NCBI GenBank assembly: GCA_958295785.1
Contig: OY282377.1
Span: 3,006,385 to 3,070,384 of the forward strand
Origin: an uncultured Latescibacterota bacterium
GTDB lineage: Bacteria; Latescibacterota; UBA2968
Length of the DNA stretch: 64,000 nucleotides
Reading direction: 5' to 3'
Every line of letters begins with the position of its first letter. The first letter of the stretch is position 1. Under the pieces are notes generated by a model, which saw only the letters and a list, made by a program, of their open reading frames with translations, was not told the origin of the DNA and made no database searches. The translations under genes were made by a program, and so were the position numbers. Shown one piece after another: positions 1 through 64,000 of this stretch.

Positions 1-1727
1 CGATGGCGCATAAAAATCAGGCCGACCATCGCCAGACCGCCGATGCCGAAAAAGGCCAGATTTTCGGGGTTCTGCACGTAAAACGGGAGCTGGTCCGATT
101 GCTTGACCGCCGTGGCCGCATTTTTAAAATAATTGCGTGCGCTTCGGGGAATCTCAGCCACATTGAAATTAAACGCGCCCTCGTCGTAGCCCAATTTCAA
201 AGTGAGAAAAATGCTCGTTGCAAAACTCACGGCAAACGCCATGTAAATCGCGACCATCAATTTGCGGCGGTTATCCGCAATGCCCTCGGACAACTTGCCC
301 ACCTGCGCCACGGCCGGCAAAACCAACCCCTTGGCATTGCCCGAAATCAAATTGGCAAAGCGAAAGGCCACATGCGTGGTTGAGGAAATCCCGACATTGC
401 CAAAAAACGGCGCCACATAATTCCACGGAATCCCCGGGATCTGCGTGTAGGGCATGCCCGTATCCGACAAAATTTTCGCCATCCCAATATAGCCAAACAC
501 ACACGCCAGCAACAGCAACACGCTGATAAGCGGATCCATGTTCATCTGCATCATCCAGATAAACAAATACGCGAGACCCGCCATAAGTCCGATCACCGCT
601 GCGCGATAGGACAACATTTCATCGCGGTCATCCACGCTGTCGTCTTTGCCGAGGGCCTTCATCAGCACGTCCCGCAGATGCTGCCGCGCCACCCAAAACA
701 TCGAGATCACCAGCACGACAAACGCGCCGCGCGTCTGCCATTGGTACACGCCGCGATAGGCATGGGGCGCCATCGCCTTGTACCCCAGCTTATTGAGCCA
801 ACCCCCTTCTAAAATGAACACCAGATCGAACATCCACAAACTGAACAACACATCCAAGCTGGCAAAGTAGGAAAAGAAAATGGAAAACAGCCCCACCGAC
901 GTTCGCACGCGCGGAAACTGTGGGTCAATGGTATGCCACCTGGCCCCGTGAATGGGAAAGCGCGGAAAATTTGGCAAAAAGTAATTGATGCAATTCCACG
1001 CGATCATGCAAAATGCCAGCGCGAACCCAATCCAGAACAGGCGATTGTACATAAAGCCCGGCAAGGTGCGCTTGCCGCCCCCCGGCTTGGACATCATCGC
1101 GATCAGGGGCGCCATTGCCGGAAATGCCAAGCGTTCGTTTTGCACCCATTGTTTTCTAAAAATCACCCCCACACACGCCAGCACCACAAACGCAGCCGTA
1201 AACGCCATAAACCACCAAAACAGGGGCAACACCCACACGTCCCAAGGGATGGGCGCGCCCTCGGGCCGGCCTTCGAAAAACCACGCCACGCCATGGCCTT
1301 CGTTGCTCGGAAGCAAAAAATCGGGCAGATGCGGATGCAGCAACTCCGCCCAATTGTTGTCTTCTGTCGCGTAAAAATAGGGCGCGGAAATATACCCGAT
1401 CAAAAACCCCGTGCTGCTCCAAGCCGGCAGGGTCGCGCCCACGAGGCCCATCGACAAAACAGTGTGCCATTCCCCCGGAAGAAGCGAAAACCGCGCCAGC
1501 CTGCCCACCACGGCCAGAGCAATGAGCATGGCGATAAACGCGATGAGCATAGCCATTGGAACGTGCGACAGCACCATCCGCGACCCGTGATAGTAAAACC
1601 GAACATAAACGGCGATCACGTCGAGCACCACCACCAAGAGCAGGCCCAAACCGATTGCCCGCGGCGTGATCCCACCTCGAAAGGCGCGCTCGGCATCGCG
1701 CTGGATATCTGATACGTGAGTCGCCAT
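1..1727 (-). CDS. DUF6785-family multi-pass membrane protein (partial, C-terminus off the edge)
   Basis: The frame is open from an ATG at 1727 to the left edge, about 575 codons with no stop, so the C-terminus is missing. The product is an integral membrane protein with many hydrophobic segments, for example GLGLLLVVVLDVIAVYV near residue 30 and VLLLLACVFGYIGMAKIL near residue 410. It has long loops such as one containing LLPSNEGHGVAWFFEG. The overall pattern matches DUF6785/DUF6784 proteins, which resemble oligopeptide transporters (OPT) and are common in Planctomycetes- and Latescibacteria-like genomes. The substrate is unknown. It is the last visible gene of a same-strand run after the DUF4249 lipoprotein (53-base gap), so it may be co-expressed with the TonB receptor. 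The family call is from memory of the sequence pattern. Confidence 0.75.
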   Translation of the reverse strand, partial: MATHVSDIQRDAERAFRGGITPRAIGLGLLLVVVLDVIAVYVRFYYHGSRMVLSHVPMAMLIAFIAMLIALAVVGRLARFSLLPGEWHTVLSMGLVGATLPAWSSTGFLIGYISAPYFYATEDNNWAELLHPHLPDFLLPSNEGHGVAWFFEGRPEGAPIPWDVWVLPLFWWFMAFTAAFVVLACVGVIFRKQWVQNERLAFPAMAPLIAMMSKPGGGKRTLPGFMYNRLFWIGFALAFCMIAWNCINYFLPNFPRFPIHGARWHTIDPQFPRVRTSVGLFSIFFSYFASLDVLFSLWMFDLVFILEGGWLNKLGYKAMAPHAYRGVYQWQTRGAFVVLVISMFWVARQHLRDVLMKALGKDDSVDDRDEMLSYRAAVIGLMAGLAYLFIWMMQMNMDPLISVLLLLACVFGYIGMAKILSDTGMPYTQIPGIPWNYVAPFFGNVGISSTTHVAFRFANLISGNAKGLVLPAVAQVGKLSEGIADNRRKLMVAIYMAFAVSFATSIFLTLKLGYDEGAFNFNVAEIPRSARNYFKNAATAVKQSDQLPFYVQNPENLAFFGIGGLAMVGLIFMRH

Positions 1728-1780
1728 TTTCGGTATTCCTTTCTGCGAATCACTTTTATTTTGCTACTCTGGCGATTCGT

Positions 1781-2737
1781 CTATTCGTCAACGCGGGGCA
1801 GCACCACAAAACCCAGCGAATCCACGGACGCCGATCCAAAAAGCCCGATGCCGCCCTCAACGCGAAACAGGGGCCGCTCAAAATTGTCGCCTGCCAGGCC
1901 GCCGGGCTGAATGGCCGTGTCGCCATCGTCTTGAAAAAACTCGGGCACAGAGCGAATCAGATCAAACCAATTTTGGTCAACCGCGTAAATGCGGAGCACA
2001 TGCCGCCCGGCAAAGCCCACGATAAACCAGGGCATACGCAAATTGCCATCTTGGGCTTCCAATGCGGGCGAACCGCCGTAGCGGTCAAAATCCCCTTCGT
2101 CAAACAAATCGGAATCGACCAAATAATCCGACCTTTGATCCAGGCTTTCTATCGAGATCTGGTAGCCGCTTGCGGGAAGGGGATCAAAGCGCATCTCCAA
2201 AAGCCCGGATTGGTAGGGCACTCGATTTTCAGGCGCGCTGAATACGCCGCCATCTTCATATCTCTTCAACTCGCGGATCACCTCGAGCGTCGCAGCGTCC
2301 AACAACACGGCCTCTCGAATAGCCAATGGGGCGGGTGTGGTGGTCTGCGCGCTGGCCTCTCGGCCTTGTGATCGCACGCGCAAATCATAAGCCGTATTCG
2401 GCAAAACGAGCGGCGCATTGGGCGGCGGCACATAGCGACCCGGCCAGTTTGGATCAGCGCGGTACAAAAACCGCTGTTCGCCCTGCGCGATTGTGACCTC
2501 GGCATCGGTCACAGCGGATTCTTTATAGCGCGCCCATGTATTCCATGCATTGCCTGATGACGCGATAGGGGTGGTCTGCGTGATGAGCAGAGCGGGCAGG
2601 GGTCGATCGACGATCAGCACGGCATCCACGACCAGCATGCCCGAAGCGTCGGGGCCGTAAAGACTCGACGGACTGCGCTCGGCCTTGCACCCGGCCAGCG
2701 CGATCAGGCACCCCGCGATGAAAAAGAGAGGTTTCAT
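1781..2737 (-). CDS. DUF4249-type outer-membrane lipoprotein
   Basis: 318 residues from an ATG at 2737 that has AGAAAGG about 7 bases upstream; a longer frame starting at 2758 lacks this support. The N-terminus is a lipoprotein signal (hydrophobic run, then LAGC with the lipobox Cys), followed by a beta-rich domain. DUF4249 proteins are typically encoded next to TonB-dependent receptors with a CarboxypepD_reg N-terminus, and this gene lies 37 bases after such a receptor. It is probably a surface-exposed or periplasmic-face partner of that receptor. Motifs such as GMLVVDAVLIVDRPLPALLITQ near the mature N-terminus are typical of the family. The transported substrate cannot be read from the sequence. 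Confidence 0.8.
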   Translation of the reverse strand: MKPLFFIAGCLIALAGCKAERSPSSLYGPDASGMLVVDAVLIVDRPLPALLITQTTPIASSGNAWNTWARYKESAVTDAEVTIAQGEQRFLYRADPNWPGRYVPPPNAPLVLPNTAYDLRVRSQGREASAQTTTPAPLAIREAVLLDAATLEVIRELKRYEDGGVFSAPENRVPYQSGLLEMRFDPLPASGYQISIESLDQRSDYLVDSDLFDEGDFDRYGGSPALEAQDGNLRMPWFIVGFAGRHVLRIYAVDQNWFDLIRSVPEFFQDDGDTAIQPGGLAGDNFERPLFRVEGGIGLFGSASVDSLGFVVLPRVDE

Positions 2738-2774
2738 AATTGCCTTTCTCGCAACCACAGATTAAAACAACTTC

Positions 2775-5000
2775 TCAAAAATTAAAATTGATCCCCAGCG
2801 TGGGGACGATGGGCAACATTCTGATCACGTCTGGATCGGTCTCATCAAAAACCACAAACCACTCATTGCGCCGATTGAACACATTGAAGACCTGGACGTA
2901 AATTTCGGCGTTCGCGCCAAATGCGCGGAACCTTCTCTTTACGCTCAAATCCAACCGTTGATAGGGCAGCAAGCGACCGCTGTTGCGATCTGCGGGAAGG
3001 GCCAGATCTTCAATTTGCTGAGACAATGCGGGCGACCGCAAGAGATAGCGCGCAGACGCGGGGGTAAACGCCTGCCCCGTGCCGTAGATATAATTTGCCC
3101 CAAACGACCACTTGCCCACGCGATACTGCATCACAAAAGACACATCGTGGCGGCGGTCGTACTTGGGCGGAAACGCCTTGCCCCGATTGAGTTCGGCAAA
3201 GGTGCGCCGCGTCCATCCCAGCGTATAGCCAATCCAGCCCGTCAACCGCCCGGTGCGCCGTTGCAAAAAAACCTCGATACCGGTCGCGTACCCAGTCCCG
3301 CCACTCACAAAGACTTCCTCAGACGTCGTGGCATCGCTGTCGGCGGCGACGCGATTGTCCAGCACCACCAGATTCGCCAAATCCGTATAATAGGCCTCCA
3401 CTGTGGCCTGATAGCGTTCAGACGGTTCCCACTCGACACCCACAACGCCTTGCCACGACCGCCCGGGATCCACGGTCTCATCCAGCGGCACCCAGAAATC
3501 CCCGCCGCTAAATGCCTCGGTGGTTACCCATTGCAAATACTGGTGAAACGCGCCGCCCGCCGCCTTCCACCGATAGTTGCCCGTGCGATAGCTCATGGAC
3601 AACCGCGGCTCGATCTGAATGCGGGCTCCCTCGCTGAAATAATTGCCCCGCACCCCCAACCGAATATCGGTCGCAGTACCCGGTTGCCAGTGGTCCTGCA
3701 TGTAAAGCGACAGCAAATTGGGCTTTTCGCGCAGGTCGAGTTGGTCATCCTGATTAAATTCCTGCACAAATTCAAAATCGTAGCGCGTTGCCAACACGCC
3801 CCCGCTGATGGCGTGATCGTGCGATGCAAACCAATCGAGGTCTGCCTTGAGCGTGTAATCGCGGATGCTATTGAAAAACAAAATCCGCGTATCGAGAATA
3901 TTCAGATCGGTTTTGCTGGAGTAATGGCTGCTCGCCGCGACGAAATTGCCAAATAGCGCGGGTGAAAATACGTGCGTCCACTTGCCCAAAAAAGCCGTAT
4001 TGCCCCATCGAATGCGGAAAAAAGAATCGGTGTCAATATCAAACGTCAAATTGTCTCGCCCCAAATAGCCGCTGATCTGCACCTTGTCATTGTCCGAAAA
4101 ATCCCGATTGAGCTTGGCGTTCAAATCGAAAAAATAATACGCGGGCACATCCGTATCTTCATTGCGGATCAAAGACAAAATCGGGTCGATGTACGTGCGC
4201 CGTCCGGACACCATCCACGATCCCTTTTTAATCGGGCCTTCAAGCGTCAACCGCGCCGCAATAATGCTCACCCCACCGCTGGCCTCAAAGCCCTTGCGAT
4301 TGCCGTCTTTGTTGTGGACGTCGAGCACGGCCCCCAAACGCCCGCCGTATTGCGCTGGATACGCCCCTTTGTGCAAACTCATATCCCGAATGGCATCGGG
4401 GTTAAACGTGGAAAAAAATCCAAATGCATGGGATGGATTGTAAAGCGGCATTTGATCCAAGAGAATCAGGGTTTGATCCGGCCCGCCGCCGCGGATGTAA
4501 AGCCCGGAACTGATATCCGACGCGGCCTGAATGCCGGGCAACAGGTGTAGGGTCCGCAGAATATCCGTCTCGCCAATGGACGGCATCTCGCGGATTTGCG
4601 CGGTCTCGATTTCGACAAACCCCGGCTGAATGCGCTGTTCTTCCTCCCCGCGCTTGGCCTCCACCACGATCTCTTGCACCTCGATGGGTTCGGGTTGGAG
4701 TTGCACATTGAGCCGCCGCGTTTCGCCGGCTTGCAAAGTCAGGGTATCCCGAAAACTGATGTACCCGATGTAAGAGATGGTCAAGGCGTATTCGGTATCG
4801 GCCAACACGCCTCGAATGGCGTAGTACCCATCGACATTGCTCAACGTGCCGATGGGGTCGCCTTGTCCTTTTAAGACCACTGTCGCATAGGGCAGGGACT
4901 CGCCATTGCTTTGATCCGCGACGAACCCGCTCAAGGTCGCGGCCCGAACAGGCTGTGGCAAGATCGCCAGCAGCACCAAAACCTTCACATAACTCCTCAC
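2775..5000 (-). CDS. TonB-dependent outer-membrane receptor with CarboxypepD_reg-like N-terminal domain
   Basis: 741 residues. A Sec signal peptide (cleavage near VRA-AT) is followed by a CarboxypepD_reg-like domain at about residues 22-105 (SNVDGYYAIRGV is characteristic). The plug domain is at about 125-235, with LLPGIQAASDISSGLYIRGG and LLDQMPLYNPSHAFGFFSTF, and a beta barrel ends in an aromatic residue (LGINFNF). Such receptors bring substrates too large for porins across the outer membrane using TonB/ExbBD energy. The start lies 11 bases after the upstream lipoprotein gene and the stop lies 37 bases before the DUF4249 gene, so this looks like an operon core. There is no plug-adjacent regulator, so the ligand stays open; the carbohydrate-rich surroundings suggest a glycan or a metabolite. 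Confidence 0.92.
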   Translation of the reverse strand: MRSYVKVLVLLAILPQPVRAATLSGFVADQSNGESLPYATVVLKGQGDPIGTLSNVDGYYAIRGVLADTEYALTISYIGYISFRDTLTLQAGETRRLNVQLQPEPIEVQEIVVEAKRGEEEQRIQPGFVEIETAQIREMPSIGETDILRTLHLLPGIQAASDISSGLYIRGGGPDQTLILLDQMPLYNPSHAFGFFSTFNPDAIRDMSLHKGAYPAQYGGRLGAVLDVHNKDGNRKGFEASGGVSIIAARLTLEGPIKKGSWMVSGRRTYIDPILSLIRNEDTDVPAYYFFDLNAKLNRDFSDNDKVQISGYLGRDNLTFDIDTDSFFRIRWGNTAFLGKWTHVFSPALFGNFVAASSHYSSKTDLNILDTRILFFNSIRDYTLKADLDWFASHDHAISGGVLATRYDFEFVQEFNQDDQLDLREKPNLLSLYMQDHWQPGTATDIRLGVRGNYFSEGARIQIEPRLSMSYRTGNYRWKAAGGAFHQYLQWVTTEAFSGGDFWVPLDETVDPGRSWQGVVGVEWEPSERYQATVEAYYTDLANLVVLDNRVAADSDATTSEEVFVSGGTGYATGIEVFLQRRTGRLTGWIGYTLGWTRRTFAELNRGKAFPPKYDRRHDVSFVMQYRVGKWSFGANYIYGTGQAFTPASARYLLRSPALSQQIEDLALPADRNSGRLLPYQRLDLSVKRRFRAFGANAEIYVQVFNVFNRRNEWFVVFDETDPDVIRMLPIVPTLGINFNF

Positions 5001-5011
5001 CCCATGCTCCT

Positions 5012-5452
5012 TTATGTGGCACTCGTCTCGCGCCGCGCAACAGCCCGCGCGCGATCTTGAATGCGCCTGAGAATCGACTGCATCCGGTTCCTATCGTCAT
5101 TTGAAAGCCCGTCATTGCGCCATGGATCCTCGCCATCTTTTTTTTGTTTGGTCATCTGCACATTGACCTGATACGATTGAAAATCGATCACCACCGATAT
5201 GCGCGTGCGCCGCGAGATATTCAAAAACGCCTGACTGGCAAAACTCGACTCATCGCGCCAATCCGTCGTGACCAATCCCGCGACGTGATCGACCGTTGCG
5301 ATGGTATAACCCTCTTCGGTCAAAAGGGTCACCGTCGCATTGACAAACGCCTCGGGCGCGATTTTTTCAACAGCCCCCGTAAGCGTGGTCGGATCGACCA
5401 CATCGCAACCCAGTGCAAAGCCAAAAAAAATAAAAATCACAACGCATTTCAT
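5012..5452 (-). CDS. small lipoprotein of unknown function upstream of the TonB receptor
   Basis: 146 residues from the second of two adjacent ATGs; GGAGGG sits 5 bases upstream of it. The N-terminus MKCVVIFIFFGFALGC is a lipoprotein signal with Cys at the lipobox. The mature part contains VNATVTLLTEEGYTIATVDHV, a strand-rich stretch recalling small BamC/NlpB-like or DUF4136-like folds, and ends in a charged helix (DRNRMQSILRRIQDRARAVARR). I do not recognise the family with confidence. It heads the receptor operon (11-base gap to the receptor start), so it may be an envelope accessory factor. Confidence 0.7.
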   Translation of the reverse strand: MKCVVIFIFFGFALGCDVVDPTTLTGAVEKIAPEAFVNATVTLLTEEGYTIATVDHVAGLVTTDWRDESSFASQAFLNISRRTRISVVIDFQSYQVNVQMTKQKKDGEDPWRNDGLSNDDRNRMQSILRRIQDRARAVARRETSAT

Positions 5453-5811
5453 CATGACCCTCCAGCTAAAAGTTTCAGATTCTCCCGAAAACGCCATCCT
5501 CTCCGCGTTGCAATTTCAAATTGCAATTCCCGTGCCAAGCGATATCATCTCGAAACAAAAAATCATAAAACCATTATTTTTAACATCTTAAAAAATAATC
5601 TCAGTCATTATTTTGCTAAATAAATGTAGCAAAAATTCACACTGTGCGTCAATACATCAAAAGACGGATCGCGGATTAAGCAGATGGCGCGGATGAAAGG
5701 CGAAAACCAAACCCAGATGAACGCAGATGAACGCAGATGAACTTAGCGAAAATAAAAACGTAGGGGCGCGGCCCTGTGCTCGAATAGCGGTCAGCGGAGC
5801 AATGAGGCATC
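5453..5811. other. intergenic region upstream of the TonB-receptor operon
   Basis: The stretch is AT-rich at 5560-5640, where the promoter of the minus-strand receptor operon should lie. It holds an 8-bp dyad (5611-5634), reiterated GAACGCAGAT tracts near 5715-5740, and one degenerate copy of the dispersed GTAGGGGCG palindrome near 5759-5783. No coding sequence is supported. Confidence 0.6.
5611..5634. promoter_or_regulatory. candidate operator: TTTTGCTA-N8-TAGCAAAA dyad
   Basis: A perfect 8-bp inverted repeat with an 8-bp spacer lies in the AT-rich region about 160 bases upstream of the lipoprotein-TonB operon start. The spacing suits a dimeric repressor or activator. Which protein binds it is unknown. 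Confidence 0.35.
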
Positions 5812-6441
5812 CTAATTCGGGGATGGGAGGGCTGCCAAATGCCCATTGCCGCACGTTCGGCGTTTGACTTCGCGCATGGTAACGAGCGATTTTTCAAGGG
5901 CATTGGACGCGGTGGCGAGGCGTTGGTTGGGCGAGGTGTTTTCCAAAAGGGCTTGCTGTTCGCGGAGGGAGAAGTTCAGATTGGCTGCCAGAACATAAGA
6001 AAATTCACTCGGGTCCACGTCGGGCATTTGGGGCGATACCCAGCCCGACGAGAGTTTTATGGCTTCGGCATAGATTGCTTTGGCGCGGTTTTCCAATGCA
6101 ATGTCAACGGCTTCGTCGTCGTCTTCCACATCTTCCACAAAGGCCGAGAGATACGGGTGGATCTCGTATTGTTGAATCACGCGAAAACGGCGCGTTCCCT
6201 CGATCAAAATGTTCATTCGACCATCGGGAAACCGATTGAGCACGCCGGCGATACGCGCCGCGCATCCGATGTCCTCAAAATCGTCGTCCGCGCCCCACAC
6301 GAGGCCAAACTCGGTATTGTCGTCCAGACATTCGCCGATCATTTGCTTGTATCGATCTTCAAAAATATGCAGGGGGACGCGCCGATAGGGCAGCAACACC
6401 ATGTCGAGCGGAAACAGGGGGAGTTCGGTTGGAAGTGCCAT
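5812..6441 (-). CDS. LON peptidase substrate-binding domain protein
   Basis: 209 residues beginning MALPTELPLFPLDMVLLP and continuing VPLHIFEDRYKQMI, the classic opening of the Lon N-terminal (LAN/PUA-like) domain. ARIAGVLNRFPDGRMNILIEG and FRVIQQYE follow. There is no AAA+ or protease domain, so this is a stand-alone LON-domain protein, a common bacterial family thought to bind unfolded proteins or act as a regulator. It lies 12 bases downstream of the LysR-type regulator on the same strand, so they may be co-transcribed. Confidence 0.88.
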   Translation of the reverse strand: MALPTELPLFPLDMVLLPYRRVPLHIFEDRYKQMIGECLDDNTEFGLVWGADDDFEDIGCAARIAGVLNRFPDGRMNILIEGTRRFRVIQQYEIHPYLSAFVEDVEDDDEAVDIALENRAKAIYAEAIKLSSGWVSPQMPDVDPSEFSYVLAANLNFSLREQQALLENTSPNQRLATASNALEKSLVTMREVKRRTCGNGHLAALPSPN

Positions 6442-6453
6442 AGAAGCAATCGA

Positions 6454-7350
6454 TCAGGTGTCGGATTTTTGAACGCCGTTCAAGAGAATGTTGAGCAGCT
6501 TTTGGGTTGCCATAGACAAACTGCGCCCCTTGCGAAAGAGGATGCCCAATGGCCGGTCAAAATCTCGATCTACAAAGTGCAGGCATGCAAGGGTGTTGCA
6601 CGCGAGTTCGTGTTCAATGGCATTGATCGGCACTATCGAAAGGCCAATATCGACTTCGACAGCGTGTTTGATGGTGGCGATGTGATCGAGTTCCATCACG
6701 ATGTTGGGGCGCACTTTGTGCTTTTTGAAAAATCGATCAATGGCGTGCCGCGTTGGGGTTTCGCCCGTAAAGAGAACCAGCGGGTATTTGTTGAGTTCTT
6801 TTGGGGAAAGGGTTTTGCGCGAGGCCAATTCGTGATTGGGATGCATGGTCACGACCATCTGGTTGCGCGTAAATGGGATCACTTCCACATTGCGCTGGAT
6901 GTGCGGATAGGGCACAATGCCCAAATCCACTGTGACATTGCTCACGTCGTCGTAAATTTTCTTTGCCTGATCGTATTGGAGGCGGAAATTGACCCGGGGA
7001 TAGGCTTTGAGGTAGGTTTTGAGAAAGGGCGCCAGTTCGAGCATCCCCACGCTGTAAATAGATGCCAAGCGCACGGTTCCCGAAATCATCCCATCCATAT
7101 CTTGGATGCGGTGTTCCATTTCTTCGTAGCGGCGGACAATGTCTCGGGCATAGCGATAAAAAACTTCGCCTTCTGCGGTGAGCGTCATGCGCCTTTTGAC
7201 GCGCTCGACGAGTTGTGCGTCCTGGCGTCTTTCAATGCTTTTGAGTTGCTGGCTAATGGCGGATTGGGTAACGGAATTGAGGATAGCCGTTTTGGAAAAA
7301 CTCTGCGTTTCAATCAGGTCACAGAAAACCTTCAAACTGGTAATAAGCAC
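6454..7350 (-). CDS. LysR-family transcriptional regulator
   Basis: 298 residues with a GTG start at 7350, preceded by GGAGA at 6-base spacing. The frame continues upstream to an ATG at 7428, but the family N-terminus (LITSLKVFCDLIETQSFSKT) begins right at the GTG. The winged HTH spans about residues 3-60 (TQSAISQQLKSIERR), followed by an effector-binding domain (GTVRLASIYSVGMLELAPFL, NVEVIPFTRNQMVVTMHP). LysR proteins usually control a divergent neighbour; here that is accD, 387 bases away across a repeat, so the target is not certain. The effector is unknown. Confidence 0.9.
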   Translation of the reverse strand: MLITSLKVFCDLIETQSFSKTAILNSVTQSAISQQLKSIERRQDAQLVERVKRRMTLTAEGEVFYRYARDIVRRYEEMEHRIQDMDGMISGTVRLASIYSVGMLELAPFLKTYLKAYPRVNFRLQYDQAKKIYDDVSNVTVDLGIVPYPHIQRNVEVIPFTRNQMVVTMHPNHELASRKTLSPKELNKYPLVLFTGETPTRHAIDRFFKKHKVRPNIVMELDHIATIKHAVEVDIGLSIVPINAIEHELACNTLACLHFVDRDFDRPLGILFRKGRSLSMATQKLLNILLNGVQKSDT

Positions 7351-7737
7351 GGGATCGTCTCCATTGCTAAAGTATAATGGGATGTAGATTTGGGCAATAA
7401 ATGTATAAGAGAGCTGAAATTGTGTCAACAGAAAAACTGGAATGCAATGGGAGAGGTGAGAGGAAAAGGAAAGAGAAGCACTGTCTCTGATTCTGCAAAT
7501 CTTGACGGGGTTGGGTGAACCGCTAAGAAACTGTCTTAAAACGCAATGGGGAGGGAGACGTTATTCCCCCCTTCCTCGTAGGTACATGCATAGCCTGCAA
7601 CGAGCGGAGCGAGTAACGGGGGTTAGGGGCCCGATAAAATTAAAACAACTTCTAAAACTCCACTCTCAGATTTGCCCTTGTAAAAAACGCCAGAACATCC
7701 TATACTACAAGCCATTATCGCCATGTGGAGGCCATTG
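7351..7737. other. intergenic region with a copy of the GTAGGCACAGGCGTAGCC repeat
   Basis: This divergent region between the LysR gene and accD should hold both promoters. Its middle (about 7525-7640) is a dispersed repeat, AACTGTCTTAAAAC followed by CCTCGTAGGTACATGCATAG and CGAGTAACGGGGG. Related copies lie near 34365-34515, 43222-43265, 59160-59205 and 63888-63915. No gene is supported. Confidence 0.6.
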
Positions 7738-8604
7738 ATGAACTGGTTTAACAAACTCAAATCCGGCATTCAAACGCTCGTGCGGCGGCGCATGCCCGAC
7801 CGCGTTTGGGTCAAGTGCGAGCGGTGTGAGCAAATCATTTACCAAAAGCAGTTGGAGAAAAACACGGGGATTTGCCCGCATTGCAAGCACCACGTCCGCA
7901 TCTCCAGCGCGGAGTATATCGCCGCCGTGCTGGACAAGGGGTCGTTTGAGGAAATCGGCCGCGAGGTCAAATCGACCGATCCGCTCGCATTTGTCGATCT
8001 GAAGCCCTACCCAGAGCGGCTCAAAGAATACCGCAAGCGCGTGCAGATGGATGCCGCCGTGCTGGCCGGCACAGGCAAAATTGACAAGATGCGCGTGGGT
8101 ATTGCGGTGCATGAAATTGGGTTTATCGGCGGGTCGCTCGGATCGGCTGAGGGCGAGCGCATTTGTCGGGTGATCGAGCGGTGCATGCGCGATCAGTTGC
8201 CGTTGATCATCGTGTCCCGCTCTGGCGGCGCGCGCATGCAAGAGAGCGTTTTGTCCCTGATGCAGATGGCGAAGGTCAATGCCGCGTTGTCGCAATTTTC
8301 AGCCGAGGGCTTGCTGTTTATTTCCGTCCTGACCGATCCGACAACGGCCGGGGTGGCCGCCAGTTATGCGTCCATTGGCGATGTCAATATCGCCGAGCCA
8401 AACGCGCTGATCGGATTTACGGGACCGCGCATTACCGGGTCGTCTGTCAGTGCCGCCGAGATGGAAGCCCTGCGCCAAGCCCAGCGCGCCGAACAAGTGC
8501 TCGAACACGGGTTTGTCGATATGATCGTTTCCCGCAATCAGATGAAAGCCACCTTGTCGCAATTGATCGCAATGCTGGCATCACCGCGAAAAGAATCCGC
8601 ATAA
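7738..8604 (+). CDS. accD: acetyl-CoA carboxylase carboxyltransferase subunit beta
   Basis: 288 residues. The ATG at 7738 has GGAGG 6 bases upstream and is preferred over 7723. An N-terminal zinc ribbon uses Cys27, Cys30, Cys46 and Cys49. The crotonase-like carboxyltransferase domain follows, with VAVHEIGFIGGSLGSAEGER-like sequence, SRSGGARMQESVLSLMQMAK and PNALIGFTGPRI. AccD with AccA transfers carboxyl from biotin-AccB to acetyl-CoA, the first committed step of fatty-acid synthesis in the cytoplasm. accA is not in the window. Length matches the family. Confidence 0.97.
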   Translation: MNWFNKLKSGIQTLVRRRMPDRVWVKCERCEQIIYQKQLEKNTGICPHCKHHVRISSAEYIAAVLDKGSFEEIGREVKSTDPLAFVDLKPYPERLKEYRKRVQMDAAVLAGTGKIDKMRVGIAVHEIGFIGGSLGSAEGERICRVIERCMRDQLPLIIVSRSGGARMQESVLSLMQMAKVNAALSQFSAEGLLFISVLTDPTTAGVAASYASIGDVNIAEPNALIGFTGPRITGSSVSAAEMEALRQAQRAEQVLEHGFVDMIVSRNQMKATLSQLIAMLASPRKESA

Positions 8605-8635
8605 GAACGCATAAGAAAGATGAAAAAATAAAAAC

Positions 8636-8717
8636 GTAGGGGCGGTGCCCCCGTGCCCGCCCAAAGATACAAGATGCGAAGATAGAAACGTAGGAGCGGT
8701 GCCTCCGTGCCCGCCCG
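8636..8717. repeat. two adjacent copies of the GTAGGGGCG-type palindromic repeat
   Basis: Copies at about 8636-8662 and 8690-8717 between accD and aroQ. Each can fold because GGGGCGGTGCCCC and the outer GGGCGG...CCGCCC arms are self-complementary. The second copy carries compensatory-looking changes (GGAGCGGTGCCTCC) that keep the inner stem paired. Confidence 0.75.
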
Positions 8718-8736
8718 AAGACACGCGAGGTCGATT

Positions 8737-9183
8737 GTGAAAATTCTCGTTTTACAAGGCCCCAACATCAACATGCTGGGGCGGCGCAAAGCCGTGCATT
8801 ACGGCACGGTGACGATGGGCGAAATTCACGCGCGGCTCGAACAAAAGGCGGAGGAATTAGGTTGCGAGATTGCGTGTTTCCAGTCGAATTACGAAGGCGC
8901 GCTCGTGGAAAAAGTGCAGGAGATGCGCGATTCCGTAGATGGTGTTCTCATCAATCCCGCGGGCCTGACCACGACGAGCGCGTCCCTGCGAGACGCGCTC
9001 GAAGATGCCGCTTTGCCGCTGGTCGAAATTCACTTGTCCAATATCCACGCGCGAGAAGCGTGGCGGCGGCATTCTCTGTTTTCAGAAATCGCCATAGGCA
9101 TTATCGCTGGCTTCCGGTGGCGCGGCTATGTGTCTGCGCTCGAGATGCTGGTGGGCATGTTGCGCGAGCAATCGGAATTGTGA
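8737..9183 (+). CDS. aroQ: type II 3-dehydroquinate dehydratase
   Basis: 148 residues with a GTG start at 8737; GAGG lies 6 bases upstream, and the family N-terminus (KILVLQGPNINMLG) begins there, so the ATG at 8707 is rejected. It carries the type II signatures: HYG with the catalytic Tyr, NPAGLTTTSASLRDAL and EIHLSNIHAREAWRRHS with the catalytic His. It dehydrates 3-dehydroquinate to 3-dehydroshikimate in the shikimate pathway and normally forms a cytoplasmic dodecamer. Length matches the family. A good terminator follows. Confidence 0.96.
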   Translation: MKILVLQGPNINMLGRRKAVHYGTVTMGEIHARLEQKAEELGCEIACFQSNYEGALVEKVQEMRDSVDGVLINPAGLTTTSASLRDALEDAALPLVEIHLSNIHAREAWRRHSLFSEIAIGIIAGFRWRGYVSALEMLVGMLREQSEL

Positions 9184-9216
9184 TCGGTATTTGCAAGCCT
9201 TTTACACGCAAATCTC

Positions 9217-9241
9217 ACGCCCCAATCGCGGGGCGTTTTTT
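9217..9241 (+). terminator. Rho-independent terminator after aroQ
   Basis: ACGCCCC and GGGGCGT form a 7-bp GC-rich stem with a 6-base loop, followed by a run of T. It begins 33 bases after the aroQ stop and also lies at the end of the convergent NadD-like gene. Confidence 0.85.
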
Positions 9242-9246
9242 GTTGC

Positions 9247-9972
9247 CTATTTTCGGTAAAGGCCATAAATCTCGATAAATTGGGCAACCGATTCGGGCAC
9301 GAGGTCTGCGATAGACGCGCCTTTCTCAATGCGTTCGCGTACCAAAGTAGAGGATATATCGCCGAAGGAGGGAGGCAGTTGGAGGGGGTGGATGCGGTTG
9401 GCAAAAGGCGCGCATTCGGGACGCGCCATAAACGTGTGAAAAGCGTCTTGGTCAAAGGTTCCGCGGTTGGCAGATATCAGGTGGCACAGGGAAAACAACA
9501 CGTTGAGTTCGGCGGGCATATCGGTGTAATAGCGCGGATCAAAGATGCGGATGAGGGTATCGTGCCCAACGAGAAAGTGAGGTTGGGCATCGGGTGGAAA
9601 ATGGGCTTTGAGCGCGTGCGCCTTGTCGATAAACCGCGCGTGGCTACATCCTGCAACCGACAGGCAGAGGTCATCGGCGGCATCCGCGTAATGCGCCATC
9701 AGGGCCAAGCGTTGGCCCAAATCGGCCCCAAAGGTGGCTTTATCGACATTGGCTTTGGCGATTAAGAGCACAATTTCATCAAAGCCAAACGCCGCGTGGG
9801 CATAGCGGACGAGGGCCTCGTGGGCAAGCGTGAGCGGATTGAAGGACGCATCGAGCACCCCGATGTGTTTGCGCGGTTGCGCGGGGTAGGCGCGATGTGC
9901 AAATCGCACCACGGATTCCCCATCCGGATCGAGCCCGTCCATGAGCGCGTGGTAGTTTTCAAATGTGTTCAT
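9247..9972 (-). CDS. nicotinate-nucleotide adenylyltransferase-like protein
   Basis: 241 residues with a nucleotidyltransferase fold. LDASFNPLTLAHEAL carries the first nucleotide-binding motif (T-L-A-H in place of the usual H-x-G-H), and DISSTLVRERI is the typical S-S-T-x-x-R motif near the C-terminus. The family transfers AMP from ATP to nicotinate mononucleotide in NAD synthesis, or to related pyridine nucleotides. The altered first His (Thr here) and the extra N-terminal 35 residues mean it may not be the housekeeping NadD. It is convergent with aroQ and has no operon partner. Confidence 0.8.
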   Translation of the reverse strand: MNTFENYHALMDGLDPDGESVVRFAHRAYPAQPRKHIGVLDASFNPLTLAHEALVRYAHAAFGFDEIVLLIAKANVDKATFGADLGQRLALMAHYADAADDLCLSVAGCSHARFIDKAHALKAHFPPDAQPHFLVGHDTLIRIFDPRYYTDMPAELNVLFSLCHLISANRGTFDQDAFHTFMARPECAPFANRIHPLQLPPSFGDISSTLVRERIEKGASIADLVPESVAQFIEIYGLYRK

Positions 9973-10372
9973 CGCAAACGCAATTTATGCCGGAGACGCG
10001 GCAGGCGCAAGACGGGAGATTATCAGCCATCGGCTTTCAGCCCCTGCCGCGCAACCGCCATCCTGATCAAACTCGGAAACTAAACCCCAAAATCCGAATT
10101 GCATCAGTCACCACAACACATAGAGGGCATGCATCCCCAAAATGCATGCCCTATTCTTTTTGCCTTCTCTCCGCGCAATCCGCGTCATCCGTTTCATCCG
10201 CGATCTTATGTGGTTACTCTCTGCGCGCTCCACTTTTCCTTGACTTCACCTGCACAACGCATTTTTTTCAGCAGTCAGCAAACCAAGCCAGTCTATAAAC
10301 CGAACAACTCAATTGTCTTAGGGCTGAAAGCTGATCGCCCAAAGCTTCTTACCTTTTTTCAGGAGGCAACAC
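9973..10372. other. intergenic region, 400 bases, with an orphan hairpin
   Basis: No coding frame is convincing. It contains ATCAGCCATCGGCTTTCAGC-like filler near 10020, a strong stem-loop at 10124-10152 with a T-rich tail, and AGGAGG just before the next gene at 10373. The promoter of that gene should lie within 10240-10350. Confidence 0.5.
10124..10161 (+). terminator. strong stem-loop with T-rich tail, orphan terminator
   Basis: AGGGCATGCAT and ATGCATGCCCT form an 11-bp perfect stem around a 7-base loop, followed by ATTCTTTTT. No plus-strand gene ends just upstream: aroQ has its own terminator about 900 bases earlier. It may terminate a small RNA, or insulate the isomerase gene downstream. 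Confidence 0.6.
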
Positions 10373-11239
10373 ATGCATGTGGGTATGCGAATCCCGCCGA
10401 TGGGTCGGGAAATGGGATTGGAAGGCATTATTCAATGGGCCGCAGAAAATGGTTTGGCCGCTATTGATTTGCCCGAAGTCAATGCTGAAATTCGCGCGGT
10501 GTGCGACAATGTGGGGATCCGTATTGGCACGGTGGATTGGGGCGCGGGTGGCGGTGTGTTGAGCAAAGATGCCAGTGCGAGAGAAGAAGCCGCGACCGCG
10601 ATGAAACAGCGCATTCGCGCAGTTGCCGAACACGGTTCAGGGGTGATTTTTCTGTGTCTGGCACCCGACGACCGGTTGCAGGCACGCGCCGAGACATTTG
10701 AAGTGTTCAAACAGAGCTATCCCGAGATCGTGAAAGAGGCGGAAGAGTGCGATGTGTCTCTCGCCATTGAACCATGGCCTGGGCCACCGCCTGCATACCC
10801 AAATTTGGGGTGTACGCCCGAAACCCTGCGCGCTGTTTTTGAGGCTGTTCCATCGCCCAATTTGGGGATATGTTACGACCCATCGCACTTTGCGCGCATC
10901 GGCGTGGATTACAAGCGGGTGCTGATCGAGTTTGGCAGTCGGGTTCGGCATGTACACGCCAAAGATACCGAACTCTTGGCGGACGGGCTGTACGAGTTTG
11001 GATGCTTGGGCCAATCGTTTGGACAACGCTACGGCTATGGCGAAGGCTGGTGGCGTTATTGCATTCCAGGATGGGGCGTTGTGGATTGGAAATGGGTGGT
11101 TGCGCGTCTGGAAGAGATAGGCTATGACGGCCCCCTGTCCATTGAATTGGAAGACCACCGCTACAGCGGCAGTGCGAAAAAGAATGCAGCGGGTATCCTG
11201 TCTGCAAAACGCTATCTCGAAGATATTTTGGATTCGTAA
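10373..11239 (+). CDS. sugar phosphate isomerase/epimerase (AP endonuclease 2-type TIM barrel)
   Basis: 288 residues; AGGAGG lies 7 bases upstream of the ATG. The xylose-isomerase-like TIM barrel is shown by MGLEGIIQWAAENGLAAIDLP, LAIEPWPG (metal-binding Glu), LGICYDPSHFARIGVD (Asp/His), VRHVHAKDTELL (His) and a final SIELEDHRY (Glu). These Glu/Asp/His positions bind a divalent metal in the family. Its members isomerise or epimerise keto-sugars and inositol derivatives, but the substrate here is unknown. It stands alone on the plus strand between repeat-filled gaps. Confidence 0.88.
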   Translation: MHVGMRIPPMGREMGLEGIIQWAAENGLAAIDLPEVNAEIRAVCDNVGIRIGTVDWGAGGGVLSKDASAREEAATAMKQRIRAVAEHGSGVIFLCLAPDDRLQARAETFEVFKQSYPEIVKEAEECDVSLAIEPWPGPPPAYPNLGCTPETLRAVFEAVPSPNLGICYDPSHFARIGVDYKRVLIEFGSRVRHVHAKDTELLADGLYEFGCLGQSFGQRYGYGEGWWRYCIPGWGVVDWKWVVARLEEIGYDGPLSIELEDHRYSGSAKKNAAGILSAKRYLEDILDS

Positions 11240-11567
11240 AAATCATGATGGGGTTTAATTTTTCCTATCGTTGTGTCGCTGTCCAGACCTGTTCACGGCG
11301 CGAAAAGTGCGAAAGGCTCCAAATCTGATCCGCAGATGAACGCATACAAAAGGCGAGAGATCCAACCTCTCGCCTTTTACTTTTTGCGTCTTACCTCTTG
11401 TATCTTTGGGCGAGCACGGGGGCATCGCCCCTACACACCGCTCGCTTTTTGTGGGTAATCACATCTTACTTTTTGCGTCTTACCTCTTGCGTCTCCCGTC
11501 TTGCATTTTCGGGCGGGCACGGGGGCACCGCCCCTACGTTTCTATCCTCGTATCTTACCTCTCACTT
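11240..11567. other. intergenic region with two palindromic repeats
   Basis: Two minus-oriented copies of the dispersed palindrome lie at about 11408-11434 and 11511-11538. Each is flanked by TTACCTCTTGTATCTTTGGG-like sequence also found near 15090, 30765 and 36670 (reverse). No gene is seen. Confidence 0.65.
11408..11538. repeat. two minus-oriented palindromic repeat copies
   Basis: GGGCGAGCACGGGGGCATCG at 11408 and GGGCGGGCACGGGGGCACCG at about 11511, each followed by CCCC, in the gap after the sugar isomerase gene. Confidence 0.8.
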
Positions 11568-12629
11568 TCACAGTGTCACCCGTTGACCCGTGGCGTTTGA
11601 CCGATATGTGGCCTCGATGATCTTTGCGACTTTTAAGGCGTCTTCGCCACAGGCCGGCGGCGCGCCGTTGCCCAGCGCAGACCGGATGAAGTCATCCAAA
11701 AAGGCGACGCCATAAGCACCGCCATAAGCATCAACCTGCGGGAGCGCGTAATCAAAGGTTCGCCGAGACGCCGTGTGCCAGCCTTTGGCAACGCTTTCGA
11801 GATGCACTTCTGACGGCCCGCCCGAGGGCGTCCAAAATACGCGCCCCATGTGACCGCGAAACCCCATATACGTATCGTAATTCGGCCCCATATAACCCGC
11901 GCCGCTGATCGCGAGTTGATAGCCTGCTTGCAAACTGCCCAGCGCGCCATTGGAAAACCGAAAGGATACAGAAGCCACATCTTCAACGTCAATGTCTTCG
12001 CCGCTGAGCGTATCCACGAGCGCGGAAACAGAGACGATATCCGCGTCCATCACATAGCACAGCAGGTCGATATAGTGACACCCCAACCACGACAAAATGC
12101 CGCCGCCGGAAATGGACCGATCAAACAGCCAGTGTTGGGGATCGCGAAATTTGACCTGAGACGTGACCATCCGCGACTCGCAGGCCATTACGCGACCAAT
12201 TGCCCCGCCTTGTATGAGCCTTCGCGCTTCTCGCGCGGCCGGGTGATAGCGGTTTTGATACATCACGCCCAACTGCACGCCCGCTTTTGCCGCGCCCTCT
12301 ACGACTCGAGAAACAGCGGCAACCGAAGTGCCAATGGGTTTTTCGCTGATGACGTGCATGCCCCGCTCGAACAAGCGCAGGCAGAGGTCTGGATTTTGAT
12401 CGTTGCGAGCACAAGCCACGCCAAACAGCATTGTTTCGGCGTCTAAAAGCGCGTGGAGATCGGAATACGCGCCCGCGACTTTATCCGTGGCATCAAACCC
12501 ATTTACAGCCGAGGGGTCGGCATCGTACAGAACGATCTCGGCCACTTGTGAAGAGGCCACAAGCGTTTTGAAATGGGCTTCTGAATGGGGATGCGTGAGG
12601 CCAAACAGGCCCGCGCGAACAGGTTGCAT
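11568..12629 (-). CDS. Gfo/Idh/MocA family oxidoreductase
   Basis: 353 residues from the ATG at 12629, which has GGAGG 8 bases upstream; the longer frame to 12731 has no such site. The N-terminal Rossmann domain starts at residue 4 (RAGLFGLTHPHSEAHF, a variant of the GxGxxG loop), and HVISEKPIGTSVAAVSRVVE carries the family E-K-P motif. The C-terminal substrate domain includes GGGILSWLGCHYIDLLCYVM. Members oxidise or reduce sugars and related polyols with NAD(P). It follows the sugar isomerase gene by 17 bases on the same strand, so the two probably act on one substrate. Confidence 0.9.
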   Translation of the reverse strand: MQPVRAGLFGLTHPHSEAHFKTLVASSQVAEIVLYDADPSAVNGFDATDKVAGAYSDLHALLDAETMLFGVACARNDQNPDLCLRLFERGMHVISEKPIGTSVAAVSRVVEGAAKAGVQLGVMYQNRYHPAAREARRLIQGGAIGRVMACESRMVTSQVKFRDPQHWLFDRSISGGGILSWLGCHYIDLLCYVMDADIVSVSALVDTLSGEDIDVEDVASVSFRFSNGALGSLQAGYQLAISGAGYMGPNYDTYMGFRGHMGRVFWTPSGGPSEVHLESVAKGWHTASRRTFDYALPQVDAYGGAYGVAFLDDFIRSALGNGAPPACGEDALKVAKIIEATYRSNATGQRVTL

Positions 12630-12646
12630 CACATGATCCTCCAGAG

Positions 12647-13456
12647 TTAGAGATACGGCAACACTTCGCGCTTGAGCGCGTTGAGGTATGTCCATTCTTC
12701 GCCGGGGTCTTGGAAGATCAACGTATAACACCCCGAGAAGTTGGCTTTGCGCGTCAAATCCAAACAGGCCAAAAAGCGATCCCGCACCATCACGCCATCT
12801 TCGTAATCCGCTTTGGTGTGGACGGAATCTGCAAATGGCAAAACCGCCGCGAGATCATCCAGCTTGTGTTCCCCTTTGAAATTGCCAAAATCAGTACACA
12901 ACCCGATTTTCCCATCGCTTGTGTTCAAAATTTCCAACAACGGCGCGGCGCGCTGGGTCAATCGCTTGAAATTCTCGGTCATCACGCGCACGCCGCAATC
13001 GCGGGCATAATCCGACAATTGCAACAGGTTTTCCGCGCTTAGGGCGATGGATTCTGTGGTCGGCTCGGCTTCGCCTGCGATCACGCGCACATTGGCCGCG
13101 CCGCATGCAGACGCCACATCGATCCACCGCCGAATTTCAGACATGTCCCGTTCGCGCTGTTCGGGATCGGGATGCGTAATATCCCATGCGTCGATCAAGA
13201 GGCTGTAGAGCGATACGCCGTGCCTGTCGAGTTCCGCGCGCAGGTCTGCGATAAACGCATCATCGGTTGTGGGAAAATGAAAATGGCAAATCTCCAACTG
13301 ACGGATGCCGTGCGATGCCACTTCGCCCGGCACATCGATCAATTGGACGCGCCCCACATCCGCGTTGCGATTCACAAATCCATCGGCTGTGCGGTCGTAC
13401 CACGCCTTGCCCAATGCGCGGTGCAAACTCCAAGTCGATATAGAGAGTTCTGGCAT
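12647..13456 (-). CDS. sugar phosphate isomerase/epimerase
   Basis: 269 residues: MPELSISTWSLHRALG, then a TIM barrel with RQLEICHFHFP, RVMTENFKRL (Glu), KIGLCTDFGNFKG (Asp) and ADSVHTKADY (His), the metal-ligand pattern of the xylose-isomerase-like/IolE family. A regulatory or structural role cannot be excluded because sequence identity in this family is low. It is the first gene of a two-gene minus-strand unit with the Gfo/Idh/MocA gene. Confidence 0.87.
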   Translation of the reverse strand: MPELSISTWSLHRALGKAWYDRTADGFVNRNADVGRVQLIDVPGEVASHGIRQLEICHFHFPTTDDAFIADLRAELDRHGVSLYSLLIDAWDITHPDPEQRERDMSEIRRWIDVASACGAANVRVIAGEAEPTTESIALSAENLLQLSDYARDCGVRVMTENFKRLTQRAAPLLEILNTSDGKIGLCTDFGNFKGEHKLDDLAAVLPFADSVHTKADYEDGVMVRDRFLACLDLTRKANFSGCYTLIFQDPGEEWTYLNALKREVLPYL

Positions 13457-13503
13457 CTTGTGATCTCCTCAGTAACCGACGTGACGCAATACCCACTCGC
13501 CAT

Positions 13504-14448
13504 TCAGCGGGAAATCGCGTCACGCCCCGTATCCAAAAAATGCTGAAATGCCTCCGGATTGTTCACCTGCACTGCCGAACGATGCAACTGCTTGAGTCGC
13601 TGCAAATCGTCAATGGCCCGAATGCGACCGGCGAACTGACCAGCAACGCCCGGATCAAAGCGAATCTCCAGCACCTCGAGGATGTCTTCAACAGCGCGTT
13701 CTCTGCCCCCTTCTTCTCTGCCCTGCTCAATGCCCTGCTCAATGCCCTGCTCAATGCCCTGCTCAATGCCCAGTTCCTTGAGGTATTGGGCAAACGATGA
13801 TTCACGCATAATCGCGTCCATAAGACCCTCCTGCGAAAGAATACTCATGATGGTGGTTGGTTCATAAGCCAACCCACTCAGTACCGCCAAACTGCCTAAA
13901 AAGTCAAATTCGCCTGTCCGATCTAACGAATTGGTCCTGCGAATGCACTGACGCAACCATTCTTCGGAAGCCATCCCCGCAGGACGCTTCATCAATGGCG
14001 CGTAAGGAAGCAAGCCCGGATGACCGCCTTCAATAATACCTTGCCCCTCAATTTCACGCAACCGAATCACCTTGTAGCGCACCACCACTGGATAATCGGG
14101 GTGCTCTTGAAGATAGAGCCCTTCATCGCGTCGCCCTGCATCGGGCCGCAAGTAGATCACATGAGAATAGACCGGCAGGCCATAGTATTCAATGAGTCGG
14201 ATGATGTAACTGGCCATGCGAATCGGTATATCCTTGCTGTCCGTGGTCTGAAATTCCGTATGTACCAATACCTCCTTGTCACCAATCCGCACGCGAATCA
14301 GGCTATCGGTTAGGCGCGTTTCAACCTTGGGGAGTTCGGTTTCGATGATTGCGCGGATTTCGACATCCTCTCGTTCCAGTGCGAGACAGACGAAGTCGAT
14401 GGGGTAGGCCTGAATCAAAAGTTTGGCAATCGTATCGTATTTTCCCAT
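13504..14448 (-). CDS. Rpn-family recombination-promoting nuclease/putative transposase
   Basis: 314 residues from the ATG at 14448 (GAGG 7 bases upstream; the frame opens earlier at 14469). The PD-(D/E)xK nuclease core is seen in LVHTEFQTTDSKDIPIRMASY, which contains the E-x-Q motif, followed by LIEYYGLPVYSHVIYLRPDA. Rpn proteins resemble transposases and nick DNA, and are now linked to phage defence. A tract of four IEQG repeats (12-bp units, about 13717-13770) joins the nuclease part to a charged C-terminal segment. Such repeats vary in number among Rpn genes and can change the reading length. It is monocistronic. Confidence 0.85.
   Translation of the reverse strand: MGKYDTIAKLLIQAYPIDFVCLALEREDVEIRAIIETELPKVETRLTDSLIRVRIGDKEVLVHTEFQTTDSKDIPIRMASYIIRLIEYYGLPVYSHVIYLRPDAGRRDEGLYLQEHPDYPVVVRYKVIRLREIEGQGIIEGGHPGLLPYAPLMKRPAGMASEEWLRQCIRRTNSLDRTGEFDFLGSLAVLSGLAYEPTTIMSILSQEGLMDAIMRESSFAQYLKELGIEQGIEQGIEQGIEQGREEGGRERAVEDILEVLEIRFDPGVAGQFAGRIRAIDDLQRLKQLHRSAVQVNNPEAFQHFLDTGRDAISR
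13713..13770 (-). repeat. 12-bp tandem repeat inside the Rpn gene (about four units of IEQG)
   Basis: Read on the plus strand the unit is CTCAATGCCCTG, repeated nearly perfectly four times. It lies in frame and encodes IEQG. Slippage would add or remove four residues without frameshift. Confidence 0.9.
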
Positions 14449-14512
14449 GTGGATACCTCGTTTGGGCAAACTGAGTAACGTCAGTCAGTAAATCGGTTTG
14501 TCATTTCCCATG

Positions 14513-14617
14513 TTATGGGGACTTGACCGTTGCCACGCCAATCATGCTGTCTCGGGTGACGAGATCGGCCAGTTCGGATTCGGTCAAGCCCTCTGTGCCT
14601 GCTGACCGCGTGCCCAC
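14513..14617 (-). CDS. possible 34-residue ORF coupled to the coiled-coil gene
   Basis: A GTG overlaps the stop of the upstream coiled-coil gene (TAGTG) and opens 34 codons containing TEGLTESELADLVTRDSM, ending in TAA at 14513. The amphipathic stretch is protein-like and the overlap would allow translational coupling. It could equally be the tail of a lost gene. No family is recognised. Confidence 0.25.
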   Translation of the reverse strand: MGTRSAGTEGLTESELADLVTRDSMIGVATVKSP

Positions 14618-14955
14618 TAATCGTTGATCATACTCAACCCAACAGTGATGATCGTCCCGAAAATGACGAGAAACCCCGCAATGATCACGGCGAATAGTTT
14701 ATCGAGCCGCGCGTTGAGATCGCGGTTCAGCGCGTAGAGATTGCTAAAGCCCTCCCTGATTGTCGCCTCTTGGCTTGCCAAACGCGCGTCGTGCTGATCG
14801 ACAATGCCCGACAGCCGCCCCTGTTCTTTACCTTGTTGGGTTTGTTCGGCGCGCTGTTTGACCTGTTCCTCCTTCAGTTGGGTTTCTACTTCCCCATGTC
14901 GGATATTGTCCTGCTCGAGCTGTTTGAGTTGTTCTGCCATGTCTGCCGTTGCCAT
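14617..14955 (-). CDS. small coiled-coil protein with C-terminal membrane anchor
   Basis: 112 residues from the ATG at 14955 (GGAGGAGG with 5-base spacing). Residues 1-85 are a charged, Glu/Gln/Lys-rich coiled coil (AEQLKQLEQDNIRHGEVETQ). The C-terminus is a single membrane helix (KLFAVIIAGFLVIFGTIITV) and a short tail. The layout matches the products at 17251-17775 and 41280-41513, though sequence identity between them is low. The function is unknown. Such tail-anchored coiled coils are often annotated as DUF1640-like or phage-shock-like, which I cannot confirm. Confidence 0.7.
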   Translation of the reverse strand: MATADMAEQLKQLEQDNIRHGEVETQLKEEQVKQRAEQTQQGKEQGRLSGIVDQHDARLASQEATIREGFSNLYALNRDLNARLDKLFAVIIAGFLVIFGTIITVGLSMIND

Positions 14956-14969
14956 AACGACCTCCTCCG

Positions 14970-15060
14970 GTTCATGATTGAATGGAATCAACAGGTCAAC
15001 TTTGTACACATTCCCTTGTTCAAAGCGGAAGATAAGCCGCCAGTTAGCGGAAATCGAGTG
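14970..15060 (-). pseudogene. relic of a HigB/RelE-type toxin C-terminus
   Basis: In frame with, and just upstream of, the coiled-coil gene, the minus strand reads ISANWRLIFRFEQGNVYKVD and on into LLIPFN. This closely resembles the C-terminal core of HigB-like toxins (INxxWRIxFRFxxGxAYDVE). No start or N-terminal half exists; a palindromic repeat (about 15099-15125) lies where the rest should be. It is probably a decayed toxin gene. Confidence 0.45.
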
Positions 15061-15098
15061 TTCGTCCGCGTCTATCTGTGGTTGCCTCTTGTATTTTT

Positions 15099-15125
15099 GG
15101 GCGCGCACGGGGGCATCGCCCCTAC
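15099..15125. repeat. dispersed palindromic repeat copy
   Basis: GGGCGCGCACGGGGGCATCG followed by CCCC, minus orientation, between the threonine aldolase gene and the HigB-like relic, with the flanking ACTGCTCGCCTTTTGTGGCT sequence. Confidence 0.8.
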
Positions 15126-15145
15126 GCACTGCTCGCCTTTTGTGG

Positions 15146-16210
15146 CTAAACTTCCATCTCGCGCCTCACCTTTTCCGCAAGCCGACAGATCGCTTGCGCG
15201 GCTTCGTCCACGTCGGCGGTGGAGATGCCGATGTGCGGAATCAATCGGATGAGAGAGGGGCCGATGACGCTGACCCGCACGCCGGATTCGGCGAGCAATT
15301 GGTCGCCAAATGCCTGCGCGGAAATGCCCGATTCAGACACGTCAAAACGCACCATATTGGTTTCCACGCTTTCGACATCAATGCCAATTCCGGGCGCGCC
15401 CGCAATCCCTTCTGCCAAGCGTTTTGCATGGGCGTGATCTTCTGCCATGCGTTCCACATGGTGGTTGAGCGCGTAAATCCCCGCAGCGGCAATGATGCCC
15501 GCTTGTCGCATCGCGCCCCCAATGCGCTGTTTCCACTGCCATGCCTTTAAAATAAAATCCGAAGACCCCGCCAGCACAGCGCCCACGGGCGCGCCCAAGC
15601 CCTTGCTCAAATCGATCCACAAGGTGTCGAACGAATCGGCATAAACTTTTGGCGCGATGCCCGTCGCAACGCTTGCATTCAAAAGCCTGGCGCCGTCCAT
15701 GTGCGTCAACGCGCCGTTTTCGCGTGCCGTATCGCACACGGCCCGTATTTGTTCAATCGGCCATATCCGCCCTCCTGGCATATTTGTGGTCTGCTCCACG
15801 CAAACGAGGCGGAAAGGCGGTCTGTATCGCGTGGCGGGCAGCATGACCTCTGCCATCTGTTCGGGTGTGAACATGCCATTCGCGCCGTCGATGGGATACA
15901 GGGTCGCACGCGCGAGCACTGCCGCGCCTCCGGCTTCTGAAATGAGCGGATGCGCGGTGCGATCCAACAAGATGAGATTTCCCGCGCGGCAGTGAACCGC
16001 ATAAGAAATCTGATTGCACATCGTCCCCGATGGCAAAAAAAGGGCCGCCTCTTTGCCCAGCATATCGGCGACCATAGCTTGCAGCGCGTTCACAGAAGGA
16101 TCTTCGCCCTTTTGCTCATCGCCAACTTCTGCCCGACACATAAACGCGCGCATCGCCTGTGTTGGTTGCGTTGCGGTATCGCTGTACAGATCGATTTTAA
16201 TATCGGCCAT
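15146..16210 (-). CDS. low-specificity threonine aldolase / beta-eliminating lyase family
   Basis: 354 residues. A fold-type I PLP enzyme: IDLYSDTATQPTQAMRAFM at the N-terminus, ALFLPSGTMCNQIS, LICVEQTTNMPGG-like sequence (RLVCVEQTTNMPGG here), LTHMDGARLLNASVA and DTLWIDLSKGLGAPVGAVL, where the Lys binds PLP. Threonine aldolases split threonine or allo-threonine to glycine and acetaldehyde. Length fits the family. The ATG abuts the stop of the PAC2 gene upstream, so the two are translated from one transcript. Confidence 0.93.
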   Translation of the reverse strand: MADIKIDLYSDTATQPTQAMRAFMCRAEVGDEQKGEDPSVNALQAMVADMLGKEAALFLPSGTMCNQISYAVHCRAGNLILLDRTAHPLISEAGGAAVLARATLYPIDGANGMFTPEQMAEVMLPATRYRPPFRLVCVEQTTNMPGGRIWPIEQIRAVCDTARENGALTHMDGARLLNASVATGIAPKVYADSFDTLWIDLSKGLGAPVGAVLAGSSDFILKAWQWKQRIGGAMRQAGIIAAAGIYALNHHVERMAEDHAHAKRLAEGIAGAPGIGIDVESVETNMVRFDVSESGISAQAFGDQLLAESGVRVSVIGPSLIRLIPHIGISTADVDEAAQAICRLAEKVRREMEV

Positions 16211-17170
16211 TTATCTTCCGCCTTTGGGACCGGATTTGAAAAGATTCAAAAACCGATCTTCGTAAAATGAATAGAGATCCCAACGGTCCAGTTCTGCCTT
16301 GAGTTCATTGGCTTTTTGGTGAAACTGATCCGTTTGGGTCACTTCGAGAAACAGCTTTTCAATGCGTTCCATCACGGACTGCGGCACTTTGTCATCTTCG
16401 GCCCTGCCGCCCTGAAATTCCCCCTCAGGCCCCTCTCCCATGTGGGAAAATGTCTTTTGGATCTGCATCTCAATATCTTCCATCGTGCCTTCCATTTTCT
16501 CGGTCGCGTCGTCGATTTCCGACATATCCACATCAAAATTGAGCAGGCGTCCCAAGGTGTGTACAATCTCTCTGGAAGCTTTTGGATTTGGAATGGGAGC
16601 TGCGTATTGCGGCATCGTGCCCAACAAACAGGCGGCATTGAGCTCGCGCCGTTGGGCAAAGCCCAGCAACAGGCCATTGAGTCCCGAAACCATCCCCTCT
16701 TGTAAAATCTCTACGCCCTGAGACGCGAGAAAATCTCGAAAATTATCGTTGTTGGCAACGCCCAGCACCTGTGCATCTTCTTTGTGACTGGCCTGCGTGA
16801 GATAGGCCGCGCCCGTGAAAATCGTATCCACGCCCAGCCGTTGTCCCATATCTAAAATGTGTTCCATCAGGTCATCGCCGGGCGTTCCGGCGATTTGCGC
16901 CTCGCTTTGAAAAATGACCAGATCGCGTTCTTCCACCGCGTAAAACATGTGGGCAGGTGGGGCGGGAAACCCCGCGATTCCATCTTCCACAATCATCGCT
17001 TCGGGCGCGAAGTGAGATTGCATGTCTATTTCTGCAAACGCGACCGCGTCGAGTTGGCGGCGAATATAGTCAATCGCGCCGATGCCCACGCTGCCCATGC
17101 CGGGCCACCCGGCAATCAGGGTAGATGCCCGAAAAGACCGGGGCAATTCTTTCAAGATGTTGAGTTTCAT
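16211..17170 (-). CDS. PAC2-family (proteasome-assembly-chaperone-like) protein
   Basis: 319 residues. The N-terminal two thirds carry the PAC2 signature: TLIAGWPGMGSVGIGAIDYI, then DLVIFQSEAQIAG, GVDTIFTGAAYLTQASHKED and MVSGLNGLLLGFAQRRELNA. The last 100 residues are acidic and helical. Bacterial and archaeal PAC2 (COG2047-type) proteins are of uncertain role; homologues assemble proteasomes in eukaryotes. Its stop abuts the start of the threonine aldolase gene, which suggests co-regulation but does not explain a functional link. Confidence 0.88.
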   Translation of the reverse strand: MKLNILKELPRSFRASTLIAGWPGMGSVGIGAIDYIRRQLDAVAFAEIDMQSHFAPEAMIVEDGIAGFPAPPAHMFYAVEERDLVIFQSEAQIAGTPGDDLMEHILDMGQRLGVDTIFTGAAYLTQASHKEDAQVLGVANNDNFRDFLASQGVEILQEGMVSGLNGLLLGFAQRRELNAACLLGTMPQYAAPIPNPKASREIVHTLGRLLNFDVDMSEIDDATEKMEGTMEDIEMQIQKTFSHMGEGPEGEFQGGRAEDDKVPQSVMERIEKLFLEVTQTDQFHQKANELKAELDRWDLYSFYEDRFLNLFKSGPKGGR

Positions 17171-17250
17171 TTATAGTCTCCGAAGGACGGGTGGAAAAAA
17201 CAATCAGCGCAATGGGGCGGCTTGCCCTGATATGGGTCAAATGGGTGTGC

Positions 17251-17775
17251 TCATCGCACGAAAAAGCTGATAATGTGACCAACAACGCCGAGCGTGCTCA
17301 TAACAATCAGGGTCCAAATAATACCCTTCATGTTGAGCAAGCGGTTGGCCTCTTGCTCAACGCGATTGGCTTGGCGGTTGGCTTCTTGTTGACGCTGATC
17401 AAAAATCAAACGGGTCATGTATTCGAGCACCTTGTCGATCTTGTCATTGACTTTGTCGATCTTGGCTTCGACCTTGTCGATTCTGGCTTCGACCCTGTCG
17501 ATTCTACCGTTCACCTTGTCGATCTCACTTTCGATCTTGGCTTCGACCTTGTCGATGTTGCTGTTCACCTTGTTGATCTCATTTCCGATCTTGGCATTCA
17601 GCAGCTTGTAATTCTCGTCAACCGCGTCGCGCACGCCATCAATTTTATTTCGCAACTCTTGGTGTTCTCGACGGTTGGTTTCCTCAAAGGTGGCATGTCT
17701 TTTTTTGCTGTCACTCAGCGTTTTGTCAATGCGGTTGATCGCCGCGTCATATTCTTCATGGGTGTGATCGACCAT
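17251..17775 (-). CDS. coiled-coil protein with C-terminal membrane anchor
   Basis: 174 residues from the ATG at 17775 (AAAGGGG at 5-base spacing). The centre, about residues 60-125, is a repetitive coiled coil with iterations of DKVEAKIDKVN; the DNA beneath it is a degenerate tandem repeat. A C-terminal helix (IWTLIVMSTLGVVGHIISFF) would anchor it in the membrane. It has the same plan as the genes at 14617 and 41280. The function is unknown. Confidence 0.75.
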   Translation of the reverse strand: MVDHTHEEYDAAINRIDKTLSDSKKRHATFEETNRREHQELRNKIDGVRDAVDENYKLLNAKIGNEINKVNSNIDKVEAKIESEIDKVNGRIDRVEARIDKVEAKIDKVNDKIDKVLEYMTRLIFDQRQQEANRQANRVEQEANRLLNMKGIIWTLIVMSTLGVVGHIISFFVR

Positions 17776-17861
17776 TGTTTCCCCTTTCAGTTGACGGTTT
17801 GTCTTTACCATTGCGGAACATCAGTAAATAATATCCAATTACCGCCTCAAACACAACCCCA

Positions 17862-18953
17862 TCAACGCTTGGATCGCCATTTTTCGAGCGGATGTGCGCG
17901 ATTGGGCAGGGGGAACACAGCGCGTTGTCCAGAAATTTGGGATGCGTACGCGCCGTGAATCATCTCGAGTGCCCAACGCGCGTCTCGCGCACTGGAAATG
18001 GGCGCGCGGTCTCGTTCTATGGCGTCGATGAGATCGAGGATGGCGCGATAATTTCCCGTGTCCTGCAAGTGATCGTCCGACAAATTGAGCGCGTGCCACG
18101 CATGACCGCCATCCCACGGTGCCCACAAGCCATTCTCGTAAATCGAAATCGCATCGGCGCCGCCGCTGAGGGCAATTCGCCCGGATTCGCCGACCAGCAC
18201 CAGGCCATAGCCCTGCCCATTGCCCGCCTGATCTGCCCGCGAGACAAAGGAGGCATCCACGCCATTGCCAAAAGCAAACAGGCTGACGATGCCATCGCCC
18301 GCAATCGGGCCAATCGGCTCTGTGGCCTCGCGCACATCACCGGGGACAATTTCGCGTTCTCCCACCGTCACGCGCGCGGTCATCCACAGGGGATCGCCGG
18401 CAAAAAAGCGCGTCATGTTAAACAAATGCGTGCCCAATACCATCATGTCTTCGCCCCCGCCCCGATGATCCTGTTTGCCGTATCCATGCATGGACACGAG
18501 TTTTCCAATCCGATTTTCGCGCAGCAGATCGCGCACCTGATGGACTTGCCTGAGGTACACCGCTTGATGCGCCACGGCGATTTTGCAATCGCGCTGTTCG
18601 GCAGCGGTGACAATGCGGTCCGCAGACGCCAAGTCCATTGTCAGTGGTTTTTCCGAATAGACATGGCAGCCCGCTTCGATACACGCCAGCAACATCTCTT
18701 CGTGACTATCGACCCATCGAGGGCACACGCTGACAAGATCGAGCGACTCGTTTGCCAGCATGTCTCGATAGTCGGCATAACACCGCTTTGCCCCCGAATC
18801 TGCCATTGCCTTCTCTCGCCCAGCCACGTCCGGATCGGCCACGGCGATCATATCCACGCGGTCAATTTTTTGATAGGGCAGATGGAGGCCGTGCCCAAAA
18901 TTGCCCTGCCCCGTCCGACCTATCGCTCCGGCGCGATAGCGTTTTGTTGCCAT
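17862..18953 (-). CDS. Gfo/Idh/MocA family oxidoreductase
   Basis: 363 residues. A Rossmann domain begins at residue 8 (AGAIGRTGQGNFGHGLHLPY); HVYSEKPLTMDLASADRIV is the E-K-P motif and is followed by the substrate domain (GGEDMMVLGTHLFNMTRFF). NAD(P)-dependent oxidation of a sugar or cyclitol is expected. It is followed 20 bases upstream in the window by the long surface-protein gene on the same strand, but no functional tie is evident. Confidence 0.88.
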   Translation of the reverse strand: MATKRYRAGAIGRTGQGNFGHGLHLPYQKIDRVDMIAVADPDVAGREKAMADSGAKRCYADYRDMLANESLDLVSVCPRWVDSHEEMLLACIEAGCHVYSEKPLTMDLASADRIVTAAEQRDCKIAVAHQAVYLRQVHQVRDLLRENRIGKLVSMHGYGKQDHRGGGEDMMVLGTHLFNMTRFFAGDPLWMTARVTVGEREIVPGDVREATEPIGPIAGDGIVSLFAFGNGVDASFVSRADQAGNGQGYGLVLVGESGRIALSGGADAISIYENGLWAPWDGGHAWHALNLSDDHLQDTGNYRAILDLIDAIERDRAPISSARDARWALEMIHGAYASQISGQRAVFPLPNRAHPLEKWRSKR

Positions 18954-18973
18954 TGTTGTTCTCCCCGTAGTTG

Positions 18974-21829
18974 TCAGCCCGCCGAGCCAAAGGCGGCGGC
19001 GAAGATGAGAAAGTCGTCAAAGTCAATTTGACTATCGCCATTGAGATCGCACCAAGGGTCATATCCGTCTTCACCGCGGCGCGTCCCATACTTGCCGGCA
19101 AAGCGCATGAAGTCTGCAAAATTCACCTGCCCATCGCCATCAAAGTCGGGCGAGGGCAACAATTGCACGTCAATCGTGAAGGTCAGCGAAGCCACATCGC
19201 CATCGGCGTCCAACGCGCTCAAGGTGTAGGTCGCCTGGGCTGTCGCCTCGCTCGGCATACCGGAGAGCACCCGCGTCTTGTAGTCAAATGTTAGACCATC
19301 CGGCAGGGACGGTAGCAGGATATAGGCCAACATCCCATCGCCACTGGTCGCTTGCGGTAGCGTCACGGGATCGATCTCTTGATTGACGAGATAGCTCTGT
19401 GCGGTGATGGTGGTATCGCCAAAGGTCGGCATCAGATCGGGTACTTCAAGGGTGAACATGAGATGCACCTCATCGCCATTGCCATCTGTTGCGGTCAGCG
19501 TGTAGGTCATCGCGTCTTTCGCCTTGACAGGTGTACCAGAGATGATGAGCGTCTCGGCGTCGAAGCGCAACCCCTCGGGCAGATCGGGCGTCAGCGCGTA
19601 GGTCAGCGTGCCATCGCCACCGGCCGCTTGCGGCAGCGCGAGGGGATCGACCTCTCGATGTTGTACATAGACCTGTGCGGCGACAGTCGTATCGCCAAAG
19701 GAGGGCATCAAATCGGCTATCACCTCGAGGGTGAACATCAGGGTCGCCGCATCGCCATCGCTATCTGTTGCGGTCAGCGTGTAGGTCGTCTCGTCTATCG
19801 CCTCGAGCGGTGTGCCAGAAATGGAGCGCGTCTCAGCGTCAAAGGTCAACCCCTCGGGCAGCCCCGTCAGCGCGTAGGTCAGCGGTTCATCGCCACCGGT
19901 TGCTTGGGGTAGCGTCACGGGATCGATCTCTTGCTTCCGCATATAGGCTTGGGCATCCACGCTCGCATCGCCAAAGGAGGGCGCCCTGTTCGCAATGACA
20001 GTGATGAAGAAACTCATGGTCGCCTCATCGCCGTCTTCATCCGTTGCGGTCAGGGTGTAGATCGCTTTTTCGGTCGCCTCGCTCGGCGTGCCAGACACGA
20101 TGAGCGTCTCGGCGTCGAAGTGCAACCCCTCGGGCAGACCTGTCAGGCTATAGGTCACGGTCCCGTTTCCATCTGTCGCCGCGGGCAAGGTCAGCGGTTC
20201 AATGGCCTTGTCTTGCCGATAGCTTTGCGGTCCTACCGCCTCGTTGAATCCCGGCTCTGTATCTGGATCAGGCTCCGGGAGCGTTGTACCAGACTCGCCG
20301 GGTGTGCCGGTCACCTCCTCCGAAGCGGGGCCATCATAGGCATTGGTGCGCGTGGCGATCACCCGGACCGTATATTCCGTATTCACGATCAGATTCGGAA
20401 TGGTGTAGGTCGTACCGGTCACGACAGCCTGACGGTCAGCCGTGTCGTAGTTTTCATCCCCGGATTTCCACTGCACCTTATAGCCTGTCGCGCCGAGCAC
20501 CGCAGGCCAAGACACGACCAACGCACCCGGGCCGGGGGTCACGCTGACCCCCGGCACTTGCGGCGCCCTGCCGAACTTCAGCATCGGATACTGCGCGCTT
20601 GTCCCGAAGTTCCACGGATCGTCGTTGCCCGTCATCCCGTCCACATTCACATTCCAGTTCGCATAGATGCCGGTGTACGATGTGACGGATTGCAGTTCGC
20701 TCGTGGTCTTGCCTTCTGGGGGGGTTGAGTCTGAGTCGTCGGCGAAGCCGGTCGTCTCGGTGTCCCAGTAGCTATCCGTGATTGTGCTGTTGTCGCGGAT
20801 AAATCCCACCAAGCCCCCGGCGCTTCCGGAGTTCCAGACCCAGGTGGGCACCGACACCGGACCCGTGGCGTATGATGCGGTTATACTCGCCTGCTGTCCC
20901 GAAGAAGCTATCATGTGGCCCACTAATCCACCAGCATACTTTTGGGTAGCGATGCTTGGTGAGGATCTGGAGTCTATGGCTGACACTGAGCCGGTGGCAT
21001 AGCATGCGATTATGGATGCGCTTCCTAAGGCGGCGCCTTGAAGCCAACCCACCAGTCCACCGACATGGACGGCTCCTGGCCCCGTTGCGGAGACATCGGC
21101 GCTCGACCAACTCGCCGCAATTTCCGGATCAGTATAGTATCCCGAATAGCTCGATCCCACCAAGCCGCCGACTTCGATGTCGCTGCCCATCGTGTTGACG
21201 GTGACGGAGCCGGTGGCGTAGCAGGAGCGCACCGTTCCGTTGTTTTTGCCGACAAGCGCGCCCGCGTAGGAAGTTCCTGGTACAGTCACGTTTATCTTCA
21301 CATCCTTCAATCCCACGCCGCTGATGCTGCCGAAGGAGGAGAACAAAAACCCGAACAGGCCGATGTCTGTGAGGGTAGTGTTGCCGCTGATTGTGAGGTT
21401 GGATATGGTGTGGTTGTTGCCCTTAAATACGGCTGCGTAGCGAGGTATTGGCACCCAGTTGGCGTAGGGGGCGTCGGCTATGTCGTCTCCGGTAGTGTCA
21501 AAGTCCAAGTCGGTGCGCAGTTCGTAGCCCTTGCATGGCGATTCGGATGGGTCCGACGGCGACGGGCAACCCATTCGGGTTGCGGCGTTGATATCGCGGT
21601 TGGGGAAGGCGAGCAGGTAGTTCGCAGCGTCTCCCGCCGCCACATCGCCTTCGCCGTCACGATCCCAGCGCATGGCGTTCAGTTGCGCCAGCGTTGTGAT
21701 ATCGATCAGGCCGTCGTCATCGTCGTCGTAGTCGGTCGTGCTTTGCGCCGGGGCGGACGAGGCGGTGCCGAGTAACAGGGCGAAGCCCCATGCCAGCAGG
21801 GGCAGCAAGCGGATGTAACGGGGCGTCAT
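18974..21829 (-). CDS. large secreted surface protein: GLUG repeats, FN3, four putative-Ig repeats, dockerin-like C-terminus
   Basis: 951 residues from the ATG at 21829 (AGGAG 6 bases upstream). A signal peptide ends near PAQ at about residue 29. Residues 170-390 hold five GLUG-like motifs (GGLVGxxxGxIxxSYATG). An FN3-like domain follows at about 425-510, then four Ig-like (He_PIG) repeats of about 90 residues, each with LPEGLxFDAET and SGTP. The C-terminus carries two calcium-binding dockerin-like loops (DFDGDGQVNFADFMRFAGK and DLNGDSQIDFDDFLIFAAAF). It is probably an adhesin or scaffold-bound exoprotein. A 17-base poly-C run sits between its likely promoter and its ribosome-binding site. 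Confidence 0.88.
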   Translation of the reverse strand: MTPRYIRLLPLLAWGFALLLGTASSAPAQSTTDYDDDDDGLIDITTLAQLNAMRWDRDGEGDVAAGDAANYLLAFPNRDINAATRMGCPSPSDPSESPCKGYELRTDLDFDTTGDDIADAPYANWVPIPRYAAVFKGNNHTISNLTISGNTTLTDIGLFGFLFSSFGSISGVGLKDVKINVTVPGTSYAGALVGKNNGTVRSCYATGSVTVNTMGSDIEVGGLVGSSYSGYYTDPEIAASWSSADVSATGPGAVHVGGLVGWLQGAALGSASIIACYATGSVSAIDSRSSPSIATQKYAGGLVGHMIASSGQQASITASYATGPVSVPTWVWNSGSAGGLVGFIRDNSTITDSYWDTETTGFADDSDSTPPEGKTTSELQSVTSYTGIYANWNVNVDGMTGNDDPWNFGTSAQYPMLKFGRAPQVPGVSVTPGPGALVVSWPAVLGATGYKVQWKSGDENYDTADRQAVVTGTTYTIPNLIVNTEYTVRVIATRTNAYDGPASEEVTGTPGESGTTLPEPDPDTEPGFNEAVGPQSYRQDKAIEPLTLPAATDGNGTVTYSLTGLPEGLHFDAETLIVSGTPSEATEKAIYTLTATDEDGDEATMSFFITVIANRAPSFGDASVDAQAYMRKQEIDPVTLPQATGGDEPLTYALTGLPEGLTFDAETRSISGTPLEAIDETTYTLTATDSDGDAATLMFTLEVIADLMPSFGDTTVAAQVYVQHREVDPLALPQAAGGDGTLTYALTPDLPEGLRFDAETLIISGTPVKAKDAMTYTLTATDGNGDEVHLMFTLEVPDLMPTFGDTTITAQSYLVNQEIDPVTLPQATSGDGMLAYILLPSLPDGLTFDYKTRVLSGMPSEATAQATYTLSALDADGDVASLTFTIDVQLLPSPDFDGDGQVNFADFMRFAGKYGTRRGEDGYDPWCDLNGDSQIDFDDFLIFAAAFGSAG

Positions 21830-21843
21830 TTTGGGCTCCTCTC

Positions 21844-21860
21844 GGGGGGGGGGGGGGGGG
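21844..21860 (-). promoter_or_regulatory. (C)17 homopolymer tract in the 5' leader of the surface-protein gene
   Basis: Seventeen G on the plus strand, so poly-C on the coding strand, 14 bases before the ATG at 21829. A TACAAT -10-like box lies directly upstream of the tract (21862-21870). Tracts of this kind change length by slippage and can tune expression of surface proteins. The exact count may also be unreliable in sequencing. Confidence 0.7.
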
Positions 21861-21869
21861 TACATTGTA

Positions 21870-22095
21870 CCGATCATTCTAACAGACTGTTTTGCAATGG
21901 AATAGGACCTCTCCCGGCAATGGGGAGGGGAGACCTGACGCCCTTCTTTCGCTTGGGTACAGGCGGTGCCCATAGCCAATCGGCGGGTAGGGACGTAGGA
22001 CCAAATGAGGTTCAAACAACGACGAAAAATTGCAGTCAACATGTGATGTCTCCTCGTGAATAGGACCCCTCTCCGGCAACGGGGATCGCTCCTAC
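21870..22095. other. intergenic repeat-rich segment
   Basis: It contains AATAGGACCTCTCCCGGCAA near 21900 and again, degenerate, near 22060 (AATAGGACCCCTCTCCGGCA), i.e. a 160-bp-spaced direct repeat. It also has the GGGTACAGGCGGTGCCCATAGCC sequence related to the window's second repeat family. No gene is seen. Confidence 0.5.
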
Positions 22096-22099
22096 ATGC

Positions 22100-23140
22100 C
22101 TACGGCAAAAACACAACGCCCAGCGCGGCATTGGGGTTTTGGATCAGTTCCTCGCACGCTTCGGGCGCGTCGTCAAGGGCAACGCGGTGCGTGATGAGGG
22201 GAGCGACCTTGATGTGCCCGGCGTCCATAAAGCGCAAGCACTCTTCCAGATTTCGGCGCGTTGTCCACTGCATAAAAACCGGCGGATAGTCCGCGCCGTG
22301 TTCCCATGCCTCGTCGTGATAGCCCGGCCCTGTGCGCGCGGCACTTCGCACGTCCAAATTGCCCAGCGCGGCGGCAAACCCGTGGTCGATTCGGGCGCCG
22401 CCCACAATCACAATGCGCCCCATCAAGTGCGTGTCCGGGGCTTTTTTGATCATCTTTGCAAGCGTGACAAAGGCCGGCGTGCCATCGCCGCCAAATGCGA
22501 TCACGCCGCCATCAATGCCATAACCGCGCGAAAATGTCCGCGACACAGCCACCGGATCTTCTTCTGCGATATCGACCCCGCGATGCAAGCCGCACGCCGC
22601 GGCTTTTTCCAATCGCATGGGCAGTTGATCCAACCCCATCACATGGGATCCGGCAATGCGCGCCCACTGGCAGGCAAATTGTCCGACGAGCCCCAAGCCC
22701 GCCACGGCAATGTGTTCGCCGATTTGAAACGCGCCGCGCCGCACGGCATTCAAGGCCGTTGCGACCAGATGAATTGACGCCGCATCCCCGTCGCTGACGC
22801 CGTCGGGAATGGGCACGGCCATATTGCGCGGCACGCAAGCATGGGTGGCATGTTGTGCGTATCCGCCGCCCATGCAGGCCACGCGCGTTCCGAGGGGAAT
22901 GTCTTCACACCCCTCGCCCTGCGCCACCACCACGCCCGCATTGGAATAGCCAAATGGCCGGGGCGCGGCATCCGACGGGTTTTCGCGCCTTCGCTTGACC
23001 CCGCCCAACTCCGTGCCCGGGCTGACCATGCTCGCCGCGACTTCGATTTGCACTTGGCCGGGTTTCGGGGCCGCCAGCGGTTCTTCGAGAACCAAAATAT
23101 TGCCCTGTCCATCAATCGCTGCTGCTTTTCGCATTGCCAT
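22100..23140 (-). CDS. zinc-type alcohol dehydrogenase-like (MDR) oxidoreductase
   Basis: 346 residues. The start ATG at 23140 has GAGG 5 bases upstream. A medium-chain dehydrogenase/reductase layout is visible: a GroES-like N-terminal half (VSPGTELGGVKRRR, PRPFGYSNAGVVV) and a Rossmann half (IAVAGLGLVGQFACQWA, GxGxxG). The usual catalytic-zinc Cys-Gly-x-D near residue 38 is replaced by SPGTE, which is typical of the bacterial sorbitol/threonine-dehydrogenase-like branch in sugar-catabolic clusters. It lies 7 bases after the sugar isomerase gene, so the pair likely acts in one pathway. Confidence 0.87.
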   Translation of the reverse strand: MAMRKAAAIDGQGNILVLEEPLAAPKPGQVQIEVAASMVSPGTELGGVKRRRENPSDAAPRPFGYSNAGVVVAQGEGCEDIPLGTRVACMGGGYAQHATHACVPRNMAVPIPDGVSDGDAASIHLVATALNAVRRGAFQIGEHIAVAGLGLVGQFACQWARIAGSHVMGLDQLPMRLEKAAACGLHRGVDIAEEDPVAVSRTFSRGYGIDGGVIAFGGDGTPAFVTLAKMIKKAPDTHLMGRIVIVGGARIDHGFAAALGNLDVRSAARTGPGYHDEAWEHGADYPPVFMQWTTRRNLEECLRFMDAGHIKVAPLITHRVALDDAPEACEELIQNPNAALGVVFLP

Positions 23141-23147
23141 ACTGGCC

Positions 23148-23939
23148 TCACAGTGTCACAATTTGTTTCATGCGGTTTGCCATCTCGATCTGCACGTCTC
23201 GCCCGCCGCCCACTTCGTGGATTGCGTACTGGTCATAGCCAATATCGCGCAGGCCCTTCATCACTTCTGCCCAATCCGTATCGCCCTCCATCAGGGGTAC
23301 AAAATCGCGTTTCTGGCGAACAAAATCCTTAAAATGCACGCGCTTTATCCGGTGTTGAAGCCCGCGAATCCAGTGTTCGGGATAGCCGTAAAACATCATG
23401 TTGGCCGTGTCGAGATAAATCCCGACCCACTCGCTGTGCACGGCATCGACAAATTCGCACGCTTCGCGCGGGCTGAGCAAAAACTTATTCCACACATTTT
23501 CTATGCCCACCGCAACGCCCTTTTCTTCGGCATAGGGCGCGATAGCTTTCATCGCGGTCAAAAAATCATCCCATGCGTCTCGATACGTGCCTTCGACCGG
23601 AAGTTGGCCCGGGTGCAGCAAAACCGCATCGGTCTCGACCAAGTGGGCCACCTCAATGGCGCGGCGCAAACTCTTCATCCCGGCGTCGCGCTCTGCCCCA
23701 TCGCGGCTGAGAAAATTGCCCCGATTGTCATACCGCGCCAGGGCACTGCTGATTTCAATGCCCGCGTCATCGCATCGCTTTTTGACGCCGCGCACCTCCT
23801 CGTCGCTCATCTCGACATTTGGATCGCCCTCTGGCGAAAAAACCAACTCGACCGCCTCGTAACCCGCCTCGCAACACAGCGCGAGTGTTTCGTCCAGCGT
23901 GAGTTTGCCCAAGATAATCTGCGTCACCCCAATTTTCAT
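23148..23939 (-). CDS. sugar phosphate isomerase/epimerase
   Basis: 263 residues from the ATG at 23939 (GGAGG, 5-base spacing). TIM barrel with the metal-ligand pattern: GVAVGIENVWNKFLLSP (Glu), WVGIYLDTANMMFYG (Asp), IKRVHFKDFVRQ (His) and YAIHEVGGGRD (Glu). It pairs with the downstream MDR dehydrogenase in a two-gene unit and is divergent from the solute-binding protein gene. The substrate is unknown. Confidence 0.88.
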   Translation of the reverse strand: MKIGVTQIILGKLTLDETLALCCEAGYEAVELVFSPEGDPNVEMSDEEVRGVKKRCDDAGIEISSALARYDNRGNFLSRDGAERDAGMKSLRRAIEVAHLVETDAVLLHPGQLPVEGTYRDAWDDFLTAMKAIAPYAEEKGVAVGIENVWNKFLLSPREACEFVDAVHSEWVGIYLDTANMMFYGYPEHWIRGLQHRIKRVHFKDFVRQKRDFVPLMEGDTDWAEVMKGLRDIGYDQYAIHEVGGGRDVQIEMANRMKQIVTL

Positions 23940-24095
23940 CAACGCCTCCTCGTTCACATGGCCCGTTCCGAAGAAAAAAATAAACCCTTGCCCAAAAAAT
24001 GCAAGCCCTTGTTTATCGCGCTTGACAAGGTGCTCGTTTTTTTATTATCTCATTCTATTCACCCACCCTCACCCCCTAACACTGGAGCGCGTGCT

Positions 24096-25403
24096 ATGAT
24101 GTATCGCATTTTGTTTGGCCTGATCGTCCTCGCCGCGGGCTGTGGCCCTGCGGGATCTCCTGTGCCTGCGAAGCCTTCGATTACAATTTGGTGGGCGCAG
24201 TGGGATCCTGCGGATGGGCTTCGGGAATTGGGCGACGAGTTTGAGCGGGAAACCGGCATTGCCGTGAAAGTCCACCAAATTCCCTGGCCGTCCTATCAGG
24301 ATCAGGTCTTCCTCAATTTTGGCAACGACAAAACGGATTTTGACATCGTGATCGGCGACAGCCAGTGGATTGGACGCGGCGCCACGCGCGGGCTGTATGT
24401 CGATTTGACCGACTGGCTGCCCACGGCCATAGATATGGACAAAATTCACCCCCGTGCGGCGCGTTATTTGTGCGAATACCCGCCCGGCAGTGGCAAATTT
24501 TACGCCGCGCCCTGCGAGACCGATGCCGTGGGATTTGTGTACCGCAAAGACTGGTTTGAAGACCCGGCCGAAAAAGCCGCGTTTAAGCAGAAATACGGGC
24601 GCGACTTGGCTGTTCCCGACACTTGGGATCAATTCCGCGATTTGGCCGAATTTTTTTACCGCCCGGATCAAAAGCAATACGGTTGCGCCCTGCTCACGGG
24701 CCGAGGGTATGATTCGATGACGATGGGCTTTCAGATGTTTATGTGGGGGTTTGGCGGCTCGTGGGGCGAGTTTGGCGAATTTGCGGTGGATGGCTATGTC
24801 AACAAACCCGAAGTGGCAAACGCCCTCGCCTATTTCAAAAGCCTGTTGAAATTCGGGCCCAACGGCGCGACCAATTTCGACTATGGCAAGACCTTTGAAG
24901 CATTTATCAACGGCTCGACGGCGATGAGCATGAACTACTTCGCCTTTTACCCCGGCATTGTCGAGCAGATGGGCGACAATGCCGGGTTTTTCACGGTGCC
25001 CAAAGCCGGGGACAAGCGCGTGGTGAGCTTGGGCGGGCAGGGGTTCAGCATCTCCACCAAAACGTCCGCAGAACAGCAGGAACTGGCAAAAAAATTCATC
25101 GCTTGGTTCTTGCAAACCGAGATTCAAAAAAAGTGGATCACCAAAGACGCGGGGTTCACCGCCAACACGGACATTCTCAACAGCGACGCCTTTCAAAACG
25201 CCTCGCCGTATAACCGCGCCTTTGCCGAATCGCTCGACCACCTCCAAGACTTTTGGAACGCGCCCGTGTACAACGAACTGCTCGCGGTTTCGCAACGCTA
25301 TTTGGGCGAAGCCATCGACGGCGTGACGCCCGATCGGGAAGCCCTGGACAAAATCGCCGCCGAACACGAGCAGATTTTCAAAGACGCGGGCTTGTCAAAA
25401 TAA
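24096..25403 (+). CDS. extracellular solute-binding lipoprotein (family 1, sugar ABC-transporter type)
   Basis: 435 residues from the ATG at 24096 (GGAG 9 bases upstream). The frame runs back to 22995 but the upstream part is antisense to the isomerase gene. A lipobox (VLAAGCGP) puts it on the outer face of the inner membrane. The mature protein opens with ITIWWAQWDP and has the SBP_bac_1 features VKVHQIPWPSYQDQVFLNF, DIVIGDSQWIGR and AVSMNYFAFYP-like sequence (AMSMNYFAFYP). It should bind a sugar or oligosaccharide. No permease or ATPase gene is nearby, so its transporter must be elsewhere. Confidence 0.9.
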   Translation: MMYRILFGLIVLAAGCGPAGSPVPAKPSITIWWAQWDPADGLRELGDEFERETGIAVKVHQIPWPSYQDQVFLNFGNDKTDFDIVIGDSQWIGRGATRGLYVDLTDWLPTAIDMDKIHPRAARYLCEYPPGSGKFYAAPCETDAVGFVYRKDWFEDPAEKAAFKQKYGRDLAVPDTWDQFRDLAEFFYRPDQKQYGCALLTGRGYDSMTMGFQMFMWGFGGSWGEFGEFAVDGYVNKPEVANALAYFKSLLKFGPNGATNFDYGKTFEAFINGSTAMSMNYFAFYPGIVEQMGDNAGFFTVPKAGDKRVVSLGGQGFSISTKTSAEQQELAKKFIAWFLQTEIQKKWITKDAGFTANTDILNSDAFQNASPYNRAFAESLDHLQDFWNAPVYNELLAVSQRYLGEAIDGVTPDREALDKIAAEHEQIFKDAGLSK

Positions 25404-25407
25404 TGTG

Positions 25408-25430
25408 ACCCCTCCCCGAATCGGGGAGGG
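25408..25430. terminator. CCCTCCCCGAATCGGGGAGGG hairpin after the solute-binding gene
   Basis: A GC-rich palindrome begins a few bases after the stop at 25403, with an 8-9-bp stem. There is no T tail, so it may act as a transcript 3' stabiliser. The same hairpin occurs near 59222-59241 in another intergenic gap and belongs to a repeat family. Confidence 0.5.
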
Positions 25431-25506
25431 AAGACGCAATTCCTCCATACGCATTGCGTATGACTTGTTGAAATAACCCCATTGCCACAAGGAAAGGACA
25501 ACTTCT

Positions 25507-26541
25507 ATGTCCTCTTTCAAAACGCCGCAAGACATCAAAGTGGGCGTGATCGGATACGGCGGCGCGTTTAACATGGGCCGCCAGCATCTCACGTTCATGA
25601 AACAGGCGGGCATGACGCCCGTCGCGGTTGCAGAACTCGACGAGACGCGCCTAAAAGTCGCACGGGAAGAATTTTCCGGCATCGAGACGCACACCTCTGT
25701 ATCTGCAATGCTCGACCAATCCGATGTGGATCTCGTCACAGTTATCACCCCGCACAACACGCACGCCGAATTGGCATTGCAATGCCTGCGGGCGGGCCGG
25801 CATGTGATCAGCGAAAAGCCCTTGGCCATCACAACGGCGGAATGCGATGAGATGATCCGCGCGGCCAACGCGCGCGACCTCTTGCTTTCCACCTATCACA
25901 ACCGCCATTGGGATGGCTGTATTCTCGAAGCCCTCGAACAAATTCACGGGCGCGAGGTCATCGGCGAAGTCTATCGCATCGAGGCCCACATGGGCGGGTA
26001 CAATCGCCCGGGCGATTGGTGGCGCAGCAGCAAAAGCATTTCCGGCGGGATTCTCTACGATTGGGGCGTTCACCTCCTCGAATACGCGCTCCAGATCTTG
26101 CAATCGGAGATCGTCGAAGTCACGGGCTTCTCGCACACGGGCTTTTGGGCGGATCAAACCCGGTGGCAGGCCGATGTCAATGAAGACGAAGCCACCGCCA
26201 TCGTGCGCTTCAAAAACGGCACCTGGATCAACCTCACCATGTCGAGTATCGCATCTGCGCCCCGAAAGGGTTGGCTCGAAATCACCGGCACCACAGGCAC
26301 GTATATTTTTGATGGCAGCACCTATCAAATTTTGCAAAAAAAAGAGGGGCAAACCGCGACCACCTCCGGCAAAAATCCCAACGGCCAATACCATAGATAT
26401 TACGACAATATCGCCGCCCACCTCTCGATGGGCGAAGCGCTGATCATCACCCCCGAATGGTCGCGCCGCCCCATCCACATCCTCGACCTCGCCTGCCAAA
26501 GCGCGGCATGCGGGCAGACGCTCAAGGCGCAATACGCATAG
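25507..26541 (+). CDS. Gfo/Idh/MocA family oxidoreductase
   Basis: 344 residues. The N-terminal Rossmann fold is VGVIGYGGAFNMGRQHL; GRHVISEKPLAITTAECDEM carries the E-K-P motif. The substrate-binding half includes GGYNRPGDWWRSSKSISGGI, DWGVHLLEYALQI and FDGSTYQILQKKEG. It is a plus-strand neighbour of the solute-binding lipoprotein (103-base gap with a hairpin between), so uptake followed by oxidation of a sugar is plausible. Confidence 0.9.
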   Translation: MSSFKTPQDIKVGVIGYGGAFNMGRQHLTFMKQAGMTPVAVAELDETRLKVAREEFSGIETHTSVSAMLDQSDVDLVTVITPHNTHAELALQCLRAGRHVISEKPLAITTAECDEMIRAANARDLLLSTYHNRHWDGCILEALEQIHGREVIGEVYRIEAHMGGYNRPGDWWRSSKSISGGILYDWGVHLLEYALQILQSEIVEVTGFSHTGFWADQTRWQADVNEDEATAIVRFKNGTWINLTMSSIASAPRKGWLEITGTTGTYIFDGSTYQILQKKEGQTATTSGKNPNGQYHRYYDNIAAHLSMGEALIITPEWSRRPIHILDLACQSAACGQTLKAQYA

Positions 26542-26596
26542 TGCGCGTGTCGCGCTCAATCGTGAATGAACATGCTCCGGTCTATATCTTGGATAG

Positions 26597-27706
26597 TTAT
26601 GCCAGCCCGTAGAGTGCTCGGGCGTTCTCGGCCATGATTTGTTCCCGCACATTGCGATCCAGGCTGCGGGGCAGGGCTCGGTCGGGCGCGTCAAAATCCC
26701 AATGGGGGTAATCGGTCGCAAACATCAGTTTGTCGTTCATGTTGAGATGCGCGATCATCTGATCGAAATACGCGGGATCGGGCGGCTCTTCAATGGGCTG
26801 TGTGGTCAGCCAAAAATGATCTCGGATATACTCTGAGGGCAACCGCTTCAAATCGGGTACTTCCATCTTGAGTTTTTTGTACCAATTGTCCAGCCGCCAC
26901 ATCAAAGGCCCCATCCACCCAAAACCGCCCTCAATCAACGCGATCTTCAAATTGGGAAACCGCTCGAAAACGCCTTCGTACACATAACTCGTCACCTGTG
27001 CCTGAAACGCCATGGGCATTCCGCCGTGGTCTTGGATATAATGCGACGCCTTGCCCGCGCCCGTGATTGGGCCAACGCCCGCGCCGCCAAAGTGAATGCC
27101 AATGGGCAGGTCATACGCCTCGGCAACCTCGTAAATTTTCCAGTACTTTCGGCGGCCCAACGGCTCCATGGTGCGCGCCATAAACATCAGTTGCACAAAG
27201 CCCGGATGATCGCCCAAGCGTTCAATTTCAGCCACGGCGAGATCGGCGTCTTCATACGCGATGGTCAATGACGCGCGCAACCGCTCATCTTTTTCCAGCC
27301 ACTCGGCAATCTGCCAGTCATTCACTGCCTGCGCGATGGCCGCGCCATAAGCCAAATTTTGCTGTCCACCAGCCGGTGAGAGCGGGTTCAAAATGCCGTA
27401 TTCCATGTCCCATGCGTCCAACAACTGGTCCTGCATAAAGCCCAGATGAGAGCCCGGCGGGCCCTCGGGCGGAAACGCATCGTTGCGAGCGGCAAAAGGC
27501 ACGGCACGCGGGCAGTTTGACCCTGCGCGTCGCCGCCCGGCAATTTTCAGATGATAGTCCTTCCACGCGCTGGGCATGTAATTGACCCAGACCTCTGTTG
27601 CGGGCGACTGATATCCATCCACATTGTGAATATCGCAATCGATCACCGCGAGTTTCTCCTTTGTGTGAACGCCGACCGCAGGCGCGTCTAAAAGGGGCGT
27701 TGCCAT
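26597..27706 (-). CDS. amidohydrolase-family protein (amidohydro_2, COG2159 type)
   Basis: 369 residues. The metal-binding opening is AVIDCDIHNVDG (D-x-H variant), with later IGIHFGGAGVGP, FPNLKIALIEGGFGWM and MFATDYPHWDFDAPDRAL (Asp). It is related to aminocarboxymuconate decarboxylase and other non-canonical TIM-barrel hydrolases that use one metal. It lies 12 bases downstream of a paralogue (27719-28786) with the same sequence landmarks, so the two arose by duplication and may act on related aromatic or acyl substrates. Confidence 0.87.
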   Translation of the reverse strand: MATPLLDAPAVGVHTKEKLAVIDCDIHNVDGYQSPATEVWVNYMPSAWKDYHLKIAGRRRAGSNCPRAVPFAARNDAFPPEGPPGSHLGFMQDQLLDAWDMEYGILNPLSPAGGQQNLAYGAAIAQAVNDWQIAEWLEKDERLRASLTIAYEDADLAVAEIERLGDHPGFVQLMFMARTMEPLGRRKYWKIYEVAEAYDLPIGIHFGGAGVGPITGAGKASHYIQDHGGMPMAFQAQVTSYVYEGVFERFPNLKIALIEGGFGWMGPLMWRLDNWYKKLKMEVPDLKRLPSEYIRDHFWLTTQPIEEPPDPAYFDQMIAHLNMNDKLMFATDYPHWDFDAPDRALPRSLDRNVREQIMAENARALYGLA

Positions 27707-27718
27707 GGGGGTATCTCC

Positions 27719-28786
27719 TCACAAATTGTAAAACGCCCGTGCATTTTCCCGCAAAATTTTTTCGAGCAACGCATCGGGCAACCCGGTTGGGATGGCCTCA
27801 TGGGGCCCATCAAAATGCCAGTGGGGATAATCGGTTGAAAACATCAGCATCTCGTCTGAGTCCAGTTGTCCGATCACTTGCAATAGATGGTCGGCATTGG
27901 CGGGCGCGTCTATGGGTTGCAGGGTGATCCGAATGTGTTCGCGCACGTAATCCGAAGGCGGGCGCACGACCCAAGGTGTATCGCGCCGCAACCCCTTCCA
28001 CTCCTTGTCCATGCGCCACATCCACGCGGGCATCCACACAAACCCACTTTCGATCAGCGCCACGCGCAATTCGGGAAACCGGGCAAACGCGCCTTCAGAG
28101 ATCAAGCTCAGGACTTGCGCTTGAAAAACCTGCGCCATATCCGCGCATTCTTCAATATACGTCGACGGCCAGCCCACGGGCGTGGGCGGAAGCGAGGATG
28201 CCCCGCCAAAATGAATGCCAATTGCCAGATTGTGCTTTATCGCAGCCGCGTACATCGGGTCGTATTCCCGCTTTCCGTAAAGGGAATAGGAGCGCACCGG
28301 GAGCATGACTTGCACAAAACCCGGATGATCGCCAAAGCGTTCGATCTCTCGGGCAGCCAGCGCCGGATTTTGGCTCGGCACGACCAATGAGGCGCGCAGG
28401 CGGGCGTCTTTTTCCAGCCAGTGATCGATCTGCCACTGATTGATCGCGGTTGCAAGCGACGCGGCCAAATCCTCGTTGAGCACGCTTTGCACCCCATATA
28501 CACACGTCAAAATCCCCACCTCTGTGTCCCACGGGTCGAGCCCCTGTTTTTGCATCCGTGCCAGATCTGAACCCGCAGGCCCGGTTGCGGGCGCTGTACC
28601 TTCCCGCGCAGATGTGGGCGCGCCGCGCGGATAATCATTCGCGCTGGGGCCTCGAAAATGGGATTCGCGGATGTACGCGACCCAATGGTCGTGGAGATAC
28701 GGCACGAGGGTTTCCAACGAGGCAAACGCATTGTGAATATCACAATCGATCACCGGCCTGCCCAAGCCTGTAAAATCAGCAGCCAT
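27719..28786 (-). CDS. amidohydrolase-family protein, paralogue of the next gene
   Basis: 355 residues from the ATG at 28786; the frame opens at 28867, inside a repeat. Landmarks match the downstream copy: RPVIDCDIHNAFASLE, IGIHFGGASSLPP, FPELRVALIESGFVWMP and MFSTDYPHWHFDGPHEAI. The two genes are tandem and 12 bases apart. No strong ribosome-binding site precedes the start (AAAGAAAAAAT only), so the exact start is less certain. Confidence 0.85.
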   Translation of the reverse strand: MAADFTGLGRPVIDCDIHNAFASLETLVPYLHDHWVAYIRESHFRGPSANDYPRGAPTSAREGTAPATGPAGSDLARMQKQGLDPWDTEVGILTCVYGVQSVLNEDLAASLATAINQWQIDHWLEKDARLRASLVVPSQNPALAAREIERFGDHPGFVQVMLPVRSYSLYGKREYDPMYAAAIKHNLAIGIHFGGASSLPPTPVGWPSTYIEECADMAQVFQAQVLSLISEGAFARFPELRVALIESGFVWMPAWMWRMDKEWKGLRRDTPWVVRPPSDYVREHIRITLQPIDAPANADHLLQVIGQLDSDEMLMFSTDYPHWHFDGPHEAIPTGLPDALLEKILRENARAFYNL

Positions 28787-28807
28787 ATTTTTTCTTTGAA
28801 TTGGGAC

Positions 28808-28834
28808 GGGCGGGCACGGGGGCACCGCCCCTGC
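28808..28834. repeat. dispersed palindromic repeat copy
   Basis: GGGCGGGCACGGGGGCACCG followed by CCCC, upstream of the amidohydrolase pair and overlapping the discarded N-terminal extension of its first gene. Confidence 0.75.
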
Positions 28835-28993
28835 GTTTCTATTTTCGCATCTTTTATTTGCGTTCATCCGTGGTCAAGATACGCGCTCGTCAAAAAAATG
28901 CAAGACAGGTGCGTTTTCTAACTTGTGCGATGCAAAATCCCACTTTACCATGGGCGTACATAGAATATTCCATCTCTTGCAAAGGATAAAACC

Positions 28994-30535
28994 ATGACCC
29001 GTATTCGAAAAGCCATTGTCGCCCTCGTGTTGTTCCTTCCGTGTCCCCTGGTCGCAGATGTTTCTCTGCCCGCGCTCTTTTCTGACAACATGGTGTTGCA
29101 GCGGCAAATTGCAATGCCCGTTTGGGGGCGTGCCAATGCCGATGAAGTGATCACCGTTGAACTCGATACACAGCGCGTCACAACCACAGCCGACAAAGGC
29201 GGAACTTGGCTGATTCACCTCAGCCCCATGGATGCCGGCGGCCCGTATCAACTCACTGTGCGCGGCAACAACGTCATTGTCCTAAAAAATGTGATGGTGG
29301 GCGAAGTCTGGGTCTGCTCGGGACAATCCAATATGGCCTGGCCCGTCAGGCGGTCTCAAAATGCAGAAGCCGAAATTGCAGCGGCAAATTTTCCCAATAT
29401 CAGACTCTTCACGGTTGAACGGATGGCCGTGCAAAGACCCGCGCAAGACGTCGCGGGCACCTGGCGCGTTTGCGATTCCGAGTCCGTCGCCAACTTCTCT
29501 GCGGTGGCCTATTTTTTTGGGCGCCGCCTGCACAAAACGCAACATGTGCCCATTGGCCTGATCAACACGTCATGGGGAGGCACGCCGGTCGAAGCGTGGA
29601 CCGCATTGCCCGCGCTTCAAGCCATGCCCGACGCATATCTCCCGCTGGCCCAACGCTGGACAGAACACATTGCCGCCTATCCCCAAGCGAGCGCGCGTTT
29701 TCAAAACAGACTCGCCATGTGGCGTGCAAAATCGGACAGCCTCAAAGCCATTGGACAGACCATCAAAACCAGACGCCCCCGAGCACCGCGCAACCCCAAT
29801 TCCCCACATCGCCCCTCCATGCTCTACAACGGCATGATCGCGCCCCTGATCCCTTATGGCATTCGCGGCGCCTTGTGGTATCAGGGCGAATCGAATGCCG
29901 GGCGGGCGTATCAATATCGCGCATTATTTTTGGGCATGATTCAAAACTGGCGTGCTAATTGGGGGCAAGGCGCGTTCCCCTTTCTCTTTGTGCAACTCGC
30001 CAATTTCCGGCCGCACAAAGAAAATCCAGAGGAAAGCACATGGGCCGAACTGCGCGAGGCGCAACAGATGGCCCTCTCATTGCCCAATACCGGCATGGCC
30101 GTCACCATTGATATCGGCGAGGCCGACGACATTCATCCCCGCAACAAACAGGATGTTGGCTTGCGTTTGGCCCTGGTCGCAGAGAGCCAAGTATATGGCG
30201 CGGATCGAGCGTATTCAGGTCCCATATATCGAACGATGGTCGTCGAGGGCGCCAAAATTCGCCTGCACTTTGACCACGCGCACGGCGGCTTAAAAGCAAA
30301 GGGCAAAGCACTCAAAGGCTTTGCCATTGCCGGGCAAGACCGCAAATTTGTTTGGGCAACTGCAACCTTAGAAAACAACAGCGTGGTCGTCTATAGCAAA
30401 GACGTGCCGCAACCCGTCGCGGTCCGATACGCATGGGCAGACAATCCAAGTTGCAATTTGTACAACGGCGCAGACTTGCCCGCGTCCCCCTTTCGCACGG
30501 ACGACTGGCCCGGCATCACAGCCGATAGGCGATAG
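28994..30535 (+). CDS. sialate O-acetylesterase-like SASA-family esterase
   Basis: 513 residues with a signal peptide (VALVLFLPCPLVA-DV). The N-terminal jelly-roll stretch LPALFSDNMVLQRQIAMPVW is typical, followed by VWVCSGQSNMAWPV with the catalytic Ser112, then PIGLINTSWGGTPVEAWT and IRGALWYQGESNAGRAYQY. The catalytic His lies in DIHPRNKQDVGLRLAL. It removes O-acetyl groups from sialic acid or, in environmental bacteria, from other acylated glycans, in the periplasm or outside. Length fits the family. Confidence 0.93.
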   Translation: MTRIRKAIVALVLFLPCPLVADVSLPALFSDNMVLQRQIAMPVWGRANADEVITVELDTQRVTTTADKGGTWLIHLSPMDAGGPYQLTVRGNNVIVLKNVMVGEVWVCSGQSNMAWPVRRSQNAEAEIAAANFPNIRLFTVERMAVQRPAQDVAGTWRVCDSESVANFSAVAYFFGRRLHKTQHVPIGLINTSWGGTPVEAWTALPALQAMPDAYLPLAQRWTEHIAAYPQASARFQNRLAMWRAKSDSLKAIGQTIKTRRPRAPRNPNSPHRPSMLYNGMIAPLIPYGIRGALWYQGESNAGRAYQYRALFLGMIQNWRANWGQGAFPFLFVQLANFRPHKENPEESTWAELREAQQMALSLPNTGMAVTIDIGEADDIHPRNKQDVGLRLALVAESQVYGADRAYSGPIYRTMVVEGAKIRLHFDHAHGGLKAKGKALKGFAIAGQDRKFVWATATLENNSVVVYSKDVPQPVAVRYAWADNPSCNLYNGADLPASPFRTDDWPGITADRR

Positions 30536-30671
30536 ATCAGCTATCAACCCCCCCCCACCCTTTCGCCCCGTGTGCGTGTCCATCTCGTCCGCTTGGGGCC
30601 GGGTGGCTTGGTTGCTGACCGCTAATTGCAACTGACGAACCCCTTGAACGCGCAGTTTTGTCAAGACAGGT

Positions 30672-30758
30672 AGGGGGTGAACGGTTCAAGGTGGGCCGCC
30701 CGATATATGTCGGTGGTGCGGGCAACCGCATAGGGTTCGAGTCCCTCACCCTCTGCCA
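30672..30758 (+). tRNA. tRNA-like element, probably a degenerate type II tRNA
   Basis: 87 nt ending in a genomic CCA. The acceptor strands AGGGGGT and ACCCTCT pair over 7 bp with one G-U, the T loop is TTCGAGT with a T-stem mismatch, and TGCGGGCAACCGCA forms a long variable arm. A 3-bp D stem (CGG/CCG) is possible. The anticodon arm is three bases short (CCGAT-ATAT-GTCGG), so no normal anticodon loop forms. It is best read as a pseudo-tRNA or an integration relic. Confidence 0.4.
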
Positions 30759-30769
30759 ATTGTATCTTT

Positions 30770-30798
30770 GGACGAGCACAGGGGCATCGCCCCTGCGT
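30770..30798. repeat. dispersed palindromic repeat copy
   Basis: GGACGAGCACAGGGGCATCG followed by CCCC, minus orientation, between the tRNA-like element and the IS4 remnant. Confidence 0.75.
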
Positions 30799-30806
30799 TT
30801 CTATCC

Positions 30807-30908
30807 CTCCGAAATGATCTCGAAAAGGGCTTAAAGATGTATCGGAAACGCTGGTCTATTGAAACCGCTTTGGCTTGTCTCAAATCAATTGAAACCAAGA
30901 AAAAATAG
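30807..30908 (+). pseudogene. IS4-family transposase C-terminal remnant
   Basis: The plus strand encodes LEKGLKMYRKRWSIETALAC and on to LKSIETKKK-stop. Y-RK-R-WSI-E-TALACL-K fits the IS4 YREK signature exactly. Only about 34 codons remain; a palindromic repeat (30770-30798) lies immediately upstream. The stop codon TAG is directly followed by the ATG of tnpB, so the TnpB element landed in or next to an old IS4 copy. Confidence 0.55.
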
Positions 30909-32237
30909 ATGTCACAACAACTCGCCATAGATTTCAACAAGGTCGCGACGATTGAGACTGAAAAAGTCAATCGTATGATTCGCTACCGCGTGCTGGCAGG
31001 CACAAAAGGACGGGGAAATAAAATCGCCGGTACTGCGGGGACTGTGCGCTTTCTGTGGAACAAACTTATTGAGCGTAATAAGCGAGCCTATAAGCAATAC
31101 AAAGAGATGGTTAAGAAGGGTGAGGATGCCGAGTCGCCGAGCACCAATTATGAATCATTCAGCAAAGAGTATTTGGCGATCAAAGCGGAGTTTCCGTGGC
31201 TTTCCGAGTATACGTCCTATGTTCGTGCTTCTGCGGCCAAGCCATTGTCCGTGGCATTTAAAAATAAGTTCAATGGGATTGGGGGGTTTCCGAAGTTCAA
31301 AGGTCGCCGTGGTGACGATTCCTTTGTCTATGATTTCACAGGGACAAAGAAAGCGATGGAGGATTTGTCCAAGAATGTTCTCAATATCCCGCGGGTTGGT
31401 AAAGTCACCATTCGTCGCCGGGGAGGGGATCCATATAGAGGATGCACACCAAAGGCCATTCGTATCAAACAAGAATGCGGTAAATGGTATGCCTATCTCT
31501 GTTATGAAATCACCATTCCAAAGGTGATGGATAAAGACCTTAAGACGGCGATTGGGATAGACATGAACGTTGTCAACCAATGTGCTATGTCCAATGGGGA
31601 AATAGTGAAGTCGTTGTCAGTAGAGAAATATGAGGCACGTAGAAAGCGATACCAGCGGCGATTGAGCCATCAGAAGAAAGGCAGTAAGCGGCGGGGACGG
31701 ACAAAAGAGAAGTTGGCAAAAACGGCTCGCAAGATTAAAAATGTCAGAGATACGCACAATCATACAATTTCCCATCGCATTGCAAAGAATGCCGACGTAG
31801 TGGTGGTAGAGGATTTGAACGTGAAGGGCATGACGGCAAAAGCGAAAGGGAAAGGGAAAGCACAGAAAAGCGGGTTGAACAAGGGCATTCTTAAGAATGC
31901 GTGGGGCGACCTTAGACGAATGCTGGAATATAAAGCCAACCGCCTTCAAGCGGTCAATCCCGCCTATACGTCACAGGCGTGTTCTCAATGTGGGCATGTG
32001 GCAAAATCAAATCGTAAATCACAATCGCAGTTCCACTGCAACGAATGTGGACATAGCGAGAATGCGGATGTGAATGCCGCAAAAAATGTTCTTTTTCTTG
32101 GAATGAAAGAGATTACGGCGTCGGTTTCAGGCGCATCTGGACGTGCGAGGGGCGTTCCCGAAGTAAAGGACCCCAATGACCCGTCAATTGACATTTTCGG
32201 CTCTAAGTTGATCCCCATATCTCATAGATTTTTATGA
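30909..32237 (+). CDS. tnpB: TnpB-family RNA-guided endonuclease (IS200/IS605 type) next to a CRISPR array
   Basis: 442 residues. The OB/REC-like N-terminal half begins near Met23 (MIRYRVLAGTK); an ATG at 30975 would start there. The RuvC nuclease is complete: Asp218 in AIGIDMN, Glu301 in VVVVEDLNVKGM and Asp387 in ENADVNAAKN. The zinc ribbon between them uses Cys358, Cys361, Cys377 and Cys380, and GLNKGILKNAWGDLRRMLEY is the usual bridge. TnpB is guided by an RNA encoded at the element's right end and cuts DNA; Cas12 nucleases descend from it. There is no TnpA partner. The CRISPR array starts 18 bases after the stop, an arrangement like type V-U loci. Confidence 0.93.
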   Translation: MSQQLAIDFNKVATIETEKVNRMIRYRVLAGTKGRGNKIAGTAGTVRFLWNKLIERNKRAYKQYKEMVKKGEDAESPSTNYESFSKEYLAIKAEFPWLSEYTSYVRASAAKPLSVAFKNKFNGIGGFPKFKGRRGDDSFVYDFTGTKKAMEDLSKNVLNIPRVGKVTIRRRGGDPYRGCTPKAIRIKQECGKWYAYLCYEITIPKVMDKDLKTAIGIDMNVVNQCAMSNGEIVKSLSVEKYEARRKRYQRRLSHQKKGSKRRGRTKEKLAKTARKIKNVRDTHNHTISHRIAKNADVVVVEDLNVKGMTAKAKGKGKAQKSGLNKGILKNAWGDLRRMLEYKANRLQAVNPAYTSQACSQCGHVAKSNRKSQSQFHCNECGHSENADVNAAKNVLFLGMKEITASVSGASGRARGVPEVKDPNDPSIDIFGSKLIPISHRFL

Positions 32238-32243
32238 GGATAT
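32217..32243 (+). other. imperfect hairpin overlapping the tnpB stop (candidate right-end/guide-RNA element)
   Basis: ATATCTCATA and TATGAGGATAT pair over 10 bp with one bulged G around a GATTTT loop, spanning the last codons and stop of tnpB. IS200/IS605 right ends carry subterminal hairpins and their guide RNAs end here, so this may mark the element's right end. The first CRISPR repeat begins 13 bases further on. Confidence 0.5.
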
Positions 32244-32255
32244 AGCCACCATACG

Positions 32256-33010
32256 GCCGAGGGCAACTTGGATCCGAGGATGGATTGAAACCTGGATCCT
32301 GTCCCCACAATCACAGATCGCGGGCGAGGCCGAGGGCAACTTGGATCCGAGGATGGATTGAAACCCGAACAGGTCTTTCTGTGTCCAGATTTTCGAAGGC
32401 GCCGAGGGCAACTTGGATCCGAGGATGGATTGAAACCGTGGGGGGTTCGTATCGGGAAACGTCGGGCATCTTGCCGAGGGCAACTTGGATCCGAGGATGG
32501 ATTGAAACCTTTCAGGAGAATCCCTGTCCGCGTTTTTTCCTTGGCCGAGGGCAACTTGGATCCGAGGATGGATTGAAACAATGTTCTGAATGTGTTTAGC
32601 GATAGAGCTTTGTTTGCCGAGGGCAACTTGGATCCGAGGATGGATTGAAACCAAACCAGAATCGCCGAGGATATGGCGGGGAACCGCCGAGGGCAACTTG
32701 GATCCGAGGATGGATTGAAACCTGGATTCGCTCATCGAGCCGATCCCAATCTGGCAAGCCGAGGGCAACTTGGATCCGAGGATGGATTGAAACCTGGGGT
32801 GTTGCTGAAATTGCGTTGACGTACCTGAGGCCGAGGGCAACTTGGATCCGAGGATGGATTGAAACCCAACAAAGGGGTGCAGAGCCTGTCGCCGATCTTG
32901 AGCCGAGGGCAACTTGGATCCGAGGATGGATTGAAACTAATGCGGCCCGCTTCGGATAGCCCGGAGCGCGACGGGCCGAGGGCAACTTGGATCCGAGGAT
33001 GGATTGAAAC
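32256..33010 (+). CRISPR. CRISPR array: 11 identical 36-nt repeats, 10 spacers, no cas genes in the window
   Basis: Repeats start at 32256, 32329, 32401, 32473, 32544, 32616, 32686, 32758, 32830, 32902 and 32975. Each begins GCCGAGGGCAAC and ends GGATTGAAAC. All eleven copies read the same, including the last, so there is no degenerate end. Spacers are 37, 36, 36, 35, 36, 34, 36, 36, 36 and 37 nt and all differ. The ATTGAAAC 3' end points to plus-strand transcription, from the tnpB side. Two small stems are possible in the repeat RNA (CCGAG/CUUGG and GAUCC/GGAUU). Such repeat ends are common in class 1 systems and in type V-K. Confidence 0.98.
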
Positions 33011-33109
33011 TATTATACGATGTCTTTACAGACGGGTATTTTGCTTATGAAAAACTTCACTCAAAATACCGAATTGCAAGATGTTGTACACCTCCAAAGG
33101 AGACAAACC

Positions 33110-34276
33110 ATGAATCTCAAAGGCAAGTTGGTCGGTACGTCAGATGTCGTCACAGTGCAAACAGAGGGCGAGAACATCGCGGGCATTCACTGCGGCGTTT
33201 CAACAGACGCGATAGGCGGAGACGACGTGTGGATTGCGCCTGCGATTTTTGATGTGCAAGTCAATGGCATCGGCGGGATCAACTACAAAGCCAAAAATTT
33301 AACCGTAGAAAAAATCGCGGAGACAACCGCGTGGATGCACAAGACCGGCACGGGGTTGTGGTGCCCCACTGTCACCACCTCGTCTGCTGAAGATGCGATT
33401 CAGGGATTGACACTCTTGGCAAAGGCGTGCGAGGAATCAGAAATAGCGCGGGCGTCTTTTGTCGGGTTCCACGTCGAAGGGCCGTACATCGCATCGGAAG
33501 ATGGGCCTCGAGGCGCGCACCCCTTGGCGCATGTGCGCGATCCCGATTGGGATGAATTTCAGCGGTATCAAGAAGCCGCGGGCGGGCGCATTGCAATTTT
33601 CACCCTCGCGCCCGAGCGAAAAGGCGCGTTGGCATTTATCGAAAAAGTGGCTGCAACCGGCGTCATTGTCTCCATTGGTCACTCTGGCGCGAGTCCCGAG
33701 CGCATCCGAGATGCGGTCGCCGCGGGCGCGAAAATGTCCACCCACTTGGGCAATGGCGCGCACGCCGAATTGCCGCGCCATCCCAATTACATCTGGGAAC
33801 AACTCGCCGCAGACGCGCTGTGGGCGGGCATCATCCCCGATGGATTTCATTTACCTCCATCCGTATTGAAGAGTTTTTACCGCGCAAAGGGCAAAGAGCG
33901 GATATGCTTGGTCAGCGACGTGGCATCTATCGCCGGCCTACCCCCGGGCATCTACGGCTCGGAAAGCGGGTTGGGCGAGAGCGAGTTGCACGCCAATGGC
34001 AAAATTTCACTGGCGGGAACGCCCTATCTGGCCGGCGCGGGCCTGTTGCTGGACAGCGGGATTCCCAATGCCGTGCGATATACAGACGCATCCCTATCCG
34101 ACGCCATTGACATGGCCTCGATAAACCCAGCGCGCTTGTTGGGCATTGACAACCGCGTGGGGTCTGTGGCTGTGGGCAAAGAGGCGAGCCTGTCTTTGTT
34201 TCGCTGGAAAGACGGGCAAGAGAAATTGGACATCGTGGCAACGGTCGTGCGTGGGCAGGTCGTTTATCGGGCGTGA
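33110..34276 (+). CDS. nagA: N-acetylglucosamine-6-phosphate deacetylase
   Basis: 388 residues from the ATG at 33110 (AGGAG, 7-base spacing); the frame opens earlier at 33020 but has no site there. The amidohydrolase TIM barrel shows FDVQVNGIGGINY, GFHVEGPYIASEDGPRGAH (metal Glu), VSIGHSGASPERI (His), STHLGNGAHAELP (His) and CLVSDVASIAG (catalytic Asp). NagA deacetylates GlcNAc-6-phosphate to glucosamine-6-phosphate in amino-sugar recycling. It begins 100 bases after the CRISPR array and is probably the old chromosomal neighbour of that insertion site. Confidence 0.9.
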   Translation: MNLKGKLVGTSDVVTVQTEGENIAGIHCGVSTDAIGGDDVWIAPAIFDVQVNGIGGINYKAKNLTVEKIAETTAWMHKTGTGLWCPTVTTSSAEDAIQGLTLLAKACEESEIARASFVGFHVEGPYIASEDGPRGAHPLAHVRDPDWDEFQRYQEAAGGRIAIFTLAPERKGALAFIEKVAATGVIVSIGHSGASPERIRDAVAAGAKMSTHLGNGAHAELPRHPNYIWEQLAADALWAGIIPDGFHLPPSVLKSFYRAKGKERICLVSDVASIAGLPPGIYGSESGLGESELHANGKISLAGTPYLAGAGLLLDSGIPNAVRYTDASLSDAIDMASINPARLLGIDNRVGSVAVGKEASLSLFRWKDGQEKLDIVATVVRGQVVYRA

Positions 34277-34364
34277 TGAGTCGGCGCGATATACTGGCTT
34301 GTCATTCTCAGCGCGCAGCTGTCGAAGCAACGGTGTACAACCTTGCTACTCAAATTGAAATTGA

Positions 34365-34515
34365 TCGAGAAGCTGTCTTAAAACGAAATATGACCCTTTT
34401 CCCGGTGCTCCCGCAACGGGTCACTCCCTCCTTCCTCGTAGGCACAGGCGTAGCCTACAACGCAGCAAAGCGAGTAACGGGGGAGGGGGTTGATAATTTT
34501 AAGACAGTCTCTGAG
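34365..34515. repeat. dispersed repeat of the GTAGGCACAGGCGTAGCC family
   Basis: GAAGCTGTCTTAAAACGAAA at the left, CCTCGTAGGCACAGGCGTAG in the middle and CGAGTAACGGGGG plus TTTAAGACAGTCTC at the right. AAGCTGTCTTAAAA and TTTTAAGACAGTCT are inverted, so the element has terminal inverted repeats of about 13 bp around some 120 bases. A related copy is at 7525-7640. Confidence 0.6.
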
Positions 34516-34523
34516 GAAAAACC

Positions 34524-35363
34524 GTGAGTATGGAATTAGATGGTCGAGTCGCACTCATAACAGGTGCGGCGCGAGGGATTGGCGCGGCGATAGCAGAGCA
34601 CCTATCAGACGCGGGCGCGAGGGTTGCCATTGCGGATTTGGATGGTCAGGCCGCGAAAGAAACCACGGGGACGCTCGCAACGCAGGCAATCGGTTTGTCC
34701 GCCGATGCGTCTGATGAAAGCGCGATGTGCTCGGCGGCAGATCGGGTTGTCGCAGAACTCGGCGCGCTCGATATTTTGGTCAACAACGCGGGCATTGGCG
34801 GGCCGGATACCAACGCGGCCAAGGCATCTTTGGAAATCCCGCTGACGGAATTATCCGCCGAGGACTGGGACGCGCAGTTGCGTACCAATCTCCGCACGGT
34901 CTTCGCGTCTTCCAAAGCGGTCATTCCGCATCTCGGGCGCGGATCCAGCATCGTCAACATCGCCTCTATCGCCGCGCTGATGCCCAGCGTTTCGATGCCG
35001 GCTTACGGCGCGGCCAAAGCCGGAGTGATTCACTTGACCCGAACCCTGGCGCGGCAACTGGCAGGGCGCGGGATCAGGGTCAACGCGATCTGCCCCGGCT
35101 ACCTTTGGACGCGCGCATGGAAAATGATCGCGTCTCAAATCCAAGCGACCAACCCGGCGTACAAGGGGTTCACTGCCCGGCAAATTTTCGACGACGTGAT
35201 CCGCAACAGCGTGCCTTTGGGCAGCGAACAAACCCCCGATGACGTGGGGCACATGGTCGTTTTTTTGTGCAGCGATAAGGGAAAAAACATCACGGGCCAA
35301 GCCCTGACCATTGATGGCGGCGCGACATTGGGCGGGCGAAAGCAGGGGAGAAGCAGGGGTTAG
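34524..35363 (+). CDS. SDR-family NAD(P)-dependent oxidoreductase
   Basis: 279 residues; GTG start at 34524 with GAGG 7 bases upstream, an ATG two codons later is also possible. A classical short-chain dehydrogenase: ALITGAARGIGAAIAEHL (TGxxxGxG), DILVNNAGIGGPD (NNAG), SIVNIASIAALMPSVSMPAY (catalytic Ser) with YGAAKAG (YxxxK). It ends with the family's GQALTIDGGATLGG. The substrate is unknown. It follows nagA on the same strand after a repeat. Confidence 0.92.
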   Translation: MSMELDGRVALITGAARGIGAAIAEHLSDAGARVAIADLDGQAAKETTGTLATQAIGLSADASDESAMCSAADRVVAELGALDILVNNAGIGGPDTNAAKASLEIPLTELSAEDWDAQLRTNLRTVFASSKAVIPHLGRGSSIVNIASIAALMPSVSMPAYGAAKAGVIHLTRTLARQLAGRGIRVNAICPGYLWTRAWKMIASQIQATNPAYKGFTARQIFDDVIRNSVPLGSEQTPDDVGHMVVFLCSDKGKNITGQALTIDGGATLGGRKQGRSRG

Positions 35364-35390
35364 TGATCAGTCCCCGTCCATCCCCTGTGT

Positions 35391-35417
35391 GTAGGGGCGA
35401 TGCCCCCGTGCTCGCCC
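35391..35417. repeat. dispersed palindromic repeat copy
   Basis: GTAGGGGCGATGCCCCCGTG followed by CTCGCCC, plus orientation, between the SDR gene and the DUF3500 gene. Confidence 0.85.
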
Positions 35418-35495
35418 GTCAGGTGTGTTATTTGTTCCAATAATGTTTTGCACGCAAACGATATTTTTCGATTCTTTTTCAAAAGGAGATAGAAC

Positions 35496-36476
35496 ATGAA
35501 TCTCGAAGAACGCCATACCCAAATTGACACGGCCAAGCGCATGGCCGATGCGGCCACGGCATTTTTGGCCTCTTTGCGGCCCGATCAGGCGGCGATGGCG
35601 CAATTGGCTTTTGACGATGAGAATGCGCGGCGAGACTGGCATTATATTCCCCGCGACCGATTGGGCCTCGCGCTCAAAGACATGGAAGCCCATCAGCGCG
35701 ACAAGGCGTTTGCCCTGCTCGATACGGGATTGAGCGAACAGGCACGCGCCAGAGTTAGCACGATCATCAGTTTGGAACCGATCCTCGCCGAAGTCGAAGG
35801 CCCCAGGCGGCGGTTCCCGCGCGATCCAGACCTGTATGATCTCGTCATCTTTGGCACCCCCGGCGGAGAGACGACGTGGAGTTGGCGTTTTGAAGGCCAT
35901 CACGTTTCGGTCAACTACACCATTGTCAACGGCACGCTCGTCGCGCCCACGCCGATTTTTTTGGGGTCCAATCCCGCACAGGTTCGGCACGGGGAGCACG
36001 AGGGTTTGCGCGCACTCAAAGAAGAAGAGGATTTGGCCCGCGACCTGCTCGCGTCGCTAGATGGGGAACAAAAGCGCGTGGCGATCGTCAGTTCCAAAGC
36101 CCCGGATGACATCCTCACCCGCAATGTGCCCCGCGTCAATGAGGAAGTTCAAATTGATGGCCTGCAACTCAAAGATATGACGGCTGCCCAACGCGAAGTC
36201 GTCACCGCGCTACTCGATGTGTATGTCACCCGCCTGCCCGACAGCATTGCCGAGGCCCAGCGCGCCAACCTCGTCTCGCTCGACACCGCGGCCTTTGCAT
36301 GGGCCGGCGGGGTTCAGCGCGGCGAAGGCCACTATTATCGCGTGCTCGGCGCCACCTTTCTCGCCGAATACGACTGCACCCAAAATCAGGCCAATCACAT
36401 CCACGCGGTGTGGCGCGACCTGACCAATGATTTTGGCGACGACATTCTCAAACAGCACTATCGAAAGAGTCATTAG
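35496..36476 (+). CDS. DUF3500 domain-containing protein
   Basis: 326 residues. MADAATAFLASLRPDQAAMA, then RRDWHYIPRDRLGLALKDM, YDLVIFGTPGGETTWSWRFE, GHHVSVNYTIVNG and FLGSNPAQVRHGEHEGLRAL are the characteristic blocks of DUF3500, and they appear in order over most of the length. The biochemical role of the family is not established. AAGGAG lies 9 bases upstream of the ATG. It stands alone between repeat-rich gaps. Confidence 0.9.
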   Translation: MNLEERHTQIDTAKRMADAATAFLASLRPDQAAMAQLAFDDENARRDWHYIPRDRLGLALKDMEAHQRDKAFALLDTGLSEQARARVSTIISLEPILAEVEGPRRRFPRDPDLYDLVIFGTPGGETTWSWRFEGHHVSVNYTIVNGTLVAPTPIFLGSNPAQVRHGEHEGLRALKEEEDLARDLLASLDGEQKRVAIVSSKAPDDILTRNVPRVNEEVQIDGLQLKDMTAAQREVVTALLDVYVTRLPDSIAEAQRANLVSLDTAAFAWAGGVQRGEGHYYRVLGATFLAEYDCTQNQANHIHAVWRDLTNDFGDDILKQHYRKSH

Positions 36477-36785
36477 GGGCAAGAGGCGAGATGGAAGTTT
36501 AGCCACAAAAAATACGAGCGGGGTACAACGAGCGACAGTCCGTTCAAAGGCACAAAAGGCGAGCGGTGTGTGTAGGGGCGATGCCAAAATGAAATTCGCG
36601 TTCACTACGTCAGCCATTTGACACAAAAGGTGAGCGGTGTGTAGGGGCGATGCCCCCGTGCTCGCCCAAAGATACAAGATGGAAGAGGCGAGAGGCGAGA
36701 TGTGAATTTTGCCACAGAAAGCACAGAAGACACAAAAGGGGCGGCCTTTTCCCCTCTTACTTCTTACGCCTTTGAGAGGTGATCT
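36477..36785. other. repeat-filled gap before the nucleotidyltransferase gene
   Basis: It carries a composite repeat (about 36498-36590) reading TTTAGCCACAAAA, ACGAGCGGGGTACAAC and GTTCAAAGGCACAAAAGGCG. It recurs at 37552-37640 after the next gene. A truncated palindrome (36572-36586) and a full one (36641-36667) follow. No gene is supported. Confidence 0.65.
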
Positions 36786-37481
36786 ATGCAAGCCGTTGTG
36801 CTATTGGCTGGCAAGGGAACGCGGATGGCAAAGGATTATGAAGGGCCGAAGCACTTGTTGCCAGTCGCTGGGAAGCCCATTGTGGAGCATGTGCTGGATC
36901 GGTTGCCGCGTGAGGTGCGCGAACTGATATTTATTGTGGGCGGACCACATGAGGAGGCGATTCGTCGGCACTTTTCCGATGGCACATACCGGGGACGGCG
37001 CATCGCGTTTCTCGTGCAAGAAAAACCGTTGGGTTTGGCCCATGCCTTTCGGGTGGCGGTGCCTGTGATTACCGGGCGATGGTTGGGGATGGTCGGCGAT
37101 GATATCTTCGGCCCGCGCAGCCTTCGAGCTCTCGTGCAACAACGGGATTTGGCTGTGGGCGGTTCAAGGGTGGCGCGTCCGCAAAATTTTGGGGTTTTGG
37201 TGACAGATGACGACGGCTTTCTCGTGCGTTCTGTGGAAAAGCCCAAAGCGTTTGTTTCGGATTTGGTTTGGAACGGGGCGATGGTGATGGATACGGATTT
37301 CTTCGACATGGAGATGGTGCCATCGGCGCGCGGCGAATACGAGGTGCCCGATATGTGGATGAAGTTGATTGCGGCAGGTCGAAAAATTGAGGTGATCAAA
37401 GCCGATTATTGGTTGCCGATCAACGACAAGGCGCAACTCGAGGTCGCGGAGAAGTTTCTCGGTTCGCCGCAAGACGGATAG
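36786..37481 (+). CDS. nucleotidyltransferase (sugar-phosphate nucleotidylyltransferase-like)
   Basis: 231 residues: AVVLLAGKGTRMAKDYEGPK is the GxGxRM...PK signature of NTP-sugar transferases, followed by HLLPVAGKPIVEHVLDRLP, LGMVGDDIFGPRSL (metal Asp) and FLVRSVEKPKAFVSDLVWNG. Such enzymes join NTP and a sugar-1-phosphate into an NDP-sugar; the length is that of a stand-alone catalytic domain without the hexapeptide-repeat tail of GlmU. Flanking repeat copies on both sides are nearly identical in direction. Confidence 0.9.
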   Translation: MQAVVLLAGKGTRMAKDYEGPKHLLPVAGKPIVEHVLDRLPREVRELIFIVGGPHEEAIRRHFSDGTYRGRRIAFLVQEKPLGLAHAFRVAVPVITGRWLGMVGDDIFGPRSLRALVQQRDLAVGGSRVARPQNFGVLVTDDDGFLVRSVEKPKAFVSDLVWNGAMVMDTDFFDMEMVPSARGEYEVPDMWMKLIAAGRKIEVIKADYWLPINDKAQLEVAEKFLGSPQDG

Positions 37482-37888
37482 ACGACCTCACCCAACTTAA
37501 AAATCAGTGGGCAATGGTCAGTCCCCATCCATCCCAAAAAGCGAGAGGGAGTTTAGCCACAAAAGGCACGAGCGGAGTACAACTGGCGATAGCCCGTTCA
37601 AAGGCACAAAAGGCGCATGTGTAGGGGCGATGCCCCCGTGCTCGCCCAAAGATACAAGAAGCGATTTTTGGCTTTCAACGATCAGTTCCGGCCATCTGCC
37701 CCAAGGCGATGCCCGTACTGATCGGCTAATCCCCGAACCCCGATAGCATCTCGCTGACCGCTAATCGCTGGTTGCTGGTTGCGGATGAACTGGCCTGAGC
37801 AAATGGGGTACAACGGACTGCCTCTCAAAGTTGTACTCTCGTTTCGCTTGGCGGTCACTGTGCGAATCCACATTGAAAGGAGTCACCC
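37482..37888. other. repeat-filled gap after the nucleotidyltransferase gene
   Basis: It contains the second copy of the composite repeat (37552-37640), a palindrome (37621-37647) and the GCTGACCGCTAATCGCTGG filler also seen near 30610 and 40447. AAAGGAG precedes the hydrolase start at 37889. No coding sequence is supported. Confidence 0.6.
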
Positions 37889-38644
37889 ATGCAACGCATT
37901 TACAAATCCGCGCCGCAAGGCGAACTGACCCTCCACATTTTTCAACCCGACACCGATGAGCAGACCGCTGCGATTGTCTTCTTTTTTGGCGGCGGCTGGA
38001 CCGGGGGCAATCCGCAACAGTTTTTTCCGCATTGCGAATACCTCGCCGCGCGCGGGATGCTCGCGGCCTCGGCGGAATACCGCATCAAAAGCAAACACGG
38101 CACCTCGCCTTATGAATGCGTGGAAGATGGCAAATCGGCGGTGCGTTGGCTGCGAGCGCACGCGGATGAACTCAATATTGACCCCAATCGCATCGCCTCG
38201 GGCGGCGGGTCCGCTGGCGGTCATGTCGGCGCGTGTACAGGCACTGTTCTCGGCTTGGATGCGGCCGATGAAGATGGGACTGTCTCTTCCCGGCCCAATG
38301 CGATGGTGCTGTTTAACCCGGTTGTTGACGTGGTCGCGCTCGAGCGCCTCGCGGACCGTTTTAGGTCTCCCCGGGAAATTTCGCCTTTTCACCACGTCCG
38401 TCCCAATCTGCCGCCCACCATCATCTTTCACGGCACGCACGATAACACCGTCCCTTTTGAACAGGCCGAACGCTTCACCAAAGCCATGCGCGAAGCGGGC
38501 AATATCTGTGATCTTTGCGCGTACGAAGGCAGGAGCCATGGCTTTTTCAATTATGGCCGCGGCGATGGCGCAGATTGCGATCAAACCGTCGCGCAGATGG
38601 ATGACTTTTTGGTGCAACTCGGATTCTTGGAGCCAAAATCGTAA
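37889..38644 (+). CDS. alpha/beta-hydrolase fold esterase/lipase-like protein
   Basis: 251 residues; AAAGGAG upstream. The oxyanion-hole motif is FFFGGGWTGG (HGGG variant), the nucleophile motif is SGGGSAGGHVG (G-G-S-A-G-G, Ser), and the tail holds FHGTHDNTVPFEQAE (Asp) and RSHGFFNYG (His). It resembles the acetyl-esterase/hormone-sensitive-lipase group. A plausible role is deacylation of sugars or small esters in the cytoplasm, since no signal peptide is present. The sthA start lies 10 bases after its stop. Confidence 0.88.
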   Translation: MQRIYKSAPQGELTLHIFQPDTDEQTAAIVFFFGGGWTGGNPQQFFPHCEYLAARGMLAASAEYRIKSKHGTSPYECVEDGKSAVRWLRAHADELNIDPNRIASGGGSAGGHVGACTGTVLGLDAADEDGTVSSRPNAMVLFNPVVDVVALERLADRFRSPREISPFHHVRPNLPPTIIFHGTHDNTVPFEQAERFTKAMREAGNICDLCAYEGRSHGFFNYGRGDGADCDQTVAQMDDFLVQLGFLEPKS

Positions 38645-38654
38645 GCGGTGAGAT

Positions 38655-40025
38655 ATGACCTTCGACTACGACATCCTCGTCATTGGCACCGGGCCGGGCG
38701 GCGAAGGTGCGGCGATGAAATCCGTCAAAGAGGGCAAGCGCGTTGCCGTTATCGACAATTTCACCAGCGTGGGCGGCAACAGCACGCACAGGGGCACGAT
38801 TCCGAGCAAGGCCCTGCGCCACTATGTCCAGCAACTGATCGACAACAATACCCACCGCACGACGCGCTTTCCCGACTTGCTCGACCGCGCCGCGGCCCTC
38901 ATCGGGCATCAGGTTGACCTTCGCACGGGTTATTACGAGCGCAACGAGGTCGATATTATCCTGGGCCGGGCGTCCTTTGTCGATGCACACACGCTTGAGG
39001 TCGCGCTGCTCAACGGCGGGGTTGAACGCTATTCGGCGCGGGGATTTGTTATAGCGACGGGGTCTCGGCCCTATCACCCGCCCGATATCGATTTTTTCCA
39101 TCCGCGCATCCGCGACAGCGATTCCATCCTCAATCTCGAAGAAACGCCGCGCAGCATCACCATTTACGGCGCGGGGGTGATCGGCTGCGAATACGCATCG
39201 ATCTTTCGCGGGTTGCGGATCAAAGTCAACCTCATCAACAGCCGCAGCCAGTTGCTCTCGTATCTCGACGACGAAATTATCGACGCGGTCAGTTATCACC
39301 TCAGCCAAAACGGGGTACACATTCGGCACAGCGAAGAATACGACCGCGTGGAAGCCAATGACAAAGAAGTGCGCGTCTATCTCCAATCCAACAAGCAAAT
39401 CGTCAGCGACATTCTCCTTTGGGCGCAAGGCCGCACGGGCAATTCAGACCACATGGGATTGGAAAACGTCGGGATTGAAACCGATAAACGCGGCTCCATT
39501 CTCATCAACGACGCGTACCAAACAACGACCCAACCCCACATCTATGCGGTCGGCGATGTGGTTGGGTTTCCCAGTTTGGCGAGCGCGGCTTACGACCAAG
39601 GCCGGTTTGCCGCCACCCACCTCATCTTTGGCGAATGCGAACAGCAACTCGTCGAAGACATTCCCACGGGCATTTACACCATTCCCGAAATCAGTTCCAT
39701 CGGGTTCACGGAAAAAGAACTGACCGCAGAGAAAGTCCCCTATGAGGCGGGCCACGCGTACTTTCGCCATATCGCGCGGGCACAAGTGACGGGGCGACTC
39801 ACCGGCATGCTCAAAATTCTCTTTCACCGCGAGACCTTTGAAATTTTGGGCATTCACTGTTTCGGGTCGCAGGCCTCTGAAATCATCCACATTGGGCAGG
39901 CGATTATGGCGCAAAAAGGCGCGGCCAATACCCTGATGTACTTCATCAACACCACGTTTAACTATCCCACTATGGCCGAAGCCTACCGCGTTGCCGCGCT
40001 CAATGGGTTTAACAGGGTGAAATAG
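38655..40025 (+). CDS. sthA: soluble pyridine nucleotide transhydrogenase
   Basis: 456 residues, closely following the Escherichia coli SthA pattern: [78 protein letters not shown] and [20 protein letters not shown]. It is a flavoprotein that exchanges hydride between NADPH and NAD in the cytoplasm. The redox-active region reads [13 protein letters not shown], without the two cysteines of the lipoamide-dehydrogenase relatives, as expected for a transhydrogenase (E. coli keeps one). It is joined to the hydrolase gene. Confidence 0.96.
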
Positions 40026-40595
40026 AAGAGCAACCACAGATGACCACCGATAAACGCGGATGAAAGATGCAAAAATAAAAACGTAGGGGCGATGCCCCCG
40101 TGCTCGCCCGAAAAGGCAAGATGAAAGGCGGATCGCGGATTAAGCAGATTGCGCGGATTACACGGATGAAAGGCAAAAGGCGAAAATAAAAACGTAGGGG
40201 CGATGCCCCCGTGCTCGCCCGAAAAGGCAAGATGAAAGGCGGGAAGTGAGAGGTCATACCAATCCGATATAGAAATCTCGCATTTTGTAATCGGAAATGG
40301 AATGCCTATTCTGGTCGCAAAATACGGTCAAACAACTTTGTTCTCGAAAATGAACGACAATACAATGCGAAGTTAATTCATGCGATGGGGTATCAGATGC
40401 ACTCAGCCGCCCAAAGCGATGTATGGGCTTGCCGCTTGTTTTGTTAACTGCTGACCGCTTGGAACTGGATGGTCGTCTCACTTCTCACGCCTTTTTGACT
40501 GTTTGCACAATTTTTCCCCTTGCCCTATATTGTCGCCGTTTACGGGTGGGACTCGCCTGCCCGCGATTTTCGACTGTTTTCCTACGGAGAATTTC
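40026..40595. other. long intergenic gap with two tandem copies of a palindromic repeat unit
   Basis: Two direct copies of a unit (palindrome cores 40083-40109 and 40194-40220, 111 bases apart) read AAAATAAAAACGTAGGGGCG, then TGCCCCCGTGCTCGCCCG and AAAAGGCAAGATGAAAGGCG. Downstream, 40260-40480 is AT-richer with TACCAATCCGATATAGAAAT and the GCTGACCGCTTGG filler. No gene is supported. The promoter of the gene at 40596 is probably near 40500-40580. Confidence 0.65.
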
Positions 40596-41009
40596 ATGAA
40601 CGACCAGTTGCCACTCGACCAGATCAAAGTCGATCAAGACAACCTCTATCGAGAAGAATCCATTACGGATTTGCGCGTCGCCACCATTCGGCGGCTCATC
40701 CCGATCAAAGCCGATGGCACGGACGACCTCGGCCGTCCCGTCCAATACATCGGCTCCACGCAGATCATCTCCCAAATGGGGCCTTTGCCGATCTCCACGC
40801 CCATCGAAGCATCTTCTCTTCGGGAAGCTCTGGAAAAATTTCCCCAAGCCATCCAAGATGCCGTCGACCAGATGGTCGAAGAGGCAAAAGAATACCGCCG
40901 CCAAGAATCTTCCCGCCTCGTCGTTCCCGGCGCAATGCCCAGCGGTTTGCCCGGACAGGGCGGCCTTGCAGGTGGTGGCAGTCCACAGGGCGGGATCATT
41001 TCGAGTTGA
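40596..41009 (+). CDS. conserved hypothetical protein, small and proline/glycine-rich tail
   Basis: 137 residues from the ATG at 40596 (GGAG with 6-base spacing). It reads NDQLPLDQIKVDQDNLYREE, TDLRVATIRRLIPIKADGTD, STQIISQMGPLPISTPIEA and EALEKFPQAIQDAVDQMVEE, ending in a Gly/Pro/Gln-rich tail. I recall proteins of this kind annotated only as cytoplasmic or hypothetical in bacterial genomes. Two-strand/helix composition and charge suggest a soluble protein. A strong terminator follows at once, so it is a single-gene unit. Confidence 0.75.
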   Translation: MNDQLPLDQIKVDQDNLYREESITDLRVATIRRLIPIKADGTDDLGRPVQYIGSTQIISQMGPLPISTPIEASSLREALEKFPQAIQDAVDQMVEEAKEYRRQESSRLVVPGAMPSGLPGQGGLAGGGSPQGGIISS

Positions 41010-41022
41010 TTCATTGCAACAC

Positions 41023-41055
41023 AAAAGCCGCGAGAACACGCACTCGCGGCTTTTT
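41023..41055 (+). terminator. Rho-independent terminator
   Basis: AAAAGCCGCGAG and CTCGCGGCTTTTT form a 12-bp stem around an 8-base loop with a T tail, 14 bases after the stop at 41009. The right arm is also the left end of the duplicated segment described at 41046. Confidence 0.93.
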
Positions 41056-41111
41056 AGATAAGAGAGACCAAACGATATGATCGAGAAAACCATTGACGTT
41101 GCGACTTCAGA
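41046..41111 (+). repeat. left copy of a 66-bp direct repeat (false start of the hydrolase gene)
   Basis: It matches 41516-41580 with four or five differences: GCGGCTTTT, GATAAGAGAGA, CAAACGATATGAT and CGTTGCGACTTCAGA in order. The ATG at 41077 begins 20 codons (MIEKTIDVATSEGTENSDNG) that copy the start of the dienelactone-hydrolase-like gene and then hit a stop. The period is 469-470 bases. Confidence 0.93.
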
Positions 41112-41279
41112 GGGCACAGAGAATAGTGACAATGGGTAAGGTGAAGTCAGCGCAGTCTGCGGTCAACAAGCCGAATTGGGTGAATCGCACAATCTCGACA
41201 TTCTGCGGGCAAGTTTTTTGGGATTTGGGCGCAGGGTAGTAGAAGGTTTGTTGAGTTGTCAATAAATGGGGTGAAACGA

Positions 41280-41513
41280 ATGACAGGCACAAAGGAGACG
41301 CTCGATCACGAGGGGCGCATCTCGCGGCTTGAGGGCATCATTGAGGAAATCCGGGCGCGGTTGGCACGAATCGAAGCTGACTTGCGCGACATGAGGCGCG
41401 AACTGAGCGCGATGAATGAGCGGCTTCATCGTCTCGATGTGAAAATTTCCTCTCTGTGGGTTGGGGTTGTGATCATCATTGGCTTGTTGACCAAAATTGC
41501 CTTTTTTGACTGA
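41280..41513 (+). CDS. small coiled-coil protein with C-terminal membrane anchor, within an inserted segment
   Basis: 77 residues from the ATG at 41280 (GGGGTG 6 bases upstream). Residues 8-55 are a heptad-rich coiled coil (HEGRISRLEGIIEEIRARLA, RLHRLDVKISSL), followed by one membrane helix (WVGVVIIIGLLTKIAFF) and no tail. It is the shortest of three proteins with this plan in the window (also 14617 and 17251). It lies between the two copies of the 66-bp repeat, so it came with an insertion or duplication event. Confidence 0.75.
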   Translation: MTGTKETLDHEGRISRLEGIIEEIRARLARIEADLRDMRRELSAMNERLHRLDVKISSLWVGVVIIIGLLTKIAFFD

Positions 41514-41515
41514 AA

Positions 41516-41580
41516 GCGGCTTTTGGATAAGAGAGATCAAACGATATGATTGAGAAAACCATTGACGTTGCGACTTCAGA
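41516..41580 (+). repeat. right copy of the 66-bp direct repeat, overlapping the start of the hydrolase gene
   Basis: This copy provides the true upstream region and the first 12 codons of the gene at 41546. See the left copy at 41046. Differences include an indel of one T and C/T changes at two sites. Confidence 0.93.
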
Positions 41581-42313
41581 TGGCGCGATGCCCGCGTATG
41601 TCTTTCATCCAGAAGGCGGGGGGCCACATCCTACTGTGATTTTCTACTTCGACATTTTTGGCATTCGCGGCGAATTGAAAACCATGTGCCGCCGCTTGTG
41701 TCGCGCGGGGTATTACACTGTCCTTCCCTCCCTGTTTTACCGCATGGGCAATCCGTCTTATGATCCCCAAAAATTCATGAGCGGCAATCTCGCGCTCGAC
41801 AAAACAGACCCGTTGCATCCGATGAACCTCAACGCCAGCACGACCAATGCGATGGTCACTCAGGACACGGGGGCTTTGCTTCGGCATCTCGACAGCGAAG
41901 AACCCCGGGCCAATGCCCAACGGGTCGGTTCTATCGGCACATGCATGGGCGGTCGCCACGCGCTTTTTGCAGCCGCAACGTATCCCGACCAGGTTTTGGC
42001 CTTTGCCTCCATTCACGGGGGCAAACTCGTCACCGATGCCCCGGACTCGCCTCATCTCGCCATTCCCAAACTCAGGGCCGAGGGCTACTTTGGCTGGGCA
42101 GACCGAGACGCCGGCGCGACCGAAGAACACTTGCACCGTTACAAAACCGAACTGACCCGCTGCAAAGTCCCGCATCGCATTGATTTTATGTGCGGCGCGC
42201 TACACGGCTATTTTTTTCCCGAGCGTGCAACGCATTACAACAAAGATGCCGCCGAAAAATCGTGGGATGCAGTGCTCGCCTTATTTGCCCGCGCCCTCAA
42301 AAACTGCCCTTAG
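41546..42313 (+). CDS. dienelactone hydrolase family protein
   Basis: 255 residues. GTCMGGRHALFAA contains the Cys133 nucleophile (G-x-C-x-G of the DLH family), YFGWADRDAGAT gives the Asp and GALHGYFFPERA gives the His. Substrates of the family are dienelactones and other esters of carboxylic acids. The N-terminal sequence IEKTIDVATSDGAMPAYVFH is typical. The gene's 5' end is duplicated 470 bases upstream, with a small membrane-protein gene between the copies, so its native promoter may have been displaced. Confidence 0.9.
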   Translation: MIEKTIDVATSDGAMPAYVFHPEGGGPHPTVIFYFDIFGIRGELKTMCRRLCRAGYYTVLPSLFYRMGNPSYDPQKFMSGNLALDKTDPLHPMNLNASTTNAMVTQDTGALLRHLDSEEPRANAQRVGSIGTCMGGRHALFAAATYPDQVLAFASIHGGKLVTDAPDSPHLAIPKLRAEGYFGWADRDAGATEEHLHRYKTELTRCKVPHRIDFMCGALHGYFFPERATHYNKDAAEKSWDAVLALFARALKNCP

Positions 42314-42418
42314 AAGTTGTTTTAATATTATCGGGACCTACCCCCCTAATCCCCGTTAAATGATGAGACGCTTGCGATAGGTCGTCATAACTTAAATCCT
42401 CACTCTGCACTTTGCACG

Positions 42419-43207
42419 CTACGGCGTGCTCCTGCGACCACCGCCATCCATATAAATCGAACTGCCGAACACATAAGAACACGGTTCAGATGCCAAAAAA
42501 GCCACGACATTTGCGATCTCTTCGGGTTCGGCCATGCGCCCGGCGGGCACTGTTGCGCCCAAATCGTTGAGCACCGCTTCGACATCGCGGCCCTCGCGTT
42601 CTGCCCGCGCTTGTTGCTGTATGCGCGCACGTGAGGTATTGGTCAGCCCCGGGCAAACCGTGTTCACCAAAATGCCATCGCCAGACACCGCATCAGACAA
42701 CGCGCGCGTCACGTTCAAAATGGCGATATTGGCCGCGCCAGTCGGAATATTGCTCCGCGTGGGGCTCGTGCCCGCGCCGCCGGCAATATTGACAATGCGC
42801 CCCCAGCCATTTTCCCGCATCAGCGGAATCACGATCTGCGCCATCCGCAAATAACTGTACGTTTTCAACTGCAATGCCTCGCTGATCTGCGCGACATCCA
42901 AGTGCAAAATATCGGCATTGCGCGCGGCCCCCACATTGTTGATCAAAATATCCACACCGCCAAACGCGCCCACTGTCTCATTGACGACCGCGTCACAATT
43001 TTCTCGCCGCGTCAAATCCACGGCAACCGCATGCCCTTCGCCGCCGGCCGAGTTGATCTCGGCAACCACCGAATCCAATGTTGTTCGCGTACGCGCAGCA
43101 ATACACACGCGCACGCCTTCCCGCGCCAATGCCAAGGCGCAACACCGGCCAATGCCCTGACTTCCACCGGTCACAATGGCCCGTTTTCCTCGCAATCCCA
43201 AATTCAT
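42419..43207 (-). CDS. SDR-family oxidoreductase
   Basis: 262 residues from the ATG at 43207 (GGAGG, 6-base spacing; the frame opens at 43237). AIVTGGSQGIGRCCALAL (TGxxxGIG), ILINNVGAARNADI (NNxG), RIVNIAGGAGTSPTRSNIP with Ser-region replacement, and the C-terminal YVFGSSIYMDGGGRR. The usual YxxxK is replaced here by PTGAANIAILN, so catalysis by the standard Tyr is doubtful, or a divergent residue acts. It stands alone on the minus strand. Confidence 0.85.
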   Translation of the reverse strand: MNLGLRGKRAIVTGGSQGIGRCCALALAREGVRVCIAARTRTTLDSVVAEINSAGGEGHAVAVDLTRRENCDAVVNETVGAFGGVDILINNVGAARNADILHLDVAQISEALQLKTYSYLRMAQIVIPLMRENGWGRIVNIAGGAGTSPTRSNIPTGAANIAILNVTRALSDAVSGDGILVNTVCPGLTNTSRARIQQQARAEREGRDVEAVLNDLGATVPAGRMAEPEEIANVVAFLASEPCSYVFGSSIYMDGGGRRSTP

Positions 43208-43539
43208 TGATATCCTCCAAAGGACAAATAGACGCACAGGCGTAGCCTATAACGCAGCGCAACAAGTAACGCCACAATATCGGTTGTCAGCCCACCTCAC
43301 CAAAGGCGAGAAGCGAATCGTAGGGGCGCGGCCCCTGTGCCCGCCCGAATTGGCGAATCGACGGATCAAAGGCATTTATGAAGAAGTCCGTGGTTAGTCC
43401 CCGCTTATATGCCCTAAAATCACCGCGCACTTCATTGTACCCTGTCCGTCGATTCGCTTGTGTCTGTGTGTTTTGTCGTGTATTGTGGATACACAAAAGC
43501 CCCGGATTTCTCCGGGGCTTTTCGCGCTTATACCTGCGC
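43208..43539. other. gap with repeat copies and a terminator
   Basis: It holds a short GACGCACAGGCGTAGCCTAT repeat (43222-43265), a palindrome (43320-43347) and a perfect GC-rich hairpin (43496-43523). No gene is supported. Confidence 0.7.
43496..43523 (-). terminator. Rho-independent terminator of the phytanoyl-CoA dioxygenase-like gene
   Basis: AAAAGCCCCGGA and TCCGGGGCTTTT form a 12-bp perfect stem around a 4-base loop, 16 bases after the minus-strand stop at 43540. It works on either strand. Confidence 0.88.
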
Positions 43540-44358
43540 TTAAACATGGGGGCATTCAAAATTTAGGCCATCCATGATCACCGCGATCTGATCGTGCGGT
43601 TTGAAATAATCGGTCGCCGTATAATGCGCGCCCATGTCGCCCATCAATCGCCGGCGGCGGGGTGTCATGCGCGCCAAAACCACATCCGGACACGTCTCGT
43701 AATCATAGGGACGGCACCACATCTGCCCGTACCGAAACGTGATGCTGCGCCGCACCACATCCGAGTGATTGGGCGCGACTGCGTGCCACATCGCGTTTGG
43801 AAAAATCGCGCAATCGCCGGCTTCGGCGATCAGTTGAATCGCGCCCGGCGGCGTTTCATTGCGCTGCAACTTGGGCATGGGGCGGCGATGGCTGCCGGGC
43901 ACCAGGCAGAAATTGGCGCAATTTTCACGGGGAATGTCGGTCAGGAAGAACTGAATTTTGAAATTCAGCGGCAAACTGTCCGGCGCGACCCGAATTTGCG
44001 CCAATGAACGCCCGGCATCGGTGTGCCAGCCGAGCAAATTATCGGCCTTGTCACTTGGATAGCGCACGTAAATCTGCGATCCCATAATCTGGAGATAGGG
44101 CCCCATCAGATCGAGGATGATGCCGAACAAATTGGGATGGTCCATCAACCCATCGATCTCGCCCGTTCGGAAAAGGGTTTGAATGATCGTATAAACCCCC
44201 TTTTCGCGCACATCGGGATTTTCCGCTTCGTACCGCGCGATCACCTCATTGGCCGCGTGGAGATAGCCCGCGGCTTCGCCTTTGGGAATCACATTCTTCA
44301 GATGCAAATAGCCCTGCTCATGCCATTGCTGTCGCATTGTTTTGGTCAATCGGTTCAT
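43540..44358 (-). CDS. phytanoyl-CoA dioxygenase family (PhyH-like) protein
   Basis: 272 residues. A non-heme Fe(II)/2-oxoglutarate oxygenase: GYLHLKNVIPKGEAAGYLHA at the N-terminus, LLGWHTDAGRSLAQI (His-x-Asp of the facial triad), NFCLVPGSHRRPMPKL (second His), IFPNAMWHAVAPNHSDVVRR and RYGQMWCRPYDY. Such proteins hydroxylate or halogenate diverse small molecules. GAGGAGG lies upstream, inside the frame of the truncated VapC-like gene, whose TGA overlaps this ATG. Confidence 0.9.
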   Translation of the reverse strand: MNRLTKTMRQQWHEQGYLHLKNVIPKGEAAGYLHAANEVIARYEAENPDVREKGVYTIIQTLFRTGEIDGLMDHPNLFGIILDLMGPYLQIMGSQIYVRYPSDKADNLLGWHTDAGRSLAQIRVAPDSLPLNFKIQFFLTDIPRENCANFCLVPGSHRRPMPKLQRNETPPGAIQLIAEAGDCAIFPNAMWHAVAPNHSDVVRRSITFRYGQMWCRPYDYETCPDVVLARMTPRRRRLMGDMGAHYTATDYFKPHDQIAVIMDGLNFECPHV

Positions 44359-44606
44359 CGATCCTCCTCTGTCGTTGGATTTAATGCTCCCATGAATAAC
44401 ACATCAAAGACGCGCTCAGTAGCCTCGGCGAGGCCCCGCCTTCGCCTTCCATAAGGCAAAAGCGTGATGCCGGTCAGAATTTCTGCCTCGGTGATGGTTG
44501 TCACAAACAGACTGTTTGCTGGCTGTGCGTCGAGCCAAGCCAGAACCATTTGTTCCGGGCTATCCCTCATGAGTTCCGATATGACGTTGGTATCGAGAAT
44601 GATCAT
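44355..44606 (-). pseudogene. VapC-like PIN-domain toxin, truncated C-terminus
   Basis: 83 residues: MIILDTNVISELMRDSPEQM, VLAWLDAQPANSLFVTTITE and AEILTGITLLPYGRRRRGLA match FitB/VapC toxins, in which they are the first part of about 138 residues. The second half, with the other PIN acidic residues, is missing: the frame ends NPTTEEDR and its TGA overlaps the ATG of the PhyH-like gene. It is therefore probably inactive. Confidence 0.8.
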
Positions 44607-44616
44607 TGTCAGCGTC

Positions 44617-44861
44617 TCAATCGAAGCGCGGTGGTTCGCGCATCGATTCTCGGGGAGGGATATCGAGGGTCACGCCGCCAAAGGGTTTGAAGAGTGCGTG
44701 GATCGCCGTGCCAAGGGCTTCCACTGGGGCCACCTCTTGGTCAAGTGCGGCGTGCAAGATGTTTCGCGCTTCTTCCTCCATTGAACAGCGTGCTCTGCGG
44801 CTCGAATGCACAGCCGTTGCTTCAGCCGTTCGTCGAGTTTGTGAATCGTAATGCTGGGCAT
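44617..44861 (-). pseudogene. VapB/FitA-like antitoxin broken by a one-base frameshift
   Basis: From the ATG at 44861 (GGAGG upstream) the frame reads PSITIHKLDERLKQRLCIRA and AEHA, a ribbon-helix-helix N-terminus of FitA type. The continuation SMEEEARNILHAALDQ lies in another frame. The break is near 44780-44787 (GCTGTTCA where nine bases are expected). Together with the truncated VapC-like gene 10 bases away it forms a dead module. Confidence 0.82.
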
Positions 44862-44991
44862 AATGGCACCTCCATGACCTCTCATGGTGAAAATGAATAC
44901 GGAAAAAAATCGCGGTGCGCGGTTCATCACCGCATGTAGGGATATGCCTGTCGCATCTCGCCGCTGGTGGTCGCGCTTTTGGTCGAGTGTG

Positions 44992-45321
44992 TCATGGCCG
45001 TGCCTCAATTCGGACGATTTCACCGCGTTTCAGAACATCTAGACTTTTCAGCAGATCGGGAACCAGCGGCCTCAAGTCATCGATGCCATTCGTTTTTGCG
45101 GCGAGAACCACTACCGCGACATCGGCTTCCGTGATGTGCTGTTGGTATGGGATGTTTTGGTCGGTAGTAATGATAACGTCAAACTCGTTTCGGGCCAGCG
45201 TCAAAAGTTCGCCATTGCGTTTGCCATTCCATCCCATATATCTGGCAGTCGCGACTTCATGTTCGCCCATCAGAAGAGGTCGCAGATCCCAGGTAACTGA
45301 TTCATCGAGCAGTAACCGCAT
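44992..45321 (-). CDS. DUF5615-family PIN-like toxin
   Basis: 109 residues: RLLLDESVTWDLRPLLMGEH and EVATARYMGWNGKRNGELLT, then VIITTDQNIPYQQHI, are the DUF5615 landmarks (the acidic residues of a PIN-like nuclease). Members are encoded with DUF433 proteins. The ATG overlaps the end of the DUF433 gene by 20 bases, as expected for a translationally coupled toxin-antitoxin pair in which the antitoxin comes first. The target RNA is unknown. Confidence 0.9.
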   Translation of the reverse strand: MRLLLDESVTWDLRPLLMGEHEVATARYMGWNGKRNGELLTLARNEFDVIITTDQNIPYQQHITEADVAVVVLAAKTNGIDDLRPLVPDLLKSLDVLKRGEIVRIEARP

Positions 45322-45967
45322 GGATCTCTTTCTTCAAGGCTTTCTGAGCCATTTTAAGGATCGCCACCAACTGTTCCGGACTCGCGGATGGAAATTCGAA
45401 ATAAAAATCCTTCAGGCTATATGCGGCGGCCAAGCAGTCAAACAGATTTTTAACCGGCAACCGGGTGCCCATAAATACCGGCGTTCCACCCATAATTTTG
45501 GGGTCGCTGTGAAAAACGCTGTTCGGGGCCTTATAGGCTTTCTGCTCCAGAATATCCCTGGTCATTTCGAGCACGGCATACGTCTGCTCTCGCAACACAG
45601 TCGGAAAATCGTAATGAAAATCCTTCAGGTTATAGCCCTTGATCAAGTAGATAAACAAGTTCTTCACCGGCACGCGGGTCCCCAGAAAAACGGGCGTATC
45701 GCTCGCGATCTTCGCGTCGATGTGAATGACGCTACTCGTTTTCCGATGCACTTGTTTTTGAAGTGCGTTCAGTGCTTGATCGAGACTCACGGATGGGAAG
45801 TGATCCATGAAGAGGTGCAGGCTGTGCCCCTTTTTTCGACAGTCAAACAACTTTTGCATCGGTACATCCGTTCCCTCGAAAAAGGGGCCGGAGCACATCC
45901 CCGCATCGTCACTGCGAAAAACGCTGTCCTCAAATGCAATAGCCGCGCTTTCGCTCAGTTGTGCCAT
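45302..45967 (-). CDS. triple DUF433-domain antitoxin-like protein
   Basis: 221 residues from the ATG at 45967 (GGAG, 7 bases). Three DUF433 units lie in tandem at about residues 17-75, 80-145 and 150-215. Compare ASDTPVFLGTRVPVKNLFIY with GGTPVFMGTRLPVKNLFDCL; the first, DDAGMCSGPFFEGTDVPMQK, is more diverged. Each unit ends with a helix beginning around FPxxxxEQ. Single-unit family members are about 75 residues. It heads the pair with the DUF5615 gene. Confidence 0.87.
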   Translation of the reverse strand: MAQLSESAAIAFEDSVFRSDDAGMCSGPFFEGTDVPMQKLFDCRKKGHSLHLFMDHFPSVSLDQALNALQKQVHRKTSSVIHIDAKIASDTPVFLGTRVPVKNLFIYLIKGYNLKDFHYDFPTVLREQTYAVLEMTRDILEQKAYKAPNSVFHSDPKIMGGTPVFMGTRLPVKNLFDCLAAAYSLKDFYFEFPSASPEQLVAILKMAQKALKKEIHAVTAR

Positions 45968-46051
45968 AGCAAATCTCCTCGCGTTGTTTCCGCTATTTCG
46001 CCAATTCGTTCAACCACGGCCCTAACACATGCTTGAAGTCCAAGTCTCTCA

Positions 46052-46309
46052 ATCATCTCGTCTTGGGTTTCTTCCAACATCTCTCGTCAGACTTTTGGCA
46101 ACGCGATTCAGCCACTTTTTGTTTTGTGCGAGAGCCAACACAAAGGGCATCGGAAGGGCTAAAATCGTTGCCCAAATAATTTCAGTATTCTGTAAATTAA
46201 GTTATTTTGAGTTAGGGTATCTCGGTCTGTGGGGGTGAGCCGGACGTGTTGTTTGGGCATGCAAACGCCTCCTTGAAACAATTGAAATTCCGAATTATTT
46301 AATTTACAG
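46052..46309 (-). mobile_element. IS630-type remnant: 120-bp inverted-repeat element plus an orphan coding tail
   Basis: CTGTAAATTAA at 46190-46200 and TTAATTTACAG at 46299-46309 are inverted and mark a 120-bp element. Between them, on the minus strand, GGAGG precedes an ATG at 46260 that begins MPKQHVRLTPTDRDTL, like IS630-family transposase N-termini. After 46189 the strand encodes WATILALPMPFVLALAQNKK and WLNRVAKSLTRD to a stop at about 46052, the tail of some lost gene. No complete gene exists between 45968 and 46392. Confidence 0.5.
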
Positions 46310-46392
46310 AGTGTTGAGCCCTTTCGTTTCTTGATTGCGACAAACGAATTGCAAATCTCCGCGATTGTGCGTCTCCCAAACCCCTCACCCTG

Positions 46393-46977
46393 TCAAAAGT
46401 CCTCCGGTATTTCAAATATCACGCCGTCCTTCTTTTTTTCGTAAAAAATGATCTTTATCTCGATAGACTCCGCCAAACTTGCCATTGCGCGATATGTGTT
46501 GGGCTTGATCGAATACGCTTCTTCGCCGATAAAACCATCTATGCCTTGAGATTCTTCGTAGGGTTCTGCCAAACGGTAGTCGCAGCCTTTCATTTCCGAT
46601 AACTTTCTCAGGATCGCCTCCTGAAATCTAAGCCCGGTGAAAGTCTTGACGAGCACCAGATCTTCTACCCATGACCTAACCATATCCCGGTCAATTTTGG
46701 GGAATACCACATGGAAGTTTTCTATCATTGAGATTATTTTATCTGTGGCGTTGTCAATCGCATCGGGATATTGTTCTCGATACCACACAACCCATTCCTC
46801 GAAAGTTTGTCCCGGAAATTTTTGAATCAGATCGGTCAATTGTCCGACAACTTTTGGCCGCGTGCCCTGGGAATTTTGATTGGCGAGATTCATCAATTGC
46901 GTCGCGTACTTTGGAAATTCGGGGGCAGGCGTGCTTACGCATTCTCGTATCTCGGCATTTTTCAGTTTGATCTGCAT
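46393..46977 (-). CDS. MjaI-family type II restriction endonuclease
   Basis: 194 residues from the ATG at 46977 (GGAGG, 7 bases). The sequence PEFPKYATQLMNLANQNSQG, WVEDLVLVKTFTGLRFQEAI and SQGIDGFIGEEAYSIKPNTY match the RE_MjaI family; the last carries the D...S-x-K catalytic pattern. MjaI cuts at CTAG; this relative may share or vary the site. It is the second gene of a restriction-modification pair, 28 bases after the methylase gene. Confidence 0.85.
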   Translation of the reverse strand: MQIKLKNAEIRECVSTPAPEFPKYATQLMNLANQNSQGTRPKVVGQLTDLIQKFPGQTFEEWVVWYREQYPDAIDNATDKIISMIENFHVVFPKIDRDMVRSWVEDLVLVKTFTGLRFQEAILRKLSEMKGCDYRLAEPYEESQGIDGFIGEEAYSIKPNTYRAMASLAESIEIKIIFYEKKKDGVIFEIPEDF

Positions 46978-47005
46978 AGCTAATCCTCCTTCGCAGAATA
47001 CGGTA

Positions 47006-48121
47006 TCACCGCGCATTCAACAGATCGAGTTGCGGCGGTGTTTTGAGGTTTTCTGTCTCGGGATCCGCCATGTCTTGAGGGGTTTCTGAATACACCACTT
47101 CAAAGCTGCCGTCCTCCTTTTCGCGTACATCCTCCAAACCGTTGAACAAAATGTGCTGTTCTTGGCGCGTCACGACGGGATAGCCATAATGCTCGTTGGT
47201 ATATTTCAACGGCCCTGATGTTTGAATCCGATTTTCGACAAATGCGACATGTCTGTTCAATCTGTCGCGCAAATAATGGTTTGAAAAATCGACAATGCGG
47301 CGGGCGAGCGGGCGAATCGCGTGTTGAAAGCTGCGGTCGATTTCAATGCCGATGCTGTTGCGCGCAGAGGCCATCGCAGCCGCCATCGCGGTGCCCGTGC
47401 CCAAAAACGGATCGAGGATCACATCGCTTTTCACCGAGTACATGTTGATCAGGCGATAGGCCAATTCATAAGGAAATGCCGCACTCCGCAAGCGCGATAC
47501 CCCATCGGAAAGTTTCTGACAGGTGCCTTGAATATCCAGCCAAATATCCGAATACCAGATATTTCTCTCTTCCCAAAACAACGCGCTTTCGCGTCTGTTC
47601 TGTTTTTCGGCTTCGGTCTTAAATTCCCTTTTGGGCCCTTTTCGCGCAATCAGAATATACTCGTGCTCTAGCGTCACATAAGCGCCGGCGGGCAGCATGC
47701 CCGATCCCATAAATTTATTGGGGGCATTGGTCTGTTTTCGCCAGAGGATATCGGGCAGTGCTGAGAACCCGATATCTAAAAGGGCGTTCAAAATGCGCGC
47801 GTGGTTGGGATACAGACAAAAATCACCGCCGATTTTCCGCGTTGCATCGCCGATATTGATGCAGGCAAACCGACCGGGCTTTAAGACCCTGAACACCTCG
47901 TCCCATACGGAATCGAGAATCGCGTGCATCCATTCGTAAGCCCGCATCCCATCGCCGGCCTGCAATGCCTCTTGGATCGCCCAATTTTGGTTGCCAAATA
48001 CCCGATCCCACATGGAGATCATGGGATAGGGCGGCGAGGTGATCGCCAAATCGACGCTTTCCGAAGGGATGTCCTGCAAGTTACTGGCGTCTCGATAAAA
48101 TATGGCGTGGGTCGTTTTCAT
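47006..48121 (-). CDS. site-specific DNA methyltransferase (N4-cytosine type, MjaI-like partner)
   Basis: 371 residues from the ATG at 48121 (a longer frame starts at 48190; no strong site for either). The catalytic motif IV is TSPPY at residues 28-32 and the SAM-binding motif is DPFLGTGTAMAAAMASAR near 240, so the order is motif IV first (beta class), typical of N4-cytosine methylases. DILWRKQTNAPNKFMGSGML is also typical. It modifies the site cut by the neighbouring MjaI-type enzyme. Gene order methylase then nuclease limits early self-cutting. Confidence 0.9.
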   Translation of the reverse strand: MKTTHAIFYRDASNLQDIPSESVDLAITSPPYPMISMWDRVFGNQNWAIQEALQAGDGMRAYEWMHAILDSVWDEVFRVLKPGRFACINIGDATRKIGGDFCLYPNHARILNALLDIGFSALPDILWRKQTNAPNKFMGSGMLPAGAYVTLEHEYILIARKGPKREFKTEAEKQNRRESALFWEERNIWYSDIWLDIQGTCQKLSDGVSRLRSAAFPYELAYRLINMYSVKSDVILDPFLGTGTAMAAAMASARNSIGIEIDRSFQHAIRPLARRIVDFSNHYLRDRLNRHVAFVENRIQTSGPLKYTNEHYGYPVVTRQEQHILFNGLEDVREKEDGSFEVVYSETPQDMADPETENLKTPPQLDLLNAR

Positions 48122-48255
48122 AGTCGTCAGTCGTCCGGTCGCCCAATTAGAAAGGCGCGAGACGTAAAACAAAAAATCACCCGATCTCACATCCCAAGCA
48201 GTCAGGAATCACAATGAGTCAGGGCAAATTATTATCCGTTGATTTGCTTTTCGCT

Positions 48256-48937
48256 TCAATGCGTTTCTCCAATGCGTTTGGTGATAAGCCTCTTTAGTTC
48301 TACAAAATCATCAGGGACGCATTCGGCGTTTCTGAGAAGATCCTTTGCGACCTCATAGATTTTCTCGCGTCCCTGTAGTACCGTCCCATCTGTTGATCTG
48401 ACTTGAAAACATCCGGAATTAATCACCTGAGCAAGTATCCTTTTGCCTCGCACCCTATCCAGCCAATCACTCGAGCCAAAGGCGAGTCGATCTCGGCCAT
48501 TTGTCATTGTCTCAAGACATTCTCCAAAGCGGCGTTCCACCTCTTTAGCAGAAACCGCATTCTCAACATGGGTGCGATATTGATCAAATTCGTTAGCCAG
48601 TTTCAATTTTTTCAAAGCGATTTCTTTGGAAGAAAAGTCATCGGGATTTGAAAATGTTTGAATCCAATTCCTCTTTAGGTCTTCTCGGATAGAAATAATG
48701 ACGTGGTTTGCAGCATCGAGAAACAACCGCTCGTTGGCAAATTGTAGAATTTGTCGCGCCAGATCGTCCTGTTCGGCTTGGCAAAACTGCGACTGAACGA
48801 GAAAGTTTGGTTCCAAAAAGTAGTTTTCGATCTCTCGGCGTCTCCAGACGAGTAGGTTATATGTATCGGGGTTTGGAAAATTGTGCCAGCAACGGTTTAC
48901 AAACTCAATGTCGTGGTGATCGCGGTCAATCAAAAAA
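48256..48937 (-). pseudogene. 3' part of a TOPRIM/DUF4435-like effector gene, split by insertion sequences
   Basis: The frame carries FLIDRDHHDIEFVNRCWH (TOPRIM D-x-D), then YNLLVWRRREIENYFLEPNF, a DUF4435-like helix region, and about 220 residues to the stop. The first part of the gene lies at 51137-51339, on the far side of a 2.2-kb nested insertion. Rejoining across the TATAG target site leaves a one-base deficit (six T where seven are needed), so the break is not only the insertion. Confidence 0.75.
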
Positions 48938-48942
48938 TATAG
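48938..48942. repeat. 5-bp target-site duplication, outer left (TATAG)
   Basis: TATAG occurs at 48938-48942 and again at 51132-51136, on each side of the composite insertion. The same 5-bp rule holds for the inner insertion (CCTTT at 50005-50009 and 51102-51106). Confidence 0.85.
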
Positions 48943-50009
48943 TAGGACTTACGCAATCCCCATTGGAATATGAGGTGCTTTGAGTTGTTGTCTCAAGAAG
49001 TCAGCCAGCCCTCGGTATTTGACTTGATAAATGGTTTGTCCTGTTTGATAGGCCACCTGCGCGAGTCGAATCCAAACGAACATCGCACACCCAATATGAT
49101 TTCGTACCATGCGTGCCAACCGACATTGACACTTTTCAAGCCCGGTCACCTGTTTGACTTCGCGGTGAAATTGCTCAATTTTCCATCTTTGGTGACACAC
49201 CTGTTGTACCCCTGAAGAATCGTTTTGAGCATGGTCGTTGGTCACGACATACGCCGTGCATCTGGCAGCAGACGCCACCCGGAATCATTTCACTTTGTGG
49301 TCTTTGGGGAACCCTCTGATTTTAATTGGCTTGCCTTGTTTGCGCTCCGCTTGAGTCCAAGTTAAGCTATCTACGCGCTGGTAGGGGGTTGTGCCTGCCG
49401 AATCGTCCACGCGCCGGTTCGTCTTGAGGGGACAAGAATAGGTTTTTTGCATCTGCTCTATGTGTAGCATGACTGTTTTGGTCGCATACCCACTGTCCAT
49501 CAAGACCCCGGTAAAAGGAAGGCCCTTCTGATAGACCAACGCAGAGAGCATGTCCTTGAGAGGATCCCATTTGGTTTTGCCATCGCCTTGCGGGTCATAA
49601 ATCCGATAGTCAATCAGCCAGAACCGATCCTCTTGCGGATTGACATAGACACATGTGACCACCCCAATGCCATTGATGACGCCTTGGGCGTTGCCGCTAT
49701 ATTGACGACGCACTCACGCGATCTTGCGTGCGTGTCGCTTGTCTAAAACCGTGTCATCAAAGATCACATAGCCTTCAGGCGTCAGCGCGATGTGGTCTTT
49801 GACGTGTTCCCACACCAAGCGGGGGGGGATACGATCACCGGCGAGATAGCGGTTGATCATATCATGACTGAACCCTTCGCTATGGTCGGCGAAAGGGGTC
49901 AGGGTATCGTTGAGGGGACGGCTAAGCAGATACTGACAGGAATCCAAACGCGTCGGGTGGCGCATTGACACCTCCTCAAAGTGATAAATTTTACGGAATT
50001 GCACCCTTT
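48943..50009 (-). mobile_element. IS701-like insertion sequence copy A (interrupted by copy B)
   Basis: 1067 bases of a 1092-bp element; the last 25 bases are at 51107-51131. The ends are TAGGACTTACGCA inverted. The transposase frame (minus strand, 49714-50004, 49285-49713, 48949-49278) is broken by the same internal TGA as copy B and by an extra nonsense codon near 49285 (TGA where copy B has TTA), so it is dead. DDE landmarks remain: VIFDDTVLDKRHARK, FTGVLMDSGYATKTVM and RWKIEQFHREVKQVTG. Confidence 0.9.
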
Positions 50010-51101
50010 TAGGACTTACGCAATCACCATTGGAATATCAGGTGCTTTGAGTTGTTGTCTCAAGAAGTCAGCCACCCCCCGGTATTTGACTTGATAAATG
50101 GTTTGTCCTGTTTGATAGGCCACTTGCTCAAGTCGAATCCAAACTAACATCGCACACCCAATATGATTTCGTACAATGCGTGCCAATCGACATTGACACT
50201 TTTCAAGCCCGGTCACCTGTTTGACTTCGCGGTGAAATGGCTCAATTTTCCATCTTTGGTGACACACCTGTTGTACCACTGAAGAATCGTTTTGAGCATG
50301 GTCGTTGGTCACGACATACGCCGTGCGTCTGGCAGAAGACGCCACCCGGAATAATTTCACTTTGTGGTCTTTGGGGAACCCTCTGATTTTAATTGACTTG
50401 CCTTGTTTGCGTTGCGCTTGAGTCCAAGTTAAGCTATCTACGCGCTGGTAGGGGGTTGTGCCTGCCGAATCGTCCACGCGCCGGTTTGTCTTGAGGGGAC
50501 AATAATAGGTTTTTTGCATCTGCTCTATGTGTAGCATGACCGTTTTGGTCGCATACCAACTGTCCATCAAGACCCCGGTAAAAGGAAGGTCCTTCTGATA
50601 GACCAACCCAGAGAGCATGTCCTTGAGATGATCCAATTTGGTTTTGCCATCGCCTTGCGGATCATAAATCCGATAGTCAATCAGCCAGAACCGATCCTGT
50701 TGCGGATTGACATAGACACATGTGACCACCCCAATGCCATTGATGACGCCTTGGGCGTTGCCGCTATATTGACGACGCACTCACGCGATCTTGCGCGCGT
50801 GTCGCTTGTCTAAAACCGTGTCATCAAAGATCACATAGCCTTTAGGCGTCAGCGCGATGTGGTCTTTGACGTGTTCCCACACCAAGCGGGGTGGGATACG
50901 CTCACCGGCGAGATAGCGGTTGATCATATCATGACTGAACCCTTCGCTATGGTCGGCGAAATGGGTCAGGGTATCGTTGAGGGGACTGCTAAGCAGATAC
51001 TGACAGTAATCCAAACGCGTCGGTTGGCGCATTGACACCTCCTCAAAGTGATAAATTTTACGGAATTGCACCCTTTTTTAACTTAGCATGCGTAAGTCCT
51101 A
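50010..51101 (-). mobile_element. IS701-like insertion sequence copy B, nested in copy A
   Basis: 1092 bases with ends TAGGACTTACGC inverted to GCGTAAGTCCTA. Its target-site duplication CCTTT lies inside copy A (50005-50009 and 51102-51106), which proves that B entered A. It is near-identical to A, so the burst is recent. Confidence 0.93.
50016..51032 (-). CDS. IS701-like DDE transposase of copy B, with one in-frame TGA
   Basis: 339 codons, one of which is TGA, read from the ATG at 51032 (GAGGAGG, 5 bases), or from 51071. The first segment ends KRHARKIA-TGA at 50781; the rest begins VRRQYSGNAQGVINGIGVV, directly in frame. DDE residues lie in YVIFDDTVLDKRH, TGVLMDSWYATKTVML and HQRWKIEPFHREVKQVTG. 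The TGA is shared with copy A, so it predates the nested insertion. The next codon GTG would allow restart, giving a 254-residue product. Confidence 0.87.
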
Positions 51102-51106
51102 CCTTT

Positions 51107-51131
51107 TTTAACTCAGCATGCGTAAGTCCTA
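51107..51131 (-). mobile_element. terminal 25 bases of insertion sequence copy A
   Basis: It reads TTTAACTCAGCATGCGTAAG followed by TCCTA, matching the end of copy B at 51077-51101 with one C/T difference. It is separated from the rest of copy A by copy B. Confidence 0.9.
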
Positions 51132-51136
51132 TATAG

Positions 51137-51339
51137 GTTGGATGATGAGGGTGCAAAGCCTCCGCAACGCTTTTCACTGAAAATGCAGGCCCAAGGGGCT
51201 CTATTCGAAGGTGAGGGTCAAAAAGTTCACTGAGAACTTTGGGATCCAAAGCATTTTCGTCTTTCCCTTCAACAAAGAGAACATGTCCAGCCTGAAAGCG
51301 GACGCTTTCAGGGCGAATCCCCGTTCTAACGCCGAGCAT
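51137..51339 (-). pseudogene. 5' part of the TOPRIM/DUF4435-like effector gene
   Basis: ATG at 51339, 7 bases after AGGAGG that overlaps the end of the ATPase gene (stop TAG in TAGGAGG). It encodes MLGVRTGIRPESVRFQAGHV and LFVEGKDENALDPKVLSELF (TOPRIM Glu in F-V-E-G-K), PLGPAFSVKSVAEAL and HPHHPTY before the insertion. With 48256-48937 it forms a protein of about 290 residues. Confidence 0.8.
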
Positions 51340-51350
51340 TTGCCAGCCTC

Positions 51351-52406
51351 CTATTCTGCCACCAAGAGAACGCGCCGATCTTCGGCAACCGAGTCCATGA
51401 TCTCTTCAGAATGGGTTGCCATGATATATTGATTTTGCGGTGCCAAGCTCACGAGATCTTTGACAAAAATGCGGTGCCATTGGGCATTCAGATGCAACTC
51501 TGGTTCGTCGATAAACACAACCGAAGGATTGTTCTTCGTATGTTCCCACACCAAGAACAAAGTAGAGATAATTTCTTTTTGTCCAGAACTCAGACCGTCA
51601 AACGTAAATGATTTTCCGCCGCGCTCGGGTTGGACGCGGAAATCGACTGTGTTGTCAGAAGACGGGCGGAGTTTACCGATGGTGCCGCGTGCATAACGCG
51701 CCATCAACGCATTGAGTTGCTCTACAGTGTCGTCCGGCTTTTGATCTTCTACAAATTCAAAGAGTCGCGCCTTTCCCATCATGGAACGCAAAATTCTCAA
51801 CTTAAATTCGCTCATCGGAAAATCGGAAAATCGCCCTCCTCTCGTTCTTCGCGAACGGTCTCGCTCTACCATCATGCCGAGTTCTGGATTTCCCTCTTGA
51901 ACTTTGCGATAGCTATGGAATAAGAGAAAGGTATTCTCGACGACTGGGTTGGGCGTAAAGCCACTTATTGCGTTTATGAAATCGTAGAGCCCTTCTTCTG
52001 AAACAAAACGCTCATTTTCCTCCATTTTTTTGCGGAGTAATTTCCCAGATATATTGACGTTGCCGCGCCGATCTATCCGAATTTTCACCACGCCCGTTTC
52101 TTCTCCAAATGCGATGTCGCCGGCAATTTCCGCACATTGTGCATCAGATCTGATCAGCAAGTCGGGCACATCCACAATTGAATAATGGTTGGCCAGAGGA
52201 AAATTCTCTTCCTCGAGCGTCGCCGCCAAAAGCAGCAGTGAGCAACACTCGATAATTGCTGTTTTGCCGAGACCATTCTCGCTACCCATCACGAGGATAT
52301 CTGGATCACCTGGCATTTTGGGAGGTGGAAAGTGCAGCTCGAGTTCGTCAATGCCCTTGTAATTTTGGATGGCTATTCGCCTGATCTGGATGGACATTTT
52401 TTTCAT
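51351..52406 (-). CDS. AAA15/ABC-type ATPase of a two-gene ATPase-TOPRIM defence pair
   Basis: 351 residues (GGAGG 5 bases upstream). IQNYKGIDELELHFPPPK opens the fold, LVMGSENGLGKTAIIECC is the Walker A, FDGLSSGQKEIISTLFLVW is the ABC signature and VVFIDEPELHLNAQWHRIF the Walker B; IMATHSEEIMDSV is the H-loop region. The next gene codes for a TOPRIM/DUF4435-like protein, so the pair resembles PARIS (AriA ATPase plus AriB nuclease). A retron- or OLD-like role is also possible. The effector gene is broken, so this copy of the system cannot kill, but the ATPase seems intact. Confidence 0.83.
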   Translation of the reverse strand: MKKMSIQIRRIAIQNYKGIDELELHFPPPKMPGDPDILVMGSENGLGKTAIIECCSLLLLAATLEEENFPLANHYSIVDVPDLLIRSDAQCAEIAGDIAFGEETGVVKIRIDRRGNVNISGKLLRKKMEENERFVSEEGLYDFINAISGFTPNPVVENTFLLFHSYRKVQEGNPELGMMVERDRSRRTRGGRFSDFPMSEFKLRILRSMMGKARLFEFVEDQKPDDTVEQLNALMARYARGTIGKLRPSSDNTVDFRVQPERGGKSFTFDGLSSGQKEIISTLFLVWEHTKNNPSVVFIDEPELHLNAQWHRIFVKDLVSLAPQNQYIMATHSEEIMDSVAEDRRVLLVAE

Positions 52407-52419
52407 GATGACCTCCTCG

Positions 52420-54408
52420 TTACGCGACCTCTGCTTTTAATCTCGCAATTTCATCGCGGTAGTGCGCGGCTTTTTCAAATTCCAAGTTTTCAGCGGCTTC
52501 GCCCATTTTGCGCGTCAGTTCTTCGATCAGATCCAAGCGATTGTCGCCATCTACATATTCCGGCGTTTCTTCGGCGACCATGGGCAGGGCTTCGGCTTGT
52601 TCGTCGGCCACCGCTGTGGTTTGGAGGATCTCTTCGCGGGTCTTGTACAGCGTCTTGGGCGTGATGCCGTGTTTGGCGTTGTGCGCCTCTTGCAGGGCGC
52701 GGCGGCGATTGGTCTCGGCGATGGCGCGTTGCATCGAAGCCGTCACCTTATCCGCGTACATGATCACCGTGCCTTCTGCATTGCGGGCCGCGCGCCCAGC
52801 GGTTTGAATCAGCGAGCGTTCCGACCGCAAAAATCCCTCCTTATCCGCATCTAAAATCGCCACGAGCGACACTTCGGGCAGGTCGAGACCCTCGCGCAGC
52901 AAGTTCACGCCCACGAGCACGTCAAATGTGCCCAAGCGCAGATCGCGGATGATCGCCACGCGCTCGAGCGAATCCACATCCGAGTGCATATAGCGCGCGC
53001 CAATGCCCAACTCGCGCATGTATTCCGACAAATCCTCGGCCATGCGCTTGGTCAGGGTCGTCACCAGCACGCGCTGCCCGCTTTCCACGCGCTGCCGGGC
53101 CTCTTCGATGAGATCATCTACCTGCCCGCGCACCGGGCGCACGACCATTTGGGGATCGAGCAAGCCCGTGGGCCGAATCACCTGCTCGACCACCACGCCC
53201 TCGCATTTTTCCAATTCGTAATCCGCGGGTGTGGCGGACATAAAAATGACCTGCTTTGCCTTTTGTTCAAACTCCTCGAAATACAGCGGGCGGTTGTCCA
53301 GCGCGGCGGGCAATCTGAACCCGTGCTCGATCAACACCTCCTTGCGCGACCGGTCGCCGTTCCACATGCCGCGCAACTGCGGAACCGTCACATGGGATTC
53401 GTCCAGCACGATCAGAAAATCGTCTGAAAAATAATCCAACAACACGTAGGGGGCTTCCCCTGGCACGCGCCCGTCAATGTAGCGCGAATAATTTTCAATG
53501 CCCTGGCAGAACCCGATCTCGCGCATCATCTCGATGTCGTAGCGCGTCCGCATTTCCAAGCGCTGCGCCTCCAACAATTTGCCCTGGCTGTGAAACGCCT
53601 CCAACTGCTCGGCCAAATCGACTTCGATCTGTACAATGGCCCGCTCGATCCGATTGCCGCTGGTGACAAAGTGTTTGGCCGGATAAATGATGATGCGGTC
53701 GCGTTTTTCGAGCACCTCGCCCGTTACCGGATGTATGATGCACAACGCGTCGACCTCGTCGCCAAAAAATTCCACGCGCACCGGGTACTCGCGCTCGGGC
53801 GGATAGATTTCGACCACGTCGCCGCGCACCCGAAACGCGGCCGGCGCGAGTTCGATGTCATTGCGCGCAAAGTGAATGTCCACGAGTTTTCGCAACATGG
53901 CGTCGCGGTCCATCTCTGCGCCGCGATCCAACACCACGAGATGATCTTCGTATTCTGTTGGGTTGCCAATGCCGTAAATACACGACACACTCGCCACGAT
54001 GATCACGTCTTGCCGCTCCATCAACGCACTGGTCGCGCGCAGGCGCAGGCGGTTGATTTCGTCGTTGATATCCGATTCTTTTTCGATAAAGGTATCCGTC
54101 ACGGGTTTGTACGCTTCCGGCTGGTAATAGTCGTAATACGAAATGAAATACTCCACGGCATTATTTGGAAAAAAGCTGCGAAACTCACCGTAGAGTTGCG
54201 CGGCCAGGGTCTTGTTGTGGGAAATCACGAGCGTGGGCTTTTGGATGGCTTCGATCACTTTTGACATGGAAAACGTCTTGCCCGTGCCCGTGGCGCCCAA
54301 CAAGGTCTGGTACGGCGCGCCAGCGCGAATGCCCTGGGCGAGTTCTTCGATAGCCTGCGGCTGGTCGCCGGCCGGCTCAAAAGGCGATACCACTTCAAAT
54401 TTCGGCAT
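52420..54408 (-). CDS. uvrB: excinuclease ABC subunit UvrB
   Basis: 662 residues from the ATG at 54408 (AAGG, 7 bases; the frame opens at 54489). UvrB landmarks: [36 protein letters not shown] (Walker A), [18 protein letters not shown] (damage-probing beta-hairpin), [19 protein letters not shown] (motif VI) and a C-terminal UVR domain ([20 protein letters not shown]). It verifies lesions and recruits UvrC in nucleotide-excision repair. Only 13 bases separate its stop from the start of the defence ATPase, so read-through from uvrB may drive that gene. Confidence 0.97.
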
Positions 54409-54522
54409 GGTGATGCCTTGGAAAAAGGGGTTGCTTGTTTTGTCATTCACTTTAATTTGCACAGAGAAGGGATGAGATGCAAGGAGCAACCCGTTTTGAT
54501 AGCCCGCGCTTTGGAAAAGAAA

Positions 54523-55548
54523 ATGACAGATCCCGTATTCATCGTAAGCACCGGACGGTGTGGGTCAACAATGCTGTCGAACATGGTCAAGTTGCATCCC
54601 GATCTGTTGAGCATATCGGAATTTTTTACCTCGTTGACCAGCCGGGCATTTCGGGGGCGCAGCGCGACTGGCGAGACCGTGTTCCGCCGCCTGAAGGCCC
54701 TGTCTCCGGGGGGCAAGGCCCTGTTGACAAACGATTTGATCGTGGATGAGTTTCTCTATCCAATTGGACCAGACGCACGCTACGCTTTGGGCGAAGTGCC
54801 GCCGATTATGTGTACCACGCTGCCGCATCTCACAGACGACCACGAGCGGTTGTGGGACGATCTCTCGGCGGCATTGCGGTCGCGTGGCAGAGCATCGTTG
54901 ACCGCGCATTATCGCTTCATCTTTGAGTGGCTCGCGGACCGATTTGCGAAAAAGGTGTGGATCGAACGCTCGGGCCTCTCTTTGCTATTTGTCCCGACAT
55001 TGGCGAAGATGTTTCCCGATGCGCGGTTCGTACACCTCTATCGGGATGGCAGAGATACCGCGATTTCCATGTCGCGGCATCCATACTTCCGCTTGCGCGT
55101 GCAATCTGAGGAGTTGATGATGAAATTTGGGATCGATCCGTACCGGCCCTTCAACCTGCTCGGCACCAGCCCGTATATCCCCTTTCTCGAGTGGCTTCGA
55201 TTCCAATTTTTCACGGCGGAGCGGTATCGACGCACCGAGATCGCATTGCCCGCATTTGGGCGGTTTTGGAGCCGCTTGATCGTACACGGGGTTGCGTATC
55301 TAAACGCGCTGCCGCCCGAGCGCGTGCTGTCGATGCGCTACGAAACCGCGCTGTCTTTGCCCGAGCGCGAATTGCGCCGGTTCATCCGCTTTGTCGGGCC
55401 GGAATACGAAGACAGCCAATGGCTAAATGCGGCCATGGCCTCGATACAGCCGAAATCGCCCAATTGGACGCGCCTCAGCGCAGACGAACAGACACAACTC
55501 GCCGCGGCCTGTGAACCCGCACAGACGCTTTTGGGATATACCGAATGA
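54523..55548 (+). CDS. sulfotransferase family protein
   Basis: 341 residues from the ATG at 54523; an ATG at 54472 is less likely because the family N-terminus [20 protein letters not shown] (PAPS 5'-phosphosulfate loop) begins at the former. The 3'-phosphate-binding region is [20 protein letters not shown]. Such enzymes move sulfate from PAPS to an alcohol or amine. It is divergent from uvrB and precedes the P450 gene by 210 bases of repeat sequence. With the sulfatase at 60718 this implies sulfated metabolites. Confidence 0.85.
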
Positions 55549-55551
55549 AAG

Positions 55552-55735
55552 GCGAAAGGTTGGTTGCGAGATGGACTTGCGCGCTGTGCGTGATGGGTTT
55601 GTGTGACGGTATTTTGTGATCGCATTTTTGCGATGGCTTCTCTGAATGAATAGGTAACGGCAAGGGATCGCTGGCTGGCAACATATCGCATCACATGAGG
55701 ACAACAGCTATTCAATTTGGTATTACCTGGCTGTT
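55552..55735. repeat. 185-bp dispersed repeat, inverted relative to 63580-63760
   Basis: On the minus strand it reads AATACCAAATTGAATAGCTG, then TCATTCAGAGAAGCCATCGC and CATCACGCACAGCGCGCAAG. The plus strand at 63583-63760 carries the same landmarks in the same order. Its right half has short GCCATC iterations. It has no coding potential. Confidence 0.8.
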
Positions 55736-55758
55736 TTTCAAAGAAAGGACGAGTGAGC

Positions 55759-57111
55759 ATGGAGACACCGACCATTGAACGTGCGCCGTTGTCGCCGAGT
55801 GCGAAAGGGCGGTATGTCCGCAATGCGATTATGCGGATTCGGGATACGCTCGGGCTTTTTACGGCGTTGCACAGGGACTATGGCGACATCGTGAGGTACA
55901 ACATCCTCTTTCTCGAGTTCTGCATCATCTTCGATCCGGATCTGATCAGAGAGGTGCTCTACGAGAAGCGGTCGTCATTTGAAAAGGGGTTTATTTACAA
56001 GCGCAACACGGTTCTGCACGGGCCAACGCTCGTGACTGGGGATGGCGAGGATCATCTGCGGCGGCGAAGGATCATCCAGCCGTTCTTTCACCGGAAGGCA
56101 CTGGACAAATACGCCGCCATTATGGCCGAGCGCGCTATCGCCAAGCGGGAGGAATGGCATCGCGGTCAGATCATCGATGCGGACCGGGAAATGCGTCATT
56201 TGACGCTGTCCATCTCGCTCGAGGTCTTTTTTGAGGACAAGACGCGGATCGACAACGAGATGGCCAAAAATCTGATCGATTTGTTGATTTTGGATTTCCA
56301 ATTGGCCCTGCTGCCGGGCCGCCAGTTTATCAAGCGCGTGTTGCCGCGCTACCGGCGGCTGATGCGCCTGAAGGAGCCGATGGACGACATTATCCGGGCG
56401 TCTATTCGCGCGGCCCGCGCCAATGCGGGGGAGCGAACCGATCTGGTGGCGTTTCTCGTCCACGCCACAGACGAGAGCACGGCGGCGCCTGCGTTTGACG
56501 AATTTGAGGTGCTGGACGAAGTGATAGAGATGCTGATGGCGTCCCACGAAACGACGGGTTGTACGCTGGCGTGGGCGTTCTATTTTCTCAGCCGGAACCC
56601 GTCTGTGCGCGAGCGGATGGAGCAGGAGATCGACGCGGTGTTGGGCAGACAGACGCCGACTTTGGCGGATTACGACCGGCTCGTCTATACCCGCGCCGTG
56701 CTCGACGAGACCTTGCGCCTCGCGTCGCCCTCTTATTATATCGGCCGACGCGCCATTGAAGACTGCACGATTGGCGGCTACTTCATTCCCGCGGGCGCGA
56801 ATGTGCAACTCTGTTGCTATGCGTCCCACAGAAATGAGCGGTATTTCCCGCACCCGCATCAGTTCCGGCCGGAACGCTGGCTGGAGCCGCAACCCGAACG
56901 TCCGCGGTACGCGTACATGCCGTTCGGCGCAGGTTCGCGCGGTTGCGTCGGCGAGGCGTTCGCCCTGATGAGCGGGGTGTACGCCTTGGCGAGCATCGCG
57001 CAACGCTATCGGCTCGAGGTCGTCTCGGACCAGCCGCCCGCGTTGAAAACCATGGCGGGCTACTTTTTTAAGAATGGCCTGCCGGTCGAGGTGTGCGAGC
57101 GTCAGGGTTAG
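55759..57111 (+). CDS. cytochrome P450
   Basis: 450 residues (start at METPTIERAP; GGAC-type site only). The heme-binding loop PFGAGSRGCVGEAFALMS has Cys396; LDETLRLASPSYYIGRRAIE is the K-helix E-x-x-R; LMASHETTGCTLAWAFYF is the I helix with a Ser-His-Glu-Thr-Thr variant of the usual A-G-x-D-T. The protein is soluble. It oxidises a hydrophobic substrate with electrons from an unlinked redox partner (none in the window). It converges on the MpaB-like gene, with overlapping stop codons. Confidence 0.94.
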   Translation: METPTIERAPLSPSAKGRYVRNAIMRIRDTLGLFTALHRDYGDIVRYNILFLEFCIIFDPDLIREVLYEKRSSFEKGFIYKRNTVLHGPTLVTGDGEDHLRRRRIIQPFFHRKALDKYAAIMAERAIAKREEWHRGQIIDADREMRHLTLSISLEVFFEDKTRIDNEMAKNLIDLLILDFQLALLPGRQFIKRVLPRYRRLMRLKEPMDDIIRASIRAARANAGERTDLVAFLVHATDESTAAPAFDEFEVLDEVIEMLMASHETTGCTLAWAFYFLSRNPSVRERMEQEIDAVLGRQTPTLADYDRLVYTRAVLDETLRLASPSYYIGRRAIEDCTIGGYFIPAGANVQLCCYASHRNERYFPHPHQFRPERWLEPQPERPRYAYMPFGAGSRGCVGEAFALMSGVYALASIAQRYRLEVVSDQPPALKTMAGYFFKNGLPVEVCERQG

Positions 57112-58277
57112 TCGAACAGGCGCGTCTCGTAGTCGCCTTTCTCGAGCCAGAACGCCACGCCCTTGTATTCTTGAACCGCGCGGGGGACCAGCCACGGAAC
57201 CCGCTCGGAGAGCCACACGAGGGCGATGAAGCCATAGCACAACAACCGCCGCTTTTGCTTGGGATAGCCCAACTGATCCGCGAGTTTGTCGCCGAGCAGG
57301 TGGCGCGACATGGGATTGGCCATGCTGACGAAAAAGCGCGCTTGGCGTTCGTTCTCAATTTTCATGAGTTCTGGGCCTGCATGGATCAGGGCTTGGCACA
57401 GGTGCTTCGAGGTCTCGTCTGGGTCAAATTCCAAGCTGAACGCGATCTCTATCATCCGCTGCGCTTGTTCTTCCGACGCACAGACCATTTCGGGATTGAT
57501 GGCAAAGAGATACCCGATATACCGCCATGTTAGGAGAACGCCTTCCTCTTCGCGGCGCGTCAAACGCATCCCCAATCGCTTCATCCCCTGAATGACATGG
57601 AACGAAAAAAAAATTGCATCCATCGCCATGTGCGCCTGATTGAGCGGGAGTTCGGGCGTGCTTTGGTCCCAGTCGTCCGCCTGAAGAATCTGCCGCCGCA
57701 CTCGGGCGTGCAAGACGCGCACAAAAACGACCAACCCAAAGCCATCCGCGTGGCGTTGCAAGCCGCCTGGCAAAAAGCTTTCGGTGATCAAACGCAAGGT
57801 CTGGGCGTAGCGATGGGCGGTCTTATTGAGGAGCGTGCGCGTAAAAGCGAGGGGTTTGTTGGCGGTTGCAAGGTAGGTGTGCGGCAAGGCGTAGGCGGCA
57901 AAAGACAGGGCAGTGAGCAACCCCGAGCGGATGATCTTCTTGCTCGCAACAAGCATGAGATCCCATTCCACCCAAGCGGGCACGCTATCGAGTTGTTCAA
58001 ACAGCGCCACCAGTGGTTTGGGCGGATTGTCGATGGTCTCGATGCCGTCCTTGAGGGCCCTAGATAACATGCTAAACCCCTGGCCAGGCGGCAGTTTTTC
58101 AAAATGGAGAATGAGATCGTCAGCGATGGGATCGCCCAGGCGCAGATACTTCAGATATGGATCAATCGCGTTGCCATGCCGTTGTCTGGCCGCGGCGATT
58201 CGCTCGGCTGAAAGCGGTGGAAAAGGCGAGGTGCCAGGCAACATCTCTTTTTGCTTCTCGCGCGATCTCAAAAACAT
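57108..58277 (-). CDS. MpaB/DUF2236-like oxygenase
   Basis: 389 residues from the ATG at 58277 (GGGTGA upstream). Landmarks DPYLKYLRLGDPIADDLILH, VPAWVEWDLMLVASKKIIRS, LPLNQAHMAMDAIFFSFHV, TWRYIGYLFAINPEMVCASE and a C-terminal ANPMSRHLLGDKLADQLGYP fit the MpaB_C/DUF2236 family of heme-type oxygenases related to latex-clearing protein. Its stop overlaps the P450 stop; its start lies 4 bases after the amidohydrolase stop. The substrate may be a fatty or isoprenoid chain, which is an inference. Confidence 0.86.
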   Translation of the reverse strand: MFLRSREKQKEMLPGTSPFPPLSAERIAAARQRHGNAIDPYLKYLRLGDPIADDLILHFEKLPPGQGFSMLSRALKDGIETIDNPPKPLVALFEQLDSVPAWVEWDLMLVASKKIIRSGLLTALSFAAYALPHTYLATANKPLAFTRTLLNKTAHRYAQTLRLITESFLPGGLQRHADGFGLVVFVRVLHARVRRQILQADDWDQSTPELPLNQAHMAMDAIFFSFHVIQGMKRLGMRLTRREEEGVLLTWRYIGYLFAINPEMVCASEEQAQRMIEIAFSLEFDPDETSKHLCQALIHAGPELMKIENERQARFFVSMANPMSRHLLGDKLADQLGYPKQKRRLLCYGFIALVWLSERVPWLVPRAVQEYKGVAFWLEKGDYETRLFD

Positions 58278-58281
58278 AGTT

Positions 58282-59142
58282 TCACCCGTCGCCCAATAAC
58301 TTCTGTGCGTTTTGATAGGTAATTTTGTCATAAGCTGCTTTGGGCAGGTCCAAACGCAGCAAATAATCCATCAAGCGCGTGTCAAAATAATCCCGTCCAA
58401 ACAACAGGCGGTCCTGAAAATCGATCAAAAACCGCCTGCCAAACGCTTCATCTCTGCCAATCGCCGTCAGGCCCGATCCCGCCGAGAGGTCCGCATACAA
58501 ATTGTCGTATTGCCGCAGCATTTGGGGCACTTTGCCGCCCGGTGCAATCGGGCCTGTGGGATAGGCTTCTTTGTCAAACTTGTCGTCTCCGGAAATGTGC
58601 GCCCAAAACCCCGGCGCATGGCCGATGAACTGCGTGTCGGGGCATGCGATAATCGCCCGTTCAAATGCTTCAATGCTGCCGCCATACCACCAGTTGGGTC
58701 GAGGATAATCCCCACGCCCGCGTTCAATGGGATAATCCAAGTGAATCGTAATCGGCAGGCCCATGTCACCGCAGGCGCGATAGAGACGGATCGCATCGGG
58801 ATCGTCGAACAACACGCGCACCTTTAATTCGCTGGCAACGCGAATCCCGTGAATTTCCACGGCGGCTTTTAAGCGATCAATGGCATCGGGCCGCTTGGGG
58901 TGTGGCATATAGCCCAAGACAAAACGGTCGGGGGCCTCTCGTCCCACTTGAATCACGTCTTCCAAGGGAATGCCCACGCCCGTGGGCGGCAACGCGCTGT
59001 GATACGCGGGGCTGTATTCGTCTTCGGGCACTTCCCACGAAAACAACCACATCTGATCGATGTGTTGCTCGTCCATGTTTTTGAGAATTTTCTCCGCATT
59101 AAACCCGTGCCAGTTGGGATGGTTGTGCGCGTCGATAATCAT
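58282..59142 (-). CDS. amidohydrolase-family protein (amidohydro_2 type)
   Basis: 286 residues from the ATG at 59142 (AGGAG, 6 bases; the frame opens at 59253). MIIDAHNHPNWHGF is the metal-binding H-x-H, followed by FVLGYMPHPKRPDAIDRLKA, MGLPITIHLDYPIE, TQFIGHAPGFWAHIS and LLFGRDYFDT (Asp). It is likely a decarboxylase/hydrolase of the ACMSD superfamily. It is a member of a minus-strand unit with the sugar isomerase at 59243 and MpaB-like gene. Confidence 0.88.
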   Translation of the reverse strand: MIIDAHNHPNWHGFNAEKILKNMDEQHIDQMWLFSWEVPEDEYSPAYHSALPPTGVGIPLEDVIQVGREAPDRFVLGYMPHPKRPDAIDRLKAAVEIHGIRVASELKVRVLFDDPDAIRLYRACGDMGLPITIHLDYPIERGRGDYPRPNWWYGGSIEAFERAIIACPDTQFIGHAPGFWAHISGDDKFDKEAYPTGPIAPGGKVPQMLRQYDNLYADLSAGSGLTAIGRDEAFGRRFLIDFQDRLLFGRDYFDTRLMDYLLRLDLPKAAYDKITYQNAQKLLGDG

Positions 59143-59159
59143 GGGATTCTCCTTTTTTT

Positions 59160-59241
59160 TCCCTAACCCCGTTATTCGGTAGGCGACGCCTGTGCCTACG
59201 AGGAACGCAAAAGAACATCTCTCTCCCCGATTCGGGGAGGG
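59160..59241. repeat. inverted copy of the GTAGGCACAGGCGTAGCC repeat plus CCCCGATTCGGGG hairpin
   Basis: CCTAACCCCGTTATTCGGTA, GGCGACGCCTGTGCCTACGA and CTCCCCGATTCGGGGAGGGG lie between two minus-strand genes. The hairpin matches the one at 25408. Confidence 0.65.
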
Positions 59242-59242
59242 G

Positions 59243-60055
59243 TTACATCGCATCTAAAACCGCACGCAGTTGTCGCACGCCTTTCAGCATCAACGCGGGC
59301 GATCCCCAGTGCTCGATGCTCACATTGCCCGCGTACCCGTCTGTGCGGAGCATGGCGAGCAACTCGGCGTATGTCATCTCGCTGCCGCGAATGGGGTCGA
59401 GTTCTTTGTGCGGATTGGGCTTGACGTGCAAGTGCGTGATCCGTCCCTTGAGTTGTGCGTACCCATCCGGCACGGCGCGTTCGCCGCAACCAATGCCGTT
59501 GTTCACGTCCCAGCAAAAGCTAAATCCCGGCGTATTGCCCAGCGCGTCGGCCACCATCCGCGCTTCTGCACAAGTGCCGGCAATGGTCGCGCCCTCGTTT
59601 TCCAATGACAGGGTTACGCCTTCGCGCTCTGCGGTTTTGACAATGGGTTCGAGAAAGGGCACAATCGCATCGAGATAATTCGCAACGCCGGGCCGATTTT
59701 CCCGATCCCCTTGTTTTCGATTGGGATTCCACAGGGAAAAGCCTCGGATGACCGTTGTGCCAAATGCGTGTGCCAACTCGATCATGCGGTCAAACACGCG
59801 CTGGTGCTCGGCCTTTTCCGCCGCGCTGTCGTGCGCGCATTTGCCCACAGGTGAACCGACAGACATCACAACCATGTCGTACTTTGCCAGCACGTCTTGA
59901 ACGCGCTTCAGGTCGTCATTGTCGATCTCTTGAACGCGCTTGCCCCAAATCCCGCCGCGCAACTCGATGCCCGTTGCCCCGGCTTCCGCGCCCAATCGCA
60001 CGGACGCATCAAAATCGGCTTTGTCGATCTCATCTGCAAAATAGCACAATTCCAT
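59243..60055 (-). CDS. sugar phosphate isomerase/epimerase
   Basis: 270 residues. TIM barrel: ELCYFADEIDKADFDASVRL, GATGIELRGGIWGKRV, VTLSLENEGATIAGTCAEAR (Glu), FSFCWDVNNGIGCGERAVPD (Asp), ITHLHVKPNPHKELD (His) and VSIEHWGSPALMLKG (Glu). All metal-ligand positions of the family are present. It leads the minus-strand unit ending with the MpaB-like gene. The substrate is unknown. Confidence 0.88.
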   Translation of the reverse strand: MELCYFADEIDKADFDASVRLGAEAGATGIELRGGIWGKRVQEIDNDDLKRVQDVLAKYDMVVMSVGSPVGKCAHDSAAEKAEHQRVFDRMIELAHAFGTTVIRGFSLWNPNRKQGDRENRPGVANYLDAIVPFLEPIVKTAEREGVTLSLENEGATIAGTCAEARMVADALGNTPGFSFCWDVNNGIGCGERAVPDGYAQLKGRITHLHVKPNPHKELDPIRGSEMTYAELLAMLRTDGYAGNVSIEHWGSPALMLKGVRQLRAVLDAM

Positions 60056-60184
60056 TTCTTCCTCCTGTCACTCAAAGTGGCTTGTGTCATAATATAACAT
60101 CTTCTTTCTTTGGAAAAGAAAAACCCGACCTGTGTCCTTGCATTTTTTGTTTTTTTTGTTCATTTTTTGATTATCATAAATTTT

Positions 60185-60505
60185 ATGAACGAACAGACGC
60201 GCACAAAAATTTTGCAATCCACACCGCGCACAAAGGGGATTCGCAAACTCGACCACAAACGCCTGCGCGCCCAATTGTCCCGCGCTGCGCCGCCGCTCGA
60301 TTACGACCGTTATATGCGATCCAAAGCATGGCAAATCAAAAGGCGAAAATTCCTCGCCCACTACAATTGCCAATGCGCCCTGTGCGGCAGCAAAGAACAT
60401 CTGCACGTCCACCACTTGCACTATCAGACCTTGGGCAAAGAGCGCGTGGAAGATGTGCTCGTGTATTGCCGACGGTGTCATTTTTTGGCGCACAAGGAGG
60501 AGTGA
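60185..60505 (+). CDS. HNH endonuclease-domain protein
   Basis: 106 residues from the ATG at 60185; no ribosome-binding site is visible. LDYDRYMRSKAWQIKRRKFL, then CQCALCGSKEHLHVHHLHYQ and YCRRCHFLAHKEE form an HNH fold with two Cys-x-x-Cys zinc pairs and the His-His. Such small proteins can nick DNA near mobile elements, but with no other mobile genes beside it the role is open. It stands alone between a sugar-isomerase gene and the sulfatase. Confidence 0.82.
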   Translation: MNEQTRTKILQSTPRTKGIRKLDHKRLRAQLSRAAPPLDYDRYMRSKAWQIKRRKFLAHYNCQCALCGSKEHLHVHHLHYQTLGKERVEDVLVYCRRCHFLAHKEE

Positions 60506-60536
60506 GAAGTGAGAGGCAAGATGCAAAAATAAAAAC

Positions 60537-60563
60537 GTAGGGGCGATGCCCCCGTGCCCGCCC
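60537..60563. repeat. dispersed palindromic repeat copy
   Basis: GTAGGGGCGATGCCCCCGTG followed by CCCGCCC, 30 bases after the HNH gene. The 60506-60717 gap otherwise holds the ACAAAAGGTGAAAGGCGAGA-like filler and a GGAG site for the sulfatase. Confidence 0.85.
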
Positions 60564-60717
60564 AAAGATACAAGACAGGAGAGGCGAATTTTACCACAAA
60601 AAGCACAAAAGGTGAAAGGCGAGAAAGACAAAGTGCAAAGTGCAGAACGAGAGGCCGGGGGAGCGGGTGGCCTTCTTCCCTCTTGCGTCTTACCTTTTAC
60701 CATTTCCGGAGATTTCC

Positions 60718-62055
60718 ATGCCAAATATCATCATCATCACCACGCACGACACGGGGCGGCATTTTGGGTGTTATGGCGTCGAGACTGTGCATACGCCGGC
60801 CATTGACGCCATTGCTGAGGATGGATTTAAATTCACGCGCTATTTCACCACGAGCCCGGTGTGTAGCCCCAGCCGAGGGGCCATGCTCACGGGACGCTAT
60901 CCGCAGAGCAATGGGCTGATTGGCCTGACGCATTCGCCGTGGAATTGGCGTTTTAACGAAGGCGAGCGCCATCTCTCGCACATCTTGCGCGACGCGGGCT
61001 ATCACACGGCCCTTTTTGGCTTGCAACACGAAGCGTCCAACCTCGACGATCTGGGGTTTGATGTTGCGTATGCACAGCGCGGTGAAACCGGTGGTCGCGC
61101 AACCGCCCCCATGGTGGCCCGCGCTTTGGCCGATTTTCTCGGCACAGACGCAGCAGGCAAAGCCCCGTTTTACGCGCAGGTCGGCTTTTTTGAAACCCAT
61201 CGCCCGCACGCTTTTGGCGATGTCGAACCCGACGACAGCAAGGGCGTTTGCGTGCCGCCCTATCTCGTTGACGACGAAACCGCCCGCCGGGAACTCGCCC
61301 TGCAACAAGGCGCGATTCGCCGGGTTGACGACGCAGTGCGGATCATCACAGACGCGCTCGCGGAAAGCGGCTTGGAGGACGATACCGTGCTCGTTTTCAC
61401 GGTCGATCACGGCATTGAATTTCCCCGCGCCAAATTTTTTTGCTACGACCCGGGCATCGGCATTGCCCTGCTGATGCGCTGGCCCGGCGGCGGTGTTTGC
61501 GGGGGCATAACCTGCGACCACCTGCTCAGTAACGTCGATTTTTTGCCCACGTTGATGGCTCTCATCGGCCAACCCGTGCCCGGCAATGTCGAGGGCATCG
61601 GCTTTGCCCAAGTGTTCGCAAATCCCGATGCACCCCCGGTGAGGGACGCGGTCTTTTCCATTTTTTATGGCAGCGACAGCCGCAGCATTCGCACGGACCG
61701 CTACAAGTTCATTCGCAACTTTAGCCCGCGCCGCATGATAGACGCACCGATCAACATGACAATTTTTTCCGGGGCGATAATATACGATTTTCTCGGTCGC
61801 CGCATGATAGACACACCGATCAACGCGACAAACCCACCCAAGCCGCACCTCAAACAGCCCGTAGCGCAACTCTACGATTTGGAAAACGACCCCAATGAGT
61901 TTGACGATGTTGCGCGCAATCCCGAATACCGGGAGATTTACAACACCTTGAGCCAACGCCTTTGGCAGTGGATGGAAGACGTGAACGACCCCACGCTCAA
62001 AAGCCCGATTCCCACGCCGTATTATTGGGAAGCCATGGCGGATTATCGTCTATAG
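60718..62055 (+). CDS. sulfatase
   Basis: 445 residues from the ATG at 60718 (GGAG, 6 bases). The formylglycine motif is SPVCSPSRGAMLTGR with Cys49 (C-x-P-S-R), matched by N-terminal NIIIITTHDTGRHFGCYG (metal Asp region) and the later FVTVDHGIEFPRAKF-type sequence (VFTVDHGIEFPRAKFF). A formylglycine-generating enzyme must act elsewhere. There is a 23-codon direct duplication at 61729-61866 in the C-terminal part. It is cytoplasmic by sequence (no signal peptide), so it desulfates an imported substrate. The Gfo/Idh/MocA gene follows after 12 bases. Confidence 0.9.
   Translation: MPNIIIITTHDTGRHFGCYGVETVHTPAIDAIAEDGFKFTRYFTTSPVCSPSRGAMLTGRYPQSNGLIGLTHSPWNWRFNEGERHLSHILRDAGYHTALFGLQHEASNLDDLGFDVAYAQRGETGGRATAPMVARALADFLGTDAAGKAPFYAQVGFFETHRPHAFGDVEPDDSKGVCVPPYLVDDETARRELALQQGAIRRVDDAVRIITDALAESGLEDDTVLVFTVDHGIEFPRAKFFCYDPGIGIALLMRWPGGGVCGGITCDHLLSNVDFLPTLMALIGQPVPGNVEGIGFAQVFANPDAPPVRDAVFSIFYGSDSRSIRTDRYKFIRNFSPRRMIDAPINMTIFSGAIIYDFLGRRMIDTPINATNPPKPHLKQPVAQLYDLENDPNEFDDVARNPEYREIYNTLSQRLWQWMEDVNDPTLKSPIPTPYYWEAMADYRL
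61729..61866 (+). repeat. 23-codon direct repeat inside the sulfatase gene
   Basis: CGCCGCATGATAGA begins at 61729 and again at 61798, a period of 69 bases. Each copy encodes RRMID-A/T-PIN-M/A-T. The first copy is followed by IFSGAIIYDFLG, which has no counterpart beyond the second. The frame is kept. Confidence 0.85.
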
Positions 62056-62067
62056 AAAGGAAACGCG

Positions 62068-63273
62068 ATGCCCACAGGAAAACCCGTAAATCTCGCCCTC
62101 GTCGGATGCGGCGGCATTGCCGGCGCGCATCTGCGGCGATATGAAGAACTCCTCAACCGCGGCGAAGACCGGTTTCGCATTGTCGCCACAGTGGATAGCG
62201 ATTTCGACCGCGCGACCGCGTGTGCAGATCAGATCAGCGGCAAAACCGGATGGCGCGTGACGCCCTATCGCGCGGTGGAACATTTGCTCAATTCGGAAAC
62301 CGATCTCGACGGCGCGGATATTTGCAGCCCGCACGGCCTCCACCACGTCCTCGCCTGCGAACTGCTCGCGGGCGGCGTGCATATCCTCTGCGAAAAGCCC
62401 ATTGGCGTGACCGTGAAAGCCACGCAAAAAATTATCGCCGCGGCCAAACGCCACAACAGAATCGCCGCCAATGCCGAACAGTGCCGCCGCAGCATTGGGC
62501 AGCGCACCATTTACTGGGCGTTTCACAGTGGCCTGCTCGGCGATCCCCGGTTGTGGTACGCCATCAAATCGGGCTGGCAAGACCCGTCTGATCATCCCGA
62601 CTGGCACTGGCGCGTGGATCGCAAACTCGGGGGGTGCGGGATGGTGATGGACAGCGGCGCGCATTGGGTAGATACCATGCGCTATTGGTTTGGGGAGATC
62701 GACAGCGTGTACGCCCGGGTTGAGCAACTCGAAGCACGCCCGCACCAAAAAGATGACCGCCTGGTGAGAGACGCCCGCGAGGATTTTTGGACGAGCATTT
62801 TCAATTTTGCAAACGGCGTGATCGGCACCTGGTCGTGGACGATCAGCGCGCCCGGCAAGGGCTTTACCCAACTCACGCTCACCGGGAGCAAGGGCAGCCT
62901 TGTCGATAGCGACATTTTCCACCCGGCGGCCTCGCAGGCGCGCGGCGAATGCCAGTTGATCGACGGGACGACCTACGGCATGCCCCAACTGCAAGACATG
63001 TTTCTCGGTACCCTCAGCCCACGCGAAAAGGATCGCCTCTTTCCCTTTGGCGTCACCGATGGCATGGCTATCGAATTGTGGGATTTTATCGACGCCCTGA
63101 GCATTGGGCGCGATGTTGAAATCGACGCGACAGAGGGCCTCAAGAGCAAAGCCGTGAGCGAGGCGATCTACGAATCCGGCAAGAGCGGACAAGTCGTCAA
63201 AGTGGCCGACGTGATCTCGGGAAAGGTCAATGCCTACCAGCGCGATGTGGATCAGATGTGGGGATTGGATTGA
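62068..63273 (+). CDS. Gfo/Idh/MocA family oxidoreductase
   Basis: 401 residues: LALVGCGGIAGAHLRRYEEL (Rossmann GxGxxG), VHILCEKPIGVTVKATQKII (E-K-P), then GGCGMVMDSGAHWVDTMRYW and GTWSWTISAPGKGFTQLTLT. The sulfatase lies 12 bases upstream, so the two probably form an operon: desulfation followed by oxidation of the same sugar. Longer than the minimal 340 residues because of a C-terminal extension. Confidence 0.9.
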   Translation: MPTGKPVNLALVGCGGIAGAHLRRYEELLNRGEDRFRIVATVDSDFDRATACADQISGKTGWRVTPYRAVEHLLNSETDLDGADICSPHGLHHVLACELLAGGVHILCEKPIGVTVKATQKIIAAAKRHNRIAANAEQCRRSIGQRTIYWAFHSGLLGDPRLWYAIKSGWQDPSDHPDWHWRVDRKLGGCGMVMDSGAHWVDTMRYWFGEIDSVYARVEQLEARPHQKDDRLVRDAREDFWTSIFNFANGVIGTWSWTISAPGKGFTQLTLTGSKGSLVDSDIFHPAASQARGECQLIDGTTYGMPQLQDMFLGTLSPREKDRLFPFGVTDGMAIELWDFIDALSIGRDVEIDATEGLKSKAVSEAIYESGKSGQVVKVADVISGKVNAYQRDVDQMWGLD

Positions 63274-63968
63274 GCGGATGAAAAATTCAAGTGAAAGAGG
63301 TGAAAAGCAGTGGTCAGTGGTCAGTGGTCAACACTCATCAGTCCGCCCGGCCCCATCAACCGTAGGGACAGGCCCCCGTGCCTGTCCTCCCACCTAGCGA
63401 CGAGGTGCAACCGGGACAGGCCACCAACCCCTAAAGCGGATCAGGATTTGCAGGATTGAAAGATTTTCAGGATGCAAGGTAATCGTAGGGGCGACGCCCC
63501 CGTGCTCGCCCAAAGATACAAGGCGGAGTATCCACGAAGGGCGCGAAGGGACACGAAGGGTCAAGAAGAACACGGGCATAGTAATACCAAATTGAATATC
63601 TGTTGTCCTTATGTGATGCGCTATGTTGCCAGCAAATGATTCCCTTGACCTTACGCAGTCATTCAGAGAAGCCATTGCAACAAGGCCATCCCAAAAGACC
63701 ATCAGACAAAGCCATCACGCACAGCGCGCAAGGCCATCTCGCAACCCACATCCATTTTGCAACCCACCTTGCAGGCCAGCGCATGTCGTGCTGTTACAAA
63801 AGTGCTTTGCGCTGTGCCAGCCCCTCGGCGTTTGAGAGCGGCATTTTTTGCTTCCTTTTTTTGCTGTTAAAAAAAAGTCGGTCGCCGCACGCCGTAGGCA
63901 CAGGCGTAGCCAACGCATCGGAGGCAACCCACAAGGAGACAGAACCAAACGCTTGAGACAAGCAACGC
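63274..63968. other. repeat-filled gap at the right edge
   Basis: It holds CAGTGGTCAGTGGTCAG iterations (63308-63330), palindromes at about 63362-63390 and 63485-63511, the 185-bp repeat (63583-63760) and a GTAGGCACAGGCGTAGCC copy (63888-63915). No complete gene is visible. Confidence 0.65.
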
Positions 63969-64000
63969 ATGATCTCTACGGAACGTCTGTTCCCCATTCC
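63969..64000 (+). CDS. possible start of a gene leaving the window
   Basis: ATG at 63969 opens MISTERLFPI to the edge. There is only a weak ribosome-binding site. Too little sequence remains to name the product. Confidence 0.2.
   Translation, partial: MISTERLFPI

What the first reader, a model, noticed from the sequence alone, without database searches (positions are those of the whole stretch)
30909..33010. A catalytically complete TnpB sits 18 bases upstream of an 11-repeat CRISPR array with no cas genes
Seen: the RuvC Asp218/Glu301/Asp387 and four zinc-ribbon cysteines are intact; the stop is at 32237 and repeat 1 starts at 32256; all eleven repeats are identical; and no Cas1/2 or other Cas protein is encoded in 64 kb. 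Known: Cas12 nucleases arose from TnpB, type V-U loci are TnpB-like genes next to arrays, and TnpB guide RNAs are made from the 3' end of the gene with the guide 3' of the scaffold, the same polarity as the plus-strand crRNAs here. Inference: the array may supply guides to this TnpB, with the hairpin at 32217-32243 or the repeat as scaffold. The alternative is an IS200/IS605 copy lodged in the leader of an orphan class 1 array; the ATTGAAAC repeat end is common there.
Basis: partly seen in the sequence, partly recalled or inferred. Interest (0 to 1): 0.87.

Follow-up and report, generated by a model that had tools for sequence, protein, structure and literature searches.

The report
TnpB gene beside orphan CRISPR array
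An intact transposon-type RNA-guided nuclease gene (tnpB) lies 18 bases before an 11-repeat CRISPR array; the end of the gene encodes its guide-RNA scaffold plus a stretch that can pair with the CRISPR repeat, so this may be a further case of a jumping-gene nuclease becoming a CRISPR enzyme, although a chance neighbourhood with an array of the cell's ordinary CRISPR type is nearly as likely.

Summary
In detail: an intact 442-aa TnpB (30909-32237), an 18-base gap, then 11 identical 36-nt repeats (32256-33010), with no cas genes nearby. None uses this repeat, but the I-B and III-A repeats share its 3' end ATTGAAAC. New evidence: (1) the tnpB 3' end carries an omegaRNA scaffold core homologous to that of its closest relatives (32129-32197, E 6.9e-6). 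(2) Overlapping it is an anti-repeat (32184-32214) that pairs with 24 of 25 consecutive repeat bases (p about 0.002; 0 of 3000 scrambled repeats), as in a tracrRNA; the resident class 1 arrays show none. (3) Of 25 examined members of the sister Dadabacteria clade, one (L277) also has a mini-array directly after tnpB, its repeat ending in its sisters' transposon tip. Best reading: TnpB using array guides through a split guide RNA (V-U/TranC-like), confidence 0.5. Strong rival (0.4): TnpB with an ordinary omegaRNA beside an orphan class 1 array (shared handle, I-B-like spacer lengths, possible omegaRNA end at 32217). The kind is known: about 50 TnpB-array associations are on record.

The parts
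30909..32237 (+). tnpB, 442 aa, RuvC triad and zinc ribbon intact
32129..32197 (+). omegaRNA scaffold core inside the 3' end of tnpB
   Evidence: covariance model R2 built from 19 relatives without the window: 26.3 bits, E 6.9e-6 over 64 kb; next match E 0.17
32184..32214 (+). anti-repeat, complementary to the CRISPR repeat (repeat nt 9-33 paired at 24 of 25 positions)
   Evidence: cis fold z -3.28
32208..32217 (+). TTGATCCCCA, possible element right end / omegaRNA end (supports the rival reading)
   Evidence: aligned to the relatives' tip ATTCCCA by model R1, whole match 15.2 bits
32217..32243 (+). hairpin between anti-repeat and repeat 1
32256..33010 (+). CRISPR array, 11 identical repeats GCCGAGGGCAACTTGGATCCGAGGATGGATTGAAAC, 10 spacers of 34-37 nt
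30858..30896 (+). two copies of ATTGAAACC (repeat 3' end) 30 nt apart, just before the tnpB start; role unknown

Best explanation
The locus is a TnpB that has taken on a CRISPR array as its guide source (type V-U / TranC-like). The tnpB transcript yields a scaffold RNA from its 3' end (homology of the scaffold core shown; transcription inferred). Its last part is an anti-repeat (complementarity shown) that pairs with the repeat: in cis with repeat 1, giving one long omegaRNA whose guide is spacer 1, and in trans with the other repeats, giving tracrRNA:crRNA pairs (inferred). TnpB would then cut DNA matching the spacers next to a 5' motif (inferred from the TnpB family). New spacers would have to come from a resident class 1 Cas1-Cas2 acting in trans (inferred).
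For: Anti-repeat: best complementarity of the window outside the array, p 0.0021 for a 150-nt flank and 0 of 3000 scrambled repeats, none at the resident I-B and III-A arrays, cis fold z -3.28. OmegaRNA core homologous to relatives, E 6.9e-6. Catalytic residues intact. Guide polarity right: scaffold 5', spacer 3'. The repeat is used by no cas locus found in the genome. In the sister clade, L277 has a mini-array directly after tnpB.
Against: The repeat 3' end ATTGAAAC is identical to both resident class 1 repeats and the spacer lengths match I-B. The full-length model aligns an omegaRNA end at 32217, 38 nt before repeat 1. No relative shares the tnpB-repeat junction. The L277 anti-repeat is not significant. 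The RNAduplex energy alone does not stand out, and a longer stretch folds unremarkably (z -1.12). p about 0.002 rests on one locus without covariation.
Confidence: 0.5

Rival explanations
1. A TnpB with an ordinary, self-contained omegaRNA (ending about 32217) lies by chance or insertion in the leader of an orphan class 1 array, which the resident I-B or III-A machinery serves in trans. The anti-repeat is then a coincidence.
For: ATTGAAAC handle shared with both resident class 1 repeats, ten nt with I-B; spacer lengths as in I-B; TTGATCCCCA at 32208-32217 aligned to the relatives' RNA end; 24 of 25 examined sister-clade copies have no array; tnpB genes are common in this genus.
Against: Anti-repeat p 0.002; no element ends (inverted ends plus target duplication) above chance around this tnpB; the repeat differs from both resident repeats outside the handle.
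Confidence: 0.4
2. The anti-repeat and the ATTGAAACC motifs left of tnpB are decayed CRISPR repeats: tnpB lies inside an old array region and shares ancestry, not function, with the array.
For: ATTGAAACC twice just left of tnpB, while ATTGAAAC occurs only three more times in the rest of the window; GTTTCTATCCCTCC at 30797 resembles the inverted repeat end.
Against: The left motifs are 30 nt apart, not 72, and match only 8-9 nt; the anti-repeat overlaps the conserved omegaRNA core; 5 of the 6 departures from Watson-Crick pairing in the aligned stretch are G-U pairs.
Confidence: 0.1

Closest known systems
Type V-U loci (TnpB homologues next to CRISPR arrays; PMC6452270, PMC12669027)
   Same: TnpB-sized effector with intact RuvC beside an array, no adaptation genes at the locus
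   Different: No conservation of this junction in relatives; protein closer to plain TnpB models than to c2c8 or Cas12f2 models
TranC, transposon-CRISPR intermediates (Jin et al. 2025, doi 10.1016/j.cell.2025.09.004; seen only as a reference; details from memory)
   Same: Nearly unmodified TnpB, omegaRNA-like scaffold at the gene end, anti-repeat facing an array repeat
   Different: Different lineage: LaTranC matches at E 6.9e-11 against 6.7e-25 for ISDra2 TnpB; function untested
ISDra2 / ISFba1 TnpB with omegaRNA (reRNA)
   Same: Fold, catalytic residues, scaffold RNA from the gene end
   Different: An 11-repeat CRISPR array follows instead of arbitrary host DNA; no tnpA and no recognisable element ends here
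Orphan class 1 (I-B / III-A) CRISPR arrays
   Same: ATTGAAAC handle, 36-nt repeat, I-B-like spacer length
   Different: Rest of the repeat unlike the resident repeats; anti-repeat directly upstream, which the resident arrays lack

Membership tests
Type V-U | TnpB-like gene next to a CRISPR array | tested here: met
Type V-U | No adaptation module at the locus | tested here: met
Type V-U | Gene-array association conserved in related genomes | tested here: not met
   repeat absent from 146 other genomes; 24 of 25 examined sister-clade copies without array; only L277 has one
TranC / split guide RNA | Anti-repeat (tracrRNA) able to pair with the repeat | tested here: met
   p 0.0021, 0 of 3000 scrambles
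TranC / split guide RNA | Scaffold homologous to an omegaRNA | tested here: met
   E 6.9e-6
TranC / split guide RNA | Cleavage guided by array crRNA | not testable with these tools
   needs biochemistry
IS200/IS605-type TnpB element | RNA-guided TnpB with omegaRNA core | tested here: met
IS200/IS605-type TnpB element | Recognisable element ends around the gene | tested here: inconclusive
   inverted-end plus duplication scan no better than shuffles, but such ends belong to the Dadabacteria relatives, not to IS605; possible right end at 32217
Orphan class 1 array | Repeat shared with a cas locus | tested here: not met
   no locus with up to 3 mismatches
Orphan class 1 array | Class 1 type 8-nt handle ATTGAAAC | tested here: met
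Orphan class 1 array | Spacer length of the resident adaptation machinery | tested here: met
   34-37, mode 36, against I-B 34-39, mode 36

The most novel reading that the evidence does not exclude
In this TnpB lineage CRISPR repeats arise from the element's own guide-RNA end. In L277 the repeat still carries the transposon tip ATTCCCA, and in the window a longer repeat has co-evolved with an anti-repeat inside the tnpB gene, so that two stages of the split of an omegaRNA into tracrRNA and crRNA are seen in one clade.
Probability: 0.25. Interest if true: 0.8.

Novelty: new member of a known kind. Interest (0 to 1): 0.55.

Why it matters
The 2025 classification states that about 50 independent associations of TnpB with CRISPR arrays or adaptation modules have been inferred and that more remain to be found (PMC12669027). 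A case with an almost unmodified TnpB, a recognisable ancestral omegaRNA core and an anti-repeat in the coding region, plus a sister locus whose repeat ends in a transposon tip, would let the step from transposon guide RNA to CRISPR guide be tested directly with small proteins.

Tried and rejected
Repeat elsewhere: none in the genome, 146 other genomes, IMG/VR (exact 29-mer), phages or plasmids. Protospacers: four spacer cores in IMG/VR and the whole array against 65 genomes gave nothing convincing. Similarity of the repeat to sequence downstream of 125 distant TnpBs: none. PADLOC Cas12f/Cas12u4 hits rejected as evidence because array-less TnpBs score as high or higher. Anti-repeat at L277, L202 and L194: not significant. 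RNAduplex energy ranking alone: not discriminating. Inverted ends and target duplication around the window tnpB: nothing above shuffles. Array-neighbour TnpBs do not form a clade.

Full report
Observation. The sequence is as described: tnpB 30909-32237, 18 bases, then 11 identical 36-nt repeats to 33010. The protein is a TnpB (NCBIfam guided_TnpB E 1.7e-73). D218, E301, D387 and three zinc cysteines are invariant, and the fourth nearly so, in 49 relatives. The predicted fold (mean pLDDT 84.8) is closest to ISFba1 and ISDra2 TnpB, then Cas12f, with LaTranC lower.

Genome context. The genome is one 5.66-Mb contig. It has complete type III-A and I-B loci with long arrays and a type I-E locus (I-E assigned from the repeat and gene order, not domain-scanned). 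Their repeats differ from the orphan repeat, but the III-A and I-B repeats also end in ATTGAAAC, and the I-B repeat in GGATTGAAAC. Orphan spacers (34-37, mode 36) match I-B (34-39, mode 36) and not III-A (mostly 38-40) in length. The orphan repeat occurs nowhere else in the genome or in 146 other genomes.

Synteny. The flanking SASA-family gene and the amidohydrolase (nagA-like) gene are conserved in the genus. In the three genomes where both lie on one contig (G008, G004, G002) they are about 45-89 kb apart in the same order. The window's segment 30536-33095 stands in place of what lies there in relatives. Whether the relatives' genes are lost or moved was not tested.

Anti-repeat. A type V reading predicts an anti-repeat near the array. 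The last part of tnpB, 32184-32214, pairs with the repeat: repeat nt 9-33 pair at 24 of 25 positions, 4 of them G-U, with one mismatch and a 2-nt bulge. It is the best complementarity in the window outside the array, both strands. Tiles of 150 nt over about 350 kb (both strands counted) give p 0.0021, and 0 of 3000 scrambled repeats reach it. Other scoring schemes give an expected 0.0002-0.002 in a 105-nt flank, except one without G-U pairs, which gives 0.046. The resident I-B and III-A arrays have nothing comparable. The cis fold with repeat 1 has z -3.28, no shuffle of 200 as stable; a longer stretch folds less remarkably (z -1.12).

OmegaRNA. The closest relatives found are a Dadabacteria clade, 39-43% identical (tree). 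Its members end in a conserved gene-end RNA and a fixed tip ATTCCCA, after which host DNA diverges. A covariance model of the core built from 19 relatives, without the window, finds window 32129-32197 at 26.3 bits, E 6.9e-6 over 64 kb, far above the next match at 0.17 (calibration is rough). The shared motif ACCCGT..AATTGA is read in different frames on the two sides of a 1-nt indel, which points to conservation of RNA rather than protein (inference). The anti-repeat overlaps the end of this core.

Sister locus. Of 25 clade loci examined, one (L277) has two 38-nt repeats and a degenerate third directly after tnpB, with two 28-nt spacers. The repeat ends ATTCCCAA, the terminal sequence of its sisters. 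Its genome's own CRISPR locus is next to a Cas9-like gene and has a different repeat (Cas9 named from length and sequence, not domain-scanned). For about half of the sisters 13-bp inverted ends could be recognised, several with 8-bp target duplications; L277 and the window show no such ends. The L277 anti-repeat is not significant.

Weighing. For a functional link: adjacency, polarity, anti-repeat, omegaRNA core, sister locus. Against: the class 1 handle, I-B spacer lengths, and a possible omegaRNA end at 32217. The readings are not exclusive: a class 1 array may have been co-opted. I put the functional link at 0.5 and coincidence at 0.4; these are judgements, not computed.

Known kind. V-U loci are TnpB homologues next to arrays without adaptation genes (PMC6452270), and about 50 TnpB-array associations are recorded (PMC12669027). 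OmegaRNA made from the tnpB mRNA is established for AmaTnpB (PMC10278001). TranC details are from memory; the paper was seen only as a reference, and LaTranC as PDB entries.

Noticed in passing
L277 / L383:385-548 (Dadabacteria genome G158): tnpB of the sister clade followed directly by a mini-array: 38-nt repeat GTTGCAATAAGCGGGCGTTTGCCCGGTTCTATTCCCAA twice plus a degenerate copy, 28-nt spacers; the repeat ends in the transposon tip of its sisters.
   Followed up: partly
L271, L281, L285, L296: Dadabacteria tnpB elements have 13-bp terminal inverted repeats (GGGAATTATATAC) and 8-bp target duplications, unlike IS200/IS605 ends, which suggests mobilisation by a different transposase.
   Followed up: partly
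window 30858-30866 and 30888-30896: ATTGAAACC, the CRISPR repeat end, occurs twice just before the tnpB start; ATTGAAAC occurs only three more times in the window outside the array. Unexplained.
   Followed up: partly
window 30797-30810: GTTTCTATCCCTCC resembles the reverse complement of the repeat 3' end (12 of 14), an inverted match on the other side of tnpB.
   Followed up: partly
window 30671-30755: tRNA-Sec-like sequence, Rfam 36.1 bits (below the family cut-off of 47), not called by ARAGORN; perhaps a decayed tRNA or an integration site.
   Followed up: no
window 30536-33095: This segment stands where three same-genus genomes have about 45-89 kb of other genes between the same two neighbours.
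   Followed up: partly
L202:6086-6375, L194:6197-6460, L141:3562-3716, L073:3402-3546, L360 after 4122: Other tnpB genes with a short CRISPR-like array close by, several in viral contigs, on scattered branches of the TnpB tree (L360 not placed).
   Followed up: partly
window 32292-32971: 8 of 10 spacers begin with C, against 42 of 137 in the resident I-B array, which may reflect a different adaptation preference.
   Followed up: no
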